From Vibrio agarivorans (GTDB lineage: Bacteria > Pseudomonadota > Gammaproteobacteria > Enterobacterales > Vibrionaceae), in assembly GCF_030409635.1 (NCBI RefSeq), contig NZ_JAUFQF010000003.1, positions 70,867 to 134,866 on the forward strand: 64,000 nt of DNA. The letters run 5' to 3'. Both the position numbers and the translations under genes were made by a program. The notes under the pieces were generated by a model, which was given only the letters and a program-made list of their open reading frames with translations, was not told the DNA's origin and did no database searches. Of this stretch, positions 1 to 64,000 are shown piece after piece. Each line of letters starts with the position of its first letter. Positions within the stretch are counted from its first letter, which is position 1.

Positions 1-985
1 CTGTGATATTGCTCATAGTCTCTGAAACAGCTTGGTTGTGGCTGTCAATCTTCTTGATTTCTTTCATCGCACTTTCAAGAGCAATACGCTCCACGCTTGA
101 GAGCTTGATATTTCCGTCACTTTCAATTGCTTCACGATTTGCAAGCATACGAACCAACTCGATAAGGTCTTGGGTCTTGCCTTTTGATAGGGTCTTATAT
201 TGAAGCGCTTGCTTGCTTGCTTTAATCATTCCCTTCTGTGTGTCTGACTCTTGGTTATTTGCACCTGTTGGCTCTTGTGCGCCCTGTGGTGATTCTGGCT
301 CTACTACTGGGCTATTACCCTGTGCTGCTTGAATCTCTGCCTTAACAATAAGTGAAGCGTTATCTGTTCCATGTTCACGCATGATACGACCAACACGGCT
401 AGATTTGATTTTACCCTCTTCAATCGCTGTAATTACTTCCTCATCAGCGTTTAGGATATATAGGGCGTTAGAGATAACTGAAAGGCTTTTGCCTGTTCTC
501 TGAGAGACTTCTTTTTTAGTCATCCCCTCGTTAAGCATACGCTCGTAAACTCGCGCTTGCTCAAGTGGGGTTAATTTTAGACCCTGAGTTGAGTTAAAAG
601 CGCGGATTAGTTTGTCCTGCTCGTTACCTTTAAATATAACCACTGGCACAAAACCATCATGTTTAGCTTCATCAAACAGGGATTTAATAGCGCTGTAAGT
701 GTGGTGTCCATCGACAATATGAAAACATGCTTTATTGTCTTCATTATAAACGCCTTCAACTTCTAGAGCGTCAAATAGTTCACCGTTAGCGATTGTAGCT
801 TTCAACGCTTCTACGTGCTCTAGGTTAATTTGGCGGATGTTCCATTCTGGGCGAAACTCAATATCACGAATATGAATAGTGTAAGAGTCAGAGCGCTTCA
901 TATCAGAATCAGCTTTGATGTCTGCCATGAATTTACGAGCCGATGTTAGTGTAGCTGTTTTAGGTAGTGCCAATGATGTAGTCAT
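1..985 (-). CDS. ParB/Srx-like protein, 3' part outside window
   Basis: The gene starts at 985 and runs off the left edge, so its C terminus is missing. The translated part has an N-terminal ParB-like nuclease fold (about residues 40-125) with the signature DGHHTYSAI at 92-100 in place of the usual GERRxxA. A ParB/KorB-type helix-turn-helix follows (about 138-200, with LTPLEQARVYERML and GMTKKEVSQRTGKS). After that comes a Q/P/E-rich linker. It has its own conserved promoter (1014-1057) and is not next to the ParA gene at 39.4 kb, so it is probably a ParB-fold regulator or accessory protein rather than the partition ParB. The DGHHT variant suggests altered nucleotide handling, which is inference. 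Confidence 0.75.
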   Translation of the reverse strand, partial: MTTSLALPKTATLTSARKFMADIKADSDMKRSDSYTIHIRDIEFRPEWNIRQINLEHVEALKATIANGELFDALEVEGVYNEDNKACFHIVDGHHTYSAIKSLFDEAKHDGFVPVVIFKGNEQDKLIRAFNSTQGLKLTPLEQARVYERMLNEGMTKKEVSQRTGKSLSVISNALYILNADEEVITAIEEGKIKSSRVGRIMREHGTDNASLIVKAEIQAAQGNSPVVEPESPQGAQEPTGANNQESDTQKGMIKASKQALQYKTLSKGKTQDLIELVRMLANREAIESDGNIKLSSVERIALESAMKEIKKIDSHNQAVSETMSNIT

Positions 986-1013
986 AATCCCGTCTCCGTT
1001 TTGGGTTGCTATG

Positions 1014-1125
1014 TTTAACTGACACTATAAATATAGCGCACACACAGAATATTGCAAGGGCTTGAATCATCTTTTTTTGCAAAACCCAACCCCACAACCG
1101 CTTATTGAAAAAAACTCGTCTTATT
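1014..1125 (-). promoter_or_regulatory. Conserved plasmid promoter with upstream CGTCTTATT module
   Basis: Reading on the minus strand: -35 TTGCAA (1052-1057), 16-bp spacer, -10 TATATT (1030-1035) inside the palindrome CTATATTTATAG, then GTCAGTTAAA. The upstream module ends with CGTCTTATT at 1117-1125. A GTTTTTTTNNAAAA-type motif (1071-1085) lies between. Drives the ParB-like gene. Confidence 0.8.
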
Positions 1126-1156
1126 GAAAATAGAAAAAACTGTAAAATCCAGACAT

Positions 1157-1185
1157 AAAAAAAGCCAGCTCGAAGCTGACTTTTT
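1157..1185 (-). terminator. Rho-independent terminator of the DUF932 gene
   Basis: On the minus strand a GC-rich stem (GTCAGCT / AGCTGGC) with a short loop is followed by seven T. It lies 15 bases beyond the DUF932 stop codon. Confidence 0.8.
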
Positions 1186-1199
1186 CAGAAAAACTCAAA

Positions 1200-2138
1200 T
1201 TATGCAGGAGTCCAAATCTTAGGGTTAGCTAAAATCTTTCCAACCTCTTGCTCACGTTTTAAGATCACATCAGCCTTGTTTGCAATGTTGCGCTCTTGAA
1301 TCTCGTAATGGGTTGACCATGCTGTTAATGAGTTATATGCCGCCCAATGGTTTCGGCCTAGTGTTTTAACATGGTTTTCATATAGCTCATTCATCATTGC
1401 AAATTTCTGTAGGCTTAGTTTATTAGTCGCCTTGTCTGTTGCGAAGTGAGTCCATAATGTATCGCTTTGGGCTTGGGTCATTTGTGTATTAACAAGCTTT
1501 TCCCAGTAATCACCCATAAGAGCAAATGTTTTACTAGCTGTAACCACTTGTTTCTCAACATCACCCAAATTGATTAAACCAGAATGACGCTTTGTAAGAT
1601 TCATGAATTTCTGCCCTGTCACCATACCATTCAGGCAAACCATTCTAAAACCACCAACTTGAAGCGAAAAGTTAGCAGAGCCATCGTAAGAGTTGATTAC
1701 GATAATACGCATCATAATACGCTCATCACCGAAGTTTAAAAAGTGATTCGGAAAGATGTATTGACGGATAGATTTACCGCCTTTGTTTACACACTCATCC
1801 TTAATGTACATATCGTCAACATTAATAACACCTTTAACGCCTAGCTCCGTGATAGCTTTATTCACCATGTCGTAAGCATAAGCATTTTTAACGAGCGTGT
1901 ATTGATTACCGTGAACAGCGATAACACGGTTAGAGGTAGTATCAATAATCGCTTGGCGACCTGCCACATCAAGATAAGGCGCTTCAATGATTTCGTTTAG
2001 ATCGACCATTTCAACATCAAAGAAAATATCTTGGTTGATGCGGTTATCTAAACAAAGATTAGACAGTTGAGCTGATGGAGAGCTAATTGCATTCCAATCA
2101 ACGCATGTAGTGTTACGAGTCAAAACTGGTGTATTCAT
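1200..2138 (-). CDS. DUF932 domain protein
   Basis: 312-residue protein matching the plasmid/phage DUF932 family. Recognisable stretches are RQAIIDTTSNRVIAVHGNQYTLV (part of residues 55-85), IIVINSYDGSANF and GFRMVCLNGMVTG. The biochemical function of the family is not established; members are common in mobile elements. Starts MNT, like several neighbours driven by the same promoter type. Promoter at 2164-2186, terminator at 1157-1185: a monocistronic unit. Confidence 0.8.
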   Translation of the reverse strand: MNTPVLTRNTTCVDWNAISSPSAQLSNLCLDNRINQDIFFDVEMVDLNEIIEAPYLDVAGRQAIIDTTSNRVIAVHGNQYTLVKNAYAYDMVNKAITELGVKGVINVDDMYIKDECVNKGGKSIRQYIFPNHFLNFGDERIMMRIIVINSYDGSANFSLQVGGFRMVCLNGMVTGQKFMNLTKRHSGLINLGDVEKQVVTASKTFALMGDYWEKLVNTQMTQAQSDTLWTHFATDKATNKLSLQKFAMMNELYENHVKTLGRNHWAAYNSLTAWSTHYEIQERNIANKADVILKREQEVGKILANPKIWTPA

Positions 2139-2163
2139 GATACGTGTCCTTTGGTTTGGCTTA

Positions 2164-2275
2164 TTTAACTGACACTATAAATATAGACCCTCAAACGAGT
2201 TAAAGCAAGTTATTAATTAGAAACTTTTTCCTGAAAACCGACCCGTACCCATTACTTTTAATAATCCGTCTTATT
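2164..2275 (-). promoter_or_regulatory. Conserved plasmid promoter with upstream CGTCTTATT module
   Basis: Core 2164-2186 (minus strand CTATATTTATAG, then GTGTCAGTTAAA). The -35 is probably TTGCTT at a 17-bp spacing. CGTCTTATT at 2267-2275. Drives the DUF932 gene. Confidence 0.75.
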
Positions 2276-2280
2276 CGGAT

Positions 2281-2309
2281 AAAAAAAACCCCAGTTCAAG
2301 GACTGGGGC
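2281..2309 (-). terminator. Rho-independent terminator
   Basis: Minus-strand hairpin CCCCAGTCC / GGACTGGGG (imperfect loop TTGAA) followed by eight T, downstream of the 140-residue gene. Confidence 0.8.
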
Positions 2310-2325
2310 AAAGGTTGGCGGTGGT

Positions 2326-2748
2326 TTAGTCAAATCTTCGGGTGGATTGGTTGCCATCTGCATCGGTAAAGCAAGCGATAGCGTAAGGGAAAAATTCAAG
2401 CATATCTGTAGCCTTGGAGGTATCGGAGACATCACCTGACTCTACAACCTCACTTGGTAGCTTGTATATTTGCAACATGGCGTGTAGTGGCTCATCATCG
2501 TCATACTGACTGAAATACACACCGTTTTCAGTACGACCACCTAGCTCACTAGTAGGGAAGCTGTAGCCATGCTCTAGCTGCTCTTGTAAGCTCTGAGTCG
2601 CGTTGTTGATGAAAGTAACTAGGATACCGAATGACGCCTGCAGTTGCTCTAGAGACCAATCTGCATACTGAGCTGTAGGGTCAAACTTGCAAAACATATT
2701 GCCGAATTGAAATTGCATGATGCGCGGTAAAGGTTTGTATGAATCCAT
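2326..2748 (-). CDS. Hypothetical protein, 140 aa
   Basis: Not recognised. Acidic and soluble, with no membrane segment or signal peptide. It has an LxxLQASFGILVTF-type amphipathic segment near residues 33-48 and a DDDE stretch near residue 83. Monocistronic, with conserved promoter at 2775-2797 and terminator at 2281-2309. Confidence 0.65.
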   Translation of the reverse strand: MDSYKPLPRIMQFQFGNMFCKFDPTAQYADWSLEQLQASFGILVTFINNATQSLQEQLEHGYSFPTSELGGRTENGVYFSQYDDDEPLHAMLQIYKLPSEVVESGDVSDTSKATDMLEFFPYAIACFTDADGNQSTRRFD

Positions 2749-2774
2749 GAAGCTAATCCTTTTGGGTTGATTTA

Positions 2775-2887
2775 TTTAACTGACACTATAAATATAGACC
2801 AACACCCAAAATAATCAAGGCTATTTGGTTTTTTTTCTAAAAGCCACCAGCCCCCTAAACCACTCATTTCCAAAAAAGTGTCTTATT
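2775..2887 (-). promoter_or_regulatory. Conserved plasmid promoter with upstream module
   Basis: Core 2775-2797, -35 TTGATT with 16-bp spacing on the minus strand. Module ends GTCTTATT at 2880-2887. A T8-CT-AAAA copy of the dispersed motif (2829-2842) lies between. Confidence 0.75.
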
Positions 2888-2917
2888 CAAACAACGAAGG
2901 GGATTTTCACCTGCCAC

Positions 2918-2943
2918 AAAAAAACCGCTATTGATTAGCGGTT
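2918..2943 (-). terminator. Rho-independent terminator
   Basis: Minus-strand stem AACCGCTA / TAGCGGTT followed by T7; terminates the 4.35-3.0 kb transcription unit. Confidence 0.8.
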
Positions 2944-3002
2944 AATCGGGGTGAATTGAGCATCTACTAAAGTGCTTAGTTACAATCTTAACTACCTGTG
3001 CC

Positions 3003-3332
3003 TTAGTGCGTCCTTTGAGCTTGGTCGTTCAAACCACGCTTAGACAGATTTAGCAATGATTCTGCGTAGCCACTTAAAACCGAATTCAACTCACTGGCAT
3101 ACTTCACCGCTAAGTGGTCGTTACCTTGTGTAACCGCTCGCTTAATCAAGTGACAATAGGCTCTCACTCTGCGCTCTGTGACATGCTGCGCCATAAGCTC
3201 CCCAACATGCGAGAGTAATAGACGGTACAAAGCAACTTTATGCGCTTCACTATTCATAAACATCACAAACAGCAAGGCATCATCATTTGTTTTTTCTGCA
3301 ATCGACCTTATCCAAATAGTTAGTCCGTCCAT
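3003..3332 (-). CDS. Hypothetical protein, 109 aa
   Basis: Not recognised. Helical, moderately basic, soluble (RRVRAYCHLIKRAV near residues 54-67). Last gene of a likely operon with 3384-3731, 3744-4046 and 4056-4346, transcribed from the promoter at 4372 and ended by the terminator at 2918-2943. Confidence 0.6.
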   Translation of the reverse strand: MDGLTIWIRSIAEKTNDDALLFVMFMNSEAHKVALYRLLLSHVGELMAQHVTERRVRAYCHLIKRAVTQGNDHLAVKYASELNSVLSGYAESLLNLSKRGLNDQAQRTH

Positions 3333-3383
3333 TTCCCTACCCTTCTATAAATGATTGGATGTGGTTTTTTTGTAAAAGTGCCT

Positions 3384-3731
3384 TTATACCGCAATCCCTA
3401 CAACCTCATAAAACACATCTATCAACCCTGACACTTCAACCACCCAAAACGTGATCACTAGGCGTTTGATAGCAGCTACAAACTTATCCTTTAGCCAGTT
3501 GAGCAACTCGAAAAGGTCTTGATCTTGAAAATGTGAATTATCTAAATACTGGGTCGCGTAGATAACTACCATTGTACACATCAGGACATAGGGCGAGTTC
3601 CCTACCGTGTCCCGTATAATTAGCGCAAACAGGATCTCACCAATGGCGAGCCAACTACCCCACTGCATGATTTGACCTATGATATAAACAACATACGCAA
3701 CAGCCGATTTATGAGCTTTTGATACTAGCAT
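3384..3731 (-). CDS. Small membrane protein, 115 aa
   Basis: Not assigned to a family. Hydrophobic segments at about residues 12-37 and 42-60, with a third weaker one near 85-112, suggest an inner-membrane protein with two or three spans. Starts 13 bases after the upstream stop, so translation is probably coupled within the 4.35-3.0 kb operon. A dispersed GTTTTTTTGTAAAAG motif lies just downstream at 3364-3378. Confidence 0.6.
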   Translation of the reverse strand: MLVSKAHKSAVAYVVYIIGQIMQWGSWLAIGEILFALIIRDTVGNSPYVLMCTMVVIYATQYLDNSHFQDQDLFELLNWLKDKFVAAIKRLVITFWVVEVSGLIDVFYEVVGIAV

Positions 3732-3743
3732 CCCAATACCTCT

Positions 3744-4046
3744 TTAAATTTCACTAGAACCGCACCAATGCGATCCTAAGTACACATCCCACGCATCCCC
3801 GTTCAAATGACGCTTGTCGTATGCATTGACATAACGCTCTATCAAATCATGCGTCCAACCGTGTTGAGGGGGTTGATACACACTCTCACCGACCTTGAGG
3901 ATGCTCTGCTCGTTACCAGTCAATAAATCAGGCTCTTGCTCGCTCTGTGGTCGTCCTATGTACTTAGACGGTATGACCACCGCTCTACGCGAGCAGCGGT
4001 CAATACAGATTTGATTTTGGCAAGAGTCGCACACGTACTCGACCAT
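3744..4046 (-). CDS. Small protein with Cys-rich N terminus, 100 aa
   Basis: Unknown function. The N terminus VCDSCQNQICIDRCSRR has four cysteines (CxxC then CxxxC) able to form a small zinc site. The rest is soluble. Nine bases separate it from the upstream gene, so it belongs to the 4.35-3.0 kb operon. Confidence 0.55.
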   Translation of the reverse strand: MVEYVCDSCQNQICIDRCSRRAVVIPSKYIGRPQSEQEPDLLTGNEQSILKVGESVYQPPQHGWTHDLIERYVNAYDKRHLNGDAWDVYLGSHWCGSSEI

Positions 4047-4055
4047 GATTGCCCC

Positions 4056-4346
4056 TTAGATAAGTGAAGTGTTTTGGGTGTCACGGACAGGGCGATGAAC
4101 CACCGCACCGTGAGTCGCTTTGGATTCGAGCATTACGGATGAAAGGAACATCCCTAAAGAAAGTTTTTCTGGTGATGCGATTTCCAACGCTTCGGTTTGT
4201 ACTTCTTCATAAAATGAAGATTCAGGCGAGTTAGCTTCAAAAGGACTTTGGCGCTTACCAGTCGCGCAGTCTAATAGCGCAATTTCACGCACCTGTTTGA
4301 TAGTTGAAATAGGAAGGTTTTTAAGAGCATTGAGAGCTGTATTCAT
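4056..4346 (-). CDS. Hypothetical protein, 96 aa
   Basis: Not recognised. First gene of the operon; starts MNTALNALKN, resembling the MNT starts of other genes behind the same promoter. Start supported by an upstream AGGGGA-type ribosome binding site within the 5' leader. Confidence 0.6.
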   Translation of the reverse strand: MNTALNALKNLPISTIKQVREIALLDCATGKRQSPFEANSPESSFYEEVQTEALEIASPEKLSLGMFLSSVMLESKATHGAVVHRPVRDTQNTSLI

Positions 4347-4371
4347 AGTGAGTCCCCTATGGGTTACATTG

Positions 4372-4476
4372 TTTAACTGACACTATAAATATAGACCAAA
4401 CACCCAAAACATCAAGGTGATTTTGTGAGTTTTTGACCGTTCCCAAACCCATTACTTCACTCAAAGGCGTCTTATT
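4372..4476 (-). promoter_or_regulatory. Conserved plasmid promoter with upstream CGTCTTATT module
   Basis: Core 4372-4394; -35 TTGATG at 16 bp. CGTCTTATT at 4468-4476, preceded on the plus strand by CAAACCCATTAC. Confidence 0.75.
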
Positions 4477-4520
4477 TAAAACAAAAAATCACCCCAAGGT
4501 TTTCGAGAAAAACTGATAAA

Positions 4521-4548
4521 GAAAAGCACCCAAAGATGTGGATGCTTA
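4521..4548 (-). terminator. Terminator-like hairpin
   Basis: Minus-strand AAGCATCC / GGGTGCTT with an ATCTTT-type loop, followed by TTCTTTATC. Ends the small gene at 4555-4677. Confidence 0.6.
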
Positions 4549-4554
4549 CTTTTT

Positions 4555-4677
4555 CTATTCGATGTGCCAAATGTAACTTGGTGGAAAACCTGCGGCTATG
4601 TTGGCTAACTGCGCGTATGTACTATTCGGACGATGTAAACGAATGCGGCTATAACCATCAAAATAAACCAGTGTCAT
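4555..4677 (-). CDS. Small ORF, 40 aa
   Basis: A 40-codon reading frame starting MTLVYFDGYSRIRLHRP and ending SYIWHIE. It has an AGGGG ribosome binding site eight bases before the ATG and is bracketed by hairpins at 4690-4721 and 4521-4548, which supports a real gene. Function unknown. Probably transcribed by read-through from the 360-residue gene. Confidence 0.5.
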   Translation of the reverse strand: MTLVYFDGYSRIRLHRPNSTYAQLANIAAGFPPSYIWHIE

Positions 4678-4689
4678 AAATAAACCCCT

Positions 4690-4721
4690 AAAAAGAAGTG
4701 AGCCAATCTGTGTTGGCTCAC
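4690..4721 (-). terminator. Rho-independent terminator
   Basis: Minus-strand perfect stem GTGAGCCAA / TTGGCTCAC, then TTCTTTTTA, directly after the 360-residue gene. Confidence 0.75.
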
Positions 4722-4731
4722 TGTGTAGACG

Positions 4732-5814
4732 CTATAGAGCCATAAACTGTTTTGCTTCTTCTTCTGTCTGGAAGATAAAGCCCGACACAAAACGGCTGTA
4801 ATAGCCTTTGAACTCCTTAGCTAAGGCACGGAACGAAACAAATTGCTCTCGTTCTACTTTGTGTGTCAACTTAACAACATGCAGCGGCTCATGTGTTCTT
4901 GTGTGCTCTTCGATGCTGTATTCAAAACCATCATTGCACTCTAGCGCTTTTGGCTGCTCTGCATTCGCTGGCGCTGCTTTCTTCGCGAGACCATCAAAAG
5001 CTTTCAAAGTACGATAGAAATCCTGATCGTAATCAGCGGTTATTAATGCGCCTTGGTGATATTGCTCAAGAGTGATTGGCTCTTGCCCGAAGCGTTTAGC
5101 CGCTTGCTCTAAACACTGGGTTACGACAGTATCCGAGAAGTCACGTTCATAAAATAGGTAATCAACACTACCGAAAACGCTTGTGAATGGTGTTTCTTCG
5201 CTTTCGTAAATGTCTTCCATACCATTGAATCGACCACCTTTGAAACGACCTACAATCGCTTTTACAGCGTCCTCGGTCGCGCCATCTGTCCAGTAAAGAC
5301 GACAAACACCCCACTCGCTTTTAACTCGCACATTTTTGATGCCAGCGTGTTTCAAAGCTGCTCGAATGTTTTTTGCCACTTCTGCGTGATTGCTACCTGT
5401 AAAATCTGCCTGACGCTTTAGGTGGCTATACTGGCTATCTGCTTCAACCTGTGCCACGGCATCATCAAACGCCTGTGCTTCACGCGCTTTCGCTTCTTCC
5501 TTTTGGCGTTTAATCAGGCTCGCATTTTCGACAAGTTGATCAAGGGTCTTTTCATCTGCCTTTGCTTCATCCTCTACAATCCACCATTGCAGACCCGAAC
5601 GCAATAAACACTCTGGGTAAGTTGTGTGTGTGCCGCTTTTAAACACAATCTCAACCTCACCGCCCCCTGTCGCACCGACACGACCAAGATTGCGCGTGTC
5701 GTCCTGATTACAGTTTTCATCAACTGATAGGACATACCCAAGACCGTAGTTATAAAGGTTACTATAAACCGCTTGACCGCGAGTGATTGCTTTGTCGAAA
5801 TTGCGTGTATTCAT
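4732..5814 (-). CDS. LPD29-like domain protein, 360 aa
   Basis: Three parts are visible: an N-terminal beta-rich region (1-90), a charged helical linker (about 95-130, KRQKEEAKAREAQ), and a domain at about 135-225 resembling Large polyvalent protein associated domain 29. That domain has HAEVAKNIRAALKHAG, VRVKSEWGVCRLYWTDG and RFNGMEDIYESE. LPD29 is found in mobile-element proteins and its role is not established. The C terminus (290-360) is unassigned. Monocistronic, with promoter at 5840-5862. Confidence 0.65.
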   Translation of the reverse strand: MNTRNFDKAITRGQAVYSNLYNYGLGYVLSVDENCNQDDTRNLGRVGATGGGEVEIVFKSGTHTTYPECLLRSGLQWWIVEDEAKADEKTLDQLVENASLIKRQKEEAKAREAQAFDDAVAQVEADSQYSHLKRQADFTGSNHAEVAKNIRAALKHAGIKNVRVKSEWGVCRLYWTDGATEDAVKAIVGRFKGGRFNGMEDIYESEETPFTSVFGSVDYLFYERDFSDTVVTQCLEQAAKRFGQEPITLEQYHQGALITADYDQDFYRTLKAFDGLAKKAAPANAEQPKALECNDGFEYSIEEHTRTHEPLHVVKLTHKVEREQFVSFRALAKEFKGYYSRFVSGFIFQTEEEAKQFMAL

Positions 5815-5839
5815 GGTGATTCCCCTTTGGGTTGAGTTA

Positions 5840-5956
5840 TTTAACTGACACTATAAGTATAGAACAAATAGGGATTTGTTCAAGTGAATTCAGAGGTTTT
5901 TTTCCAAAACCCACCAGCCCCACAAAACCAATCATTATCATTAAAATCGTCTTATT
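5840..5956 (-). promoter_or_regulatory. Conserved plasmid promoter with upstream module
   Basis: Core 5840-5862 is the variant CTATACTTATAG, which keeps the palindrome; -35 TTGAAC at 16 bp. CGTCTTATT at 5948-5956. Dispersed motif GTTTTTTTCCAAAAC at 5896-5910. Confidence 0.75.
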
Positions 5957-5996
5957 GAATAAACGAATCAGTGCCAGTAAACCACTGTGAAACATG

Positions 5997-6025
5997 AAAA
6001 AGCCCTGCAAAATAGTTGCAGGGCT
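5997..6025 (-). terminator. Rho-independent terminator
   Basis: Minus-strand AGCCCTGCAA / TTGCAGGGCT followed by TTTTCATG, downstream of the 214-residue gene. Confidence 0.75.
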
Positions 6026-6071
6026 AAGGAAAGTTTTTTTCTAAAAGTTGATTGTTGTTCGTAAGGGGCGG

Positions 6072-6716
6072 CTAATTGTTCGTACGAACGTACGTATCAA
6101 TGTCCAATTGAAAGTTGGCTCGTAATGAGTCGGATAGCTCCACCTCCTCCCCATCACTGTAGTGAGCATGAGTAAACTGAAAATTGTGATCCCAACTGAG
6201 GACAACATTCAGGCTATTTTTGGGGTGGTATGTCGTTAGCTTTGTATCAAGTAAACCTTGAAGGTAATAACTCGTTAAATCCTCGGGGTGGTGGCTTCTA
6301 TATTTCCAGACCTCAATCACGCCCGATTCGCTCTTTACTTCAAAAGTCTCATCGGATTGCTGTAAATTGGTAATCTGTTTATCATCCCCCAGCAAAGTCG
6401 CGAGCTTATCAGTTACAACTTTGTCGCTAAACACTTTCGTTCCCGTATGGGCATCGAGCTTGAGAATGTACCAATGATTACTGTTGTACCAAACCTTGAC
6501 AGTAGTATTAAGACCCACACAGCTGTGAGCCACCGCATAAAGCACATTATCAGGGCATCTAAATAGTCGTACGTGAGTGGTGTAATGGTCGTTGTAAACA
6601 CCGTTAGAGCTTATCGAATAACTGTCCAAGCCCAAGTGAACCGCTAAAGCTTCAAGATGGTTGTTGATGGCTGGAATATCGAACGGTTTAGCTCGCTGGG
6701 TCATTGAATTAAGCAT
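6072..6716 (-). CDS. Hypothetical protein, 214 aa
   Basis: Not recognised. Soluble and aromatic-rich, with beta-strand-like segments (YAVAHSCVGLNTTVKVWYN, HWYILKLDAHTG). Overlaps the end of the NinX-like gene by eight bases, indicating translational coupling. Terminator at 5997-6025. Confidence 0.6.
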   Translation of the reverse strand: MLNSMTQRAKPFDIPAINNHLEALAVHLGLDSYSISSNGVYNDHYTTHVRLFRCPDNVLYAVAHSCVGLNTTVKVWYNSNHWYILKLDAHTGTKVFSDKVVTDKLATLLGDDKQITNLQQSDETFEVKSESGVIEVWKYRSHHPEDLTSYYLQGLLDTKLTTYHPKNSLNVVLSWDHNFQFTHAHYSDGEEVELSDSLRANFQLDIDTYVRTNN

Positions 6717-7149
6717 TGTCCTGCTCCTGTTGGCTATTAGTGTGCAATTGTTTTGATACCAGTTCTTTTGGGATCTCTAACCGCTCCCCTAAACTACTCA
6801 TCACAAATGAACGCATAGCAGCAATGAGAACTGTTGCCCCTCGTTGACGACACTCGCCATTGTTCAAATGAGCTGACCACTCACCTTGAGATGGAACTAC
6901 ACCTATTTGAAACTGCTCAAAAATCTCACCGCCTTGATACCAGTGCGATGAGGGGCTAAAATCTATTCCTATCAACATTCTGCGCCCGAGTTTGTAATCA
7001 TCCTCCCACACCCAAAAACCAGACTGAGCACAATCGGGGGCATCTTTATTAAATCCCATTGGGTCTAAAACTATTGGAAGCTCTAACGCTTTGGCAACAG
7101 CCCAATCGAGGGCTATACCTTGTAAACTACTCGTGCAAACGGTAAGCAT
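6709..7149 (-). CDS. NinX/DUF2591-like protein, 146 aa
   Basis: Resembles the phage NinX (DUF2591) family: an N-terminal LDWAVAKALEL motif, a central W-rich region, and the characteristic end RGATVLIAAMRSFVMSSLGE. Family function is unknown; it is typical of lambdoid phages and plasmids. First gene of a two-gene unit with 6072-6716, promoter at 7176-7198. Residues 14-24 and 114-134 carry most of the family resemblance. Confidence 0.55.
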   Translation of the reverse strand: MLTVCTSSLQGIALDWAVAKALELPIVLDPMGFNKDAPDCAQSGFWVWEDDYKLGRRMLIGIDFSPSSHWYQGGEIFEQFQIGVVPSQGEWSAHLNNGECRQRGATVLIAAMRSFVMSSLGERLEIPKELVSKQLHTNSQQEQDNA

Positions 7150-7175
7150 GGTTATCTCCGTGAATTAACCCTACA

Positions 7176-7281
7176 TTTAACTAACCCTATAAATATAGCG
7201 CAATGCGATTTTATTTCAATGTTGACTCATCGGTTTCTAACCGTTCCTTAAGCCCATCACTTAACCAAAAGTCGTCTTATT
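7176..7281 (-). promoter_or_regulatory. Conserved plasmid promoter with upstream module
   Basis: Core 7176-7198 (variant ending GGTTAGTTAAA); -35 TTGAAA at 16 bp. CGTCTTATT at 7273-7281. Confidence 0.7.
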
Positions 7282-7316
7282 CAAAATAAGAAACCTAGTC
7301 ACTCGAAAAACTGACA

Positions 7317-7340
7317 CAAAAAAGCCCTGATGCAAGGCTC
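7317..7340 (-). terminator. Rho-independent terminator
   Basis: Minus-strand AGCCTTGCATCAGGGCT (imperfect stem) followed by TTTTTTGTG, after the 67-residue gene. Confidence 0.6.
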
Positions 7341-7360
7341 TCTATAAGGCGTTAGGCAAA

Positions 7361-7564
7361 CTAGTAGGTGGGTAAATCTGCAAACAGCCCTACTTTCATG
7401 ATCCATTGACCTTCTTTGATCGAATCGAATTCACTGTATTTGCCGTAGCTGTGCTTGATTTTGTCCTCTTGAGCTTCGGCTACTTCAAAACGAGCGATCT
7501 CTTCTTGCGTCAATCGTCTCACCTGCTGCGATTGGTTACGTGATTCTATTGGGCTTTTAACCAT
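7361..7564 (-). CDS. Hypothetical protein, 67 aa
   Basis: Not recognised; charged and soluble (QVRRLTQEEIARFEVAEAQ). Overlaps the preceding gene by 19 bases. Third gene of the 7.96-7.36 kb cluster, followed by a terminator. Confidence 0.5.
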   Translation of the reverse strand: MVKSPIESRNQSQQVRRLTQEEIARFEVAEAQEDKIKHSYGKYSEFDSIKEGQWIMKVGLFADLPTY

Positions 7565-7770
7565 GTTTTATACTCCGATAAACTAAGCGAGGCGAGAAAA
7601 TCAACGATAGGAATAAAGTTATTAGTGCGCCCCGTTTGTAAGTAATATGCTTGTTTCATTGCTCGCTGTACGCGATTTGGCAAGAATACATAACGCTTAT
7701 AACCGAGTGACATCTCATCTCTGCATTTTTCGATCTTGTCTAAAACTCGCTCTATGGTGCTCTGTCTCAT
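7546..7770 (-). CDS. Hypothetical protein, 74 aa
   Basis: Not recognised; helical and basic (RVLDKIEKCRDEMSLGYKRYVFLPNRVQRAM around residues 8-38), possibly nucleic-acid binding. Begins two bases after the stop of the 63-residue gene upstream, so the genes are probably coupled. Confidence 0.5.
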   Translation of the reverse strand: MRQSTIERVLDKIEKCRDEMSLGYKRYVFLPNRVQRAMKQAYYLQTGRTNNFIPIVDFLASLSLSEYKTWLKAQ

Positions 7771-7772
7771 TG

Positions 7773-7964
7773 TTAAACCCCTTTAGGCTTATAACTAACA
7801 ACCGTTTTACTCACTTTGTCATTACCGAAAATACAATGACGTAAACAACTCGCTGTGATTGTGCGCGTCTGACCGTTTTGAAACGTTACGCTGTATTCAT
7901 CGAGTGTGTTAGCGCTCTGTAACACCTCATCATTTTGTGCTTGGGTCGCTTCGATTATCATCAC
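7773..7964 (-). CDS. Hypothetical protein, 63 aa
   Basis: Not recognised. Small beta-rich protein (YSVTFQNGQTRTITASCLRHCIF). No conserved promoter is visible just upstream. It follows the 8015-8623 gene and its terminator at 7978-8006, so expression may depend on read-through. Confidence 0.5.
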   Translation of the reverse strand: MMIIEATQAQNDEVLQSANTLDEYSVTFQNGQTRTITASCLRHCIFGNDKVSKTVVSYKPKGV

Positions 7965-7977
7965 CGTTAGCTTTTTT

Positions 7978-8006
7978 AAAAAAAGTGAGAGGCTTTAACC
8001 CCTCAC
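7978..8006 (-). terminator. Rho-independent terminator
   Basis: Minus-strand GTGAGGGG / CCTCTCAC stem followed by T7. The T run is also a copy of the dispersed TTTTTTTNNAAAA motif. Confidence 0.75.
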
Positions 8007-8014
8007 ATAGTCAA

Positions 8015-8623
8015 TTACTTCAAGTTGATCGGGGCGTGGCTGCAAGCAACGATTCGATATGCGCCCTTGCCTGAAATTTCAGTAACATGCTCAAAGTGCT
8101 GCTGTGCTTCTTGAGCTAGTTGCCCTTTGCGGTAGCCGATCTGGAAAGTGCCGATAGACGTTTTTACTCCGTCAGCAAAAGGAGTGCCTTTGATGCCTCT
8201 GTCGCTGTCACTACGTGCTGCAACGAATACGACTCCCTCAGTGTCATGACAAAGTTTCGCAAGTGTCTTCCATACTACTTGGCGAGCCTCTGGAATAAGC
8301 ACGTTGACGCAATACCCGCAATACACAAAGCGATAGTGAGCATTCAATACGCTGATCTCTGGGCAGTGCGTAAAGTCATAGTCGTTGCACATACCTGCTA
8401 TCTCTGCAATCGCTTCTGAATCTAATGACGTGCGCCCCTTTGCGTAGTTAATAGCTGCACCTTTTATAAGGTGGGGGTAGTCTTTAATGATTTGCTTAAG
8501 AGGCGCGGCTGGTGAGCGTCTAGCGATAGCTGTACGTGCTGAGATGCGAAACTCTTCCTCAATATCAATACTGGAAGTGTATAACTCATCGGTAGTAACA
8601 TTTAATGACAGTGCTGTATTCAT
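8015..8623 (-). CDS. DNA phosphorothioation-associated methyltransferase-like protein
   Basis: About 202 residues from the chosen start MNTALSLNV (the ORF could begin six codons earlier, but that ATG lies only about 12 bases past the promoter). It resembles TIGR04096 (DNA phosphorothioation-associated putative methyltransferase): INYAKGRTSLDS in the place of motif I (YGCGRGxD), a YCVNVLIPEARQVVWKTL block matching YVLNVIEDPxER, VVFVAARSDSD, and DGVKTSIGTFQIGYRKGQLAQE. The glycines of motif I are only partly kept, so catalysis is uncertain. It gains weight from the Dnd-like genes at 22.5-27.3 and 60.1 kb. Terminator at 7978-8006, promoter at 8644-8666. Confidence 0.5.
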   Translation of the reverse strand: MNTALSLNVTTDELYTSSIDIEEEFRISARTAIARRSPAAPLKQIIKDYPHLIKGAAINYAKGRTSLDSEAIAEIAGMCNDYDFTHCPEISVLNAHYRFVYCGYCVNVLIPEARQVVWKTLAKLCHDTEGVVFVAARSDSDRGIKGTPFADGVKTSIGTFQIGYRKGQLAQEAQQHFEHVTEISGKGAYRIVACSHAPINLK

Positions 8624-8643
8624 TTTCAATTCTCGCTTCATTG

Positions 8644-8846
8644 TTTAACTGACCCTATAAATACAGATCAATTATGCGAAAATTACCAGTTTTACTGACA
8701 GTTAATGACCGCCCCCAAAACCAATTATTTCAATAAACAGTGGAAAAGACGGAACTCATGGTGTGGTTAGAGCGAGGTGGTGTTGAACAGTAGGAACTAG
8801 GCTGGTGGATTGAGAAATGCTGACTCGTTGCGCTGTTCGTCTTATT
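8644..8846 (-). promoter_or_regulatory. Conserved promoter whose upstream module is split by extra DNA
   Basis: Core 8644-8666 (CTGTATTTATAG, then GGTCAGTTAAA). The module's first half (CCCCCAAAACCAATTATT, near 8712) is in place. The CGTCTTATT end lies at 8838-8846, about 95 bases further away than in the other copies. -35 weak. Confidence 0.65.
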
Positions 8847-8896
8847 CAAAAATAGGGTATCGGACGAATGAGAATTGAACGTTAGATATTGCGATC

Positions 8897-8924
8897 AAAA
8901 AAGCAGCACTAGGCTGCTTTTAAA
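8897..8924 (-). terminator. Rho-independent terminator
   Basis: AAAAAAGCAGC / GCTGCTTTT, usable on either strand. Ends the 10.7-8.9 kb operon. Confidence 0.75.
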
Positions 8925-8946
8925 ATATCTGAATGGGTAATCTGTG

Positions 8947-9057
8947 CTATAGAAACACGTTAGCAATAATCGTGAGTGCCGCTACAACAATAACGCCCAC
9001 ATACCCGATTTGCACAATGTGACTATCAACGTAGTTCACAAATTTGTCTATCATCAT
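8947..9057 (-). CDS. 36-aa membrane peptide
   Basis: Reading frame MMIDKFVNYVDSHIVQ then a hydrophobic stretch YVGVIVVAALTIIANVFL. It has an AGGGG ribosome binding site and ends just before the terminator at 8897-8924. The last gene of the 10.7-8.9 kb operon. Single predicted membrane span (residues 19-36); could be a small toxin-like or regulatory membrane peptide, which is inference. Confidence 0.5.
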   Translation of the reverse strand: MMIDKFVNYVDSHIVQIGYVGVIVVAALTIIANVFL

Positions 9058-9074
9058 ACGATCCCCTAAGCCTG

Positions 9075-9305
9075 TCACTCTAGTAAATTAACGAGTGGTT
9101 TCATTAAGTCTACAAGATTCAATAGAGCCGTCAAGCCGAGCATAGTGGTCAAAAATAGCTTCACTAACAGAAACAGTTGATCAAGCTTCATGTACTTCAC
9201 GACACGCTCCAAGCGCTCAACTTCCAATGACAACTTTTCAACCTCTAGCCGCTCTTTTTCAGCAGCTACCTTGCTCTTACGTTTGAAAAGTGGGTGTAGT
9301 GGCAT
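9075..9305 (-). CDS. Coiled-coil membrane protein, 76 aa
   Basis: N-terminal basic/coiled-coil segment (KSKVAAEKERLEVEKLSLEV, residues 10-35) followed by a hydrophobic helix (about 42-66, FLLVKLFLTTMLGLTALL). No family recognised. In the 10.7-8.9 kb operon, upstream of the 36-aa membrane peptide; both are membrane proteins and may work together. Confidence 0.55.
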   Translation of the reverse strand: MPLHPLFKRKSKVAAEKERLEVEKLSLEVERLERVVKYMKLDQLFLLVKLFLTTMLGLTALLNLVDLMKPLVNLLE

Positions 9306-9326
9306 TTTCTATTTCCCCCCCTAAAA

Positions 9327-9614
9327 TTACCAATCGAACTCCTTTGCACCATCCACAGATTCAGCATCACAGTCGAACTCAATGCAGCGAAAGCCTTGTT
9401 CAGCCGCTTCTTTGATTAGTGCGCTCAACTCGGTTGATAGTTTTGGATAGTGATTCTCTGATACGTCTTCAAACAGTTTTAGAAAAAAACCTGTTTCACG
9501 CTCTGCAACCATAGCCATTTGCTCATCACACATTACTTTAAGCTCTCTAACGTCATTAAGTTGCATGTGCTGTGTGCTGACGCAAGCCGTTTTGTAAGTC
9601 TCATTAAATTTCAT
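9327..9614 (-). CDS. Hypothetical protein, 95 aa
   Basis: Not recognised. Acidic, helical. A dispersed GTTTTTTTCTAAAAC motif is embedded in its coding sequence (9476-9490), encoding a KLF-containing segment. Operon member, five bases after the gene at 9620-9829. Confidence 0.55.
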   Translation of the reverse strand: MKFNETYKTACVSTQHMQLNDVRELKVMCDEQMAMVAERETGFFLKLFEDVSENHYPKLSTELSALIKEAAEQGFRCIEFDCDAESVDGAKEFDW

Positions 9615-9619
9615 ATCTA

Positions 9620-9829
9620 TTAACCTTGTACGTTGATACTGATTTCATTGCGCCCATCGAAACGAATGCTCTTACTATGCTGTATTTCACCAAGATAATA
9701 AGAGAGCGTGAGACCGTCATAGTCGTTATCGTAGTGCCACCCATTGAAACAGAAGTCGATTGATCTAGTGTTGGTTAAATTAATGGTTACTGACTCATGG
9801 GCGCTATTATTAGCGTTGATAGTTGCCAT
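9620..9829 (-). CDS. Hypothetical protein, 69 aa
   Basis: Not recognised. Predominantly beta (SIDFCFNGWHYDNDYDGLTL; SIRFDGRNEISINV). Operon member between 9327-9614 and 9842-10234. Confidence 0.5.
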   Translation of the reverse strand: MATINANNSAHESVTINLTNTRSIDFCFNGWHYDNDYDGLTLSYYLGEIQHSKSIRFDGRNEISINVQG

Positions 9830-9841
9830 GTTTCGATTTCC

Positions 9842-10234
9842 TTAAATTTCAGAAATTTGCTCATCAGCCACTAATGCAAAATTCAGCTCAAAGCTACCAA
9901 TGGAACAAGTACCGCTTGCCGCCATTTCGTAAGCGTCAACTAAAGCGAGATTATGCGGCTTAAGCGCTATGCTGTTACGTCCAAGCCTCGCAGATAATGC
10001 CTCACACGCTTGAGTGATAAGTGCGGTTTCTTGGTCGAACCATTTGATACCCTCAAAATCTAACGAGTCTCTAGATAGGTTCACTTGGTTAGACAGCTCC
10101 GTATCCAGCACAACAACGAGATCATCTTTATACTGACCCACAAACTCACTAATTTGACGATATTGATTGCATGGACACTCAACCGCTTCCAGCTCTAATT
10201 CAGTGAAGATGAGCGATGTTAGACGTTTTTGCAT
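9842..10234 (-). CDS. Hypothetical protein, 130 aa
   Basis: Not recognised; acidic soluble protein. It follows the 136-residue gene at 10298-10708 after 63 bases, in the same orientation and without a separate promoter copy, so it is assigned to the same operon. Confidence 0.55.
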   Translation of the reverse strand: MQKRLTSLIFTELELEAVECPCNQYRQISEFVGQYKDDLVVVLDTELSNQVNLSRDSLDFEGIKWFDQETALITQACEALSARLGRNSIALKPHNLALVDAYEMAASGTCSIGSFELNFALVADEQISEI

Positions 10235-10297
10235 GGGTTGTTACTCTTAAAATGGTTATTCACTGCCCACCGTTTCGGTGGACAGCTACGGTAATAT

Positions 10298-10708
10298 TTA
10301 GGCAAACACTGACGGGTCAACTTCATCAAGGCTCAATTTGGCAACGTCAAGCCCATTGCGGTTGCAAACATGCTCTAGCAGTCGTGAAAGGGTCTCTCTC
10401 TCAATGGTGATATTTTCAAGCTGTTTAGTAGAAAAGCGCTTAAGCTCTTTAATGCAAGTCTTAATACCACTGAACCCAGTGTAAGAGCGTGATTGATACG
10501 GGCTACCTTCACGAGTTTCAATCATCTCGGGTTTCACTGAAAGGTAAAAACCGCGAGCTTCATCATTACCATTCCAGTTGTTATAACCGCCAAGATTGTA
10601 GTGAATCTCTATCTCAATAACGTTTTGCTTTTTGACCCCTTTTTCTTGGTCAATCGACTCGGACACGACAAAGGTGTGAAGACTGCGGCGCTGGTTACGT
10701 GAACTCAT
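10298..10708 (-). CDS. Hypothetical protein, 136 aa
   Basis: Start chosen at MSSRNQRRSL because the longer open frame (to 10774) runs through the conserved promoter at 10731-10753. Not recognised. Contains a beta-rich N-terminal half (VIEIEIHYNLGGYNNWNGND) and a helical C terminus. First gene of the six-gene operon that ends at the terminator at 8897-8924. Confidence 0.6.
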   Translation of the reverse strand: MSSRNQRRSLHTFVVSESIDQEKGVKKQNVIEIEIHYNLGGYNNWNGNDEARGFYLSVKPEMIETREGSPYQSRSYTGFSGIKTCIKELKRFSTKQLENITIERETLSRLLEHVCNRNGLDVAKLSLDEVDPSVFA

Positions 10709-10730
10709 AACTAAATTCCCTCTGGGCTTG

Positions 10731-10836
10731 TTTAACTGACACCATAAATATAGCGCACATAGCGAGATTTGCAAGTCGATTCGCCAATTTTCTTTCGCCC
10801 CCCAAAACCAATCCTTTCAATAAAGAGCGTCTTATT
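10731..10836 (-). promoter_or_regulatory. Conserved plasmid promoter with upstream module
   Basis: Core 10731-10753 (ATGGTGTCAGTTAAA variant); -35 TTGCAA at 16 bp. The module is among the best kept: CCCCAAAACCAATCCTT, then CGTCTTATT at 10828-10836. Drives the 10.7-8.9 kb operon. Confidence 0.75.
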
Positions 10837-10954
10837 AAATAAAATGAACCTGCACTTTTTTTGCAAAAGCGCTCTATTTATCGCCCATTTACTGTTGAGA
10901 TAATATAAAACAAATGATTTACTGGTATCAGTACACGACAAGGATGCGTAACTC

Positions 10955-11248
10955 ATGAATAGACAGACAGCAACGACTCTGACCCACTTAATCAATCTGC
11001 ACCACGGCAGCGATACAGCAAGGCTCTACGACACTTGGATGGGGCGCAAAAATCAAGACACTAAACAGACTGGCATCATCATTAATAAAGTGTGCCTTGA
11101 ACGAGAAAACCCGATCCCACTGGCTAAGCAAGCCATTGAAAAAGAGATTGAAGAAAATGGAATCCCGATAGATGTCATTGAAGAGCTATCGATAGCTTTG
11201 AAGAAAGCGAACTTCGATTTTCACGGCTACGATATGATCATGTATTAA
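10955..11248 (+). CDS. Hypothetical protein, 97 aa
   Basis: Not recognised. Starts MNRQTATTLTHLINLHHG; soluble, helical, acidic C-terminal half. The only plus-strand gene in this stretch apart from 14012-14293. It lacks the conserved promoter; TAATAT near 10900 could be a -10. Shares the bidirectional terminator at 11251-11280 with the methyltransferase gene. Confidence 0.6.
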   Translation: MNRQTATTLTHLINLHHGSDTARLYDTWMGRKNQDTKQTGIIINKVCLERENPIPLAKQAIEKEIEENGIPIDVIEELSIALKKANFDFHGYDMIMY

Positions 11249-11250
11249 CG

Positions 11251-11280
11251 AAAAAAAGAGCATCAATTCGATGCTCTTTT
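11251..11280. terminator. Bidirectional terminator
   Basis: Perfect stem GAGCATC / GATGCTC with AATTC-type loop, A7 on the left and T4 on the right, between convergent genes 10955-11248 and 11325-12986. Confidence 0.85.
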
Positions 11281-11324
11281 GCTTTGCCTCTGGCAATGTC
11301 AGTTACCCAATAGAAGATCTCAAA

Positions 11325-12986
11325 TTATGCGGCTGCTAGCAGTGAAAGATGACTGCCTTTTAACTGTAAGTTTGAACTAAAGAAGCGCTGTGCGGTTTCG
11401 GTGGGTATGTCGAGTTCTGCCGTTGCCTCGTTTGCAGACTTTAGCCACCCCTTAAGGCGTCCGAATTCCACATTAAGCTGACACAAAAAATCTTGGTTGA
11501 AATGGATGTGTAGGTTGCCATTCATAAATGCGCGTACCTTCATCAGCTCTATTCTTTTGCCCAGCGTGTGATTAAAGTAAGTAAACACTTGAGGCTTGTT
11601 GCTTTGCCACTCTCTTTGTTCTGCGCGGTCTGTGCTGGTGGTGTCATAATTTAGGTTATGCGCAATAATCAACAAATCATTTAAAAAGTCTGTCGAGCGA
11701 CCAGTTAAACCGTGTTTCTCGTTACCAATCCCCCCCGTACGTTCCACCACGATCCGATACTCCAATTTCAAAGCATATTTGTGGCTCTCAAGCTTGCGAT
11801 TGAAATCCCAGCGTGAGCAATAACGCCAGTTTTCTTCACCAAACGTCTTTTGATTTGAAACATAACTGTTAATATTCGCCAACTCCGTCATATTCTCAAC
11901 CATTGCGATCAGTTGATCATCATAATAAGCGTTCGCGTTCTTAAGTACCCACAACACAACGGCTGTTGAATTATCAATGGTAAAATCTACGTTGGTACGT
12001 TCAAAAAGAGTATCGAGTAAACGCTGTCGGGTACTACTGCAAAGCTTGTCTGTGATGATGTCTAAACCATCAATCAGCTTGCGCCAATATTTGTCTTTCA
12101 GGTTCGATATTTTCATTCTGAGCGCTTCGCACAACGCATCAAGATTAACGTCTAGCTCCTGTAAAATATCAGGATTTATATCATTTAGAGCGCTATAGTT
12201 CTTCATCAACTTGTCGAGGTCGCGCTGGTACCACTCGTTGAGTACGTGAGCCAGTCCACGGTCTAAAATCAACTCTTTTGAGTCAGCAAACTCTCTTTCT
12301 AATGATCGCTGTTCTGACTCTTTTTGCGCCCAGTCAGACACTTTATTTTTGTTCACGTTTAAAGGGAAATGCTCGTCAAACCACAATTTGAATGGGTCAA
12401 CTCTTGGGCTATTGGTACTGCGATGCCAACGCCACGAACCAAGCTCGATTCGTAAAATATGGACTTGAGCGCGTGCTTGTCTCTCTGCATCCAGAAAGTC
12501 TGTCTCTTGTAAAATGGTGACTTTAGCATGGCGTTTCTTAATCGCGTGAGCAATCGCCTCTGAGTCTTCCCAGCGCTTAGGTATGATCAAGTAAAGTAAT
12601 GGGCTATTCGCTTCTAAAATGATTTTTTCAGCCCACGCAATGAACTCACAATACGGTGGATTAGACACAACCACATCAACGCGCTTATCAATGAGCGTCT
12701 GACTATGAAAGTCTGTACCCACCACAAATACATCCTTCTTTAACTCTGCAAGGAGTGGTTTTGCTTTCTCAATAGCGTATTTCTTACCCTTGCCTAAACC
12801 ATGCAAAAAGCTGCCGTTCCCCGCACCGACATCCAGCACTGAGCAAGCAAGCTGCTCATCACTGCGCACTGACAGCAGTGAGCATAAATCCTGATGCACA
12901 ACGTCAATCATGCGCTGTGACGTTGGATACCATTGAAAATCTTGCTGCTGCTCTTTTAATAGATTAACCATTGTTTGAGTATTCAT
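11325..12986 (-). CDS. SAM-dependent methyltransferase with DUF4942-like C terminus
   Basis: About 553 residues from MNTQTMVNLLKEQ (AGGTG ribosome binding site; the ORF could extend eight codons upstream). The N-terminal half is a class I methyltransferase: motif I VLDVGAGNGSF (about residues 50-60) and motif IV SNPPYCEF, a set typical of adenine-N6 DNA methyltransferases. The C-terminal part resembles DUF4942 (TDFLNDLLIIAHNLNYDTT, VFTYFNHTLGKRIELMKVRAFMNGNLHI), a domain found with such methylases on phages and plasmids. Likely an orphan DNA methylase, as no restriction enzyme lies nearby; it could protect incoming plasmid DNA. It lies directly downstream of 13050-13766. Confidence 0.7.
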   Translation of the reverse strand: MNTQTMVNLLKEQQQDFQWYPTSQRMIDVVHQDLCSLLSVRSDEQLACSVLDVGAGNGSFLHGLGKGKKYAIEKAKPLLAELKKDVFVVGTDFHSQTLIDKRVDVVVSNPPYCEFIAWAEKIILEANSPLLYLIIPKRWEDSEAIAHAIKKRHAKVTILQETDFLDAERQARAQVHILRIELGSWRWHRSTNSPRVDPFKLWFDEHFPLNVNKNKVSDWAQKESEQRSLEREFADSKELILDRGLAHVLNEWYQRDLDKLMKNYSALNDINPDILQELDVNLDALCEALRMKISNLKDKYWRKLIDGLDIITDKLCSSTRQRLLDTLFERTNVDFTIDNSTAVVLWVLKNANAYYDDQLIAMVENMTELANINSYVSNQKTFGEENWRYCSRWDFNRKLESHKYALKLEYRIVVERTGGIGNEKHGLTGRSTDFLNDLLIIAHNLNYDTTSTDRAEQREWQSNKPQVFTYFNHTLGKRIELMKVRAFMNGNLHIHFNQDFLCQLNVEFGRLKGWLKSANEATAELDIPTETAQRFFSSNLQLKGSHLSLLAAA

Positions 12987-13008
12987 TATTTCACCTGTCG
13001 AGTTTTTC

Positions 13009-13040
13009 AAAAAAAGTGAGTAAGGGGGTCTCCCCCCTTT
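13009..13040 (-). terminator. Rho-independent terminator
   Basis: Minus-strand AAGGGGGGAGACCCCCTT stem followed by ACTCACT7, between the 238-residue gene and the methyltransferase. Partial read-through must occur, or a weak promoter lies inside, for the methyltransferase to be expressed. Confidence 0.7.
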
Positions 13041-13049
13041 GGGCTAAGG

Positions 13050-13766
13050 CTAAGCAATGGCTACGATGTGCTTAAGCTCGGTTTCGGAATGGGCTAACGT
13101 TTCATCTTCTTTGCTGAGTAAATGGGTAGATAGTCGGTCTTTGAATGTGACCCAAAAAGAAGGACGTTCATTTTGGGCTAGCCCTACTCGGTCATGCACA
13201 AAGAGATCGAGGGGATAGCCATTTAAGAAAAACTCATCAGGTTGTTGATTAAATAGGTCGGTAGTTAGGTCGGTAAACTGTTGTGACTCAAAGCCGTTTT
13301 GTAACGTGTCTCTGAATAACAGTAAATTCATTGTGTTACCGACTTCGTTACGCAAGTCAAAACAGGCGTGGCTCTGAGTCTTGTACAAATATGCACTTAG
13401 GAAGAAATGAAATTGTGAAACTTTCGTGTAATCATCAAGCGAGAGAGCACGGCAAATCTTTTGTTTCATGATCGATTTAGGCAGACCATAGCCTGAAAAA
13501 AGCTCTGACAAGCTATTGAGTTCGTTTTGCTTATCATCGAGCAAATAGCAGTTACGTTTACCAAACATCGCAAATACACGGCTTTGAACAGCCGCTAGCT
13601 TGTTTTGAGGGAAAACCTTTGATTGGATTGGCGCTCTCACAATGTTTTCAAAACTAGCCGCAAAGTATAGCTTTGCGATCCCAACGTACAAAGATGACGC
13701 TTCAATCAAAGAGTCAATCGAATTTGACTCGTCTTTCTCTAACCACTGTTCAATGAATGTCTGCAT
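13050..13766 (-). CDS. Hypothetical protein, 238 aa
   Basis: Start chosen at MQTFIEQWLEKDES, which follows a CGGAGTG ribosome binding site; the longer open frame overlaps the conserved promoter at 13785. No family recognised. Helical, soluble, with motif-free low-complexity-poor sequence. It precedes the DUF4942 methyltransferase and could be its partner, but nothing in the sequence proves this. Confidence 0.6.
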   Translation of the reverse strand: MQTFIEQWLEKDESNSIDSLIEASSLYVGIAKLYFAASFENIVRAPIQSKVFPQNKLAAVQSRVFAMFGKRNCYLLDDKQNELNSLSELFSGYGLPKSIMKQKICRALSLDDYTKVSQFHFFLSAYLYKTQSHACFDLRNEVGNTMNLLLFRDTLQNGFESQQFTDLTTDLFNQQPDEFFLNGYPLDLFVHDRVGLAQNERPSFWVTFKDRLSTHLLSKEDETLAHSETELKHIVAIA

Positions 13767-13784
13767 GATGATGCACTCCGTTTG

Positions 13785-13892
13785 TTTAACTGACACTATA
13801 AATATAGTGCGCATAACAGAGATTGGCAAGGCAGAATATTAAATTATTTAACCAACCCCACCTTCAATCATTAGAAAAACAACCGTCTTATT
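13785..13892 (-). promoter_or_regulatory. Conserved plasmid promoter with upstream module
   Basis: Core 13785-13807; -35 TTGCCA at 17 bp. CGTCTTATT at 13884-13892. Divergent from the plus-strand promoter at 13951-13995, so one module sits between two promoters. Confidence 0.75.
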
Positions 13893-13950
13893 AATATTAA
13901 ACAATATACCAATATCAATCACTTAACGTACTTTTTTCCCGAAAACCAAT

Positions 13951-13995
13951 TTGACAAAACCGACATGTACAGCTATATTTATAGTGTCAGTTAAA
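13951..13995 (+). promoter_or_regulatory. Conserved plasmid promoter (plus strand)
   Basis: The clearest copy: -35 TTGACA (13951-13956), 17-bp spacer, -10 TATATT (13974-13979) in CTATATTTATAG, then TGTCAGTTAAA. Drives 14012-14293. Confidence 0.85.
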
Positions 13996-14011
13996 TGTAG
14001 GGATTTAAATC

Positions 14012-14293
14012 ATGGAAACAGAAATTGCAAAAAAAATTGTGAAGGTCGTAAATCAACAACTTGAAGATATAAGCGCTGAGCTTTACGAAGGGTATCAGGG
14101 GCGTGGGTACTCGACTCGCGGTGTCACTGCGATTTCAGTAGATGACCGATACGACCCTAAAGGGACGCTCATTAAAGGAATAGCGAACGCCATTGGCGAT
14201 GGTAGTCTAACGATGGAAGAGGTAGAGGCTATGCTGGCTGAGCTGGGAATGGCTGGCACTGACAGTCTTGGTATGGGGAGTATCATCTACTAA
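14012..14293 (+). CDS. Hypothetical protein, 93 aa
   Basis: Not recognised. Acidic soluble protein with Gly-rich tract (YQGRGYSTRGVTAISVDD, about 30-47) and a Met/Gly-rich C terminus (MLAELGMAGTDSLGMGSI). TAGGGA ribosome binding site. A GCCAGCTC / GAGCTGGC hairpin without a T run lies at 14300-14319. Confidence 0.6.
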   Translation: METEIAKKIVKVVNQQLEDISAELYEGYQGRGYSTRGVTAISVDDRYDPKGTLIKGIANAIGDGSLTMEEVEAMLAELGMAGTDSLGMGSIIY

Positions 14294-14321
14294 CCGATAG
14301 CCAGCTCTTATGAGCTGGCAC

Positions 14322-14372
14322 TCAAGCTGCTTCACCTATCATTGAAAACAACTCGTCTTATTTAAAATCAAA
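14322..14372 (-). other. Orphan copy of the CGTCTTATT module
   Basis: CACCTATCATTGAAAACAAC followed by CGTCTTATT (14354-14362). No promoter core lies within 100 bases on its promoter-facing side; that space is occupied by the coding region of 14012-14293. Confidence 0.6.
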
Positions 14373-14426
14373 CCCTTGGGGCAACACACTGCGAATATGG
14401 TTTTTTTGCAAAAGTTGGTGATGAGG

Positions 14427-14711
14427 TTATGGCTCATAATCTACTGACCAATCGATAGACTCAATGTAGCTATTTAGATCATCAAACTCTAATCTGTTGA
14501 TTTCCTGATTGACCCGATATTCAAAATCTTCTACCCACCGCTCTAACGACACATCAGAGAGTTTGTTAAAAGTGCTCATCTCGGTGAATACTGAACCACA
14601 TTTACCTGCCCACACATAACCATCGCTGGTATTAATTAGGTCAATGTACTCAGGATTGATGCCAGTGCGCTCGGCTACAGTAGCAATGATTCGCTTAACA
14701 GTCAGTCGCAT
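14427..14711 (-). CDS. Hypothetical protein, 94 aa
   Basis: Not recognised; acidic soluble protein. Lies 12 bases after 14724-14954, presumably co-transcribed. A dispersed GTTTTTTTGCAAAAG motif lies at 14400-14414, 13 bases beyond its stop. Confidence 0.55.
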   Translation of the reverse strand: MRLTVKRIIATVAERTGINPEYIDLINTSDGYVWAGKCGSVFTEMSTFNKLSDVSLERWVEDFEYRVNQEINRLEFDDLNSYIESIDWSVDYEP

Positions 14712-14723
14712 AGTTCAGCTCAA

Positions 14724-14954
14724 TCAATACAAATTCGGCTGCTGCTCGGGATGAGATGGCTCAGCATCAGGATATTGAGCCAATGCCTCTTCGATAGTGG
14801 TAAAGCTATCTAAGTATTGCTTTAAAGGCTTACCTTCCAGCGTACCCGACTGTTGGACGCCCCAACCGTGAACCACAATTCGAGAGTCGCGCCACTCGTA
14901 TGTTAATTCGGTTACAGGTTTACCATCTATAACAATGTCTTTAAGTAATTTCAT
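14724..14954 (-). CDS. Hypothetical protein, 76 aa
   Basis: Not recognised. Beta-rich (KLLKDIVIDGKPVTELTYEW; IVVHGWGVQQSGTLEGKPL). First of a two-gene unit. Upstream, at 15023-15044, is a GTAAACACTT / TGTTTATAAAC element shared with three other genes in the window (see findings). Confidence 0.55.
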   Translation of the reverse strand: MKLLKDIVIDGKPVTELTYEWRDSRIVVHGWGVQQSGTLEGKPLKQYLDSFTTIEEALAQYPDAEPSHPEQQPNLY

Positions 14955-15022
14955 GAGGCTAATGTCTCTTGTGAGCTAGTGTATTTGCACCGCTTAAACG
15001 ATGATTAATTCCAAAATTCATT

Positions 15023-15044
15023 GTAAACACTTTTGTTTATAAAC
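15023..15044 (-). promoter_or_regulatory. GTAAACACTT-type regulatory element, copy A
   Basis: GTAAACACTTTTGTTTATAAAC without interruption is 22 bases: GTAAACACTT + TTGTTTATAAAC. One base differs from copy B at 28720-28741. Lies 69-90 bases upstream of 14724-14954. Confidence 0.55.
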
Positions 15045-15061
15045 TCAACTAACAATCTATG

Positions 15062-15781
15062 CTAAACACGCTGTAATGTCTGTAATCTTGCCAAGACTCG
15101 ACTCAACCACAATGGTTTCAGGAGGTGCTTGGGGTTGTGCTCTAACGTGTGTATCAGCTCATGTAGCTGTGAGCGCTTGAACAATCGCGTGGGTTTACCT
15201 GAACGGCTGGAATACACTGACACACACGGCAGAGCATCATCGTGCCGATGCGTGACATCAACAAATAGATCGGTTCTTGCTTGGCAAAGCTCATAAATAG
15301 AATGCATTTGGCTTAAAAACACGGAATCAACCTTGTGCTCAATTACTTGAACGTTTTGCAAAAAAACTTCTGAACTATCTTGCTGGTGAAAATGCGCTAA
15401 AAAGCGCTTCACTATGGGGATACACTCGTTACCATTACATTCAATAAAATAGGCTACACCAATTTTTATCAATATACACCCATGATCAACTTCACCAGAT
15501 AAGTAGTGTTGAGGGTTTTTCGACATCTGAGCCAACGCTCGACTCATCGATGTGAGTCCTCCCCTCAATGCATCATCCCAAGTGATTACGTGTGACTTAT
15601 TCATCCCAACGATTGCAGAGAGAGGGACGTTCTCAACGAGCCGATTGGTGTCGTTTGCAAATAGTAGGTTATTCGCCTCAACATAATCAGATAGAGGCAC
15701 TAACGGCTCTAAGGCAAACAACGGTGGCTGGTGGTCACACAGGCTAACCAAATCTGTGCGTATGACCGATTTAATGGACAT
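15062..15781 (-). CDS. Hypothetical protein, 239 aa
   Basis: Not recognised. Soluble, with a cysteine pair in YFIECNGNECIPIVKRFL and a basic C terminus (SRSGKPTRLFKRSQLHELIH). Its start codon follows the stop of the CoiA-like gene without a gap (15781/15782), so the two are translationally coupled and probably functionally linked. A GTTTTTTTGCAAAAC motif is embedded in the coding region at 15353-15367. Confidence 0.6.
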   Translation of the reverse strand: MSIKSVIRTDLVSLCDHQPPLFALEPLVPLSDYVEANNLLFANDTNRLVENVPLSAIVGMNKSHVITWDDALRGGLTSMSRALAQMSKNPQHYLSGEVDHGCILIKIGVAYFIECNGNECIPIVKRFLAHFHQQDSSEVFLQNVQVIEHKVDSVFLSQMHSIYELCQARTDLFVDVTHRHDDALPCVSVYSSRSGKPTRLFKRSQLHELIHTLEHNPKHLLKPLWLSRVLARLQTLQRV

Positions 15782-17032
15782 CTAATCCTCACATAAGTTG
15801 TCACTATTCAGCGCCTTTTTGACTCTCTGAATAGTATTCACTGCCCTTCTAGTCCGTTGAGAAGTTGCTCTTATGCTAAGTCCTTGCTTTAGGGCTGTTA
15901 TAATATCTGGATACTCTTTTATCAGCTCTTCGTTGGTTTTGGCTTTCCGACCACCTTTGCGGTCAGCGCTTTGACTGGGCGCTACTAGATTAGGATGGTC
16001 TACATTGAGCGCTGGTAATAAATGCGGTTCGTCACCATCCAACTTATTTAGTTTAGAAATAAAGTTGGTTTTTATCTCTACATCAAACAGTTCTCGAAAT
16101 GTACCCAGTTCGACTTTCGATGATTCAAACATGCGGTGAATGGAACGCTCTAACCGTCCAAAATGAGGTAGAACCTTGACGACCTTACCTTTTATGTCTG
16201 GATAGAAAGACTGCAAAGCACCAGTGACCTCAGTAAGCCTCTGATGCACTGTGCGACTGGTCATGCCCACTTTTAAAAACAGGGGCTTGCCCTTAGACTC
16301 AAACTCAAACAGATAGAGCGACTGCTCATTCAGGGATAGAAACTTGTGCTCAAACAACTCAAGCCACTCAGGTGACGTTAAGCTGATGTACTTATGTCTC
16401 AAGTCAATCCAGTAACATTGCGCTTCATTTAATTCGCGCAAGGAGGTGTTCGGTGACAATCTCAGTCTGCTGTGCTTGAGATACAAAGCGTCCAGTTTTG
16501 TCGAGCTTATTTGTGACTCTTCCTCGAATGCTCGTTTTAAATCAAGCATTGGCTCAAAAGCCTCACATAAGGCAGCGAGTTCGTGCGACAATTGATAGTC
16601 ATCAAAATTTAATTTGGGGTCTATTGCGGCTAATCGACTAAGGACATCTGCGACCTCTGGACTGTTATCTCGCTCACTTGTGAGTACACCTAAGCGCTCT
16701 AGACTCGTCACCGCAGTATCACGACCCCTAAACCAAAAGATATTTTTGTGTGTGTACTTGCGTCTTCTCTCAAGGTACTTGCGTTCATCAGCATTAAAAA
16801 AGCGAGTAATGTCAAAGGTATCGAAAAATGGTAGAAGAATACCCTCTGCGGCTTTAGTCGATTCTTTGCAAGTCTCAAGTTGATGTGCGAAATGATGAGA
16901 TTTCACCTTGCCTTTCTTAGCAATAAGCGGTGATGAGCAATAAGGACAAACTAGCTCAGTCTTGCCGCTTGATACCTGCTCTATACTTAGCCAATCACCA
17001 CGAGGATGTTTTGCAATCGTTAGCCACATCAT
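15782..17032 (-). CDS. CoiA-like zinc ribbon / GIY-YIG-like nuclease / HTH fusion
   Basis: 416 residues in three parts. (1) N terminus: C29PYC32 with H46-H47-F-A-H50 and C55, the zinc-ribbon pattern of CoiA-type competence proteins. (2) About 238-320: YLFEFESKG, then KVGMTSRTVHQR and ERSIHRMFESSKVELGTFRE, a GIY-YIG/T5orf172-like nuclease pattern with E295 as candidate catalytic glutamate. (3) 360-405: GRKAKTNEELIKEYPDI, then QGLSIRATSQRTRRAVNTIQ, a resolvase-type DNA-binding helix-turn-helix. It likely binds and cleaves or processes DNA. Coupled to 15062-15781 and next to a TfoX-like gene. Confidence 0.6.
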   Translation of the reverse strand: MMWLTIAKHPRGDWLSIEQVSSGKTELVCPYCSSPLIAKKGKVKSHHFAHQLETCKESTKAAEGILLPFFDTFDITRFFNADERKYLERRRKYTHKNIFWFRGRDTAVTSLERLGVLTSERDNSPEVADVLSRLAAIDPKLNFDDYQLSHELAALCEAFEPMLDLKRAFEEESQISSTKLDALYLKHSRLRLSPNTSLRELNEAQCYWIDLRHKYISLTSPEWLELFEHKFLSLNEQSLYLFEFESKGKPLFLKVGMTSRTVHQRLTEVTGALQSFYPDIKGKVVKVLPHFGRLERSIHRMFESSKVELGTFRELFDVEIKTNFISKLNKLDGDEPHLLPALNVDHPNLVAPSQSADRKGGRKAKTNEELIKEYPDIITALKQGLSIRATSQRTRRAVNTIQRVKKALNSDNLCED

Positions 17033-17377
17033 TTCCCCCAGAAATCGTAATCCACATCATTACACTATAACAATTGAACCACTATTTATGCCTCAAACAA
17101 CCTCATAACGTATCATGATACATTACTTAACCCTTACGGATTAGAAGTTACATATTACACTATAACTAACACAATAAAAGCAGAACCGAAACATACACAC
17201 GATTGCAACAACAGATCTACAGGTTTTGCAAAAAAACCACAAATAGCACTCAACTGTATTACCACTAGTTTGACAAAATATTGCTACATCACTAAAAAAA
17301 ACCGCTAGCCTTTATAGGTAGCGGTATATGCAGGAGTGACAATAAATCACAAAACAAACAACACAGGTTGGATTCTT
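17033..17377. other. Intergenic region
   Basis: About 345 bases, AT-rich. It holds the terminator of the TfoX-like gene (17294-17325) and a copy of the dispersed motif (GGTTTTGCAAAAAAACC, 17222-17238). No conserved-promoter copy and no convincing ORF. Confidence 0.6.
17294..17325 (-). terminator. Rho-independent terminator
   Basis: Minus-strand ACCGCTACC / GGCTAGCGGT followed by T7, after the TfoX-like gene. Confidence 0.8.
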
Positions 17378-17980
17378 TTAATCAGTGTTTATAGTAAACA
17401 CATCAAACTGGGGCTTGGACTCAGCAGAGATGATAGTCCAATGACATTGCTCAATTGCTCCCTGTAAGCAGTAACCAAGTTTCTTAGTTACTTTAAACGA
17501 AGCTCGCTTAAGGCGTTGAGCGACTTCTAATGCGCCCACTCGTTTCAGATCATCGTAATTATTGATCCCGACACTACGCAAGCGATTGACATGAGTTTGA
17601 GTTAGATTAGGCGCATCGACCAATTCAGTGATGACAGAACGCCTAATCCCTTCATTTCGCTTTGCATAGTCAAAAGCTTGTGTAACTGCTTCAACGAAAG
17701 CGATCTTCCGAGACTCGAAGTTCTCAAATAAATAATACTTGGTGCGTACCATGTGATTCTTCTTACGATACTTATACTGTGTAGCATCGCTTGGGTTTAG
17801 AGCGTCCCAGTTAGCTTTACACAATCGAACAAACAGCCCTCTTTCGTTTGATTGAACTAACGTATAGCCATCAATAACAATTGTATATGCGCCAAATTGA
17901 GATCTTACGCTAGAGCTACCTAGTTCCGCTAACAGGCTATCTGCAATATTTATAGTCCCTTTATAATCAGGCATGATCAA
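17378..17980 (-). CDS. TfoX/Sxy family protein
   Basis: 200 residues. The N-terminal half (about 10-95) follows the TfoX N-domain pattern (VRSQFGAYTIVIDGYTLVQSNERGLFVRL). The C-terminal half (about 125-195) follows the TfoX C-domain: LTQTHVNRLRSVGINNYDDL, VGALEVAQRLKRA, GYCLQGAIEQCHW. TfoX/Sxy proteins co-activate competence genes, and in Vibrio also type VI secretion genes, through CRP. A plasmid copy could modulate host competence; its pairing with a CoiA-like gene makes that more plausible, though it is inference. Start could be the third codon (MPDYKG). Confidence 0.7.
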   Translation of the reverse strand: MIMPDYKGTINIADSLLAELGSSSVRSQFGAYTIVIDGYTLVQSNERGLFVRLCKANWDALNPSDATQYKYRKKNHMVRTKYYLFENFESRKIAFVEAVTQAFDYAKRNEGIRRSVITELVDAPNLTQTHVNRLRSVGINNYDDLKRVGALEVAQRLKRASFKVTKKLGYCLQGAIEQCHWTIISAESKPQFDVFTINTD

Positions 17981-18075
17981 CCCCCCATCAACTTTACGGT
18001 TGGTAAAATATAAAACACATCAAGAAAAATCAAGTAATGAGTTTATAATTAAAGATACACTTTTGAGGTAGGCGG

Positions 18076-18306
18076 TTAAATGAATCGGCTTTTCTCTTCG
18101 TTATACATAGACTTAAGCACACTCTTACCACCAATAGTTTTGATCAAATTTCTTAACTCAGAATTGGGGTGCGCTTTTTGAAAACGTCCACTAAGCCCGA
18201 ATCGTTTGATCCCAACCGAAAACCCATAACTAGGGTAAGTTCGTGCAGCATCCTTCACAAGTTCAAAGAGCGACTGTCGTTGTAGGTCTAGACTTATCAT
18301 TTGCAT
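18076..18306 (-). CDS. Hypothetical protein, 76 aa
   Basis: Start chosen at MQMISLDLQRQ, five bases after an AGGTG site. Basic, soluble, not recognised (YPSYGFSVGIKRFGLSGRFQK). Promoter at 18328-18373. Confidence 0.55.
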   Translation of the reverse strand: MQMISLDLQRQSLFELVKDAARTYPSYGFSVGIKRFGLSGRFQKAHPNSELRNLIKTIGGKSVLKSMYNEEKSRFI

Positions 18307-18327
18307 ATTACACCTCATAAATTGTTA

Positions 18328-18373
18328 TTTAACTGACTCTATAAAAATATAAAAGTCTGGTGATTATTGCAAC
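18328..18373 (-). promoter_or_regulatory. Conserved plasmid promoter (variant)
   Basis: Core variant TATATTTTTATAGAGTCAGTTAAA-like (18328-18350), with -35 TTGCAA at 18368-18373. No CGTCTTATT module upstream. Confidence 0.65.
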
Positions 18374-18467
18374 GGAATTTCGTTTCTTTTTTTAACACGT
18401 TGCCTTAATCAAGCGTCCTTAAACAAAGGGAGATTGTGTATCCCCCCTTTTATAAACAGGGTGTTAT

Positions 18468-18851
18468 CTATGAATACAGAGAAGGTAGTGAACGGTTTGT
18501 TTTACGTTCATAACTAGCAATCTTACTCTCTAAGCGTTGAGGGCTAAAAGCGTTAGAAGTACGTACACCTTCTTTAATGCCAAGTTTTCTAACTTTCATT
18601 TTGGCACTGCTTGGATTCTCAGCATCAATATACCGACAGTAAATCATCTCTAATTCGGAGCGTGACTTTAACTCTAAAAGAGCTGCCAATGCCGTTGACT
18701 CCGCTTGCGCTTTTTTAAGGTGTCTTGAATAGACAACCCACGCCAAGCCACAGGCTACTAACGTAGAAAGCAGACCGAACAAACCCTCAATACACGACAG
18801 TGTGATGCTCTGACCAAACTCCGACTGAAAAAATTCACTAAATGTTCCCAT
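18468..18851 (-). CDS. Membrane-anchored protein, 127 aa
   Basis: One hydrophobic segment (about 19-42, IEGLFGLLSTLVACGLAWVV), then a cytoplasmic basic/coiled helical tail (HLKKAQAESTALAALLELKS). Family not recognised. Monocistronic behind the conserved promoter at 18866-18910. A GGGGGA / TCTCCC hairpin follows near 18426-18455. Confidence 0.55.
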   Translation of the reverse strand: MGTFSEFFQSEFGQSITLSCIEGLFGLLSTLVACGLAWVVYSRHLKKAQAESTALAALLELKSRSELEMIYCRYIDAENPSSAKMKVRKLGIKEGVRTSNAFSPQRLESKIASYERKTNRSLPSLYS

Positions 18852-18865
18852 GATTACAAACCTTG

Positions 18866-18910
18866 TTTAACTGACGCTATAAATATAGCAGATTAAGACA
18901 ATTTCATCAA
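18866..18910 (-). promoter_or_regulatory. Conserved plasmid promoter
   Basis: Core 18866-18888 (CTATATTTATAG, then CGTCAGTTAAA); -35 TTGATG at 17 bp. No upstream module. Confidence 0.75.
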
Positions 18911-19139
18911 GTGACTTTGCATAAGAATTGAACTGGTGGTATTTGAAAATTAAATACTCACTATTACTAATTAAAATAATGGTGGCAGGTTTTTTTATAA
19001 AACATGGGGAAAGAGAAAATTAAGTTGGATTTTGATCACATAAATGATTGTAGATTATAGATCACATAAACGAAGCTATGATTAGATTCAGTGCAGCATT
19101 GAGCATATACGATTAAGCACATTTTGAGGTAAGGAAAGC

Positions 19140-19664
19140 ATGAAAAATAAGAAGGACATCAGCAAGCTCACATTGATGATACTGTACGGATTAAAAATTC
19201 GTACATCTACAGGCTACGATCTGCAAAAACTGTTTTCAACGCTGGTGCGCCAATCACCTTCACATCAACAAGTTTACAGAGAACTCAGGCGTATGAGTGA
19301 GCAGCAATTAATTGGTTACAGAGTAATCCCAAGTGATTCAAAGCCTGACAGCAAGCTATACCGCATCTCAAAACAAGGTCGTGACCTACTTGAGCTGACA
19401 TTAGAAGCGAAAACGAATCCTTACATAGCGACACTAGCCCCCCTACTTCACTTCAAAGCTGAGTCGGTATATCTCAGCAAAATATGCGAACTAATTAAAC
19501 AGGACTTGTCATTATTCGATGAGGAATTAGATAACCCAAACCTTAGCACTAACCAAGTCTTACATATACGTGAGAAAATCATCATCACTCGATCGCAGCT
19601 TGAAATATTAGAACTATATCGTGACGACCTCGCTCGGGTAGAAGCGCCTGTTCAAGCTGCGTAA
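19140..19664 (+). CDS. PadR-family transcriptional regulator
   Basis: 174 residues. PadR winged-helix N terminus: LTLMILYGLKIRTSTGYDLQKLF, then HQQVYRELRRMSEQQLIGYRV and KLYRISKQGRDLLEL (about 10-85). A longer helical C-terminal dimerisation region follows, as in PadR proteins with a Vir-type C terminus. Probably a repressor. It is convergent with the metalloprotease gene and could control itself or that gene; no operator was recognised. Confidence 0.8.
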   Translation: MKNKKDISKLTLMILYGLKIRTSTGYDLQKLFSTLVRQSPSHQQVYRELRRMSEQQLIGYRVIPSDSKPDSKLYRISKQGRDLLELTLEAKTNPYIATLAPLLHFKAESVYLSKICELIKQDLSLFDEELDNPNLSTNQVLHIREKIIITRSQLEILELYRDDLARVEAPVQAA

Positions 19665-19669
19665 TCTCG

Positions 19670-19700
19670 AAAAAAAGCCCCTCATTTTAATGTGAGGGGC
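19670..19700 (-). terminator. Rho-independent terminator between convergent genes
   Basis: Stem GCCCCTCA / TGAGGGGC with an A7 tract on the left, so strongest on the minus strand for the metalloprotease gene. Confidence 0.8.
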
Positions 19701-19721
19701 AAAGGTAGGCTAGGTTTCAAA

Positions 19722-20963
19722 TTACTTAAGCCATTTTCTTCTAAATAGACCAATAAGACCTACAGACAACAGCCCGAATAGCCCGAGCGAGCCACCACCA
19801 GAGTCACCGCCAGTCGAACCACCGTTGTCTTCATCATCATCGGCTGTCCAAGCCGTATTGATAGCCGTTAGGTCAACCAATGATGGTTGCACTTCACTTT
19901 CTGATACAGCAACGGCATAAACCATTCCATCGGCATGTTGAGCATCTTCAAACAGAGGATGGATGTAGGCAAAAGACACATCAACTTCTGCGGTTAAAAC
20001 ATTTTCAGCAAAGCTCACTTCGATTGGCTTGATTTCATTCCCAACCGTAGGGTTCGTATTAGATAAATGGATGTAAGCCGTTGAGTTAGAGTCAATGTTT
20101 TTTGAGCGTGTCACAGTGAAGGTGTAAACGTCAAAGTCGGTATCTTCCACTGCGGTCATGTCGAGTGTAGCCATATTAAGATAAGGCTCATGCTGCGCTA
20201 CGATAGGCGCAAAGGTATTGATGAATTTAACCATGTCACCATTACCTGACTGACAGCCATCAGTTCCCGATAGCTGCATATAACCATCTGGTGCATCCCA
20301 AGGGGTTTCCATTAGTGACTTATAGCCGCTATCACACACCTCACCGTGTCCATACGTGATGCCTAAGTCCAAATCATCAAATCTAGCTGCATCTTCTGAA
20401 CTATGTTTCGCCCCAAAACTATGAAGAAGCTCATGCAAGATTAGATATTCACTATGCGCGATGCTGGTGGTATTAGTAATGCCGCTTGCTATCCCAACCT
20501 TTTTCGTTACTACGGCAGACTGCCCGAAATCATCAAAAGCTTTATAATCTGAAATGCTAAAAGGCACTGCGTAGCCTACCGCACCGTTTGTTGCCCTTAA
20601 CTTTGATAAGGCGACCAATAGATGCGCTGAATCATTGGTTAGATCAAGTAAATCAATTTCGTCATCCGCAGCGTCTAGATCGCCATACCGCAATACCCAC
20701 TGCAATGATTGAAGCATTTCAGGGTAATACACATCATCAACTGAAAAAACTTTCGCAGGAATAAGCGTCAAGTTAGCGCCCTGCTCTGCCAAAAATTCAT
20801 TTGATGCAGCAAGCGAGCGATAAAAACCAATCACCTCACTGGACACCATAACGAAAGAATCATTAGAAAATGCTTTGTTGTATGCAAAGGACACCTCAAG
20901 CTCAGTTGCATGAATTGAGAAAGAAGATAGTGCAATCGCACTTGATAGTAAAAGACGTTCCAT
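19722..20963 (-). CDS. Secreted zinc metalloprotease with GlyGly-CTERM tail
   Basis: 413 residues. N-terminal signal peptide (1-19, LLLSSAIALSSFSIHA). Zinc site H177-E-L-L-H181-S-F-G-A-K-H187, the HExxHxxGxxH pattern of metzincin-type peptidases. A beta-rich C-terminal region follows. It ends with a Gly/Ser-rich stretch, a hydrophobic helix (LGLFGLLSVGLIGLF) and RRKWLK, the GlyGly-CTERM tail that in Vibrio and Shewanella directs type II-secreted proteins to rhombosortase. It would depend on a host type II system and rhombosortase. Conserved plasmid promoter at 20983-21026. Confidence 0.8.
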   Translation of the reverse strand: MERLLLSSAIALSSFSIHATELEVSFAYNKAFSNDSFVMVSSEVIGFYRSLAASNEFLAEQGANLTLIPAKVFSVDDVYYPEMLQSLQWVLRYGDLDAADDEIDLLDLTNDSAHLLVALSKLRATNGAVGYAVPFSISDYKAFDDFGQSAVVTKKVGIASGITNTTSIAHSEYLILHELLHSFGAKHSSEDAARFDDLDLGITYGHGEVCDSGYKSLMETPWDAPDGYMQLSGTDGCQSGNGDMVKFINTFAPIVAQHEPYLNMATLDMTAVEDTDFDVYTFTVTRSKNIDSNSTAYIHLSNTNPTVGNEIKPIEVSFAENVLTAEVDVSFAYIHPLFEDAQHADGMVYAVAVSESEVQPSLVDLTAINTAWTADDDEDNGGSTGGDSGGGSLGLFGLLSVGLIGLFRRKWLK

Positions 20964-21367
20964 GTTTATAAACCTTTTATCGCTTAACTGACTCTATAAA
21001 TATAGCACAAGCACAAGAAAGGACAACCAAATTCATACTTTTTTGTTACTTTTCCACAATAAGGTAACTCTACATGTGCTGTTACAATATGCAATACAAA
21101 AGAGCGTATTTTGAACCATATCAACATTTATCTACGTGGTAGCGCCTCAAAACATCCACATAAGTTCATGATTTTGTTATATTGAACTGGATACATATAG
21201 AATAAAGTAGTGACTGGTATCTCAAAAAGCTGACGTTATTTATACAGAACGACATGCTTTGTTACATAATGAGTAGTTATAGCAGACAAAGCCAATCAAT
21301 TACCCGACCCTAGGTTGAAGATAAAAATAAAACAAAAGTTTAATTGGCTAAAACACAGGATTGAAAA
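20964..21367. other. Divergent intergenic region
   Basis: About 400 AT-rich bases. Only the conserved promoter at its left end is recognisable. No ORF or RNA gene seen. Confidence 0.6.
20983..21026 (-). promoter_or_regulatory. Conserved plasmid promoter
   Basis: CTATATTTATAG, then AGTCAGTTAAG (20983-21005); -35 TTGTCC at 16 bp. Drives the metalloprotease. Confidence 0.75.
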
Positions 21368-21610
21368 ATGACACATGGCGTAGTAAGTATGTTTCTACGG
21401 CTAAAGGCTTTAAGACGATTTTCTAAAGAGGTAAAACTCTCTAGAGAGCAGAAAGAGAAGATGGTGGAGAATCTACTGTTGCTCATAGAAGAAGATAAAG
21501 CCGAAGAGAAACGAAAAAGCAAAATACAAACCGAAGCAGACAGGTTAAGGGAAATGCTTGCGAATGAAGGTATTTCAGTGGAACAGCTATTGGCTAAACT
21601 AGCCAAGTAG
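21368..21610 (+). CDS. Basic coiled-coil protein, 80 aa
   Basis: Not recognised. Highly charged helix (RFSKEVKLSREQKEKMVENL, EDKAEEKRKSKIQTEADRLR), then EMLANEGISVEQLLAKLAK. The C-terminal GISVEQLLAKL pattern resembles H-NS/MvaT-like DNA-binding ends only loosely, so no call is made. It lies 129 bases before the EAL gene. Confidence 0.55.
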   Translation: MTHGVVSMFLRLKALRRFSKEVKLSREQKEKMVENLLLLIEEDKAEEKRKSKIQTEADRLREMLANEGISVEQLLAKLAK

Positions 21611-21739
21611 TTGACTATTAGCCTAATCCTCACGTTATGCAGTTTTGCAAAAAAACCTTTTTTCCCTCACTCCATTGGTGACAATTCACTCAGCTTGATG
21701 TAAGTTTATCTATTATAAAACTCATGGTGGATTTTGTAG

Positions 21740-22528
21740 ATGGACTTACTTAGGGCAGTGGATGCCAACAGCTTTTATCCTGCATACCAAAAAATCATCA
21801 ATACAGAGACCAACATGGTCGTTGCATACGAACTATTAGCCCGATGTGAGCTGGATGGAGAAGCCTACTACCCTGCTTCATTCATCCCTAAAGCCAAACT
21901 ACTCAATATCACCCACGAAATCACTCTTAAGGTACTTGAAATCGCATTGAGGGATAATCAGTACAGCCCTACTCGACTAAATGTGAATTTTTCGCCAGAT
22001 GAGTTATCACTACCAATCATTTCCAAACAGCTAGACAAGCTAATTGCAAAGTATCGTTACCCGAAGCAACTCATTAGACTTGAGATCACCGAAACACCGT
22101 GCCACGTAACTTGGGGCTTGTTCCGTGATAACGTCAACAAGATGAGACTCGAAGGATGGTCATTTAGCTTAGATGATTATGGCATTAACAACCAAAACCT
22201 CCAACGCCTGATAGAGTTACCTGTCTCTCAAATCAAACTCGACAGAAGTCTTCTCCCAAGCGATTTATTCAATCCCAACCCCACCATTTCTGCGAGCCTC
22301 AACCAACTGCAAAAGGAAGAGCGCCTTAAGCGTCTATCTATCATCGAATCAATAGCCCGAGTCACAAGCAGCGCAAATATTGAAGTGGTAGCAGAAGGAG
22401 TTGAGACAAAACAAGTCGCTGATATATTGACTGGTTTAGGCGTAACCATACAACAAGGTTTCTATCATCACCGCCCAGAACCATTCCCCGATTCACTTGC
22501 TACCAGCTTACTAAGAACATTCGCTTAA
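21740..22528 (+). CDS. EAL-domain cyclic-di-GMP phosphodiesterase
   Basis: 262 residues, a stand-alone EAL domain. Landmarks: YELLAR (30-35, the EAL signature), NVNFSP (near 88), RLEITETP, SLDDYG, QIKLDRSL, VVAEGVET and IQQGFYHHRP. The acidic and Lys/Asn positions needed for metal binding and hydrolysis appear present, so it is probably active in lowering c-di-GMP. No GGDEF or sensor domain. It overlaps by four bases the stop of the convergent TusA-like gene. Confidence 0.8.
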   Translation: MDLLRAVDANSFYPAYQKIINTETNMVVAYELLARCELDGEAYYPASFIPKAKLLNITHEITLKVLEIALRDNQYSPTRLNVNFSPDELSLPIISKQLDKLIAKYRYPKQLIRLEITETPCHVTWGLFRDNVNKMRLEGWSFSLDDYGINNQNLQRLIELPVSQIKLDRSLLPSDLFNPNPTISASLNQLQKEERLKRLSIIESIARVTSSANIEVVAEGVETKQVADILTGLGVTIQQGFYHHRPEPFPDSLATSLLRTFA

Positions 22529-22824
22529 ACCTTACGAAGTGAGATGAGATTCAAAGTCACGATCCCCTCGTAGATTTCACTATGATCATCTTCATTCCAC
22601 TTTTTCTGCAAAACTTCGGGAACGGGACGTTTCATTTGCTCAATAGCCAAATTCCAGTCTTCATGTGCGTTAGCATATTCTAAATCTCGTAATAAGCTCG
22701 GCTCAATCGAACAGATATGCAAAGCATCGCAAGATTGACTCAATAGCTTTTTAACAGCGGCTCTCGCCCTAATCAGAGCGTCAGGACAGCGTAAGTCAGA
22801 TAAGTCTATTTTCAGTTCACTCAT
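22525..22824 (-). CDS. TusA-like sulfur-carrier protein
   Basis: About 99 residues from the chosen start MSELKIDLSDLRCPDALIRA; it overlaps the upstream gene by eight bases. The fold signature matches TusA/SirA: a first strand, then LRCPDALIRARAAVKKLL (TusA has GLRCPEPVMMVRKTV), then a second strand HICSIEPSLLRDL. The cysteine that carries the persulfide in TusA is kept in LRCP; the second Pro of CPxP is Ala. TusA relays sulfur from IscS. It is third in a unit with the DndB-like gene and beside a DndC-like sulfurtransferase, so a role as dedicated sulfur donor is the simplest inference. Its C terminus (about 60-99) extends beyond the usual TusA length. Confidence 0.65.
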   Translation of the reverse strand: MSELKIDLSDLRCPDALIRARAAVKKLLSQSCDALHICSIEPSLLRDLEYANAHEDWNLAIEQMKRPVPEVLQKKWNEDDHSEIYEGIVTLNLISLRKV

Positions 22825-23176
22825 TTGCATCAACCCTTGGCAGAGATCTAATCGCGCTCCAAACCAATTGCTCTCGCTCATTGCCAGAATACATAGGCTT
22901 GATCACTAAGTGCCCCTGCTTGTCACCTGCGAATATTTGGGAGATACCCGTTTCATCATCCAGCAAAATAGAGTCACAATCTCTAAACGCAAGGTCTTGA
23001 GCCAGAAAGTGCCATAGACGGTCAATGCAGGTACGTATTGGTCTTGAGTCCACCTGCCTAACACCATCGGTAATCACCGTGATTTTCATTTGGCGAGTGT
23101 AAAAGGTATCTAGACGAAACACGCACTGGTCATTGTCTATGTTCAGCCGATATGTAAAGTTCATGTTTTCATTCAT
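22817..23176 (-). CDS. Hypothetical protein in sulfur locus, 119 aa
   Basis: Not recognised. Alternating strand-like segments (YRLNIDNDQCVFRLDTFY, MKITVITDGVRQV) and a central helix (RTCIDRLWHFLAQDL). It sits between the DndB-like and TusA-like genes with a 10-base gap upstream and an overlap downstream, so it is certainly co-translated with them. Size is near that of DndE, but I see no DndE signature. Confidence 0.6.
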   Translation of the reverse strand: MNENMNFTYRLNIDNDQCVFRLDTFYTRQMKITVITDGVRQVDSRPIRTCIDRLWHFLAQDLAFRDCDSILLDDETGISQIFAGDKQGHLVIKPMYSGNEREQLVWSAIRSLPRVDANE

Positions 23177-23186
23177 TCACCTGTCC

Positions 23187-24341
23187 TCAAGCTGTTAATC
23201 TGATAGATGGGTAAATTCGCAGCTTTCTGCATAAAAAGCTTCCTATGACCTTTTCAGATTTAGGTGCGATCTGAACGGTTTTTGTGCCTTTGAAAGCGAT
23301 ATTACTGTCAAGCCAAATAGGGTCTGCGAGCTGGTGGAGAGGAAGGGAAGCAAGATTTGAAAAAGCCACGTAATCCACTTTTCGATTATTCTCCAATGCT
23401 TCTTCAATAGCCGAACGAAGTAAATAACCTAGCCCCTTGGCAAACAGCGCTTTTGCAACCAACGACTCTGTATGATGTTGTTTCCAATCATCGGTATCAA
23501 AGTGCTCAAGTGATAGCAATGGCAGCGTCTTACTGAGCAGACCTGAAATGGTCGCTTTCCATTGCGCGTAACAACTCGGGTCATACAATTGTTGATTTGC
23601 AGCTTTTGGGGTCGAGTCCATCAATGTCAAACATAGTGAACGGAACTGGTTCAAGTCCCACACCTGTCCTTTCTTTATTTTGCCATTCACGGCTATGGCA
23701 TCGAGCAAGGGTTTCTGGTTAATGAAAACCTCCGAGCAAATGTCCTTTAGCAGTCTGCATAAAGGGGCATCTGAAAAGTACAATGACAACGAGGTTTTGG
23801 GCTTGACCAAGTTTAAGTGAATATCAGCAAACAATTTTCGTATCAACCCTTTTACTTCATCAACGGTCTCGGTATTCGTCACAATAAATTTTATACCTAA
23901 CGTGCGATTAAGGAGTTGTTCGACCTGCTCTTGGTTCACAGTCTCCTGATTTTGAAGGTGTTTAATTTTTTTTGAAAAAGCCACATGACGACCTTGACCG
24001 TCATTGATAAAAGTCGAAGCATCACTGGATAAGTGCGCCAGAATTGCTTTTTGTCGCCCCACCTGAAATGTCTCTAGAACCTCTATCTTGCTTACAAAGA
24101 CGATCACGCCTGTAAAAGCTGTTTCATCCTCATCTAAGTACGAAAAAATGCCATTCACTCTAGGGTCATTCTCCGTGACATCTCGCTGTGACTTGTCTTG
24201 CTCTTTGAGCACATCAGAATTGGCTTCAACGCTAAAACCAGTCAGGTAATCCCCCACTGTTATTACCCCTTCATAGCAATCAAAGCTACTTCGTAAACCC
24301 TCGCTCGCTTCAAACAAGCAAACCTCAACCCCTGAACGCAT
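23187..24341 (-). CDS. DndB-like DGQHR-family protein
   Basis: 384 residues from MRSGVEVCLFEASEG (GGAGA site; the longer frame to 24386 crosses the promoter). Features shared with DndB: NDPRVNGIFSYLDEDETAF (58-76), the DGQHR-type signature D114-G-Q-G-R118, and IRKLFADIHLNLVKPKTSL followed by LYFSDAPLCRLL. DndB in dnd clusters is a regulator of phosphorothioation genes. First gene of the minus-strand arm of the sulfur locus; its promoter (24361-24405) overlaps the -35 of the promoter for the DndC-like gene. Confidence 0.75.
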   Translation of the reverse strand: MRSGVEVCLFEASEGLRSSFDCYEGVITVGDYLTGFSVEANSDVLKEQDKSQRDVTENDPRVNGIFSYLDEDETAFTGVIVFVSKIEVLETFQVGRQKAILAHLSSDASTFINDGQGRHVAFSKKIKHLQNQETVNQEQVEQLLNRTLGIKFIVTNTETVDEVKGLIRKLFADIHLNLVKPKTSLSLYFSDAPLCRLLKDICSEVFINQKPLLDAIAVNGKIKKGQVWDLNQFRSLCLTLMDSTPKAANQQLYDPSCYAQWKATISGLLSKTLPLLSLEHFDTDDWKQHHTESLVAKALFAKGLGYLLRSAIEEALENNRKVDYVAFSNLASLPLHQLADPIWLDSNIAFKGTKTVQIAPKSEKVIGSFLCRKLRIYPSIRLTA

Positions 24342-24360
24342 AACGTCTCTCCGTAAAATA

Positions 24361-24405
24361 TTTAACTGACACAATAAATATAACACAACCTACGATTGAC
24401 CTCAA
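24361..24405 (-). promoter_or_regulatory. Conserved plasmid promoter, DndB-like arm
   Basis: Core variant TTATATTTATTGTGTCAGTTAAA in pieces: TTATATTTATTG + TGTCAGTTAAA (24361-24383); -35 TTGAGG (24400-24405) at 17 bp. Confidence 0.7.
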
Positions 24406-24440
24406 TGATTAATTTTGCTATATTTATAGAGTCCATTAAA
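24396..24440 (+). promoter_or_regulatory. Conserved plasmid promoter, DndC-like arm
   Basis: -35 TTGACC (24396-24401), 17-bp spacer, -10 TATATT (24419-24424), then AGAGTCCATTAAA. Its -35 overlaps that of the opposite promoter by two bases, so the two arms are likely co-regulated or mutually exclusive. Confidence 0.8.
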
Positions 24441-24454
24441 TAAAGGTAGAAGCA

Positions 24455-27310
24455 ATGGCAGCAGTCAGTGTATGGGATTCATTTGATAGTGCGGAGATGC
24501 TCGATTGTATTGACATTACGAGCGAGACAAGCGACTTACAGAAAAAGCGCTACAAGAAAGTCCATAAAAAGTATCACAAAGAAGCGAGTCGCATCGCTGA
24601 AATGCTACTAAAGACAGACCGCATTTGTGAGGTTGGTAACTCGGGTGGCAAGGACAGTTACGTGGTCACGCTGATTGCTTTGGAAGCCTACCGACTGGCT
24701 AAGCAACGTGCAAAGGCACAAGGTAAGGTATTCATCAAACCACTTATTATTAATACGATTGATACTTTGATGGAAGAGCTACCCGTCCAGTTCTATTGCG
24801 ATTACAGCATTCCGCAAATACAGAAATACGCGAAAGAATCAGGGATTCACTTAATTTACAACCGCATTTCGCCCACCAAGCTCAACTCATTCGTTATGAG
24901 ATACCTTGGCGCTCGTAAATTTTTCACTAACGCTACCCGTACCGCTGACTGTACCGACTATTTCAAACTCACTCCCCTAAAAGCGCAGCAAAAAGAGACT
25001 CGTCAACTGTTCCCCCATTTCAAGCAGTGCAACCTCTCTGGTGTGAGAATTACTGAGTCAGCAAGACGCTCACACAACATGGCGAAACAGAGCACCGATA
25101 CGCGAACCATCAAACAAGTCGAGCAGAGTGACGATGAAAATATCTCTTACGCTCCTATTCGAGACTGGGATGCGGATGATGTGTTCGCCCTATTGAGATT
25201 AACAGGTGATGACCCACTCGTTACTGTTCCTAGCCTAGAGCCAATACGAAGCTTTCAGCGAAATGCTGGACTACTTATCGAAATATATGGGGATGCCTCT
25301 GCTCCCGACACCTGCCAAATTAACTTGTCTGACGATGGGGAAGAAATCGGAGGGGGTTGTAGCTCTTCCAACAGCTCAAGAATGGGTTGCACGTTCTGTA
25401 CGATAGTGACAGCCAACAAGTCGGCAGAGAACTTTATTACAAAGCCACGATGGAAGTTGTTGGGGATGGATAAAGCACTCAGGATACGAGATTACATTTG
25501 GCGATTGTCGATCACACCATCAAGTCGGGCTTTTCATGCTCGTTCCATAGACCCTATTTTGCAGAGAGTAATGCTCCAACAAAATGTGCTTAAGCCTAAG
25601 TTGACTGAACGAGTGTACCGCTATTTATGTCAATTAACTCGTGATGCCGAAGATGTGCAATATGAAATTGATGCTAAGGGGACATTAGCCTTTGAGGGTT
25701 ATCAAGACATTCTCAATGATCACTCTATTCATCCCAAAGCCAAGAGGGACTACCTCGACATGTACGCACAAGGGATTAGGAAACCGTTCTATCAATTCGT
25801 AACCCGAAATGACGCGATCACCTTAAGCTTTGTTTGGGCTTTGGATGGGTTATGCACCTTAAATTATGCCCCAATTGGCATCTATAACGAGGTTTTCGAG
25901 AAAAACCGCTCGGTGGCGTACCCTAAATTGAACAGCGAAATGACGGTACAGCCAAAACTAAAGAGTACACCCATGCACGATGCTTTTGCCCTACCTCTAC
26001 TCAGTAAGGAGGCAGAGCAAGCCTATCGGTTTGAGCCGCTTAAGGAGGTATTGCCTTATCACGATGAGTGGTTGCATTTAATCGAAGAGCGCTGCCCATC
26101 CTCAGTCATCAAACCAAAGCACACATTACGTCTCAATGTCAGTTACACAGCCGAGAATGACAAAACCCTGATTGACTCAGTTTCAATCGTAGGCTCAACG
26201 AAAAAATACGGTATCGAACGCTTTACCGCCATCGAAGCCGAGTTGATGGAGGCTTGCCAAAAGCATCGCCTCAAAAGGTCAAGTACCGATGGTTTACAAC
26301 AAACAGTGATTGAGCTTCGCCATCTGAAAATTAAACACATCGAGGGAATGCCAAACCCAAGCGCACGGAAAAAACCAAATCACTATTTCAAAGAGAGTAC
26401 CGTTCGAGTGAGAAAGCAGGGTATGCCAACTACCACGAGACTTCGGTTTTATAACGCCCGTCCACGTTCGAGTCTACAACAGCAACACCATACCAGTGCT
26501 GTATTGCTTAACTTCGATCCAACAAACAAACATGACATAGACCTAAATATCAACGATGAGCAAGATTATGAACACCTAGCTATTGAAAGTATTTCGATAG
26601 ACTCAGAGGTGGGAACACTTTACTGGAATGAACTCGATGGATGGGAACGGGCTGTAAGAGAATATGAGCAGGACAAGGAGCACTACATACACAACCTACG
26701 CAAATGGAAACGTAAAAAGGCGTATGACGGTCTAAACATCGTTCGCAAAATGATGGCATTCCAAGGCATTACTATCGCACCACGTTACATCACAGAGCTT
26801 AGGCGTATCATCTACAGAAGCTACATTTTGCAACAAGCAAGAGCCTTTGATTACCAGTCATTGAGTCTCTCACAGCTAGAGCGCAAAGCCGAGCAAGGCG
26901 CACTCATTACTATGGCGCAACATCGCTCAGATAAGGCTCAGAAACTACTCATGTTGCGCTCCATGAGAGCTGCCGACAGACAACAATTAAGACATAAACT
27001 CACTGGTGGCGACATCGCAAAAACCATCATCGCTAAAATCGATGCGCTTAAAAACACATTGACTTCAATCAACGACACCGTTGCCAATGACTTCTTGACC
27101 CACTTCTATCGTGAAGCTTCGAGTGATTTTAAAGCGTTCCAGCGTGAAATGATGACAAAGCACGAACGTCATGAATTAGAACAAAATGCCCAAGCACTGC
27201 ATGAAGCCGTTAAGCACTTTGATTGCACCTTTGATGTGAGGAACGCAGCCAAGACGCTGAATAAGGTTGCATTGAGTCAACAGGCTAAGCTATTTTCCCA
27301 GTTAATATAA
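24455..27310 (+). CDS. Giant DndC-like PAPS-reductase-family sulfurtransferase
   Basis: 951 residues; ordinary DndC is a little over half that. Residues 50-340 carry the DndC pattern: PP-loop S63-G-G-K-D-S68, NTIDTLMEELP (100-110), SGVRITESARRSHNM, APIRDWDADDVFALL, and a four-cysteine set C287, C302, C312 and C315 in GGGCSSSNSSRMGCTFC, followed by TIVTANKS (DndC: CTVVxxDKS). DndC is an iron-sulfur ATP pyrophosphatase that puts sulfur into the DNA backbone. Residues 340-951 are unassigned, rich in Lys/Arg and helices, and may supply functions otherwise carried by DndD/E. A GTTTTTCTCGAAAAC motif lies at 25892-25906. Confidence 0.75.
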   Translation: MAAVSVWDSFDSAEMLDCIDITSETSDLQKKRYKKVHKKYHKEASRIAEMLLKTDRICEVGNSGGKDSYVVTLIALEAYRLAKQRAKAQGKVFIKPLIINTIDTLMEELPVQFYCDYSIPQIQKYAKESGIHLIYNRISPTKLNSFVMRYLGARKFFTNATRTADCTDYFKLTPLKAQQKETRQLFPHFKQCNLSGVRITESARRSHNMAKQSTDTRTIKQVEQSDDENISYAPIRDWDADDVFALLRLTGDDPLVTVPSLEPIRSFQRNAGLLIEIYGDASAPDTCQINLSDDGEEIGGGCSSSNSSRMGCTFCTIVTANKSAENFITKPRWKLLGMDKALRIRDYIWRLSITPSSRAFHARSIDPILQRVMLQQNVLKPKLTERVYRYLCQLTRDAEDVQYEIDAKGTLAFEGYQDILNDHSIHPKAKRDYLDMYAQGIRKPFYQFVTRNDAITLSFVWALDGLCTLNYAPIGIYNEVFEKNRSVAYPKLNSEMTVQPKLKSTPMHDAFALPLLSKEAEQAYRFEPLKEVLPYHDEWLHLIEERCPSSVIKPKHTLRLNVSYTAENDKTLIDSVSIVGSTKKYGIERFTAIEAELMEACQKHRLKRSSTDGLQQTVIELRHLKIKHIEGMPNPSARKKPNHYFKESTVRVRKQGMPTTTRLRFYNARPRSSLQQQHHTSAVLLNFDPTNKHDIDLNINDEQDYEHLAIESISIDSEVGTLYWNELDGWERAVREYEQDKEHYIHNLRKWKRKKAYDGLNIVRKMMAFQGITIAPRYITELRRIIYRSYILQQARAFDYQSLSLSQLERKAEQGALITMAQHRSDKAQKLLMLRSMRAADRQQLRHKLTGGDIAKTIIAKIDALKNTLTSINDTVANDFLTHFYREASSDFKAFQREMMTKHERHELEQNAQALHEAVKHFDCTFDVRNAAKTLNKVALSQQAKLFSQLI

Positions 27311-27373
27311 GGGGCATTCTCACTCTTTTCCTACCCAATATAAGATAACCCAACATACATTTAGGAGCGTATT

Positions 27374-27772
27374 ATGCAGACGGTTAATTTTATCGTACCG
27401 AAAGCCGATTTGATGGGGGAAGCCCGTCTCGTCCTCGGTAACTTCATCGCAGAGAGAGCAACGGGCTATTACAACGGCAACAAAACATCATGGCATGTTT
27501 ATGAGGTTGAGTGGATAATTGGCGAATTTGAAGCGCACCAGAATTATGAATGTGATTTAGGGACAAAGGTCATCGAGATACATGGCTATGAGAACAAGTC
27601 GGTACGCACAAGCGGCAACAAGTGCTACGTCACTGTCCGATATATTTCAGAGACCAACAAAAGAGAAGCGAAAAAGGTGCTGCAACAAAAACATTTTGAG
27701 AAGGGTTACACGGTTGGTTGGTCATATAATAGCGAACACACTGCTGTGATTAAGCATGAGATTGCCGATTAA
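27374..27772 (+). CDS. Hypothetical protein, 132 aa
   Basis: Not recognised. Mixed alpha/beta soluble protein with many aromatic residues (SWHVYEVEWIIGEFEAHQNY). TTAGGAG ribosome binding site. It lies 63 bases after the DndC-like gene with no terminator between, so it may be part of the same transcript. Confidence 0.6.
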   Translation: MQTVNFIVPKADLMGEARLVLGNFIAERATGYYNGNKTSWHVYEVEWIIGEFEAHQNYECDLGTKVIEIHGYENKSVRTSGNKCYVTVRYISETNKREAKKVLQQKHFEKGYTVGWSYNSEHTAVIKHEIAD

Positions 27773-27830
27773 GCACTTCAACTGATCAATGTATCAACAG
27801 TCGCAAGCTTTTACGTCCCTGTTCCCTTGA

Positions 27831-27903
27831 GTTTTTTTGAAAAACCCCATACCATTAAATAGTGGGGGCGCATGGTTATATCCTCGGTTGTTTAACTGAC
27901 ATT
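27831..27903 (-). promoter_or_regulatory. Relic conserved promoter and terminator without a gene
   Basis: GTTTTTTTGAAAAAC (27831-27845), a CCCCATACC / AGTGGGGG hairpin (27845-27867), then TTTAACTGACATT (27891-27903), which matches the start of the promoter core but lacks the -10 half. Looks like the ends of a deleted minus-strand cassette fused together. Confidence 0.5.
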
Positions 27904-27992
27904 TTACAATTGATAGCGACTTTCCTAGCCCCCACCCTTCTTACACTACACTAACCTACCGAAATAACCGCAGCTTACTTATAAACAATTGC

Positions 27993-28012
27993 GTTTAGAA
28001 ACAATAGTGTTT
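27993..28012 (-). promoter_or_regulatory. GTAAACACTT-type regulatory element, copy C
   Basis: Reverse complement reads AAACACTATTGTTTCTAAAC, 52 bases upstream of 28064-28522. A second half-match, AATTGTTTATAA, follows. Confidence 0.45.
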
Positions 28013-28063
28013 ATTATTTTGTGTCATTGACCGCTCTGCATCTCTATGACATAAGGAAAGTTC

Positions 28064-28522
28064 ATGCGCCAAATTAGCAAATCAGATTACCTAGAAATTC
28101 ATCAGCGTTTAGAGGCATTAACAAAGCTTCGAGCCGATGCTGTGAGCATGACCGAATCCATCAATAAAAAAATTCAAGTGATACTCGATGAAGAAGTGAA
28201 TGAGCAAGGACAGAATTTTCCAGATGTGATGGAGTCAATCGACAGCGAACGCGATAGCTTGCTCACGTTGCTTTCGGATATATATGGTGAAGCTGAAACC
28301 TATTATGACGAACGTTCTGATAAATGGCGTGACAGTGATAAAGGCGAAGAGTATCAGGGATGGATGGAATCAATTCAAACCTTGGCAAACAATCATGAAG
28401 CCGATGAACTGCAAGTCGATTTTCATGTAAATAAGGATAACCTCTCAAACGGTGCGCTTGAGATTGAAGCTATCGAAGTGGAGAGACATTTCGACATACC
28501 AAACCAATCACCCAATGAATAA
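28064..28522 (+). CDS. Hypothetical coiled-coil protein, 152 aa
   Basis: Not recognised. Helical and acidic throughout (EALTKLRADAVSMTESINKK; VEVERHFDIPNQ end). First of a closely spaced plus-strand series reaching umuC. AAGGAAAG ribosome binding site. Confidence 0.6.
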   Translation: MRQISKSDYLEIHQRLEALTKLRADAVSMTESINKKIQVILDEEVNEQGQNFPDVMESIDSERDSLLTLLSDIYGEAETYYDERSDKWRDSDKGEEYQGWMESIQTLANNHEADELQVDFHVNKDNLSNGALEIEAIEVERHFDIPNQSPNE

Positions 28523-28534
28523 CAAGGATTAGGC

Positions 28535-28723
28535 ATGACCCTCGTTGAGTACATAGAATCTCGATACGGCACACATCGTGGCGCTAGCGCTGAGTTCTTG
28601 CGTGACAACCCAATGATACTTGCACAAGAGCTGACTCGCTGGAAACGGACTCACCATATCAACCTTGATACTGGTGAAATATACAAACCTACACGTACTG
28701 TCCTATTAAAACCCGAGTTGTAA
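28535..28723 (+). CDS. Small protein, 62 aa
   Basis: Not assigned. MTLVEYIESRYGTHRGASAE, then FLRDNPMILAQELTRWKR looks like a compact helical, possibly DNA-binding, protein; it ends in a TGEIYKPTRTVLL strand pattern. Twelve bases after the upstream gene. Its stop codon lies inside regulatory copy B. Confidence 0.5.
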   Translation: MTLVEYIESRYGTHRGASAEFLRDNPMILAQELTRWKRTHHINLDTGEIYKPTRTVLLKPEL

Positions 28724-28756
28724 ACACTTATGTTTATAAACGGTATTGTTTACAAT
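28720..28756 (+). promoter_or_regulatory. GTAAACACTT-type regulatory element, copy B
   Basis: GTAAACACTT + ATGTTTATAAAC (28720-28741) followed by the palindrome ATTGTTTACAAT (28745-28756), 31 bases before the DUF2786 start. Confidence 0.55.
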
Positions 28757-28786
28757 ACGATCACATTTCAATATGGTAATTCGGCA

Positions 28787-29689
28787 ATGGACAAGATAGT
28801 TGAGAAAATACAGAAGCTTTTAGCACTAGCGGAATCAAATAATCCGCACGAAGCCTTTCAAGCGGCAAAACGCGCTCGAAACCTGATGGATAAGCATTCG
28901 ATAAGCAAAGAGGACATTGAGCAAGCTGGCAAGAAGGAATTCCTTGAAGCTGAATCTGAGTTTGTTTTCAAACAACGAAACCTGTGGGTATCCATCCTTC
29001 ATTCTAGTGTTGCTCGATTGAACGACTGTCGAGGGGGCATCGTAACCTCAGATCGCGAAGTGAAGCTACTGTTTCAAGGGTTCACTGCCGATGCTGTGGT
29101 GGCACAAATGACTTTGGACTATCTAATTGACACTTGTAATCGATGCGCAAAAGAATCGGGCGCTAGGGGTCGAAGCGAGCATTATCAGTTCAAAGTTGGT
29201 TTTGCTAGAGCTATCGCGGAGCGGATTAAATCGCTAATTGCTGAAAGAGAGGCAAGCTTTGTTTCGAGTACTGGGACAAACCTAATTCCGATTAAAAAAG
29301 CGCAAGTGCTCAACCACTTCGGAGATTTACCTTCTGCACGTTCGTTCAAGTATCGAGATCCAACTATGTCCGAGGCACTTGCATACATGGGTGGTCGAAT
29401 CGCTGGAAACAATACTAGCCTCAACGCGCAAGTTAATGGCGCAGAGACCCGTAAGCTTCAATCTCAAGTGGATGATATAAAGGAACTCGTCATACACCTT
29501 CTTGGCTCTGGCTGGGTTTATTTAATAAAAAATAACAACTACCTATACCATCCAGTTAAACAGATTTTTGTCAAATTGGATCACCAAGCGAATACCGCCT
29601 TACTCGTTCGACAGATTGATTCAACCGACTCAATCTACATACAGGACGTTGAACATATAGAGCAACAACTAACTCTGTTGGGCGCATAG
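28787..29689 (+). CDS. DUF2786 domain protein
   Basis: About 300 residues from MDKIVEKIQKLLALAES. The first 40 residues match DUF2786 (KIQKLLALAESNNPHEAFQAA, then KRARNLMDKHSI), a domain common in phages and plasmids with unknown role. The middle contains a helical region (residues 60-170) and GARGRSEHYQFKVGFARAIAER; the C terminus is unassigned. The upstream in-frame ATG at 28730 lies within regulatory copy B, so the shorter start is preferred. Confidence 0.7.
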   Translation: MDKIVEKIQKLLALAESNNPHEAFQAAKRARNLMDKHSISKEDIEQAGKKEFLEAESEFVFKQRNLWVSILHSSVARLNDCRGGIVTSDREVKLLFQGFTADAVVAQMTLDYLIDTCNRCAKESGARGRSEHYQFKVGFARAIAERIKSLIAEREASFVSSTGTNLIPIKKAQVLNHFGDLPSARSFKYRDPTMSEALAYMGGRIAGNNTSLNAQVNGAETRKLQSQVDDIKELVIHLLGSGWVYLIKNNNYLYHPVKQIFVKLDHQANTALLVRQIDSTDSIYIQDVEHIEQQLTLLGA

Positions 29690-29702
29690 CTTTTTTTAAA
29701 AA

Positions 29703-30194
29703 ATGGATGTCATCGTGAAAAGTCCTGAACAGAATCTAAAAGAAATCGAGAAGTCGCTGGCTGTTGACGCTCAGTATTTAACGAAAGTCGAGGTAAAGCC
29801 TCTTACACAGGAAGAGTTATCAATCATAAAGAGTCGCATCAAGCCGAGCTACTGTTATGACAACGCCATAACCTCGGCTGTGAAGCTCGATATGTGCAGC
29901 GTGGTTTATGGAGCAGCACAGGTTAAGCTCAGTCCTGAACTTACGATAAACGTTGAACATGCGTGGATAAAAGACAATCGCGGAACATACTACGATCCTA
30001 CATATCAGCTTCTAGAATTAAACAAAAAAACCAATGATAAGACGGACTACTTTTCACTAATAGAGATACCACTAGACGAATACTTTGATCTGGCTAGCGA
30101 TATATCTGGCTATCCATTAACACAACTGACCGCTATCGATTTTTGCGGATTGCGCATGAGCAGGAAGTACGAAAAGCAGTTCAAGCGAACTTGA
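29703..30194 (+). CDS. Papain-fold-like protein, 163 aa
   Basis: Contains a Cys-His-Asp arrangement: CYDNAITSAVKLDMC (about residue 56), VEHAWIKDNRGTYYDPT (about 87-103). That is the order and spacing seen in transglutaminase/papain-like folds of several uncharacterised families. Function unknown; could be a peptidase or amidase, or inactive. Its stop codon overlaps a TTGACG that may be the -35 for umuDC. Confidence 0.45.
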   Translation: MDVIVKSPEQNLKEIEKSLAVDAQYLTKVEVKPLTQEELSIIKSRIKPSYCYDNAITSAVKLDMCSVVYGAAQVKLSPELTINVEHAWIKDNRGTYYDPTYQLLELNKKTNDKTDYFSLIEIPLDEYFDLASDISGYPLTQLTAIDFCGLRMSRKYEKQFKRT

Positions 30195-30223
30195 CGGTAA
30201 GTGAGAAAGGAAGGATACTAAAA

Positions 30224-30239
30224 CTGTATAAATAAACAG
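30224..30239 (+). promoter_or_regulatory. LexA (SOS) box
   Basis: CTGTATAAATAAACAG fits CTG-N10-CAG, with extended match to the gammaproteobacterial consensus (flanks A..T). It lies 14 bases before the umuD-like start, so umuDC should be repressed by host LexA and induced on DNA damage. Confidence 0.85.
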
Positions 30240-30253
30240 TACCCTTTTCATCT

Positions 30254-30622
30254 ATGGCGACAGTCAATAAATTTGAAAGCCCAGCAAACGAATATGCCAG
30301 TTTGTCTGAGCTTAACCTACATACTCTGCTGGTGGGCAATCATCACCACTCCATCTTTTTTTCATACGCCCAAGGGAATAACCTTCGGAGTCGCGGCATT
30401 ATGTCGGGCGACCTCATTATTGCAGATAGAGCCGTTAAGCCCCATGATGGCGATTTGGTGATAGCGCTCGCAGTTGATGGATTTGTACTCCGAGTCATCG
30501 ACCTTAATCACCGATGCTTACGCTGCGATAACGAACCTTCCATCCCGTTGCATGGTGATGTCATTATCGAAGCAACAGTGACTCAAACCATCCGTTGCCA
30601 TCGACCATTGCAGCTAAACTAG
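30254..30622 (+). CDS. umuD: UmuD'-like protein, pre-truncated, without catalytic dyad
   Basis: 122 residues related to the UmuD C-terminal domain: FESPANEYASLSELNLHTLL aligns with the start of processed UmuD' (FPSPAADYVEQ). Then GIMSGDLIIADRAVKPHDGD and FVLRVIDLN. Two changes stand out. The N-terminal segment normally removed by RecA-stimulated self-cleavage is absent. The catalytic Ser of GDSM is Asn (AQGNNL) and the catalytic Lys (FTVKK) is Arg (FVLRV). The protein should therefore be a constitutively UmuD'-like, uncleavable partner of UmuC, with control left to LexA. Its stop abuts the umuC start. Confidence 0.75.
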   Translation: MATVNKFESPANEYASLSELNLHTLLVGNHHHSIFFSYAQGNNLRSRGIMSGDLIIADRAVKPHDGDLVIALAVDGFVLRVIDLNHRCLRCDNEPSIPLHGDVIIEATVTQTIRCHRPLQLN

Positions 30623-31885
30623 ATGTATTTTCTCTGTGATGTACATGCAATGTACCCATCCTGCGAACAAATTCATCGCCCCGACCTAAGACACAAAGCC
30701 GTAGCCGTAGCTAGTAACGGAGATGGATTGGTGGTCGCTCTTAATCGTGCTGCGCGTGAGCTAGGGGTGAAACGCTATGAGCCTGTTCATTCTCAACGTC
30801 ATCTGTTTTCCGAAGACAAATGCACGTTGTTCTCGTCCAACTATCGTCTTTATCAGGATTGCAGTTTACGCCTAATGCGCTGCTTAAAGTCAAAAGGCAT
30901 TTTTATTGATATGGCTGATTACAGTATTGACGAAACGTTTGGAGAACTACCACATTTCATACGAACGTATGATGACCTTCTATCGGCAGCAAGAGCACTG
31001 AGAAGAGCTGCGTGGGATGAAGTTCGATTGCCAATTGGAGTCGGTGGGGGGCGAACATTCACAATCGCCAAGGTATCATCGCACATTGGTAAGAAGGTAG
31101 AGGGTTATCGAGGTATCTGTATTACATTGCCCGAAACCGAAAGTGATCACCTTAAGCTCGTTAGTACTTCGGATATTTGGAACGTAGGAGCGTCCACAGC
31201 CGCTCTTTTACGCAGAAAAGGGATAATGACCGCCTTAGACCTCAAAAACGTTTCACCGAGCGATGCGAGAAGCTGGATGGGGATTAATCTAGAAAGGACG
31301 GTGAGGGAGCTAAGGGGACAGGCGATTTATTCAATGTCATCTTTTCCTGACTGCAATACGAGAAAAGAGGTTACATCGAGCTTAACACTGAGCGTGAAAG
31401 CCACAACCACCATCGAACTACATCAAGCTCTCTCTCAAAGGGTCGCCACTGCTGCCGAGAAACTTAGACGCTTAGGTTTTTCTGCAAAAGTCATTACCCT
31501 TTATGCAAGCAGTAGTCGATTTGACCCAGACCCTCAGTATTCCAATACGACTATCACTCTCGAACAACCGACAGATGACACCAGAGTATTCATTGCAGAG
31601 TTGAGCAAACACCTTAACCAACTATTCAAAAAAGGTGTAGAGTTTAACAAGGTTGGATGCAGACTGATGAGCCTTGTGCCAAGCGCCAATCTGCAGGGCG
31701 ATCTATTTGCACCGAAACAGTCACCTGAATTAATGAAAGTGGTAGATGGGCTGAATCAACGCTTTGGCAGCCATCTAATTTCAATTGGTGCTCAGAAGGT
31801 AGCCAGTGAAGCTCAAATGCTCAGAAGACACCTAAGCCCCAACTACACAACAAGCTGGAATGACCTACCAAAAATCACCTGCTAA
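30623..31885 (+). CDS. umuC: Y-family DNA polymerase V catalytic subunit
   Basis: 420 residues, normal UmuC length. Catalytic acidic residues present: D6 in FLCDVHAMYPSCE, and D103-E104 in YSIDETFGELP. Also SNGDGLVVALNRAARELGV, GVGGGRTFTIAKVSSHIGKK, a little-finger domain, and a beta-clamp-binding motif (QGDLF, near residue 357). Error-prone translesion synthesis with the UmuD'-like partner. LexA box at 30224-30239. Confidence 0.9.
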   Translation: MYFLCDVHAMYPSCEQIHRPDLRHKAVAVASNGDGLVVALNRAARELGVKRYEPVHSQRHLFSEDKCTLFSSNYRLYQDCSLRLMRCLKSKGIFIDMADYSIDETFGELPHFIRTYDDLLSAARALRRAAWDEVRLPIGVGGGRTFTIAKVSSHIGKKVEGYRGICITLPETESDHLKLVSTSDIWNVGASTAALLRRKGIMTALDLKNVSPSDARSWMGINLERTVRELRGQAIYSMSSFPDCNTRKEVTSSLTLSVKATTTIELHQALSQRVATAAEKLRRLGFSAKVITLYASSSRFDPDPQYSNTTITLEQPTDDTRVFIAELSKHLNQLFKKGVEFNKVGCRLMSLVPSANLQGDLFAPKQSPELMKVVDGLNQRFGSHLISIGAQKVASEAQMLRRHLSPNYTTSWNDLPKITC

Positions 31886-31893
31886 AAGTACTA

Positions 31894-32097
31894 TCAGTTA
31901 AATTCGGCTTGTCGTTTTTCCTTAATTTTTTTCAGAAGGAGCTTAGACACGATACGTCCAAACAATACTAAACCACAAAGAGACACTAGCCCCCACGTAA
32001 ATCCATACTGACTATATATCTGAACAACTTGAAGCCATGCAAAGCAAATTACAGCTACGAGTGTCAAGAGTTTGATTATCGGCATATCAGCCTCCAT
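31894..32097 (-). CDS. Small membrane protein, 67 aa
   Basis: Two hydrophobic segments (about 7-24 and 33-50), then a basic tail (KLLLKKIKEKRQ). Not recognised. Convergent with umuC, eight bases apart. Confidence 0.5.
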   Translation of the reverse strand: MEADMPIIKLLTLVAVICFAWLQVVQIYSQYGFTWGLVSLCGLVLFGRIVSKLLLKKIKEKRQAEFN

Positions 32098-32170
32098 TTA
32101 GGTCGAGAAACAAGGTTATGAGAACTTATGCTGCTATACATCCTATTAATAAAGCTTGAGACCGATGCCA

Positions 32171-32314
32171 CTAATCACTACTATGCGAATTGAACAATCG
32201 ACTCTGCTCTTGCGCTTTACGCAAGCAGTTGCTCCATGAGAGACGCTTATCACTTTTACTAATTTTCTTCGCTAGCTTTTCAATACGCTTTTGCTCTTCA
32301 CTTTTGAACATCAT
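32171..32314 (-). CDS. Small basic protein, 47 aa
   Basis: Start chosen at MMFKSEEQKRIEKLAKK, with an AAGGA ribosome binding site. The longer frame to 32383 crosses regulatory copy D. Highly basic and helical; function unknown. Confidence 0.45.
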   Translation of the reverse strand: MMFKSEEQKRIEKLAKKISKSDKRLSWSNCLRKAQEQSRLFNSHSSD

Positions 32315-32358
32315 TCCAGTCCTTGAATGTAAATCATGAGCACATTGCAAACAAAAAC

Positions 32359-32381
32359 GCTTATAAACACAAATACTTATC
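32359..32381 (-). promoter_or_regulatory. GTAAACACTT-type regulatory element, copy D
   Basis: Reverse complement GATAAGTATTTGTGTTTATAAGC is similar to copies A-C (GTTTATAA core), 45 bases upstream of 32171-32314. Confidence 0.35.
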
Positions 32382-32399
32382 AATGTGAGTAATGATGCT

Positions 32400-32717
32400 T
32401 TAAGAGGCTGTAGACTGTCTTTTGGTGTAAGTGCGCTTGCGTCTCAAAGACTCAGAATGAAGGGTCTCCGCATACTGACGACCAAGAGTTGTCAATGACC
32501 ACATACTCTCATTAATATGCGCGGCAGCGTTAATTACTCTTGCACCATTGGATTCAAAACTGAGGTAGCCCAGCTCGGACAAGCGTCTTAAAGACACGAG
32601 GAAGTGATTTGACGCCAGCGGTTTATCTAAAGCTTCTGAAACTTTTTTGCGAATATATGAGGTGTTTACTGGTGTGGCAATGCCAAAACGAAGCTCAACA
32701 AAATGCAAAACAAGCAT
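32400..32717 (-). CDS. Winged-helix-like protein, 105 aa
   Basis: Pattern of a winged helix: NTSYIRKKVSEAL, then SNHFLVSLRRLSELGYLSFE and WSLTTLGRQYAET. Basic C-terminal tail (LRRKRTYTKRQ). Probably a small DNA-binding regulator; target unknown. Confidence 0.5.
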   Translation of the reverse strand: MLVLHFVELRFGIATPVNTSYIRKKVSEALDKPLASNHFLVSLRRLSELGYLSFESNGARVINAAAHINESMWSLTTLGRQYAETLHSESLRRKRTYTKRQSTAS

Positions 32718-32791
32718 AGCGTTCTTTTGCTGAGCACTGATTCGATGTGAGATACTTAACTCCTTAATCGTACCCCTACGATTTAATTAAC

Positions 32792-33769
32792 TTATAAGGA
32801 TGGGCTTGAAGGAGCGTTTAGTAGCTCGCTCAAGTTCTTAAACTCTGGCTCTTGAGGCTGCTCAGTCGTGGAGAAAGGATTCACCCTCTCTGTCACTTCG
32901 ACCATCTCATTTTTAAATTCACGCGCATGTTCAATCAATTGATTATTGTTGATGTCCACACCTTCCCTGTTGAGAACAGAGCTGAGTTCTCGGTGGTCTT
33001 TGGGAATGCGTATAGCGTTTGTACCACCGAATTCAATACCCTCACTTTCTAGGTGCTTCAATGCAGATTGAAGGGTTTTGAACTCTTCTGGTACAGAAAT
33101 GCCATTGGCAATCGCTTCCTCAAAAATACCACGTTGATTGACCTCTGGATTAAAACCATTATCAATAATCGCCTCACCGAACCGTGACAGAAACTCATTG
33201 TGCGCAAAACTTTGAAGAACAGAGTTCTTAAGGTCGGTCAAGGCAACCATCTTCGCTGGAAATGATAGCTGCAATTCAATACTTTGCTGTAGTGCTTGCG
33301 TCACTTCTGTATCAAACACTTTTTGAATGTCAGCAGCGTTATGAATCTCAACGCCACGGTTTTGATTCAGATAACTCACGGTCAGTCCCATCACTTCATT
33401 ACCAATCGCTGAATCCATATCTCGGATAATGCGGTTCTGCATGTGTGACTCTTGAATGTGATTCTGCGGCTGGAAGTCTGTTACACCATTAAAGCCACCG
33501 AAGTCCAACTGATTCATCGTTTGAGTGGCAATGCCTTTAAAGCGATTAAACATCTCGTACTCAGCATCAATCTGATCATACACCTCACGGAAGAAGTAAG
33601 GAGAAGCTTGAAGAAATTGCCCGTGCTCTTGCATGACGTGTAAAGGATTTTGCTTGCTGTTCAGCGCATCTGCAATCATGTGACTAATTTGATTACTGCC
33701 AGATTGACGAATTTCACTAGGTGACATTCCGAGGTCTAGCCCTGAATCACCATGAAGGTTGAACTGCAT
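32792..33769 (-). CDS. Hypothetical protein, 325 aa
   Basis: Start chosen at MQFNLHGDSGLDLG, because the 53 codons upstream in the open frame (to 33928) look non-coding, including a stretch across a hairpin near 33821-33840; no good ribosome binding site decides it. Helical, Gln/Asn-rich soluble protein with repeated short motifs (NQMDFGGFNG-like, RGIFEEAIANGISVPEEF). A T8-GC-AAAA dispersed motif lies at 33770-33785, immediately upstream of the start. Function unknown. Confidence 0.5.
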   Translation of the reverse strand: MQFNLHGDSGLDLGMSPSEIRQSGSNQISHMIADALNSKQNPLHVMQEHGQFLQASPYFFREVYDQIDAEYEMFNRFKGIATQTMNQLDFGGFNGVTDFQPQNHIQESHMQNRIIRDMDSAIGNEVMGLTVSYLNQNRGVEIHNAADIQKVFDTEVTQALQQSIELQLSFPAKMVALTDLKNSVLQSFAHNEFLSRFGEAIIDNGFNPEVNQRGIFEEAIANGISVPEEFKTLQSALKHLESEGIEFGGTNAIRIPKDHRELSSVLNREGVDINNNQLIEHAREFKNEMVEVTERVNPFSTTEQPQEPEFKNLSELLNAPSSPSL

Positions 33770-34319
33770 GTTTTGCAAAAAAAAGCTGGGACTCTTGACG
33801 CAAATGGTCGTTGTAAGACCCCAAGAAAAAAGGGGCGCTAGAAATATTTTGCCGTGTACTGTTCCTGTTCGTGGATGACACCATAAACACCCCTCTTGGT
33901 AATAAAATGAATGAATCATGAGAGGCAATGCGCCTCATGCAGTTAAGTATATTATAAACTACATGGTAGATGCATGTAAAAAAACTGTCAGTTATTGAAA
34001 TAAACAATAATGTGGCACAATGTCTCACTTTTGCTTAATTGATGGTATCTCACTCATAAGACAAAATAATGAACGCCTAGCCTTTATCCAATGCCAGTTC
34101 AATAAATCCCTTATAATTCAACACTATAGGATACGGTTTCGATATATCCTTTTATGAGTCAGTACGAATAAGAGAAAAGCCGATCCATCGAATAATTTAA
34201 ACCTTAGAGCTATTGCTCGACCAAATTTCCTTCAATTTATTTCGGGTCGATCATTAAGATTATATTGTGCCACAAACACATGTAACAATTTGTAACCTTA
34301 AGCAAAGGCAAATTGGTGA
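33770..34319. other. Non-coding region between the 325-aa gene and the attC relic
   Basis: AT-rich. Contains GCCCCTTTTTTCTTGGGG (hairpin near 33821-33838) and no convincing ORF. The motif and promoter networks stop here. Confidence 0.5.
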
Positions 34320-34512
34320 TATAGGATCGCCTATGTAACGCCCTGTTAAGGGGTGAGCAACGCATTGATATAAATCACCGACACAACCATAAACACTAAA
34401 CTCAACCCAAACCAAAAATGCCAAGTGTTGAGAGTTGTCGGTGGACAAAGTTCGATACCTCGACAATAAAGTAACTATGACATTATTTTCCCTTATTTCT
34501 TCGTTAGTGGTT
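34320..34512 (-). other. Relic Vibrio-type attC site
   Basis: On the minus strand: GCTTAAC and CTAACG after the DUF262 stop, then CACCGACAACTCTCAACACT, TTGGCATTTTTGGTTTGGG, TTGAGTTTAGTGTTTATGG, TTGTGTCGGTG, GCGTTGCTCACCCCTTAAC and AGGGCGTTA. The inner arms CACCGACAA / TTGTGTCGGTG pair, and outer TAACG / CGTTA pair, as in attC. The wording is familiar to me from Vibrio superintegron attC sites. The R' box GTTACAT deviates from GTTRRRY, so it may be inactive. Confidence 0.45.
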
Positions 34513-35023
34513 AAGCTCGTTCGCTTTCCAAGTGATTTGTACCAGAGAAATTCAGATGGTTATAAACAGCTTTAAGCTTGGTTTCATCAAAACAGCTTGT
34601 TTTTCGTTTGCCTAACTCTCGATACAAAAAGCGAGATTGTTCACTTCGATCCAGTTTGCTGTAATAAAGTCCAAAGACTTTAAATTTATCTGTCGTGTAG
34701 TCCAGTAACGCTTCAACCCTTTGTTGTCCATCAATGAGACAATCCGAGTATTTAGCTAATGTGTTGTTGTCCAAATCAACATAATCGTTCACAACGATAG
34801 AGCCAATGTCGTAACCTAAATAGCAGGATTCAACGAATGATACCTTTTGCTCTAATGTCCAAACGGAATCCCGTTGCCATTCAGGAATAGGGAATTTACC
34901 TAGCATCTTTCGCGCCCACGGGTAATCTTTTGCTGAATAGCCGTGGCGTTTGTCTACCAAGTCAGAAATCATGACTCCCGATTCACTAAACTTGATAATT
35001 GGTTGTGGGATTCGATTATTCAC
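34511..35023 (-). CDS. DUF262 (GmrS N-terminal-like) protein, 170 aa
   Basis: ParB/Srx-like DUF262 fold: PIPEWQRDSVWTLEQKVSFVES (about 50-71) and the signature CLIDGQQRVEALLDY (about 97-111), then FGLYYSKLDRSEQSRFLYREL. It is short compared with GmrS/GmrD restriction proteins and lacks a DUF1524 nuclease half, so activity is uncertain. Possibly a remnant or stand-alone defence/regulatory protein. It is followed by the attC-like site, consistent with a former integron cassette. Confidence 0.65.
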   Translation of the reverse strand: MNNRIPQPIIKFSESGVMISDLVDKRHGYSAKDYPWARKMLGKFPIPEWQRDSVWTLEQKVSFVESCYLGYDIGSIVVNDYVDLDNNTLAKYSDCLIDGQQRVEALLDYTTDKFKVFGLYYSKLDRSEQSRFLYRELGKRKTSCFDETKLKAVYNHLNFSGTNHLESERA

Positions 35024-35034
35024 GTAGTTTCCCT

Positions 35035-35418
35035 CTACTCGCGGTCTAGCAGCTTAACTTTCTTAGCTCGGATCAGGTCTTGAATACCACCCTCGTATTC
35101 ATCATCGCTCATACGATCAATTTCGCGGCGGTCATTCACTTTAAAAAACTCACTTCGACCTGCTTTTTCCGCCATGTAATCAATCAAGAGAGGTACGATT
35201 TGACGATCTGTTTTGTTGGTCAAATCGAGAGAGCAAATATCAGCAAAGATTTCAATTAACGTTTCTTTCAGTGAATTGTCTAAATATCCCCACATATGAG
35301 AAACCGAACTACCCTCGTCTGAAACGTTGCCAGTTAATAACTGGTAAACATAAGTTTCACTAGAGCTGCCACCGCCATTGATTAAGCCTTTCAAAATTAG
35401 GTGTTGGTAATGATCCAT
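35035..35418 (-). CDS. Hypothetical protein, 127 aa
   Basis: Not recognised. Acidic, helical, soluble (SLKETLIEIFADICSLDLTNK). Eleven bases upstream of the DUF262 gene, so probably its partner in one transcript. Confidence 0.55.
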   Translation of the reverse strand: MDHYQHLILKGLINGGGSSSETYVYQLLTGNVSDEGSSVSHMWGYLDNSLKETLIEIFADICSLDLTNKTDRQIVPLLIDYMAEKAGRSEFFKVNDRREIDRMSDDEYEGGIQDLIRAKKVKLLDRE

Positions 35419-35467
35419 TGTTAATAATTCCTATATGTTGTGGTTTGGTAAAGGGCGCTATATACCC

Positions 35468-35671
35468 CTAAATTTTGATTTGTAGCTTTTCTGCCATTGC
35501 TTCGAGTTTATCAGCAAGCTTTTCGCATTCTTCAATGAACAGCTCTAAGTCGTCTGGATCTTCTACAAGTTCCTCTGGACTAGCACCGCCACTTTCCATG
35601 CTTTTGATGTATTGAGCTGCTGTTTCTAAAGCTTGTATTCGTAGTTGCCTACGCTTTACTCCCAAAGCCAT
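35468..35671 (-). CDS. Small acidic coiled-coil protein, 67 aa
   Basis: Start chosen at MALGVKRRQLRIQALETA. Helical throughout (LFIEECEKLADKLEAMAEKL). Directly downstream of mazF with a 13-base gap, so a third member of the toxin-antitoxin transcript; role unknown. Confidence 0.5.
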   Translation of the reverse strand: MALGVKRRQLRIQALETAAQYIKSMESGGASPEELVEDPDDLELFIEECEKLADKLEAMAEKLQIKI

Positions 35672-35684
35672 TACGATTTCCCAA

Positions 35685-36038
35685 TTAATCTTCGAATAAA
35701 GACTCAGCCCCAATTAACGGGATAAGTCGTAGTAAAACATCTTCGATAACCCCACTTTCAGCAGTGGTAATTAACTTCGATTTTCGGTCTTTCCAAGATA
35801 ATGTTTGAATTAAACTTGCTGCAACCACGCAAGGTTTATCAAGATTATTTACTGGCACTTCGGTAGCTTGACCGCGAATACTTGTGCTAATCGGGCAGCA
35901 AATAAGTAAGCCTGTTTGCTGATTGTAATCCTTGCTAGAAAGAACGAGGGCAGGACGTGTTTTGCCGATCTCTTTTCCTTTGACTGGCTCGAAATCCAAC
36001 CAGATTATTTCATTTCGCTTAGGAATATACATCGCCAT
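35685..36038 (-). CDS. mazF: MazF/PemK-type mRNA interferase toxin
   Basis: 117 residues, usual MazF length. Matches MazF: MYIPKRNEIIWLDFEPVKGKEIGKTRPALVLSS, then LLICCPISTSIRGQATEVPV, VVAASLIQTLSW and a conserved C-terminal helix. Cleaves RNA in the absence of antitoxin. Overlaps mazE by one base (translational coupling). Confidence 0.85.
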   Translation of the reverse strand: MAMYIPKRNEIIWLDFEPVKGKEIGKTRPALVLSSKDYNQQTGLLICCPISTSIRGQATEVPVNNLDKPCVVAASLIQTLSWKDRKSKLITTAESGVIEDVLLRLIPLIGAESLFED

Positions 36039-36292
36039 TACTCGCCAAACTCCTTACCCGATATAACCGCTAATTCATCAGCATGTGCCGTATGAGCATC
36101 TAAACCTTTTAGTAAGTCTTTTTCACTTAATGGAAAGCGTTTCTTTTGTCGCTTAACTGGCTCAATGATGATTTTTTTACCTTCGGTTTTAACTTCAATA
36201 TCAGCACCTTCAACTAAACCCAACTGACGTATGAACGTAGCAGGAATGATATTGCCAAGACTGTTACCAATTTTCCGTACTTGAGTACGCAT
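36038..36292 (-). CDS. mazE: MazE/PemI-type antitoxin (AbrB fold)
   Basis: 84 residues from MRTQVRKIGNSLGNIIPATF (AAGGTGG site). SpoVT-AbrB swapped-hairpin DNA-binding domain (1-45, GADIEVKTEGKKIIIEPV) and an acidic C terminus for toxin binding. Probably autoregulates through the TGTTATAAC repeats at 36317 and 36364. Confidence 0.85.
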   Translation of the reverse strand: MRTQVRKIGNSLGNIIPATFIRQLGLVEGADIEVKTEGKKIIIEPVKRQKKRFPLSEKDLLKGLDAHTAHADELAVISGKEFGE

Positions 36293-36316
36293 ATTGCCAC
36301 CTTGTAGTGAGTACAT

Positions 36317-36372
36317 TGTTATAACATGAGTTACTGTACACCTCTATCGCCAAGTGTCAACAATGTTATAAC
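36317..36372 (-). promoter_or_regulatory. mazEF promoter with paired operators
   Basis: -35 TTGACA (36355-36360), 16-bp spacer, -10 TACAGT (36333-36338) on the minus strand, flanked by TGTTATAACA (36317-36326) and TGTTATAAC (36364-36372). The outer operator overlaps the end of the broken integrase gene. Confidence 0.7.
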
Positions 36373-37116
36373 CAAAAGGACAATTCAGCCGCCTTTGATA
36401 ATTGAGCACTTGAAATGTCGATATACTCCAAACTCATACTTGGTTCTTTATGCCCTAACGCCCGTTGTATTTGACTTAGCTCAACCCCTTGAGCGTTCAT
36501 GTTAGTACCATACGAACGCCGTCCAGAATGGCTACTACAGCCCTTTAGACCACTGCGCTTGTAAATATTTCTGATCATAAATTCAAGCGCGTCACAGGCA
36601 AGATAATTGACCGTCTGACCAGCTTGATTGATTCTGGTCTTGCGCTTCATGGAGTAGCTGCTCCCCCTATTACTCAAAATCAATTTACTTCGGGAGTTAA
36701 GTGATTGGTAAGTATCATCGAATGTAGTAGCCAAATTGCGGGATTTTCGGTAATCAACCCACTCTTGGATCATACTCTTAGCTGATTGACTTAACCAAAC
36801 AGAACGCGGGATTCGTCTCTTACATAGCGCAGCTCTGAGGTGTATTTCATGCTTAATCTCGCCTGTTGGTGTGATCACATCGGCAACGGTAATTTGAGCA
36901 AGTTCAGACACTCGTAAGGGTGAATTGTGAAAATGACAAAGCTAATACAGCACGTTTCTGTTCTGCGTTCTGCATTAGTTGGCATCGAGTAAGCAACTTT
37001 TTGATTTGGTGCGGGGTGAGGCTTTTAGCCTTAGATTTTGACTTGGGCATATTGTGCATTTTCCTTAAATAACCAGAAATACACACATCACGGAATTTGA
37101 CCGTGTTGTTTAACAT
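36366..37116 (-). pseudogene. Tyrosine-recombinase integrase, frameshifted
   Basis: Two overlapping minus-strand frames together make one integrase. The N-terminal part (to 36904) has KAKSLTPHQIKKLLTRCQ and ALSF; the C-terminal part (36366-36911) has LRVSELAQITVAD, then HSGRRSYGTNMNAQGVELSQ, ALGHKEPSMSLEYID. The frames join if one T is removed from the TTTT run near 36934-36937, giving LSFHNSPLRVSEL. Catalytic Arg, HxxR, His and Tyr are all recognisable across the join. Short (about 230 residues), like ICE/phage core-only integrases. Confidence 0.75.
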
Positions 37117-37455
37117 ACCATAGGCGCAATGGGAGTTTAGGGGAAAACGAGTATGATACTTTAATAATCAATTGTAGCTTGATTAGGACTTGGTGGTAGC
37201 AATCAGTATGAATCTTTATTTTTGATCATGTTTAAGATTAAACGGTTCGATCAGGGTTGCTTGACTGTTTAGCAACGAACTTTATTCCTCTCCTACAGGA
37301 TAGTAACGATGATGGAGTCAAAGTTTCGATCTTTGTTGTTACTTCTTGGCTGTTACATCACATAGTAATCAGCCCTGTGTTGGAGAAAAGTTCTTATCTT
37401 TGTCCAACGACAAGAGTCACTCTTAAATGAATTGTTAGTACAAAATATACCAATG
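37117..37455. other. Intergenic region
   Basis: About 340 bases between the integrase relic and the par operon terminator; no ORF, promoter core or dispersed motif copy seen. Confidence 0.5.
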
Positions 37456-37481
37456 AAAAAAACCGAGGCTTAATGCCTCGG
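37456..37481 (-). terminator. Rho-independent terminator of the par operon
   Basis: Minus-strand GCCGAGGC / GCCTCGG with ATTAA loop followed by T7, after the SprT-like gene. Confidence 0.85.
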
Positions 37482-37504
37482 CTTATGGTTCTAATCAGAG
37501 TGAA

Positions 37505-38191
37505 CTACACGAATAATCGTTCCGACATTAGATACAGTCCCCTGACAGCCTTGCGCTGTCGTAATCGAATGATCAACTTCGCAATTATATCCAAGTCGCG
37601 GCTTGGCTTTGCTGGTAACAACGCACCACACTCTTTAAGCGTCTCACAACGAACGTAATGCCGAATAAACTGCCAACGCATGTTGATAGTGCTGGCGTCC
37701 TTATGATGCTGCTCAAGCTCGTTCGTTACGCAGAAACAGAAGACCGACACCAACCTCTCTCGAATGGTAAGCATCAAATCAAGCCAGCTTTGGTGGTGAT
37801 GGTTGTTACGGTCTCTAAGCTTGGGAACATGAAACATATAAAGATGTGCGACCTCGTGGGCAATCAAAGAGCAAAGCGCTTCATTAGGCGTCATGTAAGC
37901 TGGTGGCAAATATGACCTAGCCAGTGCCGAACTTTCGCTGTAGAAGTATCGCCCATCCATTTCACAAGCGAAAAGCTCATGGAGAGCAAAATACAACCCT
38001 GCCCCTCGCTCGTTGATTCTAGCATGACTGGTTCGACTACCCTGCCAAGACAAAACGGTGTTTAAAACCACCGTCTTGTAGGGCAGCTCGATACCAGTAG
38101 TTCTACTTGCCACTAAACAAGCTGTCCCAACAATCGTTAACGCCTCACGCTCTATCGCCTTTTTAGTGATGGCGCTAATTGGCATCTTCAA
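37505..38191 (-). CDS. SprT-like zinc metalloprotease-fold protein
   Basis: 228 residues. Zinc motif LIAHEVAHLYMFHVP (HExxH, about 114-122), followed by NNHHHQSWLDLM, matching the SprT/Spartan pattern (HExxH then H-xx-W). SprT/Wss1-type proteins act on DNA-bound or DNA-crosslinked proteins in eukaryotes; bacterial role unclear. It overlaps parB by 17 bases and is third in the parA-parB operon, an unusual partner that might deal with DNA-bound proteins. Confidence 0.6.
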   Translation of the reverse strand: MKMPISAITKKAIEREALTIVGTACLVASRTTGIELPYKTVVLNTVLSWQGSRTSHARINERGAGLYFALHELFACEMDGRYFYSESSALARSYLPPAYMTPNEALCSLIAHEVAHLYMFHVPKLRDRNNHHHQSWLDLMLTIRERLVSVFCFCVTNELEQHHKDASTINMRWQFIRHYVRCETLKECGALLPAKPSRDLDIIAKLIIRLRQRKAVRGLYLMSERLFV

Positions 38192-39359
38192 TCATTGCTT
38201 GTAACTGAGCCATCAGTGCGCTCATCGATTCAGAGGAAAGAGTTTGAAGCTCAATCGTCAAAGCACCATTTTCCTTAGTCGTCACTTTACCTAAATTATC
38301 TGGCAAGGTATTCACGTTATCAGACACTTTAGGATTGCTTTCCTTTAGTAATTGACTGCAGGTTTTAGAAAAAAACTTGATAGTGGCAGTATTGGCATCC
38401 TTTGGAGCGATCTCATTGACAGCAAAATTACTTTGGGCAACGAATTGGCTCACTGTTGTAATCACAGTGGCTCGTTGCTCTTCATTCAGAAGCTTTCCTT
38501 TTTTGCTCTCTGTGAGCTGACTCTCATCGCAGATTCGGAAGTAATCAATGACGGTATTGATTGACGGTCGCCCTAAAGTTGCAGGTGAGGGAAAAAGCTT
38601 CCAAACCTTTTCGCTAACCTCAAACGACTGGATGGCTGCGTAATAATCAGCTCTGGGAATGCCCAATTGTTTGATGATGGCAGATTGGCTTAGCTTTTTA
38701 GTGTTATCGACATTCCCTGCCCTTTGAGAAGCAAGCTCATGGTGTCGATGTTTTGAATCAATTTCTCGTTTTAAAGCATGGCGCTTCTCTAGCAGACCAT
38801 TACCTACATGCAAGTTCGCATTTCGACTTAAGCTGCTGGCACGTTTTGGATTTATTGAGTCATAAGAGACGTAAACCTGAAAATCATAACCGCCAGCTTC
38901 ACAGCCTTGAGAGCGTCTAAAGCCATCAACGAGTTCAATCAGGTTGTTTTGCTTATTGAAAGTACCCAGTGCTGGATAGACATTGATCCCTTCCTCTGAA
39001 ATCATCTTTTTCGCTTCTAAGCGATCAAGTTCCGTGAAGTACTCTTTAACCCGTGCGTTATCTGGATGAATAGTCACTCTCTTTGCCAGTTCATCGGCAG
39101 GAATCCGAACCAGTTTAAACACCACATCAGCCCCATTACGCCCAAGCGGTAGAGCTATCTCATTTTTACCTTCTTTGAGCGTTTCAGGGTCTACATCCTC
39201 TGCCGTGATTGTTTGAGAAAAATCTTCCTCGCCTAACTCAGAGTCCAGATCAAAACCATCGTCAGGCAGGTCAAGTGCAGTCGATTTGGTTTTTTCAGTG
39301 TGAGGGTTATGACCTACCATCGCATCGGTAGCAGTCAGTTGTATCGTTCTTTTAGCCAT
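38175..39359 (-). CDS. parB: ParB-family partition protein
   Basis: 394 residues. N-terminal ParB nuclease-like fold (HPDNARVKEYFTELDRLEAK, NLIELVDGFRRSQGCEAGG, about 90-165), then helix-turn-helix (KLSQSAIIKQLGIPRADYYA, about 225-245), then a C-terminal dimerisation region. In place of GERRxxA it has DGFRRSQ, as in SopB/P1-type proteins. Directly follows parA. A candidate centromere (36-bp repeats) lies at 43.6 kb. Dispersed motif at 38362-38376 inside the coding region. Confidence 0.85.
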   Translation of the reverse strand: MAKRTIQLTATDAMVGHNPHTEKTKSTALDLPDDGFDLDSELGEEDFSQTITAEDVDPETLKEGKNEIALPLGRNGADVVFKLVRIPADELAKRVTIHPDNARVKEYFTELDRLEAKKMISEEGINVYPALGTFNKQNNLIELVDGFRRSQGCEAGGYDFQVYVSYDSINPKRASSLSRNANLHVGNGLLEKRHALKREIDSKHRHHELASQRAGNVDNTKKLSQSAIIKQLGIPRADYYAAIQSFEVSEKVWKLFPSPATLGRPSINTVIDYFRICDESQLTESKKGKLLNEEQRATVITTVSQFVAQSNFAVNEIAPKDANTATIKFFSKTCSQLLKESNPKVSDNVNTLPDNLGKVTTKENGALTIELQTLSSESMSALMAQLQAMIEDAN

Positions 39360-39370
39360 TCTTTAAGTCC

Positions 39371-40636
39371 TTAGATTGCCAAGCCCCAAGTTTTCTTCAT
39401 AGCACCTTCGACACCAACAGCCACGGTATTGATAATTTCCATTGCTGCAGCGTGAGACTCTTTTGTGCCGTAGAGTACTTTGCCATCGACTTTCATTGAA
39501 TATTCGTAAGGAGAGATTTCAAGTACCGACTTATATTTGAAAGCGGCTTTTTTCACAGCTTCACTGTGACCCAAGTCAGGCAACATCGTTGTACCCCCTG
39601 CGTACCAAATTTCACGCAATAGCTCTTGGTCAGTTGCCGAGTTTTTAATGCCTCCGACTGTGAGCATTCGGATATTGTCATAACCTTGGTGGTCGTGAGA
39701 CTTAACCAATTCTTCATAGAGAATTTTAAAGGTCTTGAGATACTTGTACGTTCCGTCACGGTCTTTGTCGCTTGGGTGAAGCGGAATAAGCACACTAGTT
39801 GCAGAAAAGTGCGCTGCAATGGTGATGTCATTAATATTGGGTGGTGTATCAAACAGGATGATGTCGAAATCATCTCGTACCGCATCGATGATTGGCTCTA
39901 AAACCTTGTAGTAATCATTACCAAGCTCTTTACTACGTAGATTAAAAAGGTTATCCGTCTCTTTCGCTGGAAGGACTCGCACATTCGGGTGATTAATTTC
40001 ATGGAATGCGTCTCGGATAAAATCTTGATAAGTCTCACCCTCATCAAGCTCAAAGTTTTGCATCACAATATCACCGACACTAAATGCATCCTCAGACAAA
40101 TTAGGAAGCATTGTTGCAGTCAAACTGCCTTGAGGGTCGAGGTCGATAACACCAACACGATAAGTGACAGGTAATTCAGTTGCTAAAGCTAGCGCTAGGT
40201 TGTAAGTGGTGGTTGTCTTGCCACTCCCCCCTTTGAGATTCCCTACAAGCCACGTTTGTAGATCTTGCTCCACATCACGTTTAAAGGGAGTCTTTAACTC
40301 TTCACCTGTGGCAATACGCATAGCTTCGGACATTGGAATGCGGTAAATATTCGGCTTGTTGTCACTCTGAGGAATAACGCCTGTAGGCTGATATTTATCG
40401 ACCAAACGTTTAACGGTTGTAGAGGCAATTTTCTTACCATAAAGCCACTCACCTAATTCTGTTAGTGAGCAGAATACCTTTTGACGCTTCCCGTTCGGTG
40501 CAACATACAACTCGCTATTCAGATCAGAAAGTAAATCAATCTGCTGATCATACTCGTGACGTTGTGCTCGGCTAATCACATCCCGAAAGCGCTCAGCTAG
40601 GATGGTGTAAGCCTTGAGAGTCTGTAATCCATTCAT
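39371..40636 (-). CDS. parA: ParA/SopA-type partition ATPase
   Basis: 421 residues, the type Ia size. N-terminal helix-turn-helix (ELGEWLYGKKIASTTVKRLV, about 60-80), deviant Walker A K135-GGSGKT141, Walker A' region GVIDLDPQGSLT, and Walker B DIILFDTPPNINDI. The N-terminal domain usually represses the par operon. First gene of parA-parB-sprT-like. Confidence 0.9.
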   Translation of the reverse strand: MNGLQTLKAYTILAERFRDVISRAQRHEYDQQIDLLSDLNSELYVAPNGKRQKVFCSLTELGEWLYGKKIASTTVKRLVDKYQPTGVIPQSDNKPNIYRIPMSEAMRIATGEELKTPFKRDVEQDLQTWLVGNLKGGSGKTTTTYNLALALATELPVTYRVGVIDLDPQGSLTATMLPNLSEDAFSVGDIVMQNFELDEGETYQDFIRDAFHEINHPNVRVLPAKETDNLFNLRSKELGNDYYKVLEPIIDAVRDDFDIILFDTPPNINDITIAAHFSATSVLIPLHPSDKDRDGTYKYLKTFKILYEELVKSHDHQGYDNIRMLTVGGIKNSATDQELLREIWYAGGTTMLPDLGHSEAVKKAAFKYKSVLEISPYEYSMKVDGKVLYGTKESHAAAMEIINTVAVGVEGAMKKTWGLAI

Positions 40637-40796
40637 ATTGGTAAACCTTGCTTGGTTATCATGTCATATCGTTAACTAGATACTACATCAGAAACAAAGT
40701 CAATAAAAGGCATCTTGTTACGATAATTAGCACACCCCGCGATTTTCGTGACAACACAGCATTAAGCGAACACAGCACCTATTTGAAAACAGAATC

Positions 40797-40840
40797 TTGA
40801 CACACTGATTATTCTTGCTATATTTATAGGGTCAGTTAAA
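40797..40840 (+). promoter_or_regulatory. Conserved plasmid promoter for the recombination operon
   Basis: -35 TTGACA (40797-40802), 16-bp spacer, -10 TATATT (40819-40824) in CTATATTTATAG, then GGTCAGTTAAA. It links the 40.9-50.1 kb operon to the 1-24 kb regulon. Confidence 0.85.
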
Positions 40841-40855
40841 CAAAAGGTATCCATC

Positions 40856-42730
40856 ATGATTAATCGCGACTCTGTTCAAAGCATTTTGACGCAACTGGGC
40901 GAAGAGAACATTATTTTACAGACCCCTACAGGTATTGTAGCTAATATTAGTGACTCAGATTACTTTGCTGTTGGGTCACATTCAAAACACGCCATTGACC
41001 CTGCATTGCGCTCTGGTTTGGACTACAAATTTTTCACAGTAGACAAACGAGGTAAGAAAAAATCGAGCGGTATGGACGATGGCTCTCTACTCCATTGCTT
41101 GACATTAGAGCCTGAAACTTTTGACTCTAAGTATGTTTTGCAAAAAAACTATGAAGAAATTCACCGCGACAACGATGCTTTCTTTGTCAATGTCGAAGCG
41201 TTTAAGGCGACAATTTCCGAGCACAACCGCAAGCACAGCGCATTTGCAAAAGAACTTAAGAAAGCAGCAAAGGTATTTAACTCTTCGAGTAGTCAAACTA
41301 AAGAGCTGGAAATCACCGAATATAGTGAGCTGCCTACCGAGTACAAAACAGCAACACTTACTACCGCAGGTAAAACAAAAGCCTTGAAACGATTTGAAGA
41401 ACAAATCCTTGTTCGCATCACTGATTCAGTTCAGGGGGATGAGCTGAAAAGACTCGTAGCTGTTAAGGTCGAAGCCCTGTCTGCTGCGCTTAATGAGCTT
41501 TACACCCAAACTGAGGTTAAAAGTTTCTATAAAGCTGAGCTAGGCGTAAAACGTCAAATCCTGAACTCGCTTATTGATGCAGTGATTGTAAAGCGCACTA
41601 CGATGAGTGCTGATGAGTTTATGGAGTACGTGCCAGAGCAAATCATTGAATCTGCACTGACTCAAGCTAGTAAGAAGAAAGCACTATCCGATTATTCAAA
41701 AACTCAGAAATCGCAAAAACAGCAAATTGACGAAAAACAAGCTATCGATACTTTATATAACGAACTAAAAGCCAACCAAGCTCTAAACGATAGCTGTGAA
41801 GAGTACGCTATTAGCTACCTGACTAAATTACCGAATGTCGGCAATAAGAAGAGCGATAAAGAGGTATTTGAGCTAGACGAATGTATTCAGGCATTTGAGC
41901 GCCTCTACAAAACCAAACCCGTGATTATGACAGAGCTGGTGGAAGCGGATAAATACCGAGCGTCAGAGCAGAAAAAAACGCTAATTAGCCAAGAACAATT
42001 TGATCATGCGATGAGAATTGTTGAGTCAGTTAAGCAACACCCGAGAGCAAGCAAGTACCTATCATTAGATGACAACATGTATGAAGTGGCAATGTTTTGG
42101 AACGAAGAAATCAAACACCCTTCACTACCAAATCAAGTCCGTCAGGTATTGTGCAAATTAAAAGCTGACTTGCTTAACCTCAAATACAACATCATGGCAG
42201 ACCTTAAATTTGTCAGCTCGGTGGATTTCGACAAAATGAGTCGCGATGCTGGCGCGTTCAATTATCACGTCCAAGAAGCCTTCTATAGTCGCGGCTTTAA
42301 CAAGGTCTGTGAAAGCTTACCTGATGGTGCTGAAACGTTACTAAAGTTTGTGTTTATCTTTGTAGAGAAAGATGCACCTGAGCTTGGTAAAGAAGAAACG
42401 AAGCCTATTCGTATTCGTGTTGGTGTTTACAAGCCCCATCACCGCGAACGGGCGAATCAACTCATCGATGCAAGTTTCTTAGAAATCGAACATTGGACTG
42501 ATGACGATATTTTCACGGGGTTTGAGGACGAAGAGATGTTAGACGTACCTGCCTATCAAGTTAAGCGAGAGATGGAATTTATCTCATCTCATAAGGCACA
42601 CATGAACAAAAAAGCGGAAGCGCAGAACGAGCAACCACAAATCGCTCGTTCGCAACACGAAAGCGAAAGTGAATATCCAAGCTTTAATGCATTGATGACT
42701 TCCAACTCTTCAAAATCAAATGCCGCTTAG
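40856..42730 (+). CDS. RecE-like exonuclease with large insertion, 624 aa
   Basis: N-terminal SSGMDDGSLLHCLTLEPETF (about 62-81) and C-terminal KADLLNLKYNIMADLKFVSS, followed by FNYHVQEAFYSRGF, match the RecE (exonuclease VIII) nuclease; D449 and K451 form the DxK of the PD-(D/E)xK site, and E in NMYEVAMFW is the upstream acidic residue. Between these blocks (about 90-380) is a long helical, Lys-rich insertion not expected in RecE. It would degrade one strand of DNA ends for RecT-mediated annealing. A dispersed motif copy lies at 41135-41149. AAAGG site, conserved promoter upstream. Confidence 0.7.
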   Translation: MINRDSVQSILTQLGEENIILQTPTGIVANISDSDYFAVGSHSKHAIDPALRSGLDYKFFTVDKRGKKKSSGMDDGSLLHCLTLEPETFDSKYVLQKNYEEIHRDNDAFFVNVEAFKATISEHNRKHSAFAKELKKAAKVFNSSSSQTKELEITEYSELPTEYKTATLTTAGKTKALKRFEEQILVRITDSVQGDELKRLVAVKVEALSAALNELYTQTEVKSFYKAELGVKRQILNSLIDAVIVKRTTMSADEFMEYVPEQIIESALTQASKKKALSDYSKTQKSQKQQIDEKQAIDTLYNELKANQALNDSCEEYAISYLTKLPNVGNKKSDKEVFELDECIQAFERLYKTKPVIMTELVEADKYRASEQKKTLISQEQFDHAMRIVESVKQHPRASKYLSLDDNMYEVAMFWNEEIKHPSLPNQVRQVLCKLKADLLNLKYNIMADLKFVSSVDFDKMSRDAGAFNYHVQEAFYSRGFNKVCESLPDGAETLLKFVFIFVEKDAPELGKEETKPIRIRVGVYKPHHRERANQLIDASFLEIEHWTDDDIFTGFEDEEMLDVPAYQVKREMEFISSHKAHMNKKAEAQNEQPQIARSQHESESEYPSFNALMTSNSSKSNAA

Positions 42731-42739
42731 GGGTCTAAA

Positions 42740-43612
42740 ATGAAAAAATGGCTTAATCCAGATTACATCCAAACATTGCGTACGTTAGCTCAGATGTACG
42801 CTCGCAGCAAAGATGTCCGAGAAGAATTCTACGGAGATGAAGCGACCATATTTTCTCTGCTAATGAAAGCGGATGCTTGGAACGTCACGCCCGACTATGT
42901 TCTACAAGGTAGCTTCTATGACCAGTATGGTGTAATTGCCCATACTGGTAAGCTTCTACGCTTGGTTTTGGAAAACAACAATGAAATCTCTTCGATTAAA
43001 GTAACTGAGATTGGTTCTTGGGAGAAGATTGCCAAACAGTACTCTGTTGTAAGCATGGATGGAGGTAAGCCTGTTTACCAAGAGTCTTGGGATAAAGCAA
43101 TAGCTGCGGAACTTGGATTAGCTGTAAGCATCGAGTTCTACGACACAACGTTAGAACCTATTGAGTATAAATTGATGCTCACTGACATTGATCCCACAGT
43201 TAAGAAACTAAACCCAAACTGGATTACGTCACCGCGAACGCAGCTAGAAAACACGATGCTACGCGATCTTGCCCATACGCGATTATACCGCTACATCAAT
43301 TCTCTGAACATGGATGATGCAGAGCTAGAGAAGCACGATGCGAAAGTGTTAAATAATCAGACCCCCACCCTCGCTACAGCATCAACAGAGCAGCAGGACA
43401 CTACTAAGCCTATGAGCGTGATTGCTTTGGCTACAGATGTGCAGAAAAGAATGATAAAAGCGCTAAGCGATGGTGAAGATAATATCACTGGTCTCATGGA
43501 TGAGCTGGTGGCATTAATTAAGGCTAAAGGTCAGAGTCTTTCTGACCAAGAACGATACCACCTAGAAGCTATTTATAACGAATGCAGAGACATCATTGTT
43601 GCGGCAGCATAA
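42740..43612 (+). CDS. RecT-like single-strand annealing protein
   Basis: 290 residues. Matches RecT-type annealases in MKADAWNVTPDYVLQGSFYDQYGVIAHTGKLLRLV, IGSWEKIAKQYSV and WITSPRTQLENTMLRDLAHTRLY. Ten bases after the RecE-like gene: a recET pair for plasmid recombination. The frame stays open past its TAA through the 36-bp repeats (NCLNETTLKGEQ repeated). Confidence 0.7.
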   Translation: MKKWLNPDYIQTLRTLAQMYARSKDVREEFYGDEATIFSLLMKADAWNVTPDYVLQGSFYDQYGVIAHTGKLLRLVLENNNEISSIKVTEIGSWEKIAKQYSVVSMDGGKPVYQESWDKAIAAELGLAVSIEFYDTTLEPIEYKLMLTDIDPTVKKLNPNWITSPRTQLENTMLRDLAHTRLYRYINSLNMDDAELEKHDAKVLNNQTPTLATASTEQQDTTKPMSVIALATDVQKRMIKALSDGEDNITGLMDELVALIKAKGQSLSDQERYHLEAIYNECRDIIVAAA

Positions 43613-43893
43613 AACTGTCTCAATGAGACAACTTTAAAGGGTGAGCAAAACTGTCTCAATGAGACAACTTTAAAGGGTGAGCAAAACTGTCTCAATGAGA
43701 CAACTTTGAAGGGTGAGCAAAACTGTCTCAATGAGACAACTTTGAAGGGTGAGCAAAACTGTCTCAATGAGACAACTTTAAAGGGTGAGCAAAACTGTCT
43801 CAATGAGACAACTTTGAAGGGTGAGCAAAACTGTCTCAATGAGACAACTTTGAAGGGTGAGCAAAACTGTCTCAATGAGACAACTATAAAGGA
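43611..43893. repeat. Eight tandem 36-bp repeats, each with a 7-bp inverted repeat
   Basis: Unit AAAACTGTCTCAATGAGACA + ACTTTAAAGGGTGAGC, starting at 43611, 43647, 43683, 43719, 43755, 43791, 43827 and 43863. Each holds the perfect palindrome TGTCTCA-A-TGAGACA. Copies differ only at one A/G position (ACTTTAAAG/ACTTTGAAG), and the last copy degenerates at its 3' end. Architecture matches F sopC (tandem 43-bp units with 7-bp inverted repeats, bound by SopB), so this is a candidate ParB centromere. It lies between the recT-like and helicase genes and is transcribed with them. Confidence 0.85.
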
Positions 43894-43907
43894 AAAAAGG
43901 AAAGGTT

Positions 43908-45443
43908 ATGTTATTTAGAGGTCACGAGATAAGCCAAGAGCAGGATTTTGCTAGAAGTCAATTCATGCGACTTAAGCGTGGTGAACTGCTTACTCTAAAT
44001 TCGGGGGCTGGTGCTTCAAAGACATACACATGTAACCTGTTGCTTTCCTCCCTTGACCACGAAGACAAATGTCTTGTGATTGCATTTAACAGACTCATCG
44101 TTGATGAGATGCGCTCAACGTTCGGTAAGAATGTGGATGTACTCACAAGTCATGAGCTAGCTAGAAAGTACATTAAGAAATATTCATCATCTCGACTTGA
44201 ACGACCACTATTACCGAAAATGATTACGGAGAAAATTGAAATACCTGCGTTTATTGGCGCAATTGACGCATTAACTTTTTCTCAAAAACTTTTAACAGGT
44301 CTTAAGAAGTATGCGAATTCGGAAGTGCTCAGCATTACTGAATTTGCTAATGACAATGCGAAGGAGTTGCTTAAAAGTCATAATAAAGGTGAGATTGTTT
44401 CTTACGTCATGTACCTGAAACGGTTATGGGATGAACTGACTCTGAGTGATTCGACCCTACCTATCATCCATGATGTTTACCTAAAAGAATTTGTTTTAAA
44501 AGTAGCGGCAGGTGAGATTAATTTAGAAGAATATAAAGCAGTCGTTCTGGATGAGGCTCAAGACAGCGCACCAATAGTGAAGCTATTATTCTCAACTATT
44601 AGTACAATGAAGCTCGCTGCAGGTGATACCCACCAATCTATCTACGAATGGCGTGGGGCTGTAAATGTGATGAACGAATTAGGTTTAAAATCAACGTACA
44701 CCGCTGAACTGAGTACCTGTTACCGATTCGGACAGTCGATAGCCGACCTCGCTAATTCACTGATTGAAGAGTACAAAGGGACAAGCCCAAAATTCAAAGG
44801 AAACCCAAACAAGCAAAGTACTATTAAAACATCATCGGTAGTTGAAAATAAGGAGCTATGGCTATTTAGAACCAACGCTGAATTGATTAGTGAATTGATT
44901 TATGCGACACAGCAAGGTGTAAAATGCCACCTGCTTCGCGATAATAAAAACATGATTAAGCTATTGGACGAAGCCTACTCCTTATATCAAAACAAGCCTG
45001 TTAAATCTGGGGTATTACGCCTATTTGATTCATGGGCAGAATTTGAAGCGTTTGCAACTAGTGGTGATGGTGGCGAATATAAGAGTTTTGTAAATGCTGT
45101 TCTCAATCATGGGTTCGAGGCAATTAAGCAAGTGATCCAAGAGTCACTAAATACTGATATTACGGAAGCTCAGCGCTTATTTTCGACAGCTCATGCTTGT
45201 AAAGGGATTGAGCATAACCATGTCGTACTGCACAGCGACTTCGATAAGTTCATTGAGAAAAGTCATGCGGCTAGCTTAGAGCAGGAAGTGAACTTGCTAT
45301 ATGTTGCTCTAACAAGAGCAATCAAGACGCTGGATATTAGTCGATGCAAAGTCCTGACTAAACTGCTGATGAAAAAAAATGAACGCATGAACAATATTGC
45401 GATGGAAAATAAACGTAAGGAACTAGCCCTGCTGGGGATATGA
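43908..45443 (+). CDS. UvrD/Rep-type superfamily 1 helicase, 511 aa
   Basis: Walker A variant NSGAGASKTY (31-40; G before K replaced by S), CLVIAFNRLIVDEM (motif Ia region), VVLDEAQDSAP (motif II, about 211-221), AGDTHQSIYEWRGA (motif III), STCYRFGQSIADLAN (motif IV), STAHACKGIEHNHVVL (motif V) and LLYVALTRAIKTLDI (motif VI). DNA-unwinding ATPase in the recombination operon. AAGGAAAGG ribosome binding site lies right after the repeat array. Confidence 0.85.
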   Translation: MLFRGHEISQEQDFARSQFMRLKRGELLTLNSGAGASKTYTCNLLLSSLDHEDKCLVIAFNRLIVDEMRSTFGKNVDVLTSHELARKYIKKYSSSRLERPLLPKMITEKIEIPAFIGAIDALTFSQKLLTGLKKYANSEVLSITEFANDNAKELLKSHNKGEIVSYVMYLKRLWDELTLSDSTLPIIHDVYLKEFVLKVAAGEINLEEYKAVVLDEAQDSAPIVKLLFSTISTMKLAAGDTHQSIYEWRGAVNVMNELGLKSTYTAELSTCYRFGQSIADLANSLIEEYKGTSPKFKGNPNKQSTIKTSSVVENKELWLFRTNAELISELIYATQQGVKCHLLRDNKNMIKLLDEAYSLYQNKPVKSGVLRLFDSWAEFEAFATSGDGGEYKSFVNAVLNHGFEAIKQVIQESLNTDITEAQRLFSTAHACKGIEHNHVVLHSDFDKFIEKSHAASLEQEVNLLYVALTRAIKTLDISRCKVLTKLLMKKNERMNNIAMENKRKELALLGI

Positions 45444-45444
45444 G

Positions 45445-45936
45445 ATGCAAATGGAATATGGGGAAGTCGTACAGGTGTTCTCACACAACGCTCAACTTCA
45501 ATTACAACGACATGTCGTTCAGAGAAAGAGTGAAGTGTTACACACAGTCAGAATAACCTTAGCACCGAGACAGCATAGCCAAACCGACTTTTCTAAAAAA
45601 ATAATTATGGACTTGGAAGAGCATCAATTGTCTACCCTGTGTCTGTCGTTGATGGGGTTAATCAAAAATAACAAGATTGATGGAGTGAAGGGCGAAGGAC
45701 GTAACAATAAAATCGCCTATATCAACATAAACCCTGACGAAACGATAAACATAAATATAAGCAATGATACTGGAAAAAGACAATCGCTCAGTATCGTATT
45801 TGGGCAAGAACACAGATATAAGCTACTGCGACTGGCAGTGACTCAATTGACAAAAAACTCCGTTGGTTATAAACAAACAGTCGGGGATACCTTAAATATA
45901 CTTAAAGCAAGTGTCATAGGGAGTGTGAAACGATGA
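45445..45936 (+). CDS. Hypothetical protein, 163 aa
   Basis: Not recognised. Beta-rich, basic (VVQRKSEVLHTVRITLAPRQ; KIAYININPDETININI). Starts one base after the helicase stop and overlaps the next gene by four bases, so tightly coupled. A DNA-binding role is possible but unproven. Confidence 0.55.
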   Translation: MQMEYGEVVQVFSHNAQLQLQRHVVQRKSEVLHTVRITLAPRQHSQTDFSKKIIMDLEEHQLSTLCLSLMGLIKNNKIDGVKGEGRNNKIAYININPDETININISNDTGKRQSLSIVFGQEHRYKLLRLAVTQLTKNSVGYKQTVGDTLNILKASVIGSVKR

Positions 45937-46808
45937 TTGCGAAACCAATATATACAACAGGAAGACTCATTGCTGTAGGTGCAACCGCTATCGCTGCCTT
46001 AAGCTTTCTACTAATGATTGCAGTTAATTTGATCGCAATTATCAACTTTGATGCCATCAACAACTTGTACACGGAGAAAAGTGTCATTGATGGTGAAATT
46101 TCCACAGTTGGTTTGGTGGATGGATTGAATCATCTTATGACCCTTTTGTGGGTAGATGGGGGTATTACCTCATTACTTATTCTTGAATCGTTCCAATATG
46201 GTGACTTCTCTATACTGCCTCTTTTGTATCTATTGCTAGTCAGTTTTCTTTATGAACGTTCGCGCCAGTCAAAGAGTCGGGCAAATAGAACGACATACAG
46301 TTCATTGTTATGTTTACTTGTGTATATGACAATCAACGTGAATGTAGCTCAAATAGGGGATTGGAGAGCAGCGTTGACACTACAGCCGTATCATGTGGCT
46401 GAGCTTGTGAATTACTCGTATTGGGAAAGCATCAAACACTGGCTCGATACAATATCAGGATATGGTATAGCAACCTTAGCTGTCATTGCTATTGCTATTG
46501 TTTATACGGCTATGAAATCCCATGTCATAGCAAAAGAGTTTTCAACAGGCAAAGCCACATTTGGTAGTTTGCTGACGGGATGTGGGTTAGCTGTTGCAGC
46601 TCCATATCGATTATCACAAGCTTACGACATTACTCTCAATCCCGAGATAAAAGACAAAACAGATGATGTTCGAGAGCATGTTCTCACATCGTTTAAAATC
46701 AACACTCACAACGCACAAGTAATAAATCAGAAACTTGAGCGAGTTGGGCTTACAAGCCTAAGTGATCATTCTGCGTCATATATTATCGAAGCAGTAAAAG
46801 ATAAATAA
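45933..46808 (+). CDS. Integral membrane protein, 291 aa
   Basis: Hydrophobic segments near residues 8-36, 60-85 (weaker), 88-108, 121-140 and 170-195, then a soluble C-terminal tail. Family not recognised. Odd neighbour for recombination genes; overlaps the upstream gene by four bases. Confidence 0.6.
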   Translation: MIAKPIYTTGRLIAVGATAIAALSFLLMIAVNLIAIINFDAINNLYTEKSVIDGEISTVGLVDGLNHLMTLLWVDGGITSLLILESFQYGDFSILPLLYLLLVSFLYERSRQSKSRANRTTYSSLLCLLVYMTINVNVAQIGDWRAALTLQPYHVAELVNYSYWESIKHWLDTISGYGIATLAVIAIAIVYTAMKSHVIAKEFSTGKATFGSLLTGCGLAVAAPYRLSQAYDITLNPEIKDKTDDVREHVLTSFKINTHNAQVINQKLERVGLTSLSDHSASYIIEAVKDK

Positions 46809-46817
46809 GGTACAAAA

Positions 46818-48620
46818 ATGCAGATCTTAAAATTAGACAAAACGCCAATCGCTCCTAGTCAGAAGCTCAGTCAACTGTACTTATCGACTAATGGGGCGTC
46901 ACCTAGCGAATGCATTGATAAAGCAGTCATGATTAGTGCTCTGAATATTGATGACGCATTGATGAGTGTAAAACACAAAATAACCCGTGAATATCTCAAC
47001 GAAAAAGAACCGACCCTGTGGAGGCTAGGGGCAATCGGCAGTGAGCCACAGTGGGTGAAAGTCGATGACAATAATGAATACTACCACAACGTCTTCAAAG
47101 AAGTTGCTCAAACCATTAATAAGCTGAAAGCTGCTTTTCAAGAAGATATTAACGAACTGACAAAAACAAAGGTGCTCAAGGCGATCATCAAAGACGTTTA
47201 CGTTAAAAACACACCGAGCTTACGAAGCGCCCCTGCGGTTTACATGCTGGAAAAGGCGTTTGAACTGTCAGGTGATATGAACTCAAAAGTTTTTTTCAAA
47301 AAGTTAGGTGAAGAACGTCTAAGTCGAAGAAATGCATTTACCATGACGTCAATAAAGGCGCTCATATGCGATTTGGTCGATAGAGAGTTGGTCATTTCCC
47401 ATAAGTCTAAATTCGATGCTGATGAGCAAATGTCCTTAGAGGGAGAAGCTCATCAACACGGAACAATCAGCTACGGTACTAAACAATACCCTGAATTCTA
47501 TTATCGCATTCACTCTGAGAGTGACCTACCACCGTTACTTGAAAAAGATTATGAATTGCAAAAGCCTCTATGGAAAATAGAGATTGGAGAAAGTGAGAAA
47601 TTTTTTACTGACTTGAATCTCAGCCAATCTGATAACTTTGCCGAGCTAATTGCACAACAGGGTAGCTTACCAGTTCGCCAAGCTATTCATCAGGACATTG
47701 TTGGGAAGAAAGACTTGAGCAGCATTTTTGATAGTAAAGCGCACCTGAACGCAGACGTGGTGGATGCCGCTGCAAAGTTAAAGGTTTCATACCTAAACCA
47801 TGAAGCACAATGGCAAACGTTTAATGCCTCAAAATTACCTGATGTGGGTCGGTTAACCAGCGAACAACGTGAGACCTACACTTTAGCTCGTAAAGCATCA
47901 TTAGCAATGTACGGTCATACTGGTCTGATGGGGTTGTTTGTCCATCCATTAAACAGATATTCCGAACCACTAACCAACCGAGTTGATCTTGATAATTGGG
48001 TGAAATGGTGTGATGAGCATGAGCCTGAGTTTACCACCTACGATGAGCTACATGGTAAAGAAGCGAAACCTTACGTTCAGAAGCGCAAGCGCAGTGTTGA
48101 AGTAAAACATGCGGTAATGAAAAGGCATCAAACGGACGAAAGGCAAAAAGAACTTGAAGTATTATTTGAAAAAATTGCCCCAACCTTCAATGAAGCCCTT
48201 GATGTCGTGCATAAGACATTTGGATTTGACGTTGAAAGCACTGAGCTTACAGCCATTTTCGATACACAAAACAAATTCAAGGAGTTCTATGTAACGGAAG
48301 AAGAAAAGGCTGGAAGTCGCCATTGGTTTATCGAAGTGAATTTGGGTTGTCACTTTAACAAAGTCAACATCGAGCTTGATGACTCAGAGGCAACAATTCT
48401 CTACAAAAACGCGACCCTCGAAATAGATAAGCTGTTCACAGTGGAGCAATACGCTTACCAGAAAGCCATTGAGTGCATTGTTGAAGAGTTGATGAATAAA
48501 CCAAAAGAAATACTTGCAGACATGCTGAATAAAGCAGGACTCGACCAAAACTTGGTAGCTAAAAAGAGATTGCTGATGACTGCTTTTACAAAAAAACTGA
48601 TGAGCGTTGTTCCCAATTGA
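46818..48620 (+). CDS. Hypothetical protein, 600 aa
   Basis: Not recognised. Long, helical, charged soluble protein without a clear ATPase or nuclease motif. Two dispersed motif copies lie within it (47289-47303 encoding VFFKKL and 48583-48597 encoding FTKKL), each in a lysine-rich patch. Its stop codon overlaps the TTG start of the next gene. Confidence 0.55.
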   Translation: MQILKLDKTPIAPSQKLSQLYLSTNGASPSECIDKAVMISALNIDDALMSVKHKITREYLNEKEPTLWRLGAIGSEPQWVKVDDNNEYYHNVFKEVAQTINKLKAAFQEDINELTKTKVLKAIIKDVYVKNTPSLRSAPAVYMLEKAFELSGDMNSKVFFKKLGEERLSRRNAFTMTSIKALICDLVDRELVISHKSKFDADEQMSLEGEAHQHGTISYGTKQYPEFYYRIHSESDLPPLLEKDYELQKPLWKIEIGESEKFFTDLNLSQSDNFAELIAQQGSLPVRQAIHQDIVGKKDLSSIFDSKAHLNADVVDAAAKLKVSYLNHEAQWQTFNASKLPDVGRLTSEQRETYTLARKASLAMYGHTGLMGLFVHPLNRYSEPLTNRVDLDNWVKWCDEHEPEFTTYDELHGKEAKPYVQKRKRSVEVKHAVMKRHQTDERQKELEVLFEKIAPTFNEALDVVHKTFGFDVESTELTAIFDTQNKFKEFYVTEEEKAGSRHWFIEVNLGCHFNKVNIELDDSEATILYKNATLEIDKLFTVEQYAYQKAIECIVEELMNKPKEILADMLNKAGLDQNLVAKKRLLMTAFTKKLMSVVPN

Positions 48621-49105
48621 TTTGCAAAAAGACCATTGCTGCTCTTTCGCAATTAGCCGAGAGTGATAACTGGATCTCACTAAAAGACGAAGCGGCAGTT
48701 CGTTTGCCGTTAGATCAAATAGCCTTTGAGGAATGGCAACCTTCACGTACAGAGCGCTGTAAAAAAGCTGTTGCTAGTGGTGTAAGGCTTCCACCAATAG
48801 AGGTTGTCTACTATCGAATAAAAGGGGAGGCAATTTACTATGCGGTTTCTGATGGCAATCACAGATGCGAAATGAGGCGGCAGCAGGGAGCAAGTGACGT
48901 ACTTGCTAATATCAATGGGGGGTATGACATTGCCCCTAAAAATTACAAAATTTATCGAAAGATGGTGTGGAAAAGAACATCAGATGGAGAATGGAAATGC
49001 ATCAGTTGTGATTATTTGGATGACTGGCTTATAGAGCGTATTAGGGGAATTGGGGTAGGGGAGTATGACATATACAACGGAGAGCGAAGTCAAAACTATC
49101 GATGA
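48617..49105 (+). CDS. ParB/Srx-like nuclease-fold protein, 162 aa
   Basis: Begins at a TTG overlapping the previous stop. ParB-like core: LPLDQIAFEEWQPSRTERCKK, GVRLPPIEVVYYRI and the signature AVSDGNHRCEMRRQQGASDV (about 74-93). Stand-alone ParB-fold proteins of this kind are common on mobile elements; some are nucleases or CTP-binding. No helix-turn-helix follows, so it is unlikely to be a partition protein. Overlaps the next gene by 41 bases. Confidence 0.65.
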   Translation: MICKKTIAALSQLAESDNWISLKDEAAVRLPLDQIAFEEWQPSRTERCKKAVASGVRLPPIEVVYYRIKGEAIYYAVSDGNHRCEMRRQQGASDVLANINGGYDIAPKNYKIYRKMVWKRTSDGEWKCISCDYLDDWLIERIRGIGVGEYDIYNGERSQNYR

Positions 49106-50081
49106 AGTTTTTGCTGATGTCCAGATGATCAGCAATAAATTGAACACACTGCAAGCACACTTGGTCGAATGTGAGGTGTATTATGCCAACGTAGCTGTTC
49201 TACCTCGTGCTGCGGTAAATGAAGACGGGTACGACACCGTTTTCGATCCTCTGACGTCAGTGAAATTAATACGTTTAGAAGGCAAAGAAGCTGCTTTACA
49301 TGCAATTGAACAAATAGATTTTCAATATCGAAGTAAAGATGGGTTTAACACCACAAACGAAACGCTGTCACAGATAGCTGCAAGGCGGAGTGTGGGCATT
49401 GTCCATTTAAAGCCAAATTCTGAGGAACACACAACCCTCATCAATGACTTGGTTGCTGAAATCAATACGATGAAAAGAACGCTAAAACAAGACCTTCAAC
49501 CGTTGTTTGCAAATACAATGCAGCGAACGAGATTGTTCTATAAGCATTTCTTTCCAGACATCCTGCCAAAATCGATCACCAAGCTAATAAGGTTAGCTGA
49601 TGCTGATGCTTGTCGAATCCATTTTAGTTGGTTAAACCAAGGCTACACTACTGAAAAAATGGATCGGAAGAGAGCAATAGAATACATCGACAAAATTAAC
49701 TCACGAAAGCTCAGTAATAATCCAGAATTAGGACTTACCCTAGACCAGCTCAACAAAAATGACATTCAAAAGTTGGGGAACTATCAGAAGTTCTATCGGA
49801 TTTTTCCAGCTAAGATGAATCCACGACAGCAAATCACACGCGATGTAGGTGGCAATAGGAAACAAATGCAGCCACAACGTGCTGTATCTCCAATTCTATA
49901 CATAGGTGAAAAGCCGTTAGAGCACTATGGGGTATTGCATGACCTGAACACGCTAGATGAACTCAGAAAATGCAGTAATAAAGCAAGAGTGGAACACCTA
50001 GCCGCAATCGAGGCTTATGGACTGTACTGTTTTGATACTGTCGAGCGACAAAATAGGGGAAAGTTCACGAATTATGAGTAA
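49065..50081 (+). CDS. Hypothetical protein, 338 aa
   Basis: Not recognised. Strong GGGGAG ribosome binding site. Soluble, helical, basic C-terminal half (PRQQITRDVGGNRKQMQPQR). Last gene of the 40.9-50.1 kb operon, followed by the terminator at 50147-50180. Confidence 0.55.
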   Translation: MTYTTESEVKTIDEVFADVQMISNKLNTLQAHLVECEVYYANVAVLPRAAVNEDGYDTVFDPLTSVKLIRLEGKEAALHAIEQIDFQYRSKDGFNTTNETLSQIAARRSVGIVHLKPNSEEHTTLINDLVAEINTMKRTLKQDLQPLFANTMQRTRLFYKHFFPDILPKSITKLIRLADADACRIHFSWLNQGYTTEKMDRKRAIEYIDKINSRKLSNNPELGLTLDQLNKNDIQKLGNYQKFYRIFPAKMNPRQQITRDVGGNRKQMQPQRAVSPILYIGEKPLEHYGVLHDLNTLDELRKCSNKARVEHLAAIEAYGLYCFDTVERQNRGKFTNYE

Positions 50082-50146
50082 AATTGAGTAAGAAAATGGT
50101 AAGTTTCGATTAGAAATTGAAGTATTAACATTAGAAAAAACGAAAA

Positions 50147-50180
50147 CCGCAATTATAGTCAGCTATGATTGCGGTTTTTT
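50147..50180 (+). terminator. Rho-independent terminator of the recombination operon
   Basis: AACCGCAAT / ATTGCGGTT stem followed by T6. The T tract forms part of a near-match to the dispersed motif (GTTTTTTCTAAAAG). Confidence 0.85.
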
Positions 50181-50204
50181 CTAAAAGTACGTACCTAAAA
50201 CTCC

Positions 50205-50525
50205 AAACTCAAAAAAAGGTACACATCAAGAAATACAATAGTACACCTAAAACATAAAACTTATCGCTTATAATCAGTAATTTAAAAGGGAAATATTACA
50301 GAAAACATAGGTAATATTGTCAGGTGCGCATAACCGTACAGTTCATAGAAATCAATGGTACACCAGAAAAAGTTCAATGGTACACTAGAAAAAGTTCAAT
50401 GGTACACCAGAAAAATGAGCAAATTTGAACCGAATCGATTAATAAAAACTGTGAACCTGCCCATATTATGCACCAAGAAAACGGTACACCTCGTAAAGAA
50501 CAATGGTACACAAGCGATTCAAAGT
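50205..50525. repeat. Left iteron cluster of the replication origin
   Basis: Repeated TCAATGGTACACCAGAAAAA units start at 50352, 50374 and 50396 (22-bp spacing). Weaker copies with GTACAC occur near 50215, 50236, 50482 and 50504. Same core as the right cluster, so both are likely binding sites for the initiator at 51.6 kb. Confidence 0.8.
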
Positions 50526-50566
50526 CATTCATCACGACAACTGATCTCAATAACCCAAAAGAAAAG

Positions 50567-51196
50567 CTATCCCTTAAATATCAGGTGCTCATTAGAATAG
50601 AAGCTCAAGTGATTAGTAAGGCAATGGACTATAGAATCAGCAAGCGATTTCTCGTCCAAACTGGTAACAACCTTGTTGCCGTATTCATCTAAAAAGTACA
50701 ATTCCTCGGCTGCGGAGGATATGTAATAGTCATTGGCTGAATTGAAATAGACATCAAAAAGCAGGGTAGACGAGTGTTTCTTCCTAAATCGCATGACACC
50801 AATACCCCTTAGCTCAACAAATTCATTCATGAAAATGTCTAAAATCCCAACGCCATCGCCTAGTTTAATGCAGGTCAGCAGCATCCTATCATTGGAATCA
50901 AATCTTTTATCAACATAGTACTCTTGTTCAGCATAGGTAAACATAAATAGATTGGAGTGGTAGAACTGGAATCTCGGATAAGCAGGAAGCGGTTCTAATG
51001 CATACTTCACAGTGACCAGCTTGGGTAAGCCATCGATAAAAGTAACGAAAATTGACTCAGATTTATTCTTTAACATTCTGTAAATTGCAGATTCGCTGAC
51101 ATTTAGCGCTTTAGCGAATCGCGGTACACTATCATCATAGTGAACCTTAATGTACTCATCTAACTTCAACAAAGTGACACACCATTTAAAGTCCAT
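50567..51196 (-). CDS. HTH protein inside the origin, 209 aa
   Basis: Start chosen at MDFKWCVTLLKLDEYI (the 21 upstream codons of the open frame look hydrophobic and run into the origin). A helix-turn-helix is visible at about 20-45: DDSVPRFAKALNVSESAIYRML. The remaining 160 residues are beta-rich and unassigned. It sits between the two iteron clusters, divergent from the initiator gene; a copy-number or initiation regulator is the natural guess. An iteron-like CGGTACAC lies within its coding region (near 51122). Confidence 0.55.
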   Translation of the reverse strand: MDFKWCVTLLKLDEYIKVHYDDSVPRFAKALNVSESAIYRMLKNKSESIFVTFIDGLPKLVTVKYALEPLPAYPRFQFYHSNLFMFTYAEQEYYVDKRFDSNDRMLLTCIKLGDGVGILDIFMNEFVELRGIGVMRFRKKHSSTLLFDVYFNSANDYYISSAAEELYFLDEYGNKVVTSLDEKSLADSIVHCLTNHLSFYSNEHLIFKG

Positions 51197-51306
51197 AAAA
51201 ATGACCGTTATGGTCACTATATGTGGAATGTTATAAGCGACTAGAAAAATAATCAACATATTCTAGGTAAAAATTGTGAATAAGGCTATATGACACAACG
51301 AAAACC

Positions 51307-51315
51307 TGTGGACAA
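51307..51315 (-). other. DnaA-box-like site
   Basis: TGTGGACAA, reverse complement TTGTCCACA, one mismatch from TTATCCACA. It lies 15 bases before the right iteron cluster. Confidence 0.5.
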
Positions 51316-51328
51316 CATGTGAATTAAA

Positions 51329-51434
51329 TTCAATGGTACACATGAAAACTTCAACGGTACATATAAAAAGTTCAATGGTACAGTAGGAAAAATCAATGGT
51401 ACACATCAAAAATTCAATGGTACACATAAAATAC
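51329..51434. repeat. Right iteron cluster of the replication origin
   Basis: Five units with 21-bp (two-helical-turn) spacing, TCAATGGTACACATNAAAAA type, starting at 51330, 51351, 51372, 51393 and 51414. Followed by an extremely AT-rich stretch (51435-51560) that could be the unwinding element. Confidence 0.85.
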
Positions 51435-51580
51435 TATGGAATATATTCTTAATAATCAGTCGTTTACGCAACCCACATTTCCCATATTAAAGATATTAGA
51501 TCAATATTAAGATATAAGAATATTATCTATTTATATCTTAATACTGTTAAATGGTACTATAAAACTGATCCTTGCGATCT
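51435..51580. other. AT-rich putative unwinding element
   Basis: Almost uninterrupted A/T with repeated ATATTAAGATAT-type words (51485-51550), directly between the iterons and the initiator gene. Likely also holds the initiator promoter. Confidence 0.55.
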
Positions 51581-51632
51581 TATGCAGAAGATCATACTAT
51601 CAAAAGTAAGATTATGTTTTATTGAGTGTTTT

Positions 51633-53564
51633 ATGATGTCTAACGACTTGGACAATACCAGAGAAAATTTCTACTTTGTGAGAGATAGTGCGAAGCCTAT
51701 TTCGGAAACAACAAGGTCATTGTTTAGTCGTACAAAAGCACAGCGCAAACTCCTAGAAGTTTTGGATGAGTTACATAGCAATTCCTCTCGTGGCACGGTA
51801 ATCCCATTCCTGACCATAACCATCAAATGCGGAAAGAGCGGATCATCGCTGAAAAACTACACTAGACGCACTATCGTAAATGAACCAATCAAACATTTTA
51901 TTAAAGAGGTAGATTTCACAGGAATCGATGGTTTACGTGCAGGACAAACAGCATACACACTCGACTATGACCTGTTAAGTTCAGAGTCCCCACTCGATCA
52001 CATAGTTCTAAAATCAACGGAATCGAGAGCTGACTCTGGGAAAAAGCGTAAGGAAGAGAACGAAATTGCGAAACGTGAATTCGACCATGTGCCGAATTTG
52101 CCTGTTGATCGTCATTTCTCTACTAACTCATTTAGCTTATTGGCAAGTCTTGTTGTAACAGAAAAAACAAGCCAAGTAAGGCGACCAATGCTAAGTCGCT
52201 ATACCAAAGGTGAAACAAACTGGGTAACGATCACAAACCCGAGTGGTTACATTACTCGTCATCAAGATGCAGTTGTCGCATTTGCAGCTCTACAAATAAC
52301 TTGGGCGCATCACGCAATTAAACGTTCAAACTACATCACCACCAAGAAAGCACCTGTCAATGAAACACCAATATCATTAAATGCAATCGCTGGGCTTCTA
52401 GAGAAATCAAACAACTCGGACAACTACAAGGTTTTGCGCCAAAGCTTGGACGTGAACCGCAAAACGCGATTCTCTTTTTCCCAAGATTTTGATGACAAAT
52501 CAAACGTAGCTCCCACCATTCATATGTTCGATAAATGCAACTCGGTAAGAAACGCAAAAAGTAGTGGTAAAACCGAGCAAGAGATATTTGATGAGTCTCT
52601 CACATACGTCATCACTTGGGATAAATCTATCTGGGAATCTATCATCATGCAAGACAGCCATCATGCGATACCAGAGCACCTTTTAAAAACTGATCCGACC
52701 CTTGTCATATTCTATCTGAAGCTCCGCTCGATGGAAAAATTACGAATCCGAAAAGGTCTTCCAAAAGATAGGATGTATGAGACAGATTTTGAAGCCGATA
52801 GGCTCTTTGATAATTATCTGAATATGCAACCAGAAGAGTTCTTACAACTGGTTTACAATCAACAAAAGAAAGACGAAAAGGGTAATGGATCGAGTTATCT
52901 TATCTACAGTCCTGAGTACCCCGAGTGTTTCAAGCTGTTTGGCTATACCATTGACTTAACCAATATCAAAAATAACAGTAGGAATCGCGACATAACAATT
53001 TCATTCTCTGCAAATTCAATCAATGAACATTTGAATCTGCCCACGAACAATGACGGAACACCGACAATCATAAACGAGATACCATTTTATTTACGCGAAA
53101 TATTAGAAAATTCCCCAGAGACCGCCAGTTATCGCAAACAGGATTATCGGTCAAAAACATGTGGTGTTTATGCGGAGTACTATGACAAGAACGAGGATAG
53201 CAAAAGCGTGGTATTATCTCGTTACACACCGACTGACAAACTGAACATAAACACGACAATATTTCAAACGGAAACACACTCGCGTGAGTCGCTAATGGTC
53301 GAGTTCAACTCACTCATCGATCAATGCCACTATCTCACCAGCTCAGATAATGAAATTGTCTCAGCGGATATGCTGAACAATGCGTTAGCTGAAATCACAG
53401 AGCAGATGGTTATATCGTTCCCTCTCGATATTGATGTAGTTGTGAGATACCTATCGGCACGTCCAGCCGCAGTCGATGAGATAGCATCACTTTGGAATCA
53501 CCAGCTCGAAATGCATTATGAAACGATGCAAGAGATAGTCGGACTCCACCAAGATTACCGATAG
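51633..53564 (+). CDS. RctB-like replication initiator
   Basis: About 643 residues from MMSNDLDNTRENF (the open frame could begin at 51582). Size and several blocks resemble RctB, the initiator of Vibrio chromosome 2 (658 residues): a region around ETPISLNAIAGLLEKSNN (RctB NKTPLYITDILSLRGKKD), YVITWDKSIWESIIMQDSHH and IPEHLLKTDPTLVIFYLKLR (RctB WEPSFFEELLTRDYFF and PPEILKQHTLVFQLY). It is preceded by an iteron cluster and an AT-rich region, as expected for an initiator. The iterons lack GATC, unlike RctB 12-mers, so methylation control may not apply. A motif copy lies just after the stop (53578-53592). Confidence 0.65.
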   Translation: MMSNDLDNTRENFYFVRDSAKPISETTRSLFSRTKAQRKLLEVLDELHSNSSRGTVIPFLTITIKCGKSGSSLKNYTRRTIVNEPIKHFIKEVDFTGIDGLRAGQTAYTLDYDLLSSESPLDHIVLKSTESRADSGKKRKEENEIAKREFDHVPNLPVDRHFSTNSFSLLASLVVTEKTSQVRRPMLSRYTKGETNWVTITNPSGYITRHQDAVVAFAALQITWAHHAIKRSNYITTKKAPVNETPISLNAIAGLLEKSNNSDNYKVLRQSLDVNRKTRFSFSQDFDDKSNVAPTIHMFDKCNSVRNAKSSGKTEQEIFDESLTYVITWDKSIWESIIMQDSHHAIPEHLLKTDPTLVIFYLKLRSMEKLRIRKGLPKDRMYETDFEADRLFDNYLNMQPEEFLQLVYNQQKKDEKGNGSSYLIYSPEYPECFKLFGYTIDLTNIKNNSRNRDITISFSANSINEHLNLPTNNDGTPTIINEIPFYLREILENSPETASYRKQDYRSKTCGVYAEYYDKNEDSKSVVLSRYTPTDKLNINTTIFQTETHSRESLMVEFNSLIDQCHYLTSSDNEIVSADMLNNALAEITEQMVISFPLDIDVVVRYLSARPAAVDEIASLWNHQLEMHYETMQEIVGLHQDYR

Positions 53565-53865
53565 CCACTTTTTGAGAAAAACCTCCACAGTACAGTACAA
53601 AGTAACAAGGGGTAGATGGCAATGCGCCCCTTAACCCTCCTAGACCGCGCTTGCGCGAAAAATAAAAAAAACCAAAAAATCAGCACTTTAACTTTAGCGA
53701 TTAGGTTGAGATGACCTTCTTTCTTTAATAGACCCTAATGTTACTTTGTACTGTAAGTATACGGAAGCAGTTGCATTTGATTGTGTGATATATAATAATT
53801 GAACTTGTATTTATTGTGTTGATTGTGTGTTTTGAATTTATCGTGTACTTACGAGGGAGACGCAC
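53565..53865. other. Intergenic region
   Basis: Contains CGCGCTTGCGCG with a following A-rich tract (53644-53661, terminator-like), then AT-rich DNA that may hold the promoter of the secreted protein. No ORF supported. Confidence 0.5.
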
Positions 53866-54435
53866 ATGAAACGTACACTCATTAGCATAGCAACCGTTGC
53901 TATCATTACAATCAGCGGTAGTGTTACAGCAGGGCTGAACATAGACCGCACAGGCACAACCATCAGTACTACCAAAAGTTATGACCAAATCCGCAATGGG
54001 CTCGGTTTGAGTTTCAGCTATGTAGACCATGATGATAGCGTTGGGACTAGGGGAAGCTCATCTAGTACGTCAGGTTCAAGCGTTGTGAATACCGATACGT
54101 CAAAAGCCAACGACACGCTTGGCACTATCAATTGCTCACATCAAGCATATAAAACGCTATGTAAAGAAATTGAAGATATGATTAAAGATGCCTATGAGCC
54201 ACCTGTCGAATCTGAGCCTGATTACTCGGCTGAAAAAGCCGCCTGTGAAGCGAAAAGCCCGATCACTTGGAGTGAAAAAGTAGGCTATACATCAGGTTTA
54301 AACTATTGTTCAGGTACTAGGTGGTATTCTCAAGGTTATGTTTGGGACGATTCCATAAATCAATGTGTAAGCGGTACTAAGGAAACAACCAAAAATAGCG
54401 TGACCTGTACGAAGGACAATGGTGGTAGTAAATAA
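53866..54435 (+). CDS. Secreted/periplasmic protein, 189 aa
   Basis: Signal peptide (1-23, MKRTLISIATVAIITISGSV, cleavage after TAG). Mature part Ser/Thr-rich (SSSTSGSSVVNTDTSK) with several Cys (NCSHQAYKTLC, NYCSGTRWY, NQCVSGT, VTCTK) likely forming disulfides. Not recognised. Convergent with the integrase gene and sharing its terminator. Confidence 0.6.
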   Translation: MKRTLISIATVAIITISGSVTAGLNIDRTGTTISTTKSYDQIRNGLGLSFSYVDHDDSVGTRGSSSSTSGSSVVNTDTSKANDTLGTINCSHQAYKTLCKEIEDMIKDAYEPPVESEPDYSAEKAACEAKSPITWSEKVGYTSGLNYCSGTRWYSQGYVWDDSINQCVSGTKETTKNSVTCTKDNGGSK

Positions 54436-54437
54436 GA

Positions 54438-55412
54438 CTACAAATCAGGGACGCTATGCATCGCGTCCCTGATCTCCGTTTCACTTCTCATTATGTAATC
54501 ATCAGTTGTACTTATATCAGAGTGACCTAATAAATCCTTAATCACTGTCAAGGATGTTCCAGCTCTATCTAACGTTGTTCCAAAGCTCTTTCGCAAATCA
54601 TGTGGTTTGATAATGCCCAGCCCAGCGCGTAGGCTGTTTTCAGCCACTATGTTGTAAATGGCTTGAGCGCTTAGTCGTGCATTAGTTAAACCACCATTTT
54701 TTAATACGCTAGTAAACAAAGCACCATCATGATAGCCCCTAGCTTGGATGTATCTAGCAAGGCGCTTTAGCGTTGACCTCTTAACAAACAACTTTCGCTG
54801 TTTGTTACCTTTACCTGTCACCATCATCTCGCCACTACGATAATCAATATCTGAAACATTGAGACTAACAAGCTCGCTTCTTCGCAGACCTGTGCTTAGT
54901 GCAAGAGCCAGAATAGCGGCATCACGCAGACCTTTGTTGGTTGTCGTAGGGCACACATCAACTAAAGCCTTTTGCTGCTCAACCGTTAAGCCAACTCCTT
55001 TCTTTAAACGAGAGCCAGAGGGCGAGGGGATTTGTCTAATTGGTTCGTATTCATCAAGTGACATCATTTGGAGATGCCACGACTCCCTAGCAACCTGCTT
55101 AAGAGCGACTAGATAAGTACGCAGTCGGGCAGGGCTTAGGGTGGGGGATAACGACTGGAAATAGCTCATAATGGCAAGAACATCAGGTCTGCGCATTTCT
55201 GACCACGGAAACGAAAACAGATCCGCTCTGCCTGACGAAACGCTCCGAGCAATATGATTCAGAGTGTACCGCATGTTCGCCTTGCTACTAGCTGCAGGTA
55301 ACGAAGCTAGGTACACCAAAGCAGGGTTATGGCGACTAGATTTGTCCTGTGACAATGTAACGCCATTGGCTTGGCTAAAGGTGGTAAGCTCGAAACCCGA
55401 CATAGTATTCAC
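54438..55412 (-). CDS. Tyrosine recombinase (phage/plasmid integrase type)
   Basis: 324 residues. N-terminal SAM-like domain (about 25-115), then the catalytic domain: STGLRRSELVSL (Arg), TGKGNKQRKLFV (Lys), IKPHDLRKSFGTTL (HxxR), LLGHSDISTTDDYIM (His and Tyr). All RKHRHY positions present, so probably active, for example in resolving plasmid multimers or integrating an element. Convergent with 53866-54435. Confidence 0.85.
   Translation of the reverse strand: MNTMSGFELTTFSQANGVTLSQDKSSRHNPALVYLASLPAASSKANMRYTLNHIARSVSSGRADLFSFPWSEMRRPDVLAIMSYFQSLSPTLSPARLRTYLVALKQVARESWHLQMMSLDEYEPIRQIPSPSGSRLKKGVGLTVEQQKALVDVCPTTTNKGLRDAAILALALSTGLRRSELVSLNVSDIDYRSGEMMVTGKGNKQRKLFVKRSTLKRLARYIQARGYHDGALFTSVLKNGGLTNARLSAQAIYNIVAENSLRAGLGIIKPHDLRKSFGTTLDRAGTSLTVIKDLLGHSDISTTDDYIMRSETEIRDAMHSVPDL
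54444..54473. terminator. Shared hairpin between convergent genes
   Basis: ATCAGGGACG / CGTCCCTGAT with CTATGCAT loop, overlapping the last codons of the integrase gene. No long T run. Confidence 0.6.
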
Positions 55413-55562
55413 CTGAGTTATCCTGTTATTATATACAGTGTATCATAAAAAATGGACATAGTAGGTTAATGAATGACTTTGTGGATTTTTTTATAAAAAG
55501 AGCGAGAGATGTTTTGATTTCCTATGTGGATTTATTACCATTAAGAAAACATAGGGATTATC

Positions 55563-56225
55563 ATGAAAAGCAAACTAAATTTTAACTGGGTCGAAACTAA
55601 ACAAAATGCAAAACACTTTATTAACTATGGCAAGCAAGAAGCTTTTAAGTCTTTAATAAAAGCCACTTGTACACTTGTCGGTGGTAGTATAGCATTTTTC
55701 ATTGTTGCATTAATAAAATACCTATCGTATGAGTACGCGAAAAATCCATTACTGTGGATGCTAGGTTCTATTTTGCTAGGTGCTGCGATACTACTCCTAG
55801 CTTCTATTCGTTACTTTCTAACAAATAGAGAAGATAGAGCCAAATACACCAATTGGAAATCTGTGGTAATGCGTGAGTTTCTTAAGAGCTTTAACAACTC
55901 ACTTTTATTGTTCCATGCTGGGTTTCAGACTGTGTACTGCGTAGCTGGTTGGATCGCATTAAAAAGCAGTAGTTTTTCTGAAAAACTACCAATGGATATA
56001 AAAGATAACATGAACATCTCAAACCCATTTATAGATCTGCTCTCTATACTGGGTTTTACCATTATTCTACATATCGCGTATAACATGACGATCAACTACA
56101 TTAATGCCAATTCAGAACTAGAAATGAAACGGTTGAAAGAGCATAATCCCGATGAAGAAGACTATTCCAGTGAGAAAATAAGAAAAGACATGAAAATTAG
56201 AAAGTCACTTAAATCAATAACATAG
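55563..56225 (+). CDS. Integral membrane protein, 220 aa
   Basis: Hydrophobic segments at about 33-57, 67-91, 117-136 (weaker) and 158-181; charged ends. Family unknown. A dispersed-motif variant, GTTTTTCTGAAAAAC, lies at 55972-55986 in the coding sequence. Confidence 0.6.
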   Translation: MKSKLNFNWVETKQNAKHFINYGKQEAFKSLIKATCTLVGGSIAFFIVALIKYLSYEYAKNPLLWMLGSILLGAAILLLASIRYFLTNREDRAKYTNWKSVVMREFLKSFNNSLLLFHAGFQTVYCVAGWIALKSSSFSEKLPMDIKDNMNISNPFIDLLSILGFTIILHIAYNMTINYINANSELEMKRLKEHNPDEEDYSSEKIRKDMKIRKSLKSIT

Positions 56226-56380
56226 TAGATATTATCTTTATTATGTTAAATTACTTGGTTTAAGTACGATAATGTTTCGTCTAATTCGCTTTCCCTTCAT
56301 CGTATACTTGCTCAAATAAATTGAATTGCACATAATCGGATTTACCATAATTGGACGCCCTGTAATTGAACATAAAATTG

Positions 56381-56428
56381 TTATGACGCACTGAATTCAT
56401 CTTCGATGCATTCAGTGAGTCATAACCT
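56381..56428. repeat. Long inverted repeat
   Basis: GTTATGAC-G-CACTGAAT ... ATTCAGTG-A-GTCATAAC, 17-base arms with one matched-position difference and a 14-base loop, 18 bases beyond the zinc-ribbon gene. Lacks a T run; a strong hairpin or protein-binding site. Confidence 0.7.
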
Positions 56429-56445
56429 TAATTGTTATCCTACGG

Positions 56446-57042
56446 CTATTTTATTAGTTCTTTTTTTATCTGAACTGGATATAAAGCGTGTCGAACACCA
56501 CGAGCACAAGTGAAATCAATCTTGGTAGTGGAATTGACATATTGCTTGCTGATAATTTTTCCACCAGCCTGTTCAATTAACTGTTTTAATTCGCCAAACC
56601 GTTTTGTGCGTATTTTTTGTTGTTTATGGTGCTTACTACAAACAGGACACCAAGTTTTGTCATTAAGCACCGCTCTTCCCTTCATTTGGAAAATATGACC
56701 ATGCTTACATTGCCAATAGTGCGTGTATGCGATGCCGTTGAATTCGTTATCTAACAGCTTCCCATTGTGACGATCACGGACGAAGAGTTTCACTGATTCA
56801 GTCGTATGCTTACGATTGCCACCGCAGACAGAGCACCAATGACCGTTCTTGACATCATTAGCTATTGGTTGCCATATATGCCCAAATTCACATTGTATGG
56901 ATATTCTAACGCTGTACTTGCATACGTCACCTTGTGGTGACAGCAACCGTCCACGCTTGGATAGGATAATGCCATTAATTGTCTGATAACATTTATCTTT
57001 TCGGACGGCTGACTTTGAAATATCGTTGTTCGTATGATGCAT
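56446..57042 (-). CDS. Treble-clef zinc-ribbon repeat protein, 198 aa
   Basis: Two clear repeats of the pattern C-x2-GH-x-(W/F) ... G/T-x-WC-x2-C: QCEFGHIWQPIANDV, then HWCSVCGGNRK; QCKHGHIFQMKG, then TWCPVCSKHHK. A third partial repeat (FTCARGVRHAL) follows. This is the treble-clef array (DUF4379/DUF723-like) seen in phage and endonuclease-associated proteins. Likely nucleic-acid binding. Monocistronic. Confidence 0.65.
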   Translation of the reverse strand: MHHTNNDISKSAVRKDKCYQTINGIILSKRGRLLSPQGDVCKYSVRISIQCEFGHIWQPIANDVKNGHWCSVCGGNRKHTTESVKLFVRDRHNGKLLDNEFNGIAYTHYWQCKHGHIFQMKGRAVLNDKTWCPVCSKHHKQQKIRTKRFGELKQLIEQAGGKIISKQYVNSTTKIDFTCARGVRHALYPVQIKKELIK

Positions 57043-57360
57043 TAGAACTCTCCGTATCAGTAGTTTCTTCCTTTAAACCAAACGGTGAGTTAATGAGATG
57101 ATTGAGGGGTTGAGTGTAGCGAGATGTAACGCTATCTGACAGTTGAATAAGCTCATATTGTCTATAACGTCACATCATTAGATGCAGGTAGGATGACGGA
57201 TTTGTTCACGCTGAGAATGGGATTAGTAAAAACTGTTTACTCATTTGGACGTAACTGACATCAGAAAGGCGTACGACAGAGAACCCCCTATACCGACATT
57301 GACCACCAACCTGACACACAGAACAAAAGCAAGGGCTAAATAATCTGTACCGTTTCACTG
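57043..57360. other. Intergenic region
   Basis: About 320 bases with no supported ORF, repeat or promoter core. Confidence 0.5.
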
Positions 57361-57618
57361 TTAATTACCATGCCCCATGTTTTTCTGAACATTCAATAAT
57401 AGCTCCCTTGCCTCGCAAAAACGCCCTTCATTTATAAGGTGTACGATTCTTTCAAGACGCTGCTTATCTGATTGAGAAGCAGGAATAACACCACTCTCCA
57501 CCATTTCTAACAATGTGTAAGCCGTATTTGCCTGAACGGAGCATTCTTGTTCCGTCATTGAATATACTGGGGATGAACCTAAAACCATTATTAGTGATAG
57601 CAATCGATACTTTTTCAT
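57361..57618 (-). CDS. Small exported protein, 85 aa
   Basis: Signal peptide (1-20, YRLLSLIMVLGSSPVYS). Mature part helical with two Cys (ECSVQANTAY, RFCEARELL) that could pair. Not recognised. Confidence 0.55.
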   Translation of the reverse strand: MKKYRLLSLIMVLGSSPVYSMTEQECSVQANTAYTLLEMVESGVIPASQSDKQRLERIVHLINEGRFCEARELLLNVQKNMGHGN

Positions 57619-57807
57619 AAAAACCTACCTAGAATTCGAGTGAGTAACCTTCCCTGCCTTGTCAAACAGTCAAGGCTCGACTACAGGTTAGCATATTATG
57701 AAATGAATGGACAAAATTTACTCCTTAAAGTACCGTTAGACATAGAATAGGTTTTCAAAACACACGTTTTGATAAGTAACACTGTAACAAAATAATTTGA
57801 GGCATTT

Positions 57808-58032
57808 ATGTTTAACGTACTGGTGTTTCTATTAATCGCAACGATTGGTGGTTTGACGATCGTCAGGATACTAAATCAATGGAAGCAGATGGATGACCCA
57901 AAGCTGTATAAAAACCCGTTTCGCTTCTTTACAGAGCCTCAGTTCCGACAACTCAGAGTGCTGCTTGGGACTTTACTGCTGGTATGGTTAATTTTTTATG
58001 GGATGTTGAGTTATCTAAGTTCAAATGGGTAA
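57808..58032 (+). CDS. Small membrane protein, 74 aa
   Basis: Two hydrophobic segments (about 2-20 and 51-70) around a charged loop (RFFTEPQFRQLRV). Not recognised. Precedes 58064-58615 by 31 bases. Confidence 0.55.
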   Translation: MFNVLVFLLIATIGGLTIVRILNQWKQMDDPKLYKNPFRFFTEPQFRQLRVLLGTLLLVWLIFYGMLSYLSSNG

Positions 58033-58063
58033 AGCCAATAAATTGTCAAAAGGAAAATGAACT

Positions 58064-58615
58064 ATGTTTCAAAAAAAAGAAGATTCTCAGGTGGTTCTAC
58101 CTTACGCAGACGCCCTTGCTGCACACATTGAAGAAAATTATAATTCAACCATAAAGCACGCAGTCGTTAACCTCGGTAGTTTACTGATTGATTACCGTAT
58201 CATAGAGCTTAGGCAAGTTTCAAAAGGTACATCGAGGCATAAGGTCAATCCAAGCTTGATCGATGTACTAAATGGCAATGCGAGCATCGAATCATTGCAT
58301 CAGGCACTTTTAGATAACAGGCTGGTTGGCAGGGTTTATACTGCACTTTATGGAAAACATTACGAAGAAAAGCTAACAGAATTTGTTGATATAGAAAGTC
58401 TACAGCAAGCTGTGGAGTTCTATAAAAAAGTGCCACTAGAACTCTATACCGTGGAACAACTAACAGCATTAAAAATTTCCATTGAACTTGACGTTATGCT
58501 TATTCATGACGGGAAGCCTTTTATGCCGCCTAGAGTACCGACTTATGATTTATTCCTTGCAATCATGGTAGTTGCAAGCTTCACCTATGTTCTCACTCAG
58601 GTGGACTTTGGATAA
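58064..58615 (+). CDS. Hypothetical protein with C-terminal membrane segment, 183 aa
   Basis: Soluble helical region (1-160), then a hydrophobic C terminus (YDLFLAIMVVASFTYVLTQ). AAAGGAAAA ribosome binding site. Not recognised; probably an operon with the small membrane protein upstream. A one-mismatch copy of the dispersed motif overlaps its start. Confidence 0.55.
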   Translation: MFQKKEDSQVVLPYADALAAHIEENYNSTIKHAVVNLGSLLIDYRIIELRQVSKGTSRHKVNPSLIDVLNGNASIESLHQALLDNRLVGRVYTALYGKHYEEKLTEFVDIESLQQAVEFYKKVPLELYTVEQLTALKISIELDVMLIHDGKPFMPPRVPTYDLFLAIMVVASFTYVLTQVDFG

Positions 58616-58748
58616 CATAAAGATGAGCGCATTGAGGTAAGACTGCTAGCTGAGATCGTCTTTACCGTAAAGCCACATCGTTACATGCTTAAGTCTTATT
58701 GAGTCCCTTCATCAATCAGCTCGTCAGCTCATTCGGGGACTGATAAGA

Positions 58749-58895
58749 CTACTTGAAAAACCCCTCCACAATTGTCCATGCCCACTGCCCTAACTTGATG
58801 AAGATCTTTGCAATGAATCTTCCGAGGACAAACTTCAACGGGTTTTCGATTACCGACCAAAACCACAAAACAAATTGCATGATGCGAGCTTGCAT
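58749..58895 (-). CDS. 48-aa amphipathic membrane peptide
   Basis: MQARIMQFVLWFWSVIENPL, then KFVLGRFIAKIFIKLGQWAW and a short tail TIVEGFFK. AGGGGATAAG ribosome binding site. Alternating aromatic/hydrophobic and basic residues suggest membrane association. Resembles small toxin-like membrane peptides only in general composition. Confidence 0.45.
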   Translation of the reverse strand: MQARIMQFVLWFWSVIENPLKFVLGRFIAKIFIKLGQWAWTIVEGFFK

Positions 58896-59104
58896 TCTTA
58901 TCCCCTATGTTTGATTAACATGACTATGATAACCTGACCAAAAAACAAAAGTACGGCAGAAACACGCTTATCAGTAGAACCACCAACATGTGCCATCTTG
59001 CCCAACAATCAGTACTGGTAACACAGCCATCATAGTCACACTATAATGAGCTGCGAAACCTACCCCTTAATAACTTGAGGATTGTATCTGGTTGCGAATC
59101 ACCG

Positions 59105-59227
59105 ATGATCTGTAACACTTCCTACAGAACTAATGTGCGTTGCAGTCGGTGTCAAAACCAGATTAAATCAACAATATTGAAAGAATACTGGGGGAAACGG
59201 TGTTCACGCCCCCCCCCTCTCGTATGA
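59105..59227 (+). CDS. Possible 40-aa zinc-finger-like peptide
   Basis: MICNTSYRTNVRCSRCQNQI, then KSTILKEYWGKRC. Four cysteines arranged C-x9-C-x2-C-x16-C could hold zinc, as in phage Com-like proteins. No good ribosome binding site, so tentative. Confidence 0.3.
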   Translation: MICNTSYRTNVRCSRCQNQIKSTILKEYWGKRCSRPPPLV

Positions 59228-59327
59228 AGTTAATTTATCATAACCCTTAGAAATAAGACCCGATATAGATCCAAGTGGGCGTGATTTTGGTGAAGAAGAG
59301 TTCAAGATTTAGGCTATGGGAGCACAA

Positions 59328-59762
59328 TTAATGAATAGACTTCTTCTTATAGAAAATTTCGGCAAGGTCTGGATGTTCAACTATGCAACCTGCCTCATCC
59401 ATTCCTGCTTTGAATCCAGCAGAATAGGCATCGACATATATCTCCCAAACCAGATCTAGTTCGGCTTTCAACTTATCAAAAATAGGAGATGTTTCATTAT
59501 GAACTCGTATTGATAGAAAACTAATGAAGGATTGCTTCTGGTACGCATCGTCAGAATCATCCGAAAAAAGTACATAGAGACCGTTTTCATAGTAACCAAA
59601 CTTGGATGTAACTGCTTCGTATAGAAGCCAGAACTTGTTATCTAAATAAGCAACTTGAGTACGTTCAACGTTCCAGTCCAAGGTCGAGTAACCTGATGGT
59701 GTTGTCGGTGAAATAGACTCGATTGTGAAGTTCCCAAACGAACCGACTGTGACTTTATTCAT
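59328..59762 (-). CDS. Hypothetical protein, 144 aa
   Basis: Not recognised. Soluble, aromatic-rich, ending with a KAGMDEAGCIVEHPDLA-type helix. Upstream 59763-60106 has no other gene. Near-match of the dispersed motif (GTTTTTTTTACAAAG) overlaps its 5' leader at 59769-59783. Confidence 0.55.
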   Translation of the reverse strand: MNKVTVGSFGNFTIESISPTTPSGYSTLDWNVERTQVAYLDNKFWLLYEAVTSKFGYYENGLYVLFSDDSDDAYQKQSFISFLSIRVHNETSPIFDKLKAELDLVWEIYVDAYSAGFKAGMDEAGCIVEHPDLAEIFYKKKSIH

Positions 59763-60106
59763 AGTAATGGTTTTTTTTACAAAGTTAGCGCTAATTTACA
59801 AGAATTGTAGCATTGAAAGTAGCCCAACATTACTCACCTTTAGGTTAAAAGCCAGCATCAAAATCTCACTTGGAAGTCATTGAGTAAAACTGAATTGGTA
59901 ATATTCATTGATTGCAAACGCAACAAAGCCCAATCAAATGATGATCGGGCTTTGTGCTTAGCTGCCTATTCGGCAGGAGTATGACCGTTCATTTAACAGT
60001 CTAGTACACACCTTGAGGCTGTGCAAAAAAACCGACACGCAAGAATTTGTAGCCCGAATATCAGTAACTTGTTCATTTTCCACTTTACAGTGATTGGGTT
60101 TCGCAT
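59763..60106. other. Intergenic region
   Basis: About 345 bases. Holds the hairpin at 59923-59955. Otherwise nothing recognised. Confidence 0.5.
59923..59955 (-). terminator. Terminator-like hairpin
   Basis: ACAAAGCCC / GGGCTTTGT stem with a 15-base interior. T-rich on the minus side (GCTTTGTTGCGTTT). Likely ends the 62.8-60.1 kb operon. Confidence 0.55.
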
Positions 60107-61288
60107 TTACACCAATAGCTGCACAAAATACTCACCCAAACCCACTCGAAACAACCTAGTTGAAGGTGCTGAATTTTTGTAATGAAGCCCTTTGGCATCA
60201 AGCTCCATTACTGAGCAACCATTCCAATGAACAGCATTTTTACTATAATCCATCTCCCCTAGCCTTTTCCCAGCTCTTTTAATTTCTGAAATAGACCATC
60301 CATCATTTATCAACTGGTTTAGAGTTAAACCGAGCGCTTGCCACAACTGAGGGGAAAGGTGATACCCTGAACGGTCATGCTGAAATTGGTGGCGTAATGG
60401 GACAAGCCATGCATTCAAAAAAGTCACTATCTTTGCCATCATTTGATCGGACAAGGCTGCAGTGATTGTCTGCCCGTTAGACAATTTAATATCTTTCGAC
60501 ATCTTGCTAGACTCTTGTTTTCCTGCCCCTGCTACAGCACCTACGATGTATTTGAACAATATGTACTGAGTGGTTATGTGTCGGTCTGATACTTTCACAT
60601 GTTTAGCTTCAATATTGACGCCTCCACACGCCTCAATATCTGTGTCCTTAATCAGTTTGGTAATAAACGGCTGTAATGGAAAGTCTTTATCTGAGAATGA
60701 AGGTGTACCAATATGGGGTAGATTAAGTGTTGTATCGATGTTCCCCTGCCTAAACAACTCAACAACCTCCGTAGTACCTAACCCTTGTTCAGCATCAAAG
60801 ACCACTCGAATTTCGACCTGTTCTTGGAATAGATGATCGTTCATCTGTCCTCGATGTTTAGCTTCTTTAGCTGATAGCCTTGAGGTAAACAGTAGTGCCT
60901 TGTGTCCGAGCGTTCTACTGATGGCAATAAGACCAAGTACGTTACCTACAATGTGCGTCTCGGTTGGGTTATAAGATAGAGTCGCAAGTGGCAGTGTAGA
61001 ATGCGTGAGCTTAGGCTTACCCATGACGATAAACGTCAATGACAATGGAGCTGATAGTCCACCAGCACCTTGTTGCAACTGATTTTCTAATAGGTGGACA
61101 CGTTCAACATTTTTGGAATTGACCGCAGTATCAATAGCTAAGCGCAATTCAGGTAAGAGATTAGTCGTTGAAAAATACGAAGCTAACTCACCAATTGAAA
61201 TGGTGGTAATTAAGGTTTGTTGAGTGCGCTGTAAGCAGCTAACAAGCAACCCTCTGATGTGTTTTTTTGAAAAAGTGGCTTGTGGCAT
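60107..61288 (-). CDS. DndB-family-like protein, degenerate signature
   Basis: 393 residues. It follows the order of DndB/DGQHR proteins: FIVMGKPKLTHST, a position equivalent to DGQHR occupied by THIVGNVLGLIA (about 112-123), then EQVEIRVVFDAEQGLGTTEV, VELFRQGNIDTTLN (LFxDxN block), and GGVNIEAKHVKVSDRHITTQ followed by FKYIVGAVAG. The DGQHR residues themselves are missing, so this may be a non-catalytic paralogue. A GTTTTTTTGAAAAAG motif overlaps codons 5-10 (61261-61275). Last gene of the 62.8-60.1 kb operon. Confidence 0.45.
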   Translation of the reverse strand: MPQATFSKKHIRGLLVSCLQRTQQTLITTISIGELASYFSTTNLLPELRLAIDTAVNSKNVERVHLLENQLQQGAGGLSAPLSLTFIVMGKPKLTHSTLPLATLSYNPTETHIVGNVLGLIAISRTLGHKALLFTSRLSAKEAKHRGQMNDHLFQEQVEIRVVFDAEQGLGTTEVVELFRQGNIDTTLNLPHIGTPSFSDKDFPLQPFITKLIKDTDIEACGGVNIEAKHVKVSDRHITTQYILFKYIVGAVAGAGKQESSKMSKDIKLSNGQTITAALSDQMMAKIVTFLNAWLVPLRHQFQHDRSGYHLSPQLWQALGLTLNQLINDGWSISEIKRAGKRLGEMDYSKNAVHWNGCSVMELDAKGLHYKNSAPSTRLFRVGLGEYFVQLLV

Positions 61289-61344
61289 ACCGTAGTACCA
61301 TTGTTAGAATCTTGTTTGAACGAAATCTGGTAAGCAACCATTCG

Positions 61345-62082
61345 CTACTTTGGTTGATCGCTATCTACAGAGTGGAAGCCCTTGCGTCTTTCCACAGCCG
61401 AAACCTTTCTGTTGTACACTTCGATATTCTCTATGTAACGCACAAGCAACCTTTCATTCTGTTCATATTGAGGATGGTTTACCAGTCCAAGTAGTTCTGT
61501 CACCTTTTCACTCAGTGGCATTTGGGGAATGAAGTCATCAGCTCTGACATCAAATCGCCAGTTTGTGTTAAGGTACTTTTTGAACGACTCGTATGCATAG
61601 CTTGCCATTGAAGAGACATGCCTAGAACGCAGCTCATCATCTGATGAAAGGTAGTGCTCGCCCATGTTATCTTCAATATCGTAGATAAACGCATCAGGAC
61701 GAAAATCAGATGGGTTTACGCTTGCTGCCGTAATCCACAATAATAAGATCTCTTTATTAATGGAGTTGCGAGGTGGATTAAGAGAATCAAACACCTCTTT
61801 AGCCGCTTTAGAGCAGAGCTGTTCACGTCTTTCGGATGAAGCAGCTTTACGCCTTTCATCTCTGGCTTTTTGCTCCTTTAAATGCTCAAACTTACGCTTG
61901 GCGTTTGATAGGGCATTGGAAGCAATTTGCATTGCTTCGACCTCTTCATCAGTGAAAAGCCCGCGTGTACGAGAGTCAGAAACCACCTCGTTACGGAGTC
62001 CGTTGGCTAAACGGGTTAAGGCAGTTTGCTTTTTTCTAGCCCTATCTGCTGTCCAATATTTGTAATTATCCATTATGCTCAC
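61345..62082 (-). CDS. Hypothetical protein, 245 aa
   Basis: Not recognised. N-terminal basic coiled-coil (RKKQTALTRLANGLRNEV, RKFEHLKEQKARDERRKAAS, to about 90), then a helical C-terminal domain (FRPDAFIYDIEDNMGEHYLS). Immediately upstream of the DndB-like gene (57-base gap) and probably co-functional. Confidence 0.55.
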   Translation of the reverse strand: MSIMDNYKYWTADRARKKQTALTRLANGLRNEVVSDSRTRGLFTDEEVEAMQIASNALSNAKRKFEHLKEQKARDERRKAASSERREQLCSKAAKEVFDSLNPPRNSINKEILLLWITAASVNPSDFRPDAFIYDIEDNMGEHYLSSDDELRSRHVSSMASYAYESFKKYLNTNWRFDVRADDFIPQMPLSEKVTELLGLVNHPQYEQNERLLVRYIENIEVYNRKVSAVERRKGFHSVDSDQPK

Positions 62083-62092
62083 TCCAAAGACA

Positions 62093-62203
62093 TCATTTCT
62101 GTAATTTTGTAATTCGACTTTTGAGAAGTCTCATCGCTTTTTCTGCTTGGATGATCATCTCTTCCAGCTCGGCAATTTCTGTTGAGTCGGTCTCGTCTAT
62201 CAA
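62093..62203 (-). CDS. Possible 36-aa coiled-coil peptide
   Basis: Frame from a TTG: LIDETDSTEIAELEEMIIQ, then AEKAMRLLKSRITKLQK. Strongly helical and charged; its stop lies 11 bases before the next start. No ATG, weak ribosome binding site; tentative. Confidence 0.3.
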   Translation of the reverse strand: MIDETDSTEIAELEEMIIQAEKAMRLLKSRITKLQK

Positions 62204-62297
62204 ATCACTTTGGAAGCTCTTTAGTGAACTTTGTTCGTTGCAGCCAATTGAGTTGTGAAAATACCTCTAGGTAAACGGCTACCTTCTCGAAATCACC

Positions 62298-62567
62298 TTA
62301 TAGCGATTTGCTTTTCTGAAAAAGAATGAAAGCTTCTATGGCTGCTAAATGCTCGGCACTGAGCTTTCTAGGTACAATGAAATCTTCTCTTAACAAGAGC
62401 GGCTCGCTGCCAGTGCTTGTTCCATTAACATGTAAAATAGAGATAGAACCACCACCAATGAGATATTCGTTATCTGCAGGATTGGCTTCGAGCACAATTC
62501 CCCAGTGACCATCAAACTGACACCCATCTTTAATTACAGCGACACGACCTACGAGTGACGAACTCAT
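62298..62567 (-). CDS. Hypothetical protein, 89 aa
   Basis: Small SH3-like beta protein (GRVAVIKDGCQFDGHWGIVLEA, EYLIGGGSISILHV) with a helical C terminus (AEHLAAIEAFILFQK). AAGGAAAG ribosome binding site, nine bases after the HTH gene. Function unknown. Confidence 0.55.
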   Translation of the reverse strand: MSSSLVGRVAVIKDGCQFDGHWGIVLEANPADNEYLIGGGSISILHVNGTSTGSEPLLLREDFIVPRKLSAEHLAAIEAFILFQKSKSL

Positions 62568-62576
62568 GCTTTCCTT

Positions 62577-62756
62577 CTATTTTGATCTATTCTTCCTCGG
62601 CAGACCTCTTACAGAGTCCAAGTCTCGCGTTTTTGAATCTTGCGCAATTCTTGATAGCTGGCGTTCAGATAAGCTCCACCGCTGTGCTATTTGCTTGAAA
62701 GTCCAACCTCTTTCATTAGCAAGACGTTGGAACTCAGTTCTGATTTTTCCTGCCAT
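62577..62756 (-). CDS. Small HTH regulator, 59 aa
   Basis: MAGKIRTEFQRLANERGWTF, then KQIAQRWSLSERQLSRIAQD, a helix-turn-helix pattern (about 18-40), ending in a Lys/Arg-rich tail. First gene of the 62.8-60.1 kb operon. Upstream, the direct repeats CTAGACATAT and CTAGACAGATATGG (62757-62798) could be its own operators. Confidence 0.6.
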   Translation of the reverse strand: MAGKIRTEFQRLANERGWTFKQIAQRWSLSERQLSRIAQDSKTRDLDSVRGLPRKNRSK

Positions 62757-62963
62757 ATCTGTCTAGCAACTCCACAAATAACCTGTCAAATATGTCTAGT
62801 AATTGTGATTCATAGCATAAGCATTTACAACACCGAATGAGAGATTTTTTTCTTGATTAACTCGCTAATAACCTAAGTAGTTTTTTAAAAAAATTGGCTT
62901 ACTAATTTCCTTTAAATTGTCGTTAACTTATAATCAAGAAATCACTTCTTAAGCGCTATTTCG

Positions 62964-63548
62964 ATGACGACCTCTAACGATTTTACCTATTACAATCAGC
63001 TCCAAAAATTAGTTAATCAATCTCTGCTCCACCTTTACATGCATATTGCTTATACATCGCGTATCGTACCCACATCTAAACGCAATGAAATATTGCTTAA
63101 GTATCTAAAGCCAAAACTTAAGGACAAGCGTTGTAGCGCAGTCAAAAAGGATGTCCGAGTGATGATTAGAACGGCTCGTAGCGCTCGGGGGGATCTAGAA
63201 AAGAAATTGTGGGAATTAGATTCGCTAGCGAATAAGGCTGCGGTCAATGGTGCAGAGAAGCTTTACAGTTTGATTGAGTACGTATATCAGCAACTTAATA
63301 TTCGAGTTGAACTATTCAATGAAGACAGTCCTGCTTACGAATCTCGTGTTTGCTATGTCTTGAGAGACCACATCGAAAACTGTTTTGATGATGAAAACAA
63401 GCAAGTTGCCCCTCTCTCACTTCTTGTCCAAGGAAACGATCACGTAACACTCATCGATGCGGTGAATTCAACAGGACTCTTCCGTTGTGAGTTGCATGAG
63501 CTAAACACGGACACTAACCAAGCCCACCTACTGCTACACCCTGCCTGA
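62964..63548 (+). CDS. Hypothetical protein, 194 aa
   Basis: Not recognised. Basic helical N-terminal half (KRNEILLKYLKPKLKDKRC, VRVMIRTARSARGDLEKKL), acidic C-terminal half. Upstream region contains a TTTTTTAAAAAAA copy of the dispersed motif (62880-62894). Confidence 0.55.
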   Translation: MTTSNDFTYYNQLQKLVNQSLLHLYMHIAYTSRIVPTSKRNEILLKYLKPKLKDKRCSAVKKDVRVMIRTARSARGDLEKKLWELDSLANKAAVNGAEKLYSLIEYVYQQLNIRVELFNEDSPAYESRVCYVLRDHIENCFDDENKQVAPLSLLVQGNDHVTLIDAVNSTGLFRCELHELNTDTNQAHLLLHPA

Positions 63549-63751
63549 CAAGTCAGTAGTAGCAAATCCACCCGATAATTTGAAATAGAGCTGGACACAG
63601 CCCAAAATACAATGAGAATAGCTGCGAAGCACCTAATTGGGGCGTGATGGTATCTATCCCATAAATAGCAGCCAAGTACTACTGTAGGCACTGCTAGCCA
63701 TAACGGAGTGAAGTTAACCCACAGTAGAAGTGGAAAGTACCAAGAATACAA
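63440..63751 (-). CDS. Possible membrane protein, 103 aa
   Basis: Starts at TTG three bases after the previous stop. Hydrophobic stretches (YFPLLLWVNFTPLWLAVPTVVLG; FAAILIVFWAVSSSIS, split across residues 5-27 and 39-56). Its last third overlaps the convergent 194-residue gene, so the real end may differ. Confidence 0.35.
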   Translation of the reverse strand: MYSWYFPLLLWVNFTPLWLAVPTVVLGCYLWDRYHHAPIRCFAAILIVFWAVSSSISNYRVDLLLLTCQAGCSSRWAWLVSVFSSCNSQRKSPVEFTASMSVT

Positions 63752-63754
63752 TCG

Positions 63755-64000
63755 TTACGACTCAGCCAATTCGATGCTTCCAGATAAATGACACTCTCTA
63801 ATCAATGTGAGAGCCAACTGCTGCGGTATAGTGACCGATTGCATGAACTGGGCATTTGGATTCGAGAAGCGGTACTTGCCATCCGTTTTAACTATTGCCA
63901 ATCCTTCTAACGACAGCGCTACTGAACTCTCAAACCAGTCCCCAAACAACCGAAACACCAAAGAAGTAGGCTCAGATATGCTAGTAGTTACTCTCACTTT
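63755..64000 (-). CDS. Hypothetical protein, 5' part outside window
   Basis: Open frame reaching the right edge; the visible 80 codons show a VALSLEGLAIVKTDGKYRFSN wing-like segment and a helical C terminus. An internal GTG at 63997 is the only start in view, so the gene probably begins outside. Confidence 0.45.
   Translation of the reverse strand, partial: KVRVTTSISEPTSLVFRLFGDWFESSVALSLEGLAIVKTDGKYRFSNPNAQFMQSVTIPQQLALTLIRECHLSGSIELAES

Follow-up and report, generated by a model that had tools for sequence, protein, structure and literature searches.

Which sulfur chemistry is carried out by a locus that joins a TusA-like sulfur carrier to a DndB-like protein and a giant DndC-like protein? 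The window, a stretch of 64,000 nucleotides from Vibrio agarivorans (NZ_JAUFQF010000003.1), holds such a locus at 22525..27310, where all four predicted open reading frames were confirmed. Known phosphorothioation is thought to obtain its sulfur directly from a desulfurase acting on cysteine, several proteins being needed to place it, and the thiolation of tRNA uses the relay IscS-TusA-TusBCD-TusE-MnmA. The reading put forward here, tentatively and with a little less than even confidence, is that the locus is a plasmid three-gene module for inserting sulfur into nucleic acid, the likeliest product being phosphorothioate in the DNA backbone. No description of the module was found in the literature searched. 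If the reading is true, three genes that include a TusA carrier of their own link the study of sulfur marks on DNA with that of sulfur relays to tRNA and offer a small testable system for sulfur insertion into nucleic acid, and a chemical mark may have gone unnoticed on large plasmids of Vibrio, Shewanella, Alteromonas and Pseudoalteromonas.

Organization of the locus

The features of the locus are collected in Table 1. Its two arms lie back to back, separated by 68 bases when the DndB-like gene is read from its listed GTG and by 113 bases when it is read from the likelier ATG, which is favored by the alignment and by a preceding ribosome binding site, GGAGA. The original prediction, in which the arms faced each other across 54 bases, is corrected in this respect, but its overlapping -35 boxes were recovered in the two divergent predicted sigma-70-like promoters. 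Two such promoters were found in the intergenic sequence versus a mean of 0.6 in shuffled sequences. The operator TACG-N10-CGTA, given for Salmonella DndB in the available text of PMC4507180, was not seen in the intergenic sequence on inspection by eye. The TusA-like gene probably starts at 22824 and overlaps the stop of the preceding gene.

Table 1. Coordinates of the genes, protein motifs and predicted promoters in the window
Feature	Position	Strand	Remarks
TusA-like sulfur carrier, 99 aa	22525..22824	-	C13-P14 in the position of Cys19-Pro20 of TusA; profile matches
Orphan 119-aa ORF	22817..23176	-	between the DndB-like and TusA-like genes, in the operon
DndB-like DGQHR-domain protein	23187..24341	-	likely ATG 24341; listed ORF from GTG 24386
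Sigma-70-like promoter TTGAGG-17-TATATT, upstream of the DndB arm	24377..24405	-	consensus match only
Sigma-70-like promoter TTGACC-17-TATATT, upstream of the DndC-like gene	24396..24424	+	consensus match only
Giant DndC-like protein, 951 aa	24455..27310	+	N-terminal PP-loop/PAPS-reductase-type domain and ~600-aa C-terminal extension
PP-loop SGGKDS, residues 63-68	24641..24658	+
C166, catalytic-type Cys	24950..24952	+	conserved in alignment
C287, C302, C312, C315, candidate [4Fe-4S] ligands	25313..25399	+
C-terminal extension, residues 355-951	25517..27307	+	confidently modelled

The giant DndC-like protein

The large protein was predicted to be a DndC-like sulfurtransferase with a PP-loop and four cysteines, and both the model matches and the residues agree with this. 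DndC-family models rank first for it in NCBIfam and PADLOC (75.1 bits and E 5e-21 on TIGR03183, E 3e-28 on PADLOC DndC), its score lying far below the TIGR03183 equivalog cut-off of 290.4; the proteins of loci L082, L085 and L086 reach 538-557 bits on the same model. The PP-loop/PAPS-reductase-type domain covers about residues 29-346. Within it S63, G65, K66, D67 and S68 of the PP-loop are present in 21/21 rows of one alignment and 19/19 of another, and GKD[ST] is found in 44 of the 45 rows of a wider alignment, the exception being L079 with AKDS. C166 is kept in all 25 giant, 12 canonical and 8 stand-alone rows. The candidate cluster ligands C287, C302, C312 and C315 occur in 25, 25, 24 and 25 of the 25 giants, respectively, and each is present in 12/12 canonical and 8/8 stand-alone rows. 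The protein thus has the PP-loop, the catalytic-type cysteine and the four Fe-S-type cysteines of a DndC-type PP-loop sulfurtransferase in the broad sense and is, as judged from its sequence, a divergent relative of DndC.

Profile searches do not assign the protein to ordinary sulfate reduction or tRNA thiolation, the assignments that had been named as counting against the prediction. It scores 17.9 on Pfam PAPS_reduct, under the cut-off of 22.5, and in PHROGs it best matches a family of phage proteins that bears the name PAPS reductase. Two other PAPS-reductase-family proteins, both over the Pfam cut-off, are encoded on contig 4 of the same genome, and a role in ordinary sulfate assimilation was rejected. 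MnmA is fed by TusA and TtcA is an Fe-S PP-loop enzyme; models for both are absent among the NCBIfam matches of the giant protein, and a tRNA thiolation enzyme proper was rejected as well. A protein tree was built from 25 giant loci out of 30, together with 12 canonical and 8 stand-alone ones that are a subset of those fetched; CysH was outside its sample. In it the giant clade has DndC and further DndC-like proteins as its neighbors. The near-copies L009, L011 and L036 were omitted, as were L041, which is broken, and L076, which shares its plasmid with L004. The C-terminal extension gave no significant match in the PDB and no fold was recognized. The DndC gene of L011 and L040 is shortened or split over two ORFs.

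The DndB-like protein and the TusA-like carrier

The DndB-like protein passes the cut-offs of the DGQHR-domain model (66.3 bits, cut-off 58.85) and of PF14072 (50.3 bits, cut-off 29.1), but fails that of the DndB equivalog TIGR03233 (17.6 bits, cut-off 328). The predicted family stands at the level of the domain and not of the equivalog, and the motif in the window is DGQGR instead of DGQHR; DGQ.R is invariant in an alignment of 18 rows. Salmonella DndB is described in the available text of PMC4507180 as a DNA-binding transcriptional regulator of dnd genes. In the available text of PMC12839542 DndB is assigned to the ParB superfamily, and nicking of DNA under regulation by ATP is cited for ParB/Srx proteins.

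The small protein is a TusA homologue according to its family profile. Searched against the PDB, this profile has E. coli TusA as its sole hit, with E 3e-5 when the fusion rows are included and 2.4e-4 when they are left out, the next row being at 0.7; it also lands on a Pfam TusA gene in 20/20 genomes checked. Single members are less readily placed, with 4 of 15 matching Pfam TusA at E 0.05, and the window protein alone scores 17.1-17.6 bits, under the gathering score of 28.6; it is therefore labelled a divergent TusA-like protein and not a canonical TusA. The predicted carrier was in this way upheld by its profile and its Cys-Pro site, but not by its single sequence. The Cys-Pro site is kept in 23/23 aligned rows. 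Arg27, which contacts IscS in TusA according to the available text of PMC2854127, is kept in 18 of these 23, and the other IscS-contact residues, Glu21, Arg31 and Phe58, vary. The TusA-like piece of L041 begins past the Cys-Pro site, and two Aeromonas candidates carry CE there. The TusA profile search, limited to 12 scored candidates per genome, gave no match in 103 of 394 genomes; in the window's genome it missed the TusA on contig 4 and matched only the window gene. In the carrier G161 the module's TusA-like copy (29.8 bits) sits within the plateau of ordinary TusA.

Conservation of the gene set and its partners

The DndB-like, TusA-like and giant DndC-like genes form a conserved three-gene module, mostly in divergent arms, carried by large plasmids of marine Vibrio, Shewanella, Alteromonas and Pseudoalteromonas. 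By profile, a TusA-like gene is found in 25/30 loci with a giant DndC versus 0/12 canonical dnd loci; recurrence across plasmids had been proposed originally as a check, with the remark that such a carrier was not known from canonical clusters. The stretches of the remaining five giant loci hold no TusA found by profile. Its usual position is directly after the DndB-like gene. When all ORFs of at least 70 codons were clustered in 23 of the 30 giant loci, the DndC-like gene recurred in 23/23, the DndB-like gene in 23/23 and the TusA-like gene in 21/23, no others being that widespread, and no recurring restriction partner gene was seen near the module. Neighbor family scans covered 140 of 187 ORFs, the PADLOC one listing 25 of 206 families. 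TusA and DndC are fused in two near-copy Alteromonas plasmids. Distances among the proteins are correlated over 21 of the 30 loci (r 0.73 for DndB-TusA, 0.88 for DndB-DndC and 0.67 for TusA-DndC), for which shared plasmid ancestry may also account; L009, L011, L036, L041, L076, L004, L040, L039 and L106 were omitted.

The 119-aa protein, which had been counted in the gene set, is not among the recurring genes. A search needing shared five-residue words found only the protein itself, and Pfam, NCBIfam and PADLOC gave no match at E 1 (best PHROGs match, E 0.11). With no relative found, it was rejected as a fourth component; the gene is in the operon but outside the recurring module.

DndD and DndE each score over cut-off in 0/9 carrier genomes versus 4/4 controls. 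The lack of dndD and dndE that had been noted for the window extends, at these cut-offs, to its whole genome, where the best DndD score, reached along 60 residues, is 38.9 bits against a cut-off of 245.85. IscS is present in the window's genome, the one searched for it (756.6 bits, cut-off 643.2), and the annotated tables of the module loci list no cysteine desulfurase gene. A search for SspB (DUF4007) gave no match in 13 genomes, the controls likewise being without a match.

Proposed function and alternatives

How could such a module work? Host IscS would make a persulfide from cysteine, and the TusA-like protein would take it on Cys13, with sulfur presumably flowing in this direction. It would hand the sulfur to Cys166 of the giant protein and/or to an Fe-S cluster held by Cys287, Cys302, Cys312 and Cys315, and the PP-loop may adenylate the target. 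Phosphorothioation in Streptomyces lividans requires every one of dndA, dndC, dndD and dndE (PMC2653506, available text), so the loss of dndD and dndE here needs a putative substitute; the C-terminal extension could take over their roles in target binding, opening and nicking. The DndB-like protein might regulate both arms. A relay using host IscS and the locus's own TusA-like protein had been predicted, and the 25/30 linkage, the Alteromonas fusion, the 0/12 canonical loci and the presence of IscS support it. The module reading is further favored by the TusA profile matches, the correlated distances, the cysteines common to the giant and canonical DndC, and Arg27, kept in 18/23 rows; against it count the variable IscS-contact residues Glu21, Arg31 and Phe58, the independence of canonical E. 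coli phosphorothioation from tusA, the lack of a recurring restriction partner, the unrecognized fold of the extension and the five giant loci in which the profile found no TusA. Synteny and fusion make the transfer from TusA-like to giant DndC-like protein very probable, and a nucleic acid is probably the target. The canonical system needs DndD and DndE; as neither was found, phosphorothioate is only one of several outcomes, and as the product it has close to an even chance.

The same relay could instead thiolate a DNA base or RNA, in the manner of MnmA or TtcA. IscS-TusA transfer serves tRNA thiolation (PMC2854127, available text), canonical phosphorothioation in E. coli is independent of tusA (PMC3519819, available text), the PP-loop fold is common to many enzymes, and the absence of DndD and DndE above cut-off in 9/9 carriers fits as well. 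The lead of the DndC-family models, with no MnmA or TtcA model among the matches, and a partner whose Salmonella counterpart is a DNA-binding dnd regulator speak against this product, which is rather unlikely. That the genes are chance neighbors on plasmids is refuted for the three module genes by recurrence, fusion and correlated distances; it stands only for the orphan between the DndB-like and TusA-like genes and has next to no probability as an account of the locus.

Two further alternatives turn on the DndB-like protein, and both are improbable. As a ParB/sulfiredoxin-type protein and possible NTPase or nickase, it could be the effector of a system for defence or plasmid competition, reading a mark made by TusA and DndC; the ParB placement and the nicking cited in PMC12839542 suit this, as does the lack of a separate recurring restriction gene nearby, but Salmonella DndB acts as a transcriptional regulator (PMC4507180). 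That regulatory role, together with the divergent predicted promoters and their overlapping -35 boxes, would suit a regulatory or metabolic sulfur module with no nucleic-acid target, for instance a sensor of sulfide or redox state in which DndB is the repressor. Against this, the PP-loop and the cysteines are kept across the clade, whose neighbors in the tree, built without CysH, are DndC and further DndC-like proteins.

Relation to known systems

Several known systems resemble the module. It shares with Dnd (IscS/DndA-DndBCDE) a DndB-like DGQHR protein, a PP-loop enzyme of DndC-like type in which the five cysteines are the same, and host IscS. It differs in that no DndD or DndE was found in its carriers, in the ~600-aa extension of DndC, in its own TusA-like carrier and in being plasmid-borne with mostly divergent arms, and both window proteins lie far under the Dnd equivalog cut-offs. 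Ssp (SspABCD) and Type-4 BREX also use a PAPS-reductase-family sulfurtransferase, some with extra domains (PMC12839542, available portion); however, the module's partner is of DndB type and its annotated loci have no desulfurase gene. The TusA tRNA relay likewise has a Cys-Pro carrier, a presumed IscS donor and a PP-loop acceptor enzyme, whereas in the module the carrier gene is linked to that of a DndC-type enzyme, with which it is fused in Alteromonas. It is possible, though doubtful, that next to Dnd and Ssp the module forms a third class of systems for DNA phosphorothioation, in which the extension of the giant enzyme would do the work of DndD/DndE (or SspB/SspC) and a dedicated TusA-type carrier would supply the enzyme; spread on large plasmids of marine Gammaproteobacteria, it would set a solitary mark that perhaps protects the plasmid. 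Stand-alone plasmid proteins named PAPS reductase family (IncHI2 and others) are shorter than the giants, at about 600-810 aa, lie across a well-supported tree branch, and have no DndB-like or TusA-like match in 4/4 plasmid stretches read, but they share with the module the DndC-like core, the same cysteines and residence on large plasmids.

Recurrence of the three-gene module

Thirty loci encoding a giant-type DndC-like protein, with a C-terminal extension of about 600 residues, were read; besides the window itself, 21 stretches come from plasmids and 8 from genomes. The set includes near-copies (L006/L009, L011/L034 and L012/L036), and L004/L076 are one plasmid counted twice, with the same length and places. 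A TusA-like profile was built from 13 small proteins adjoining DndB, fusions excluded. It matches 25 of the 30 loci, 12 of the 17 outside profile building, and none of 12 canonical dnd loci. Conservation across plasmids, one of the checks proposed with the original prediction, is borne out for the DndB-like, TusA-like and DndC-like genes. Blind clustering of open reading frames of at least 70 codons in 23 giant loci recovered DndC and DndB in all 23 and TusA in 21. The next sets occur in six loci or fewer and include antisense frames within the three genes, two distinct genes of about 155 residues 3' of DndC (see the table), and methyltransferase and ParA-like genes, in 3 loci each.

Over 21 loci the distances of the three proteins agree, with r of 0.65-0.88 that no shuffle out of 9,999 attained, as would be expected of a set moving together; shared plasmid ancestry would give the same. 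DndB and DndC are divergent in 16 of these 21 loci and on the same strand in 5. The TusA-like gene directly follows DndB in 21 of the 25 loci with a match, and in the window the 119-aa frame sits between them. A search of 5.8 billion proteins gave no relative of this frame except itself.

Individual loci vary. In L006 and L009, from Alteromonas, the DndC protein itself begins with the TusA-like part. An insertion in L041 splits the TusA-like gene, whose Cys end is missing, from a broken DndB. L004/L076 lack a profile match; in them DndB is broken in two, with the C-terminal part and the TusA-like gene together about 19 kb off. In L039 and L106 (Aeromonas) the frame right before DndC is TusA-like by eye and keeps the Cys, with CP changed to CE, and is not matched by the profile. 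No TusA-like gene was found in L040. On Vibrio gigantis plasmid p1 (L004, L112) the break in DndB falls near profile position 79-85 and leaves some 19 kb between the two parts. Within the 5 kb of this interval that was covered, genes for ATP-binding, SAVED-domain and nucleotidyltransferase proteins form a set that looks CBASS-like by eye, and the p1 module appears to serve as an island insertion site. The ~155-aa genes are possibly a lineage-specific fourth component. C5-cytosine methyltransferase genes lie near the module in L006, L008 and L077 among others (PF00145 in 6 of 140 neighbour frames).

The giant loci differ from the stand-alone "PAPS reductase family" DndC-like proteins (L010, L104, L105 and L107; 600-810 aa, on IncHI2 and other plasmids), beside which no DndB or TusA match was found. 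DndC-like tblastn matches occur in 1572 of 72,556 plasmid records.

Features of the window and its relatives
Feature	Location	Remark
TusA-like gene	better start 22824 (-)	99-aa protein
119-aa frame	22817-23176 (-)	overlaps TusA-like gene; inside recurring operon
DndB-like gene	better start ATG 24341 (-)	GGAGA upstream
Giant DndC-like gene	24455-27310 (+)	951 aa
EAL-domain protein, stand-alone	21740-22528	138.8 bits; convergent with TusA-like gene, touching
UmuC-type polymerase	30254-31885	IMS domains
DUF3799 protein (PDDEXK-like) and UvrD-like helicase	40856-45443	close together
Tus/Ter replication-terminus family protein	49065-50081	PF05472, 50 bits (cut-off 22)
~155-aa family	directly after giant DndC: L005, L007, L035, L043, L075	5/23 loci
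Other ~155-aa family	directly after giant DndC: L008, L037, L038, L078	4/23 loci

All four predicted reading frames were found in the window. The arms lie back to back, as predicted with two sigma-70-like promoters whose -35 boxes overlap; measured to the better DndB-like start, the gap is 113 bases, not 54.

Identity of the small protein

Judged by its sequence, the small protein of the module is a TusA. Against Pfam TusA the window's copy alone scores 17 bits; taken singly, 4 of 15 members of its family reach E 0.05. The profile matches E. coli TusA (1dcj and 3lvj, E 2.4e-4 and 2.6e-4; next row 0.7). Over 394 genomes of the order it has matches in 291. Module copies in giant-DndC carriers score highest, with 77-88 bits in five genomes (G000, the window's own, G394, G237, G448 and G345) and 43 bits in G101, followed by a plateau near 30 bits that includes G161's module copy. 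In 20 of 20 plateau genomes checked, the site is an above-cut-off Pfam TusA match (coordinates matched by eye). In the window's genome the profile picks up the window's gene alone and misses the TusA on contig 4. Cys-Pro is kept in all 23 TusA-like rows and the IscS-contacting Arg27 in 18, while Glu21, Arg31 and Phe58 are variable (contact residues from PMC2854127).

Host partners and a possible mechanism

DndD and DndE, noted at first reading as missing from the window, are also not found above cut-off anywhere in its genome, nor in eight other carrier genomes (0 of 9); both are present in 4 of 4 control genomes with canonical DndC. The host IscS that had been proposed is encoded in the window's genome, together with a second TusA. 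Repeated linkage and the TusA-DndC fusion point to TusA as a direct donor, which would hand sulfur to the DndC-like enzyme, with the extension taking over the places of DndD and DndE.

In E. coli with Salmonella dnd genes, IscS is required and tusA dispensable (PMC3519819). In Streptomyces none of A, C, D and E is dispensable, and losing B gives a stronger modification phenotype (PMC2653506); Salmonella DndB is a transcriptional regulator (PMC4507180). Modification sets that lack restriction genes are not unusual: dndBCDE clusters standing alone have been reported (PMC8569181). Judged by titles, abstract openings and selected passages, no description of a DndB-TusA-DndC set was found in a literature search that covered few subscription papers and no bioRxiv preprints, so one may already exist.

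The replicon

The window's genome comprises 4.9 Mb in four contigs. The window lies on contig 3 and ends with it; at 134,866 bases, this contig is the longest found to hold the window's proteins. It is very likely a plasmid, because the window encodes ParA, an RctB-like replication initiator (22 bits, under the cut-off of 27) and the replication-terminus protein. Carrier contigs are 57-289 kb (n=9) and control contigs exceed 300 kb in 10 of 12; the carrier sizes fit plasmids, even though several of the genomes are drafts. A short frame ahead of the UmuC-type polymerase is LexA/UmuD-like by eye.
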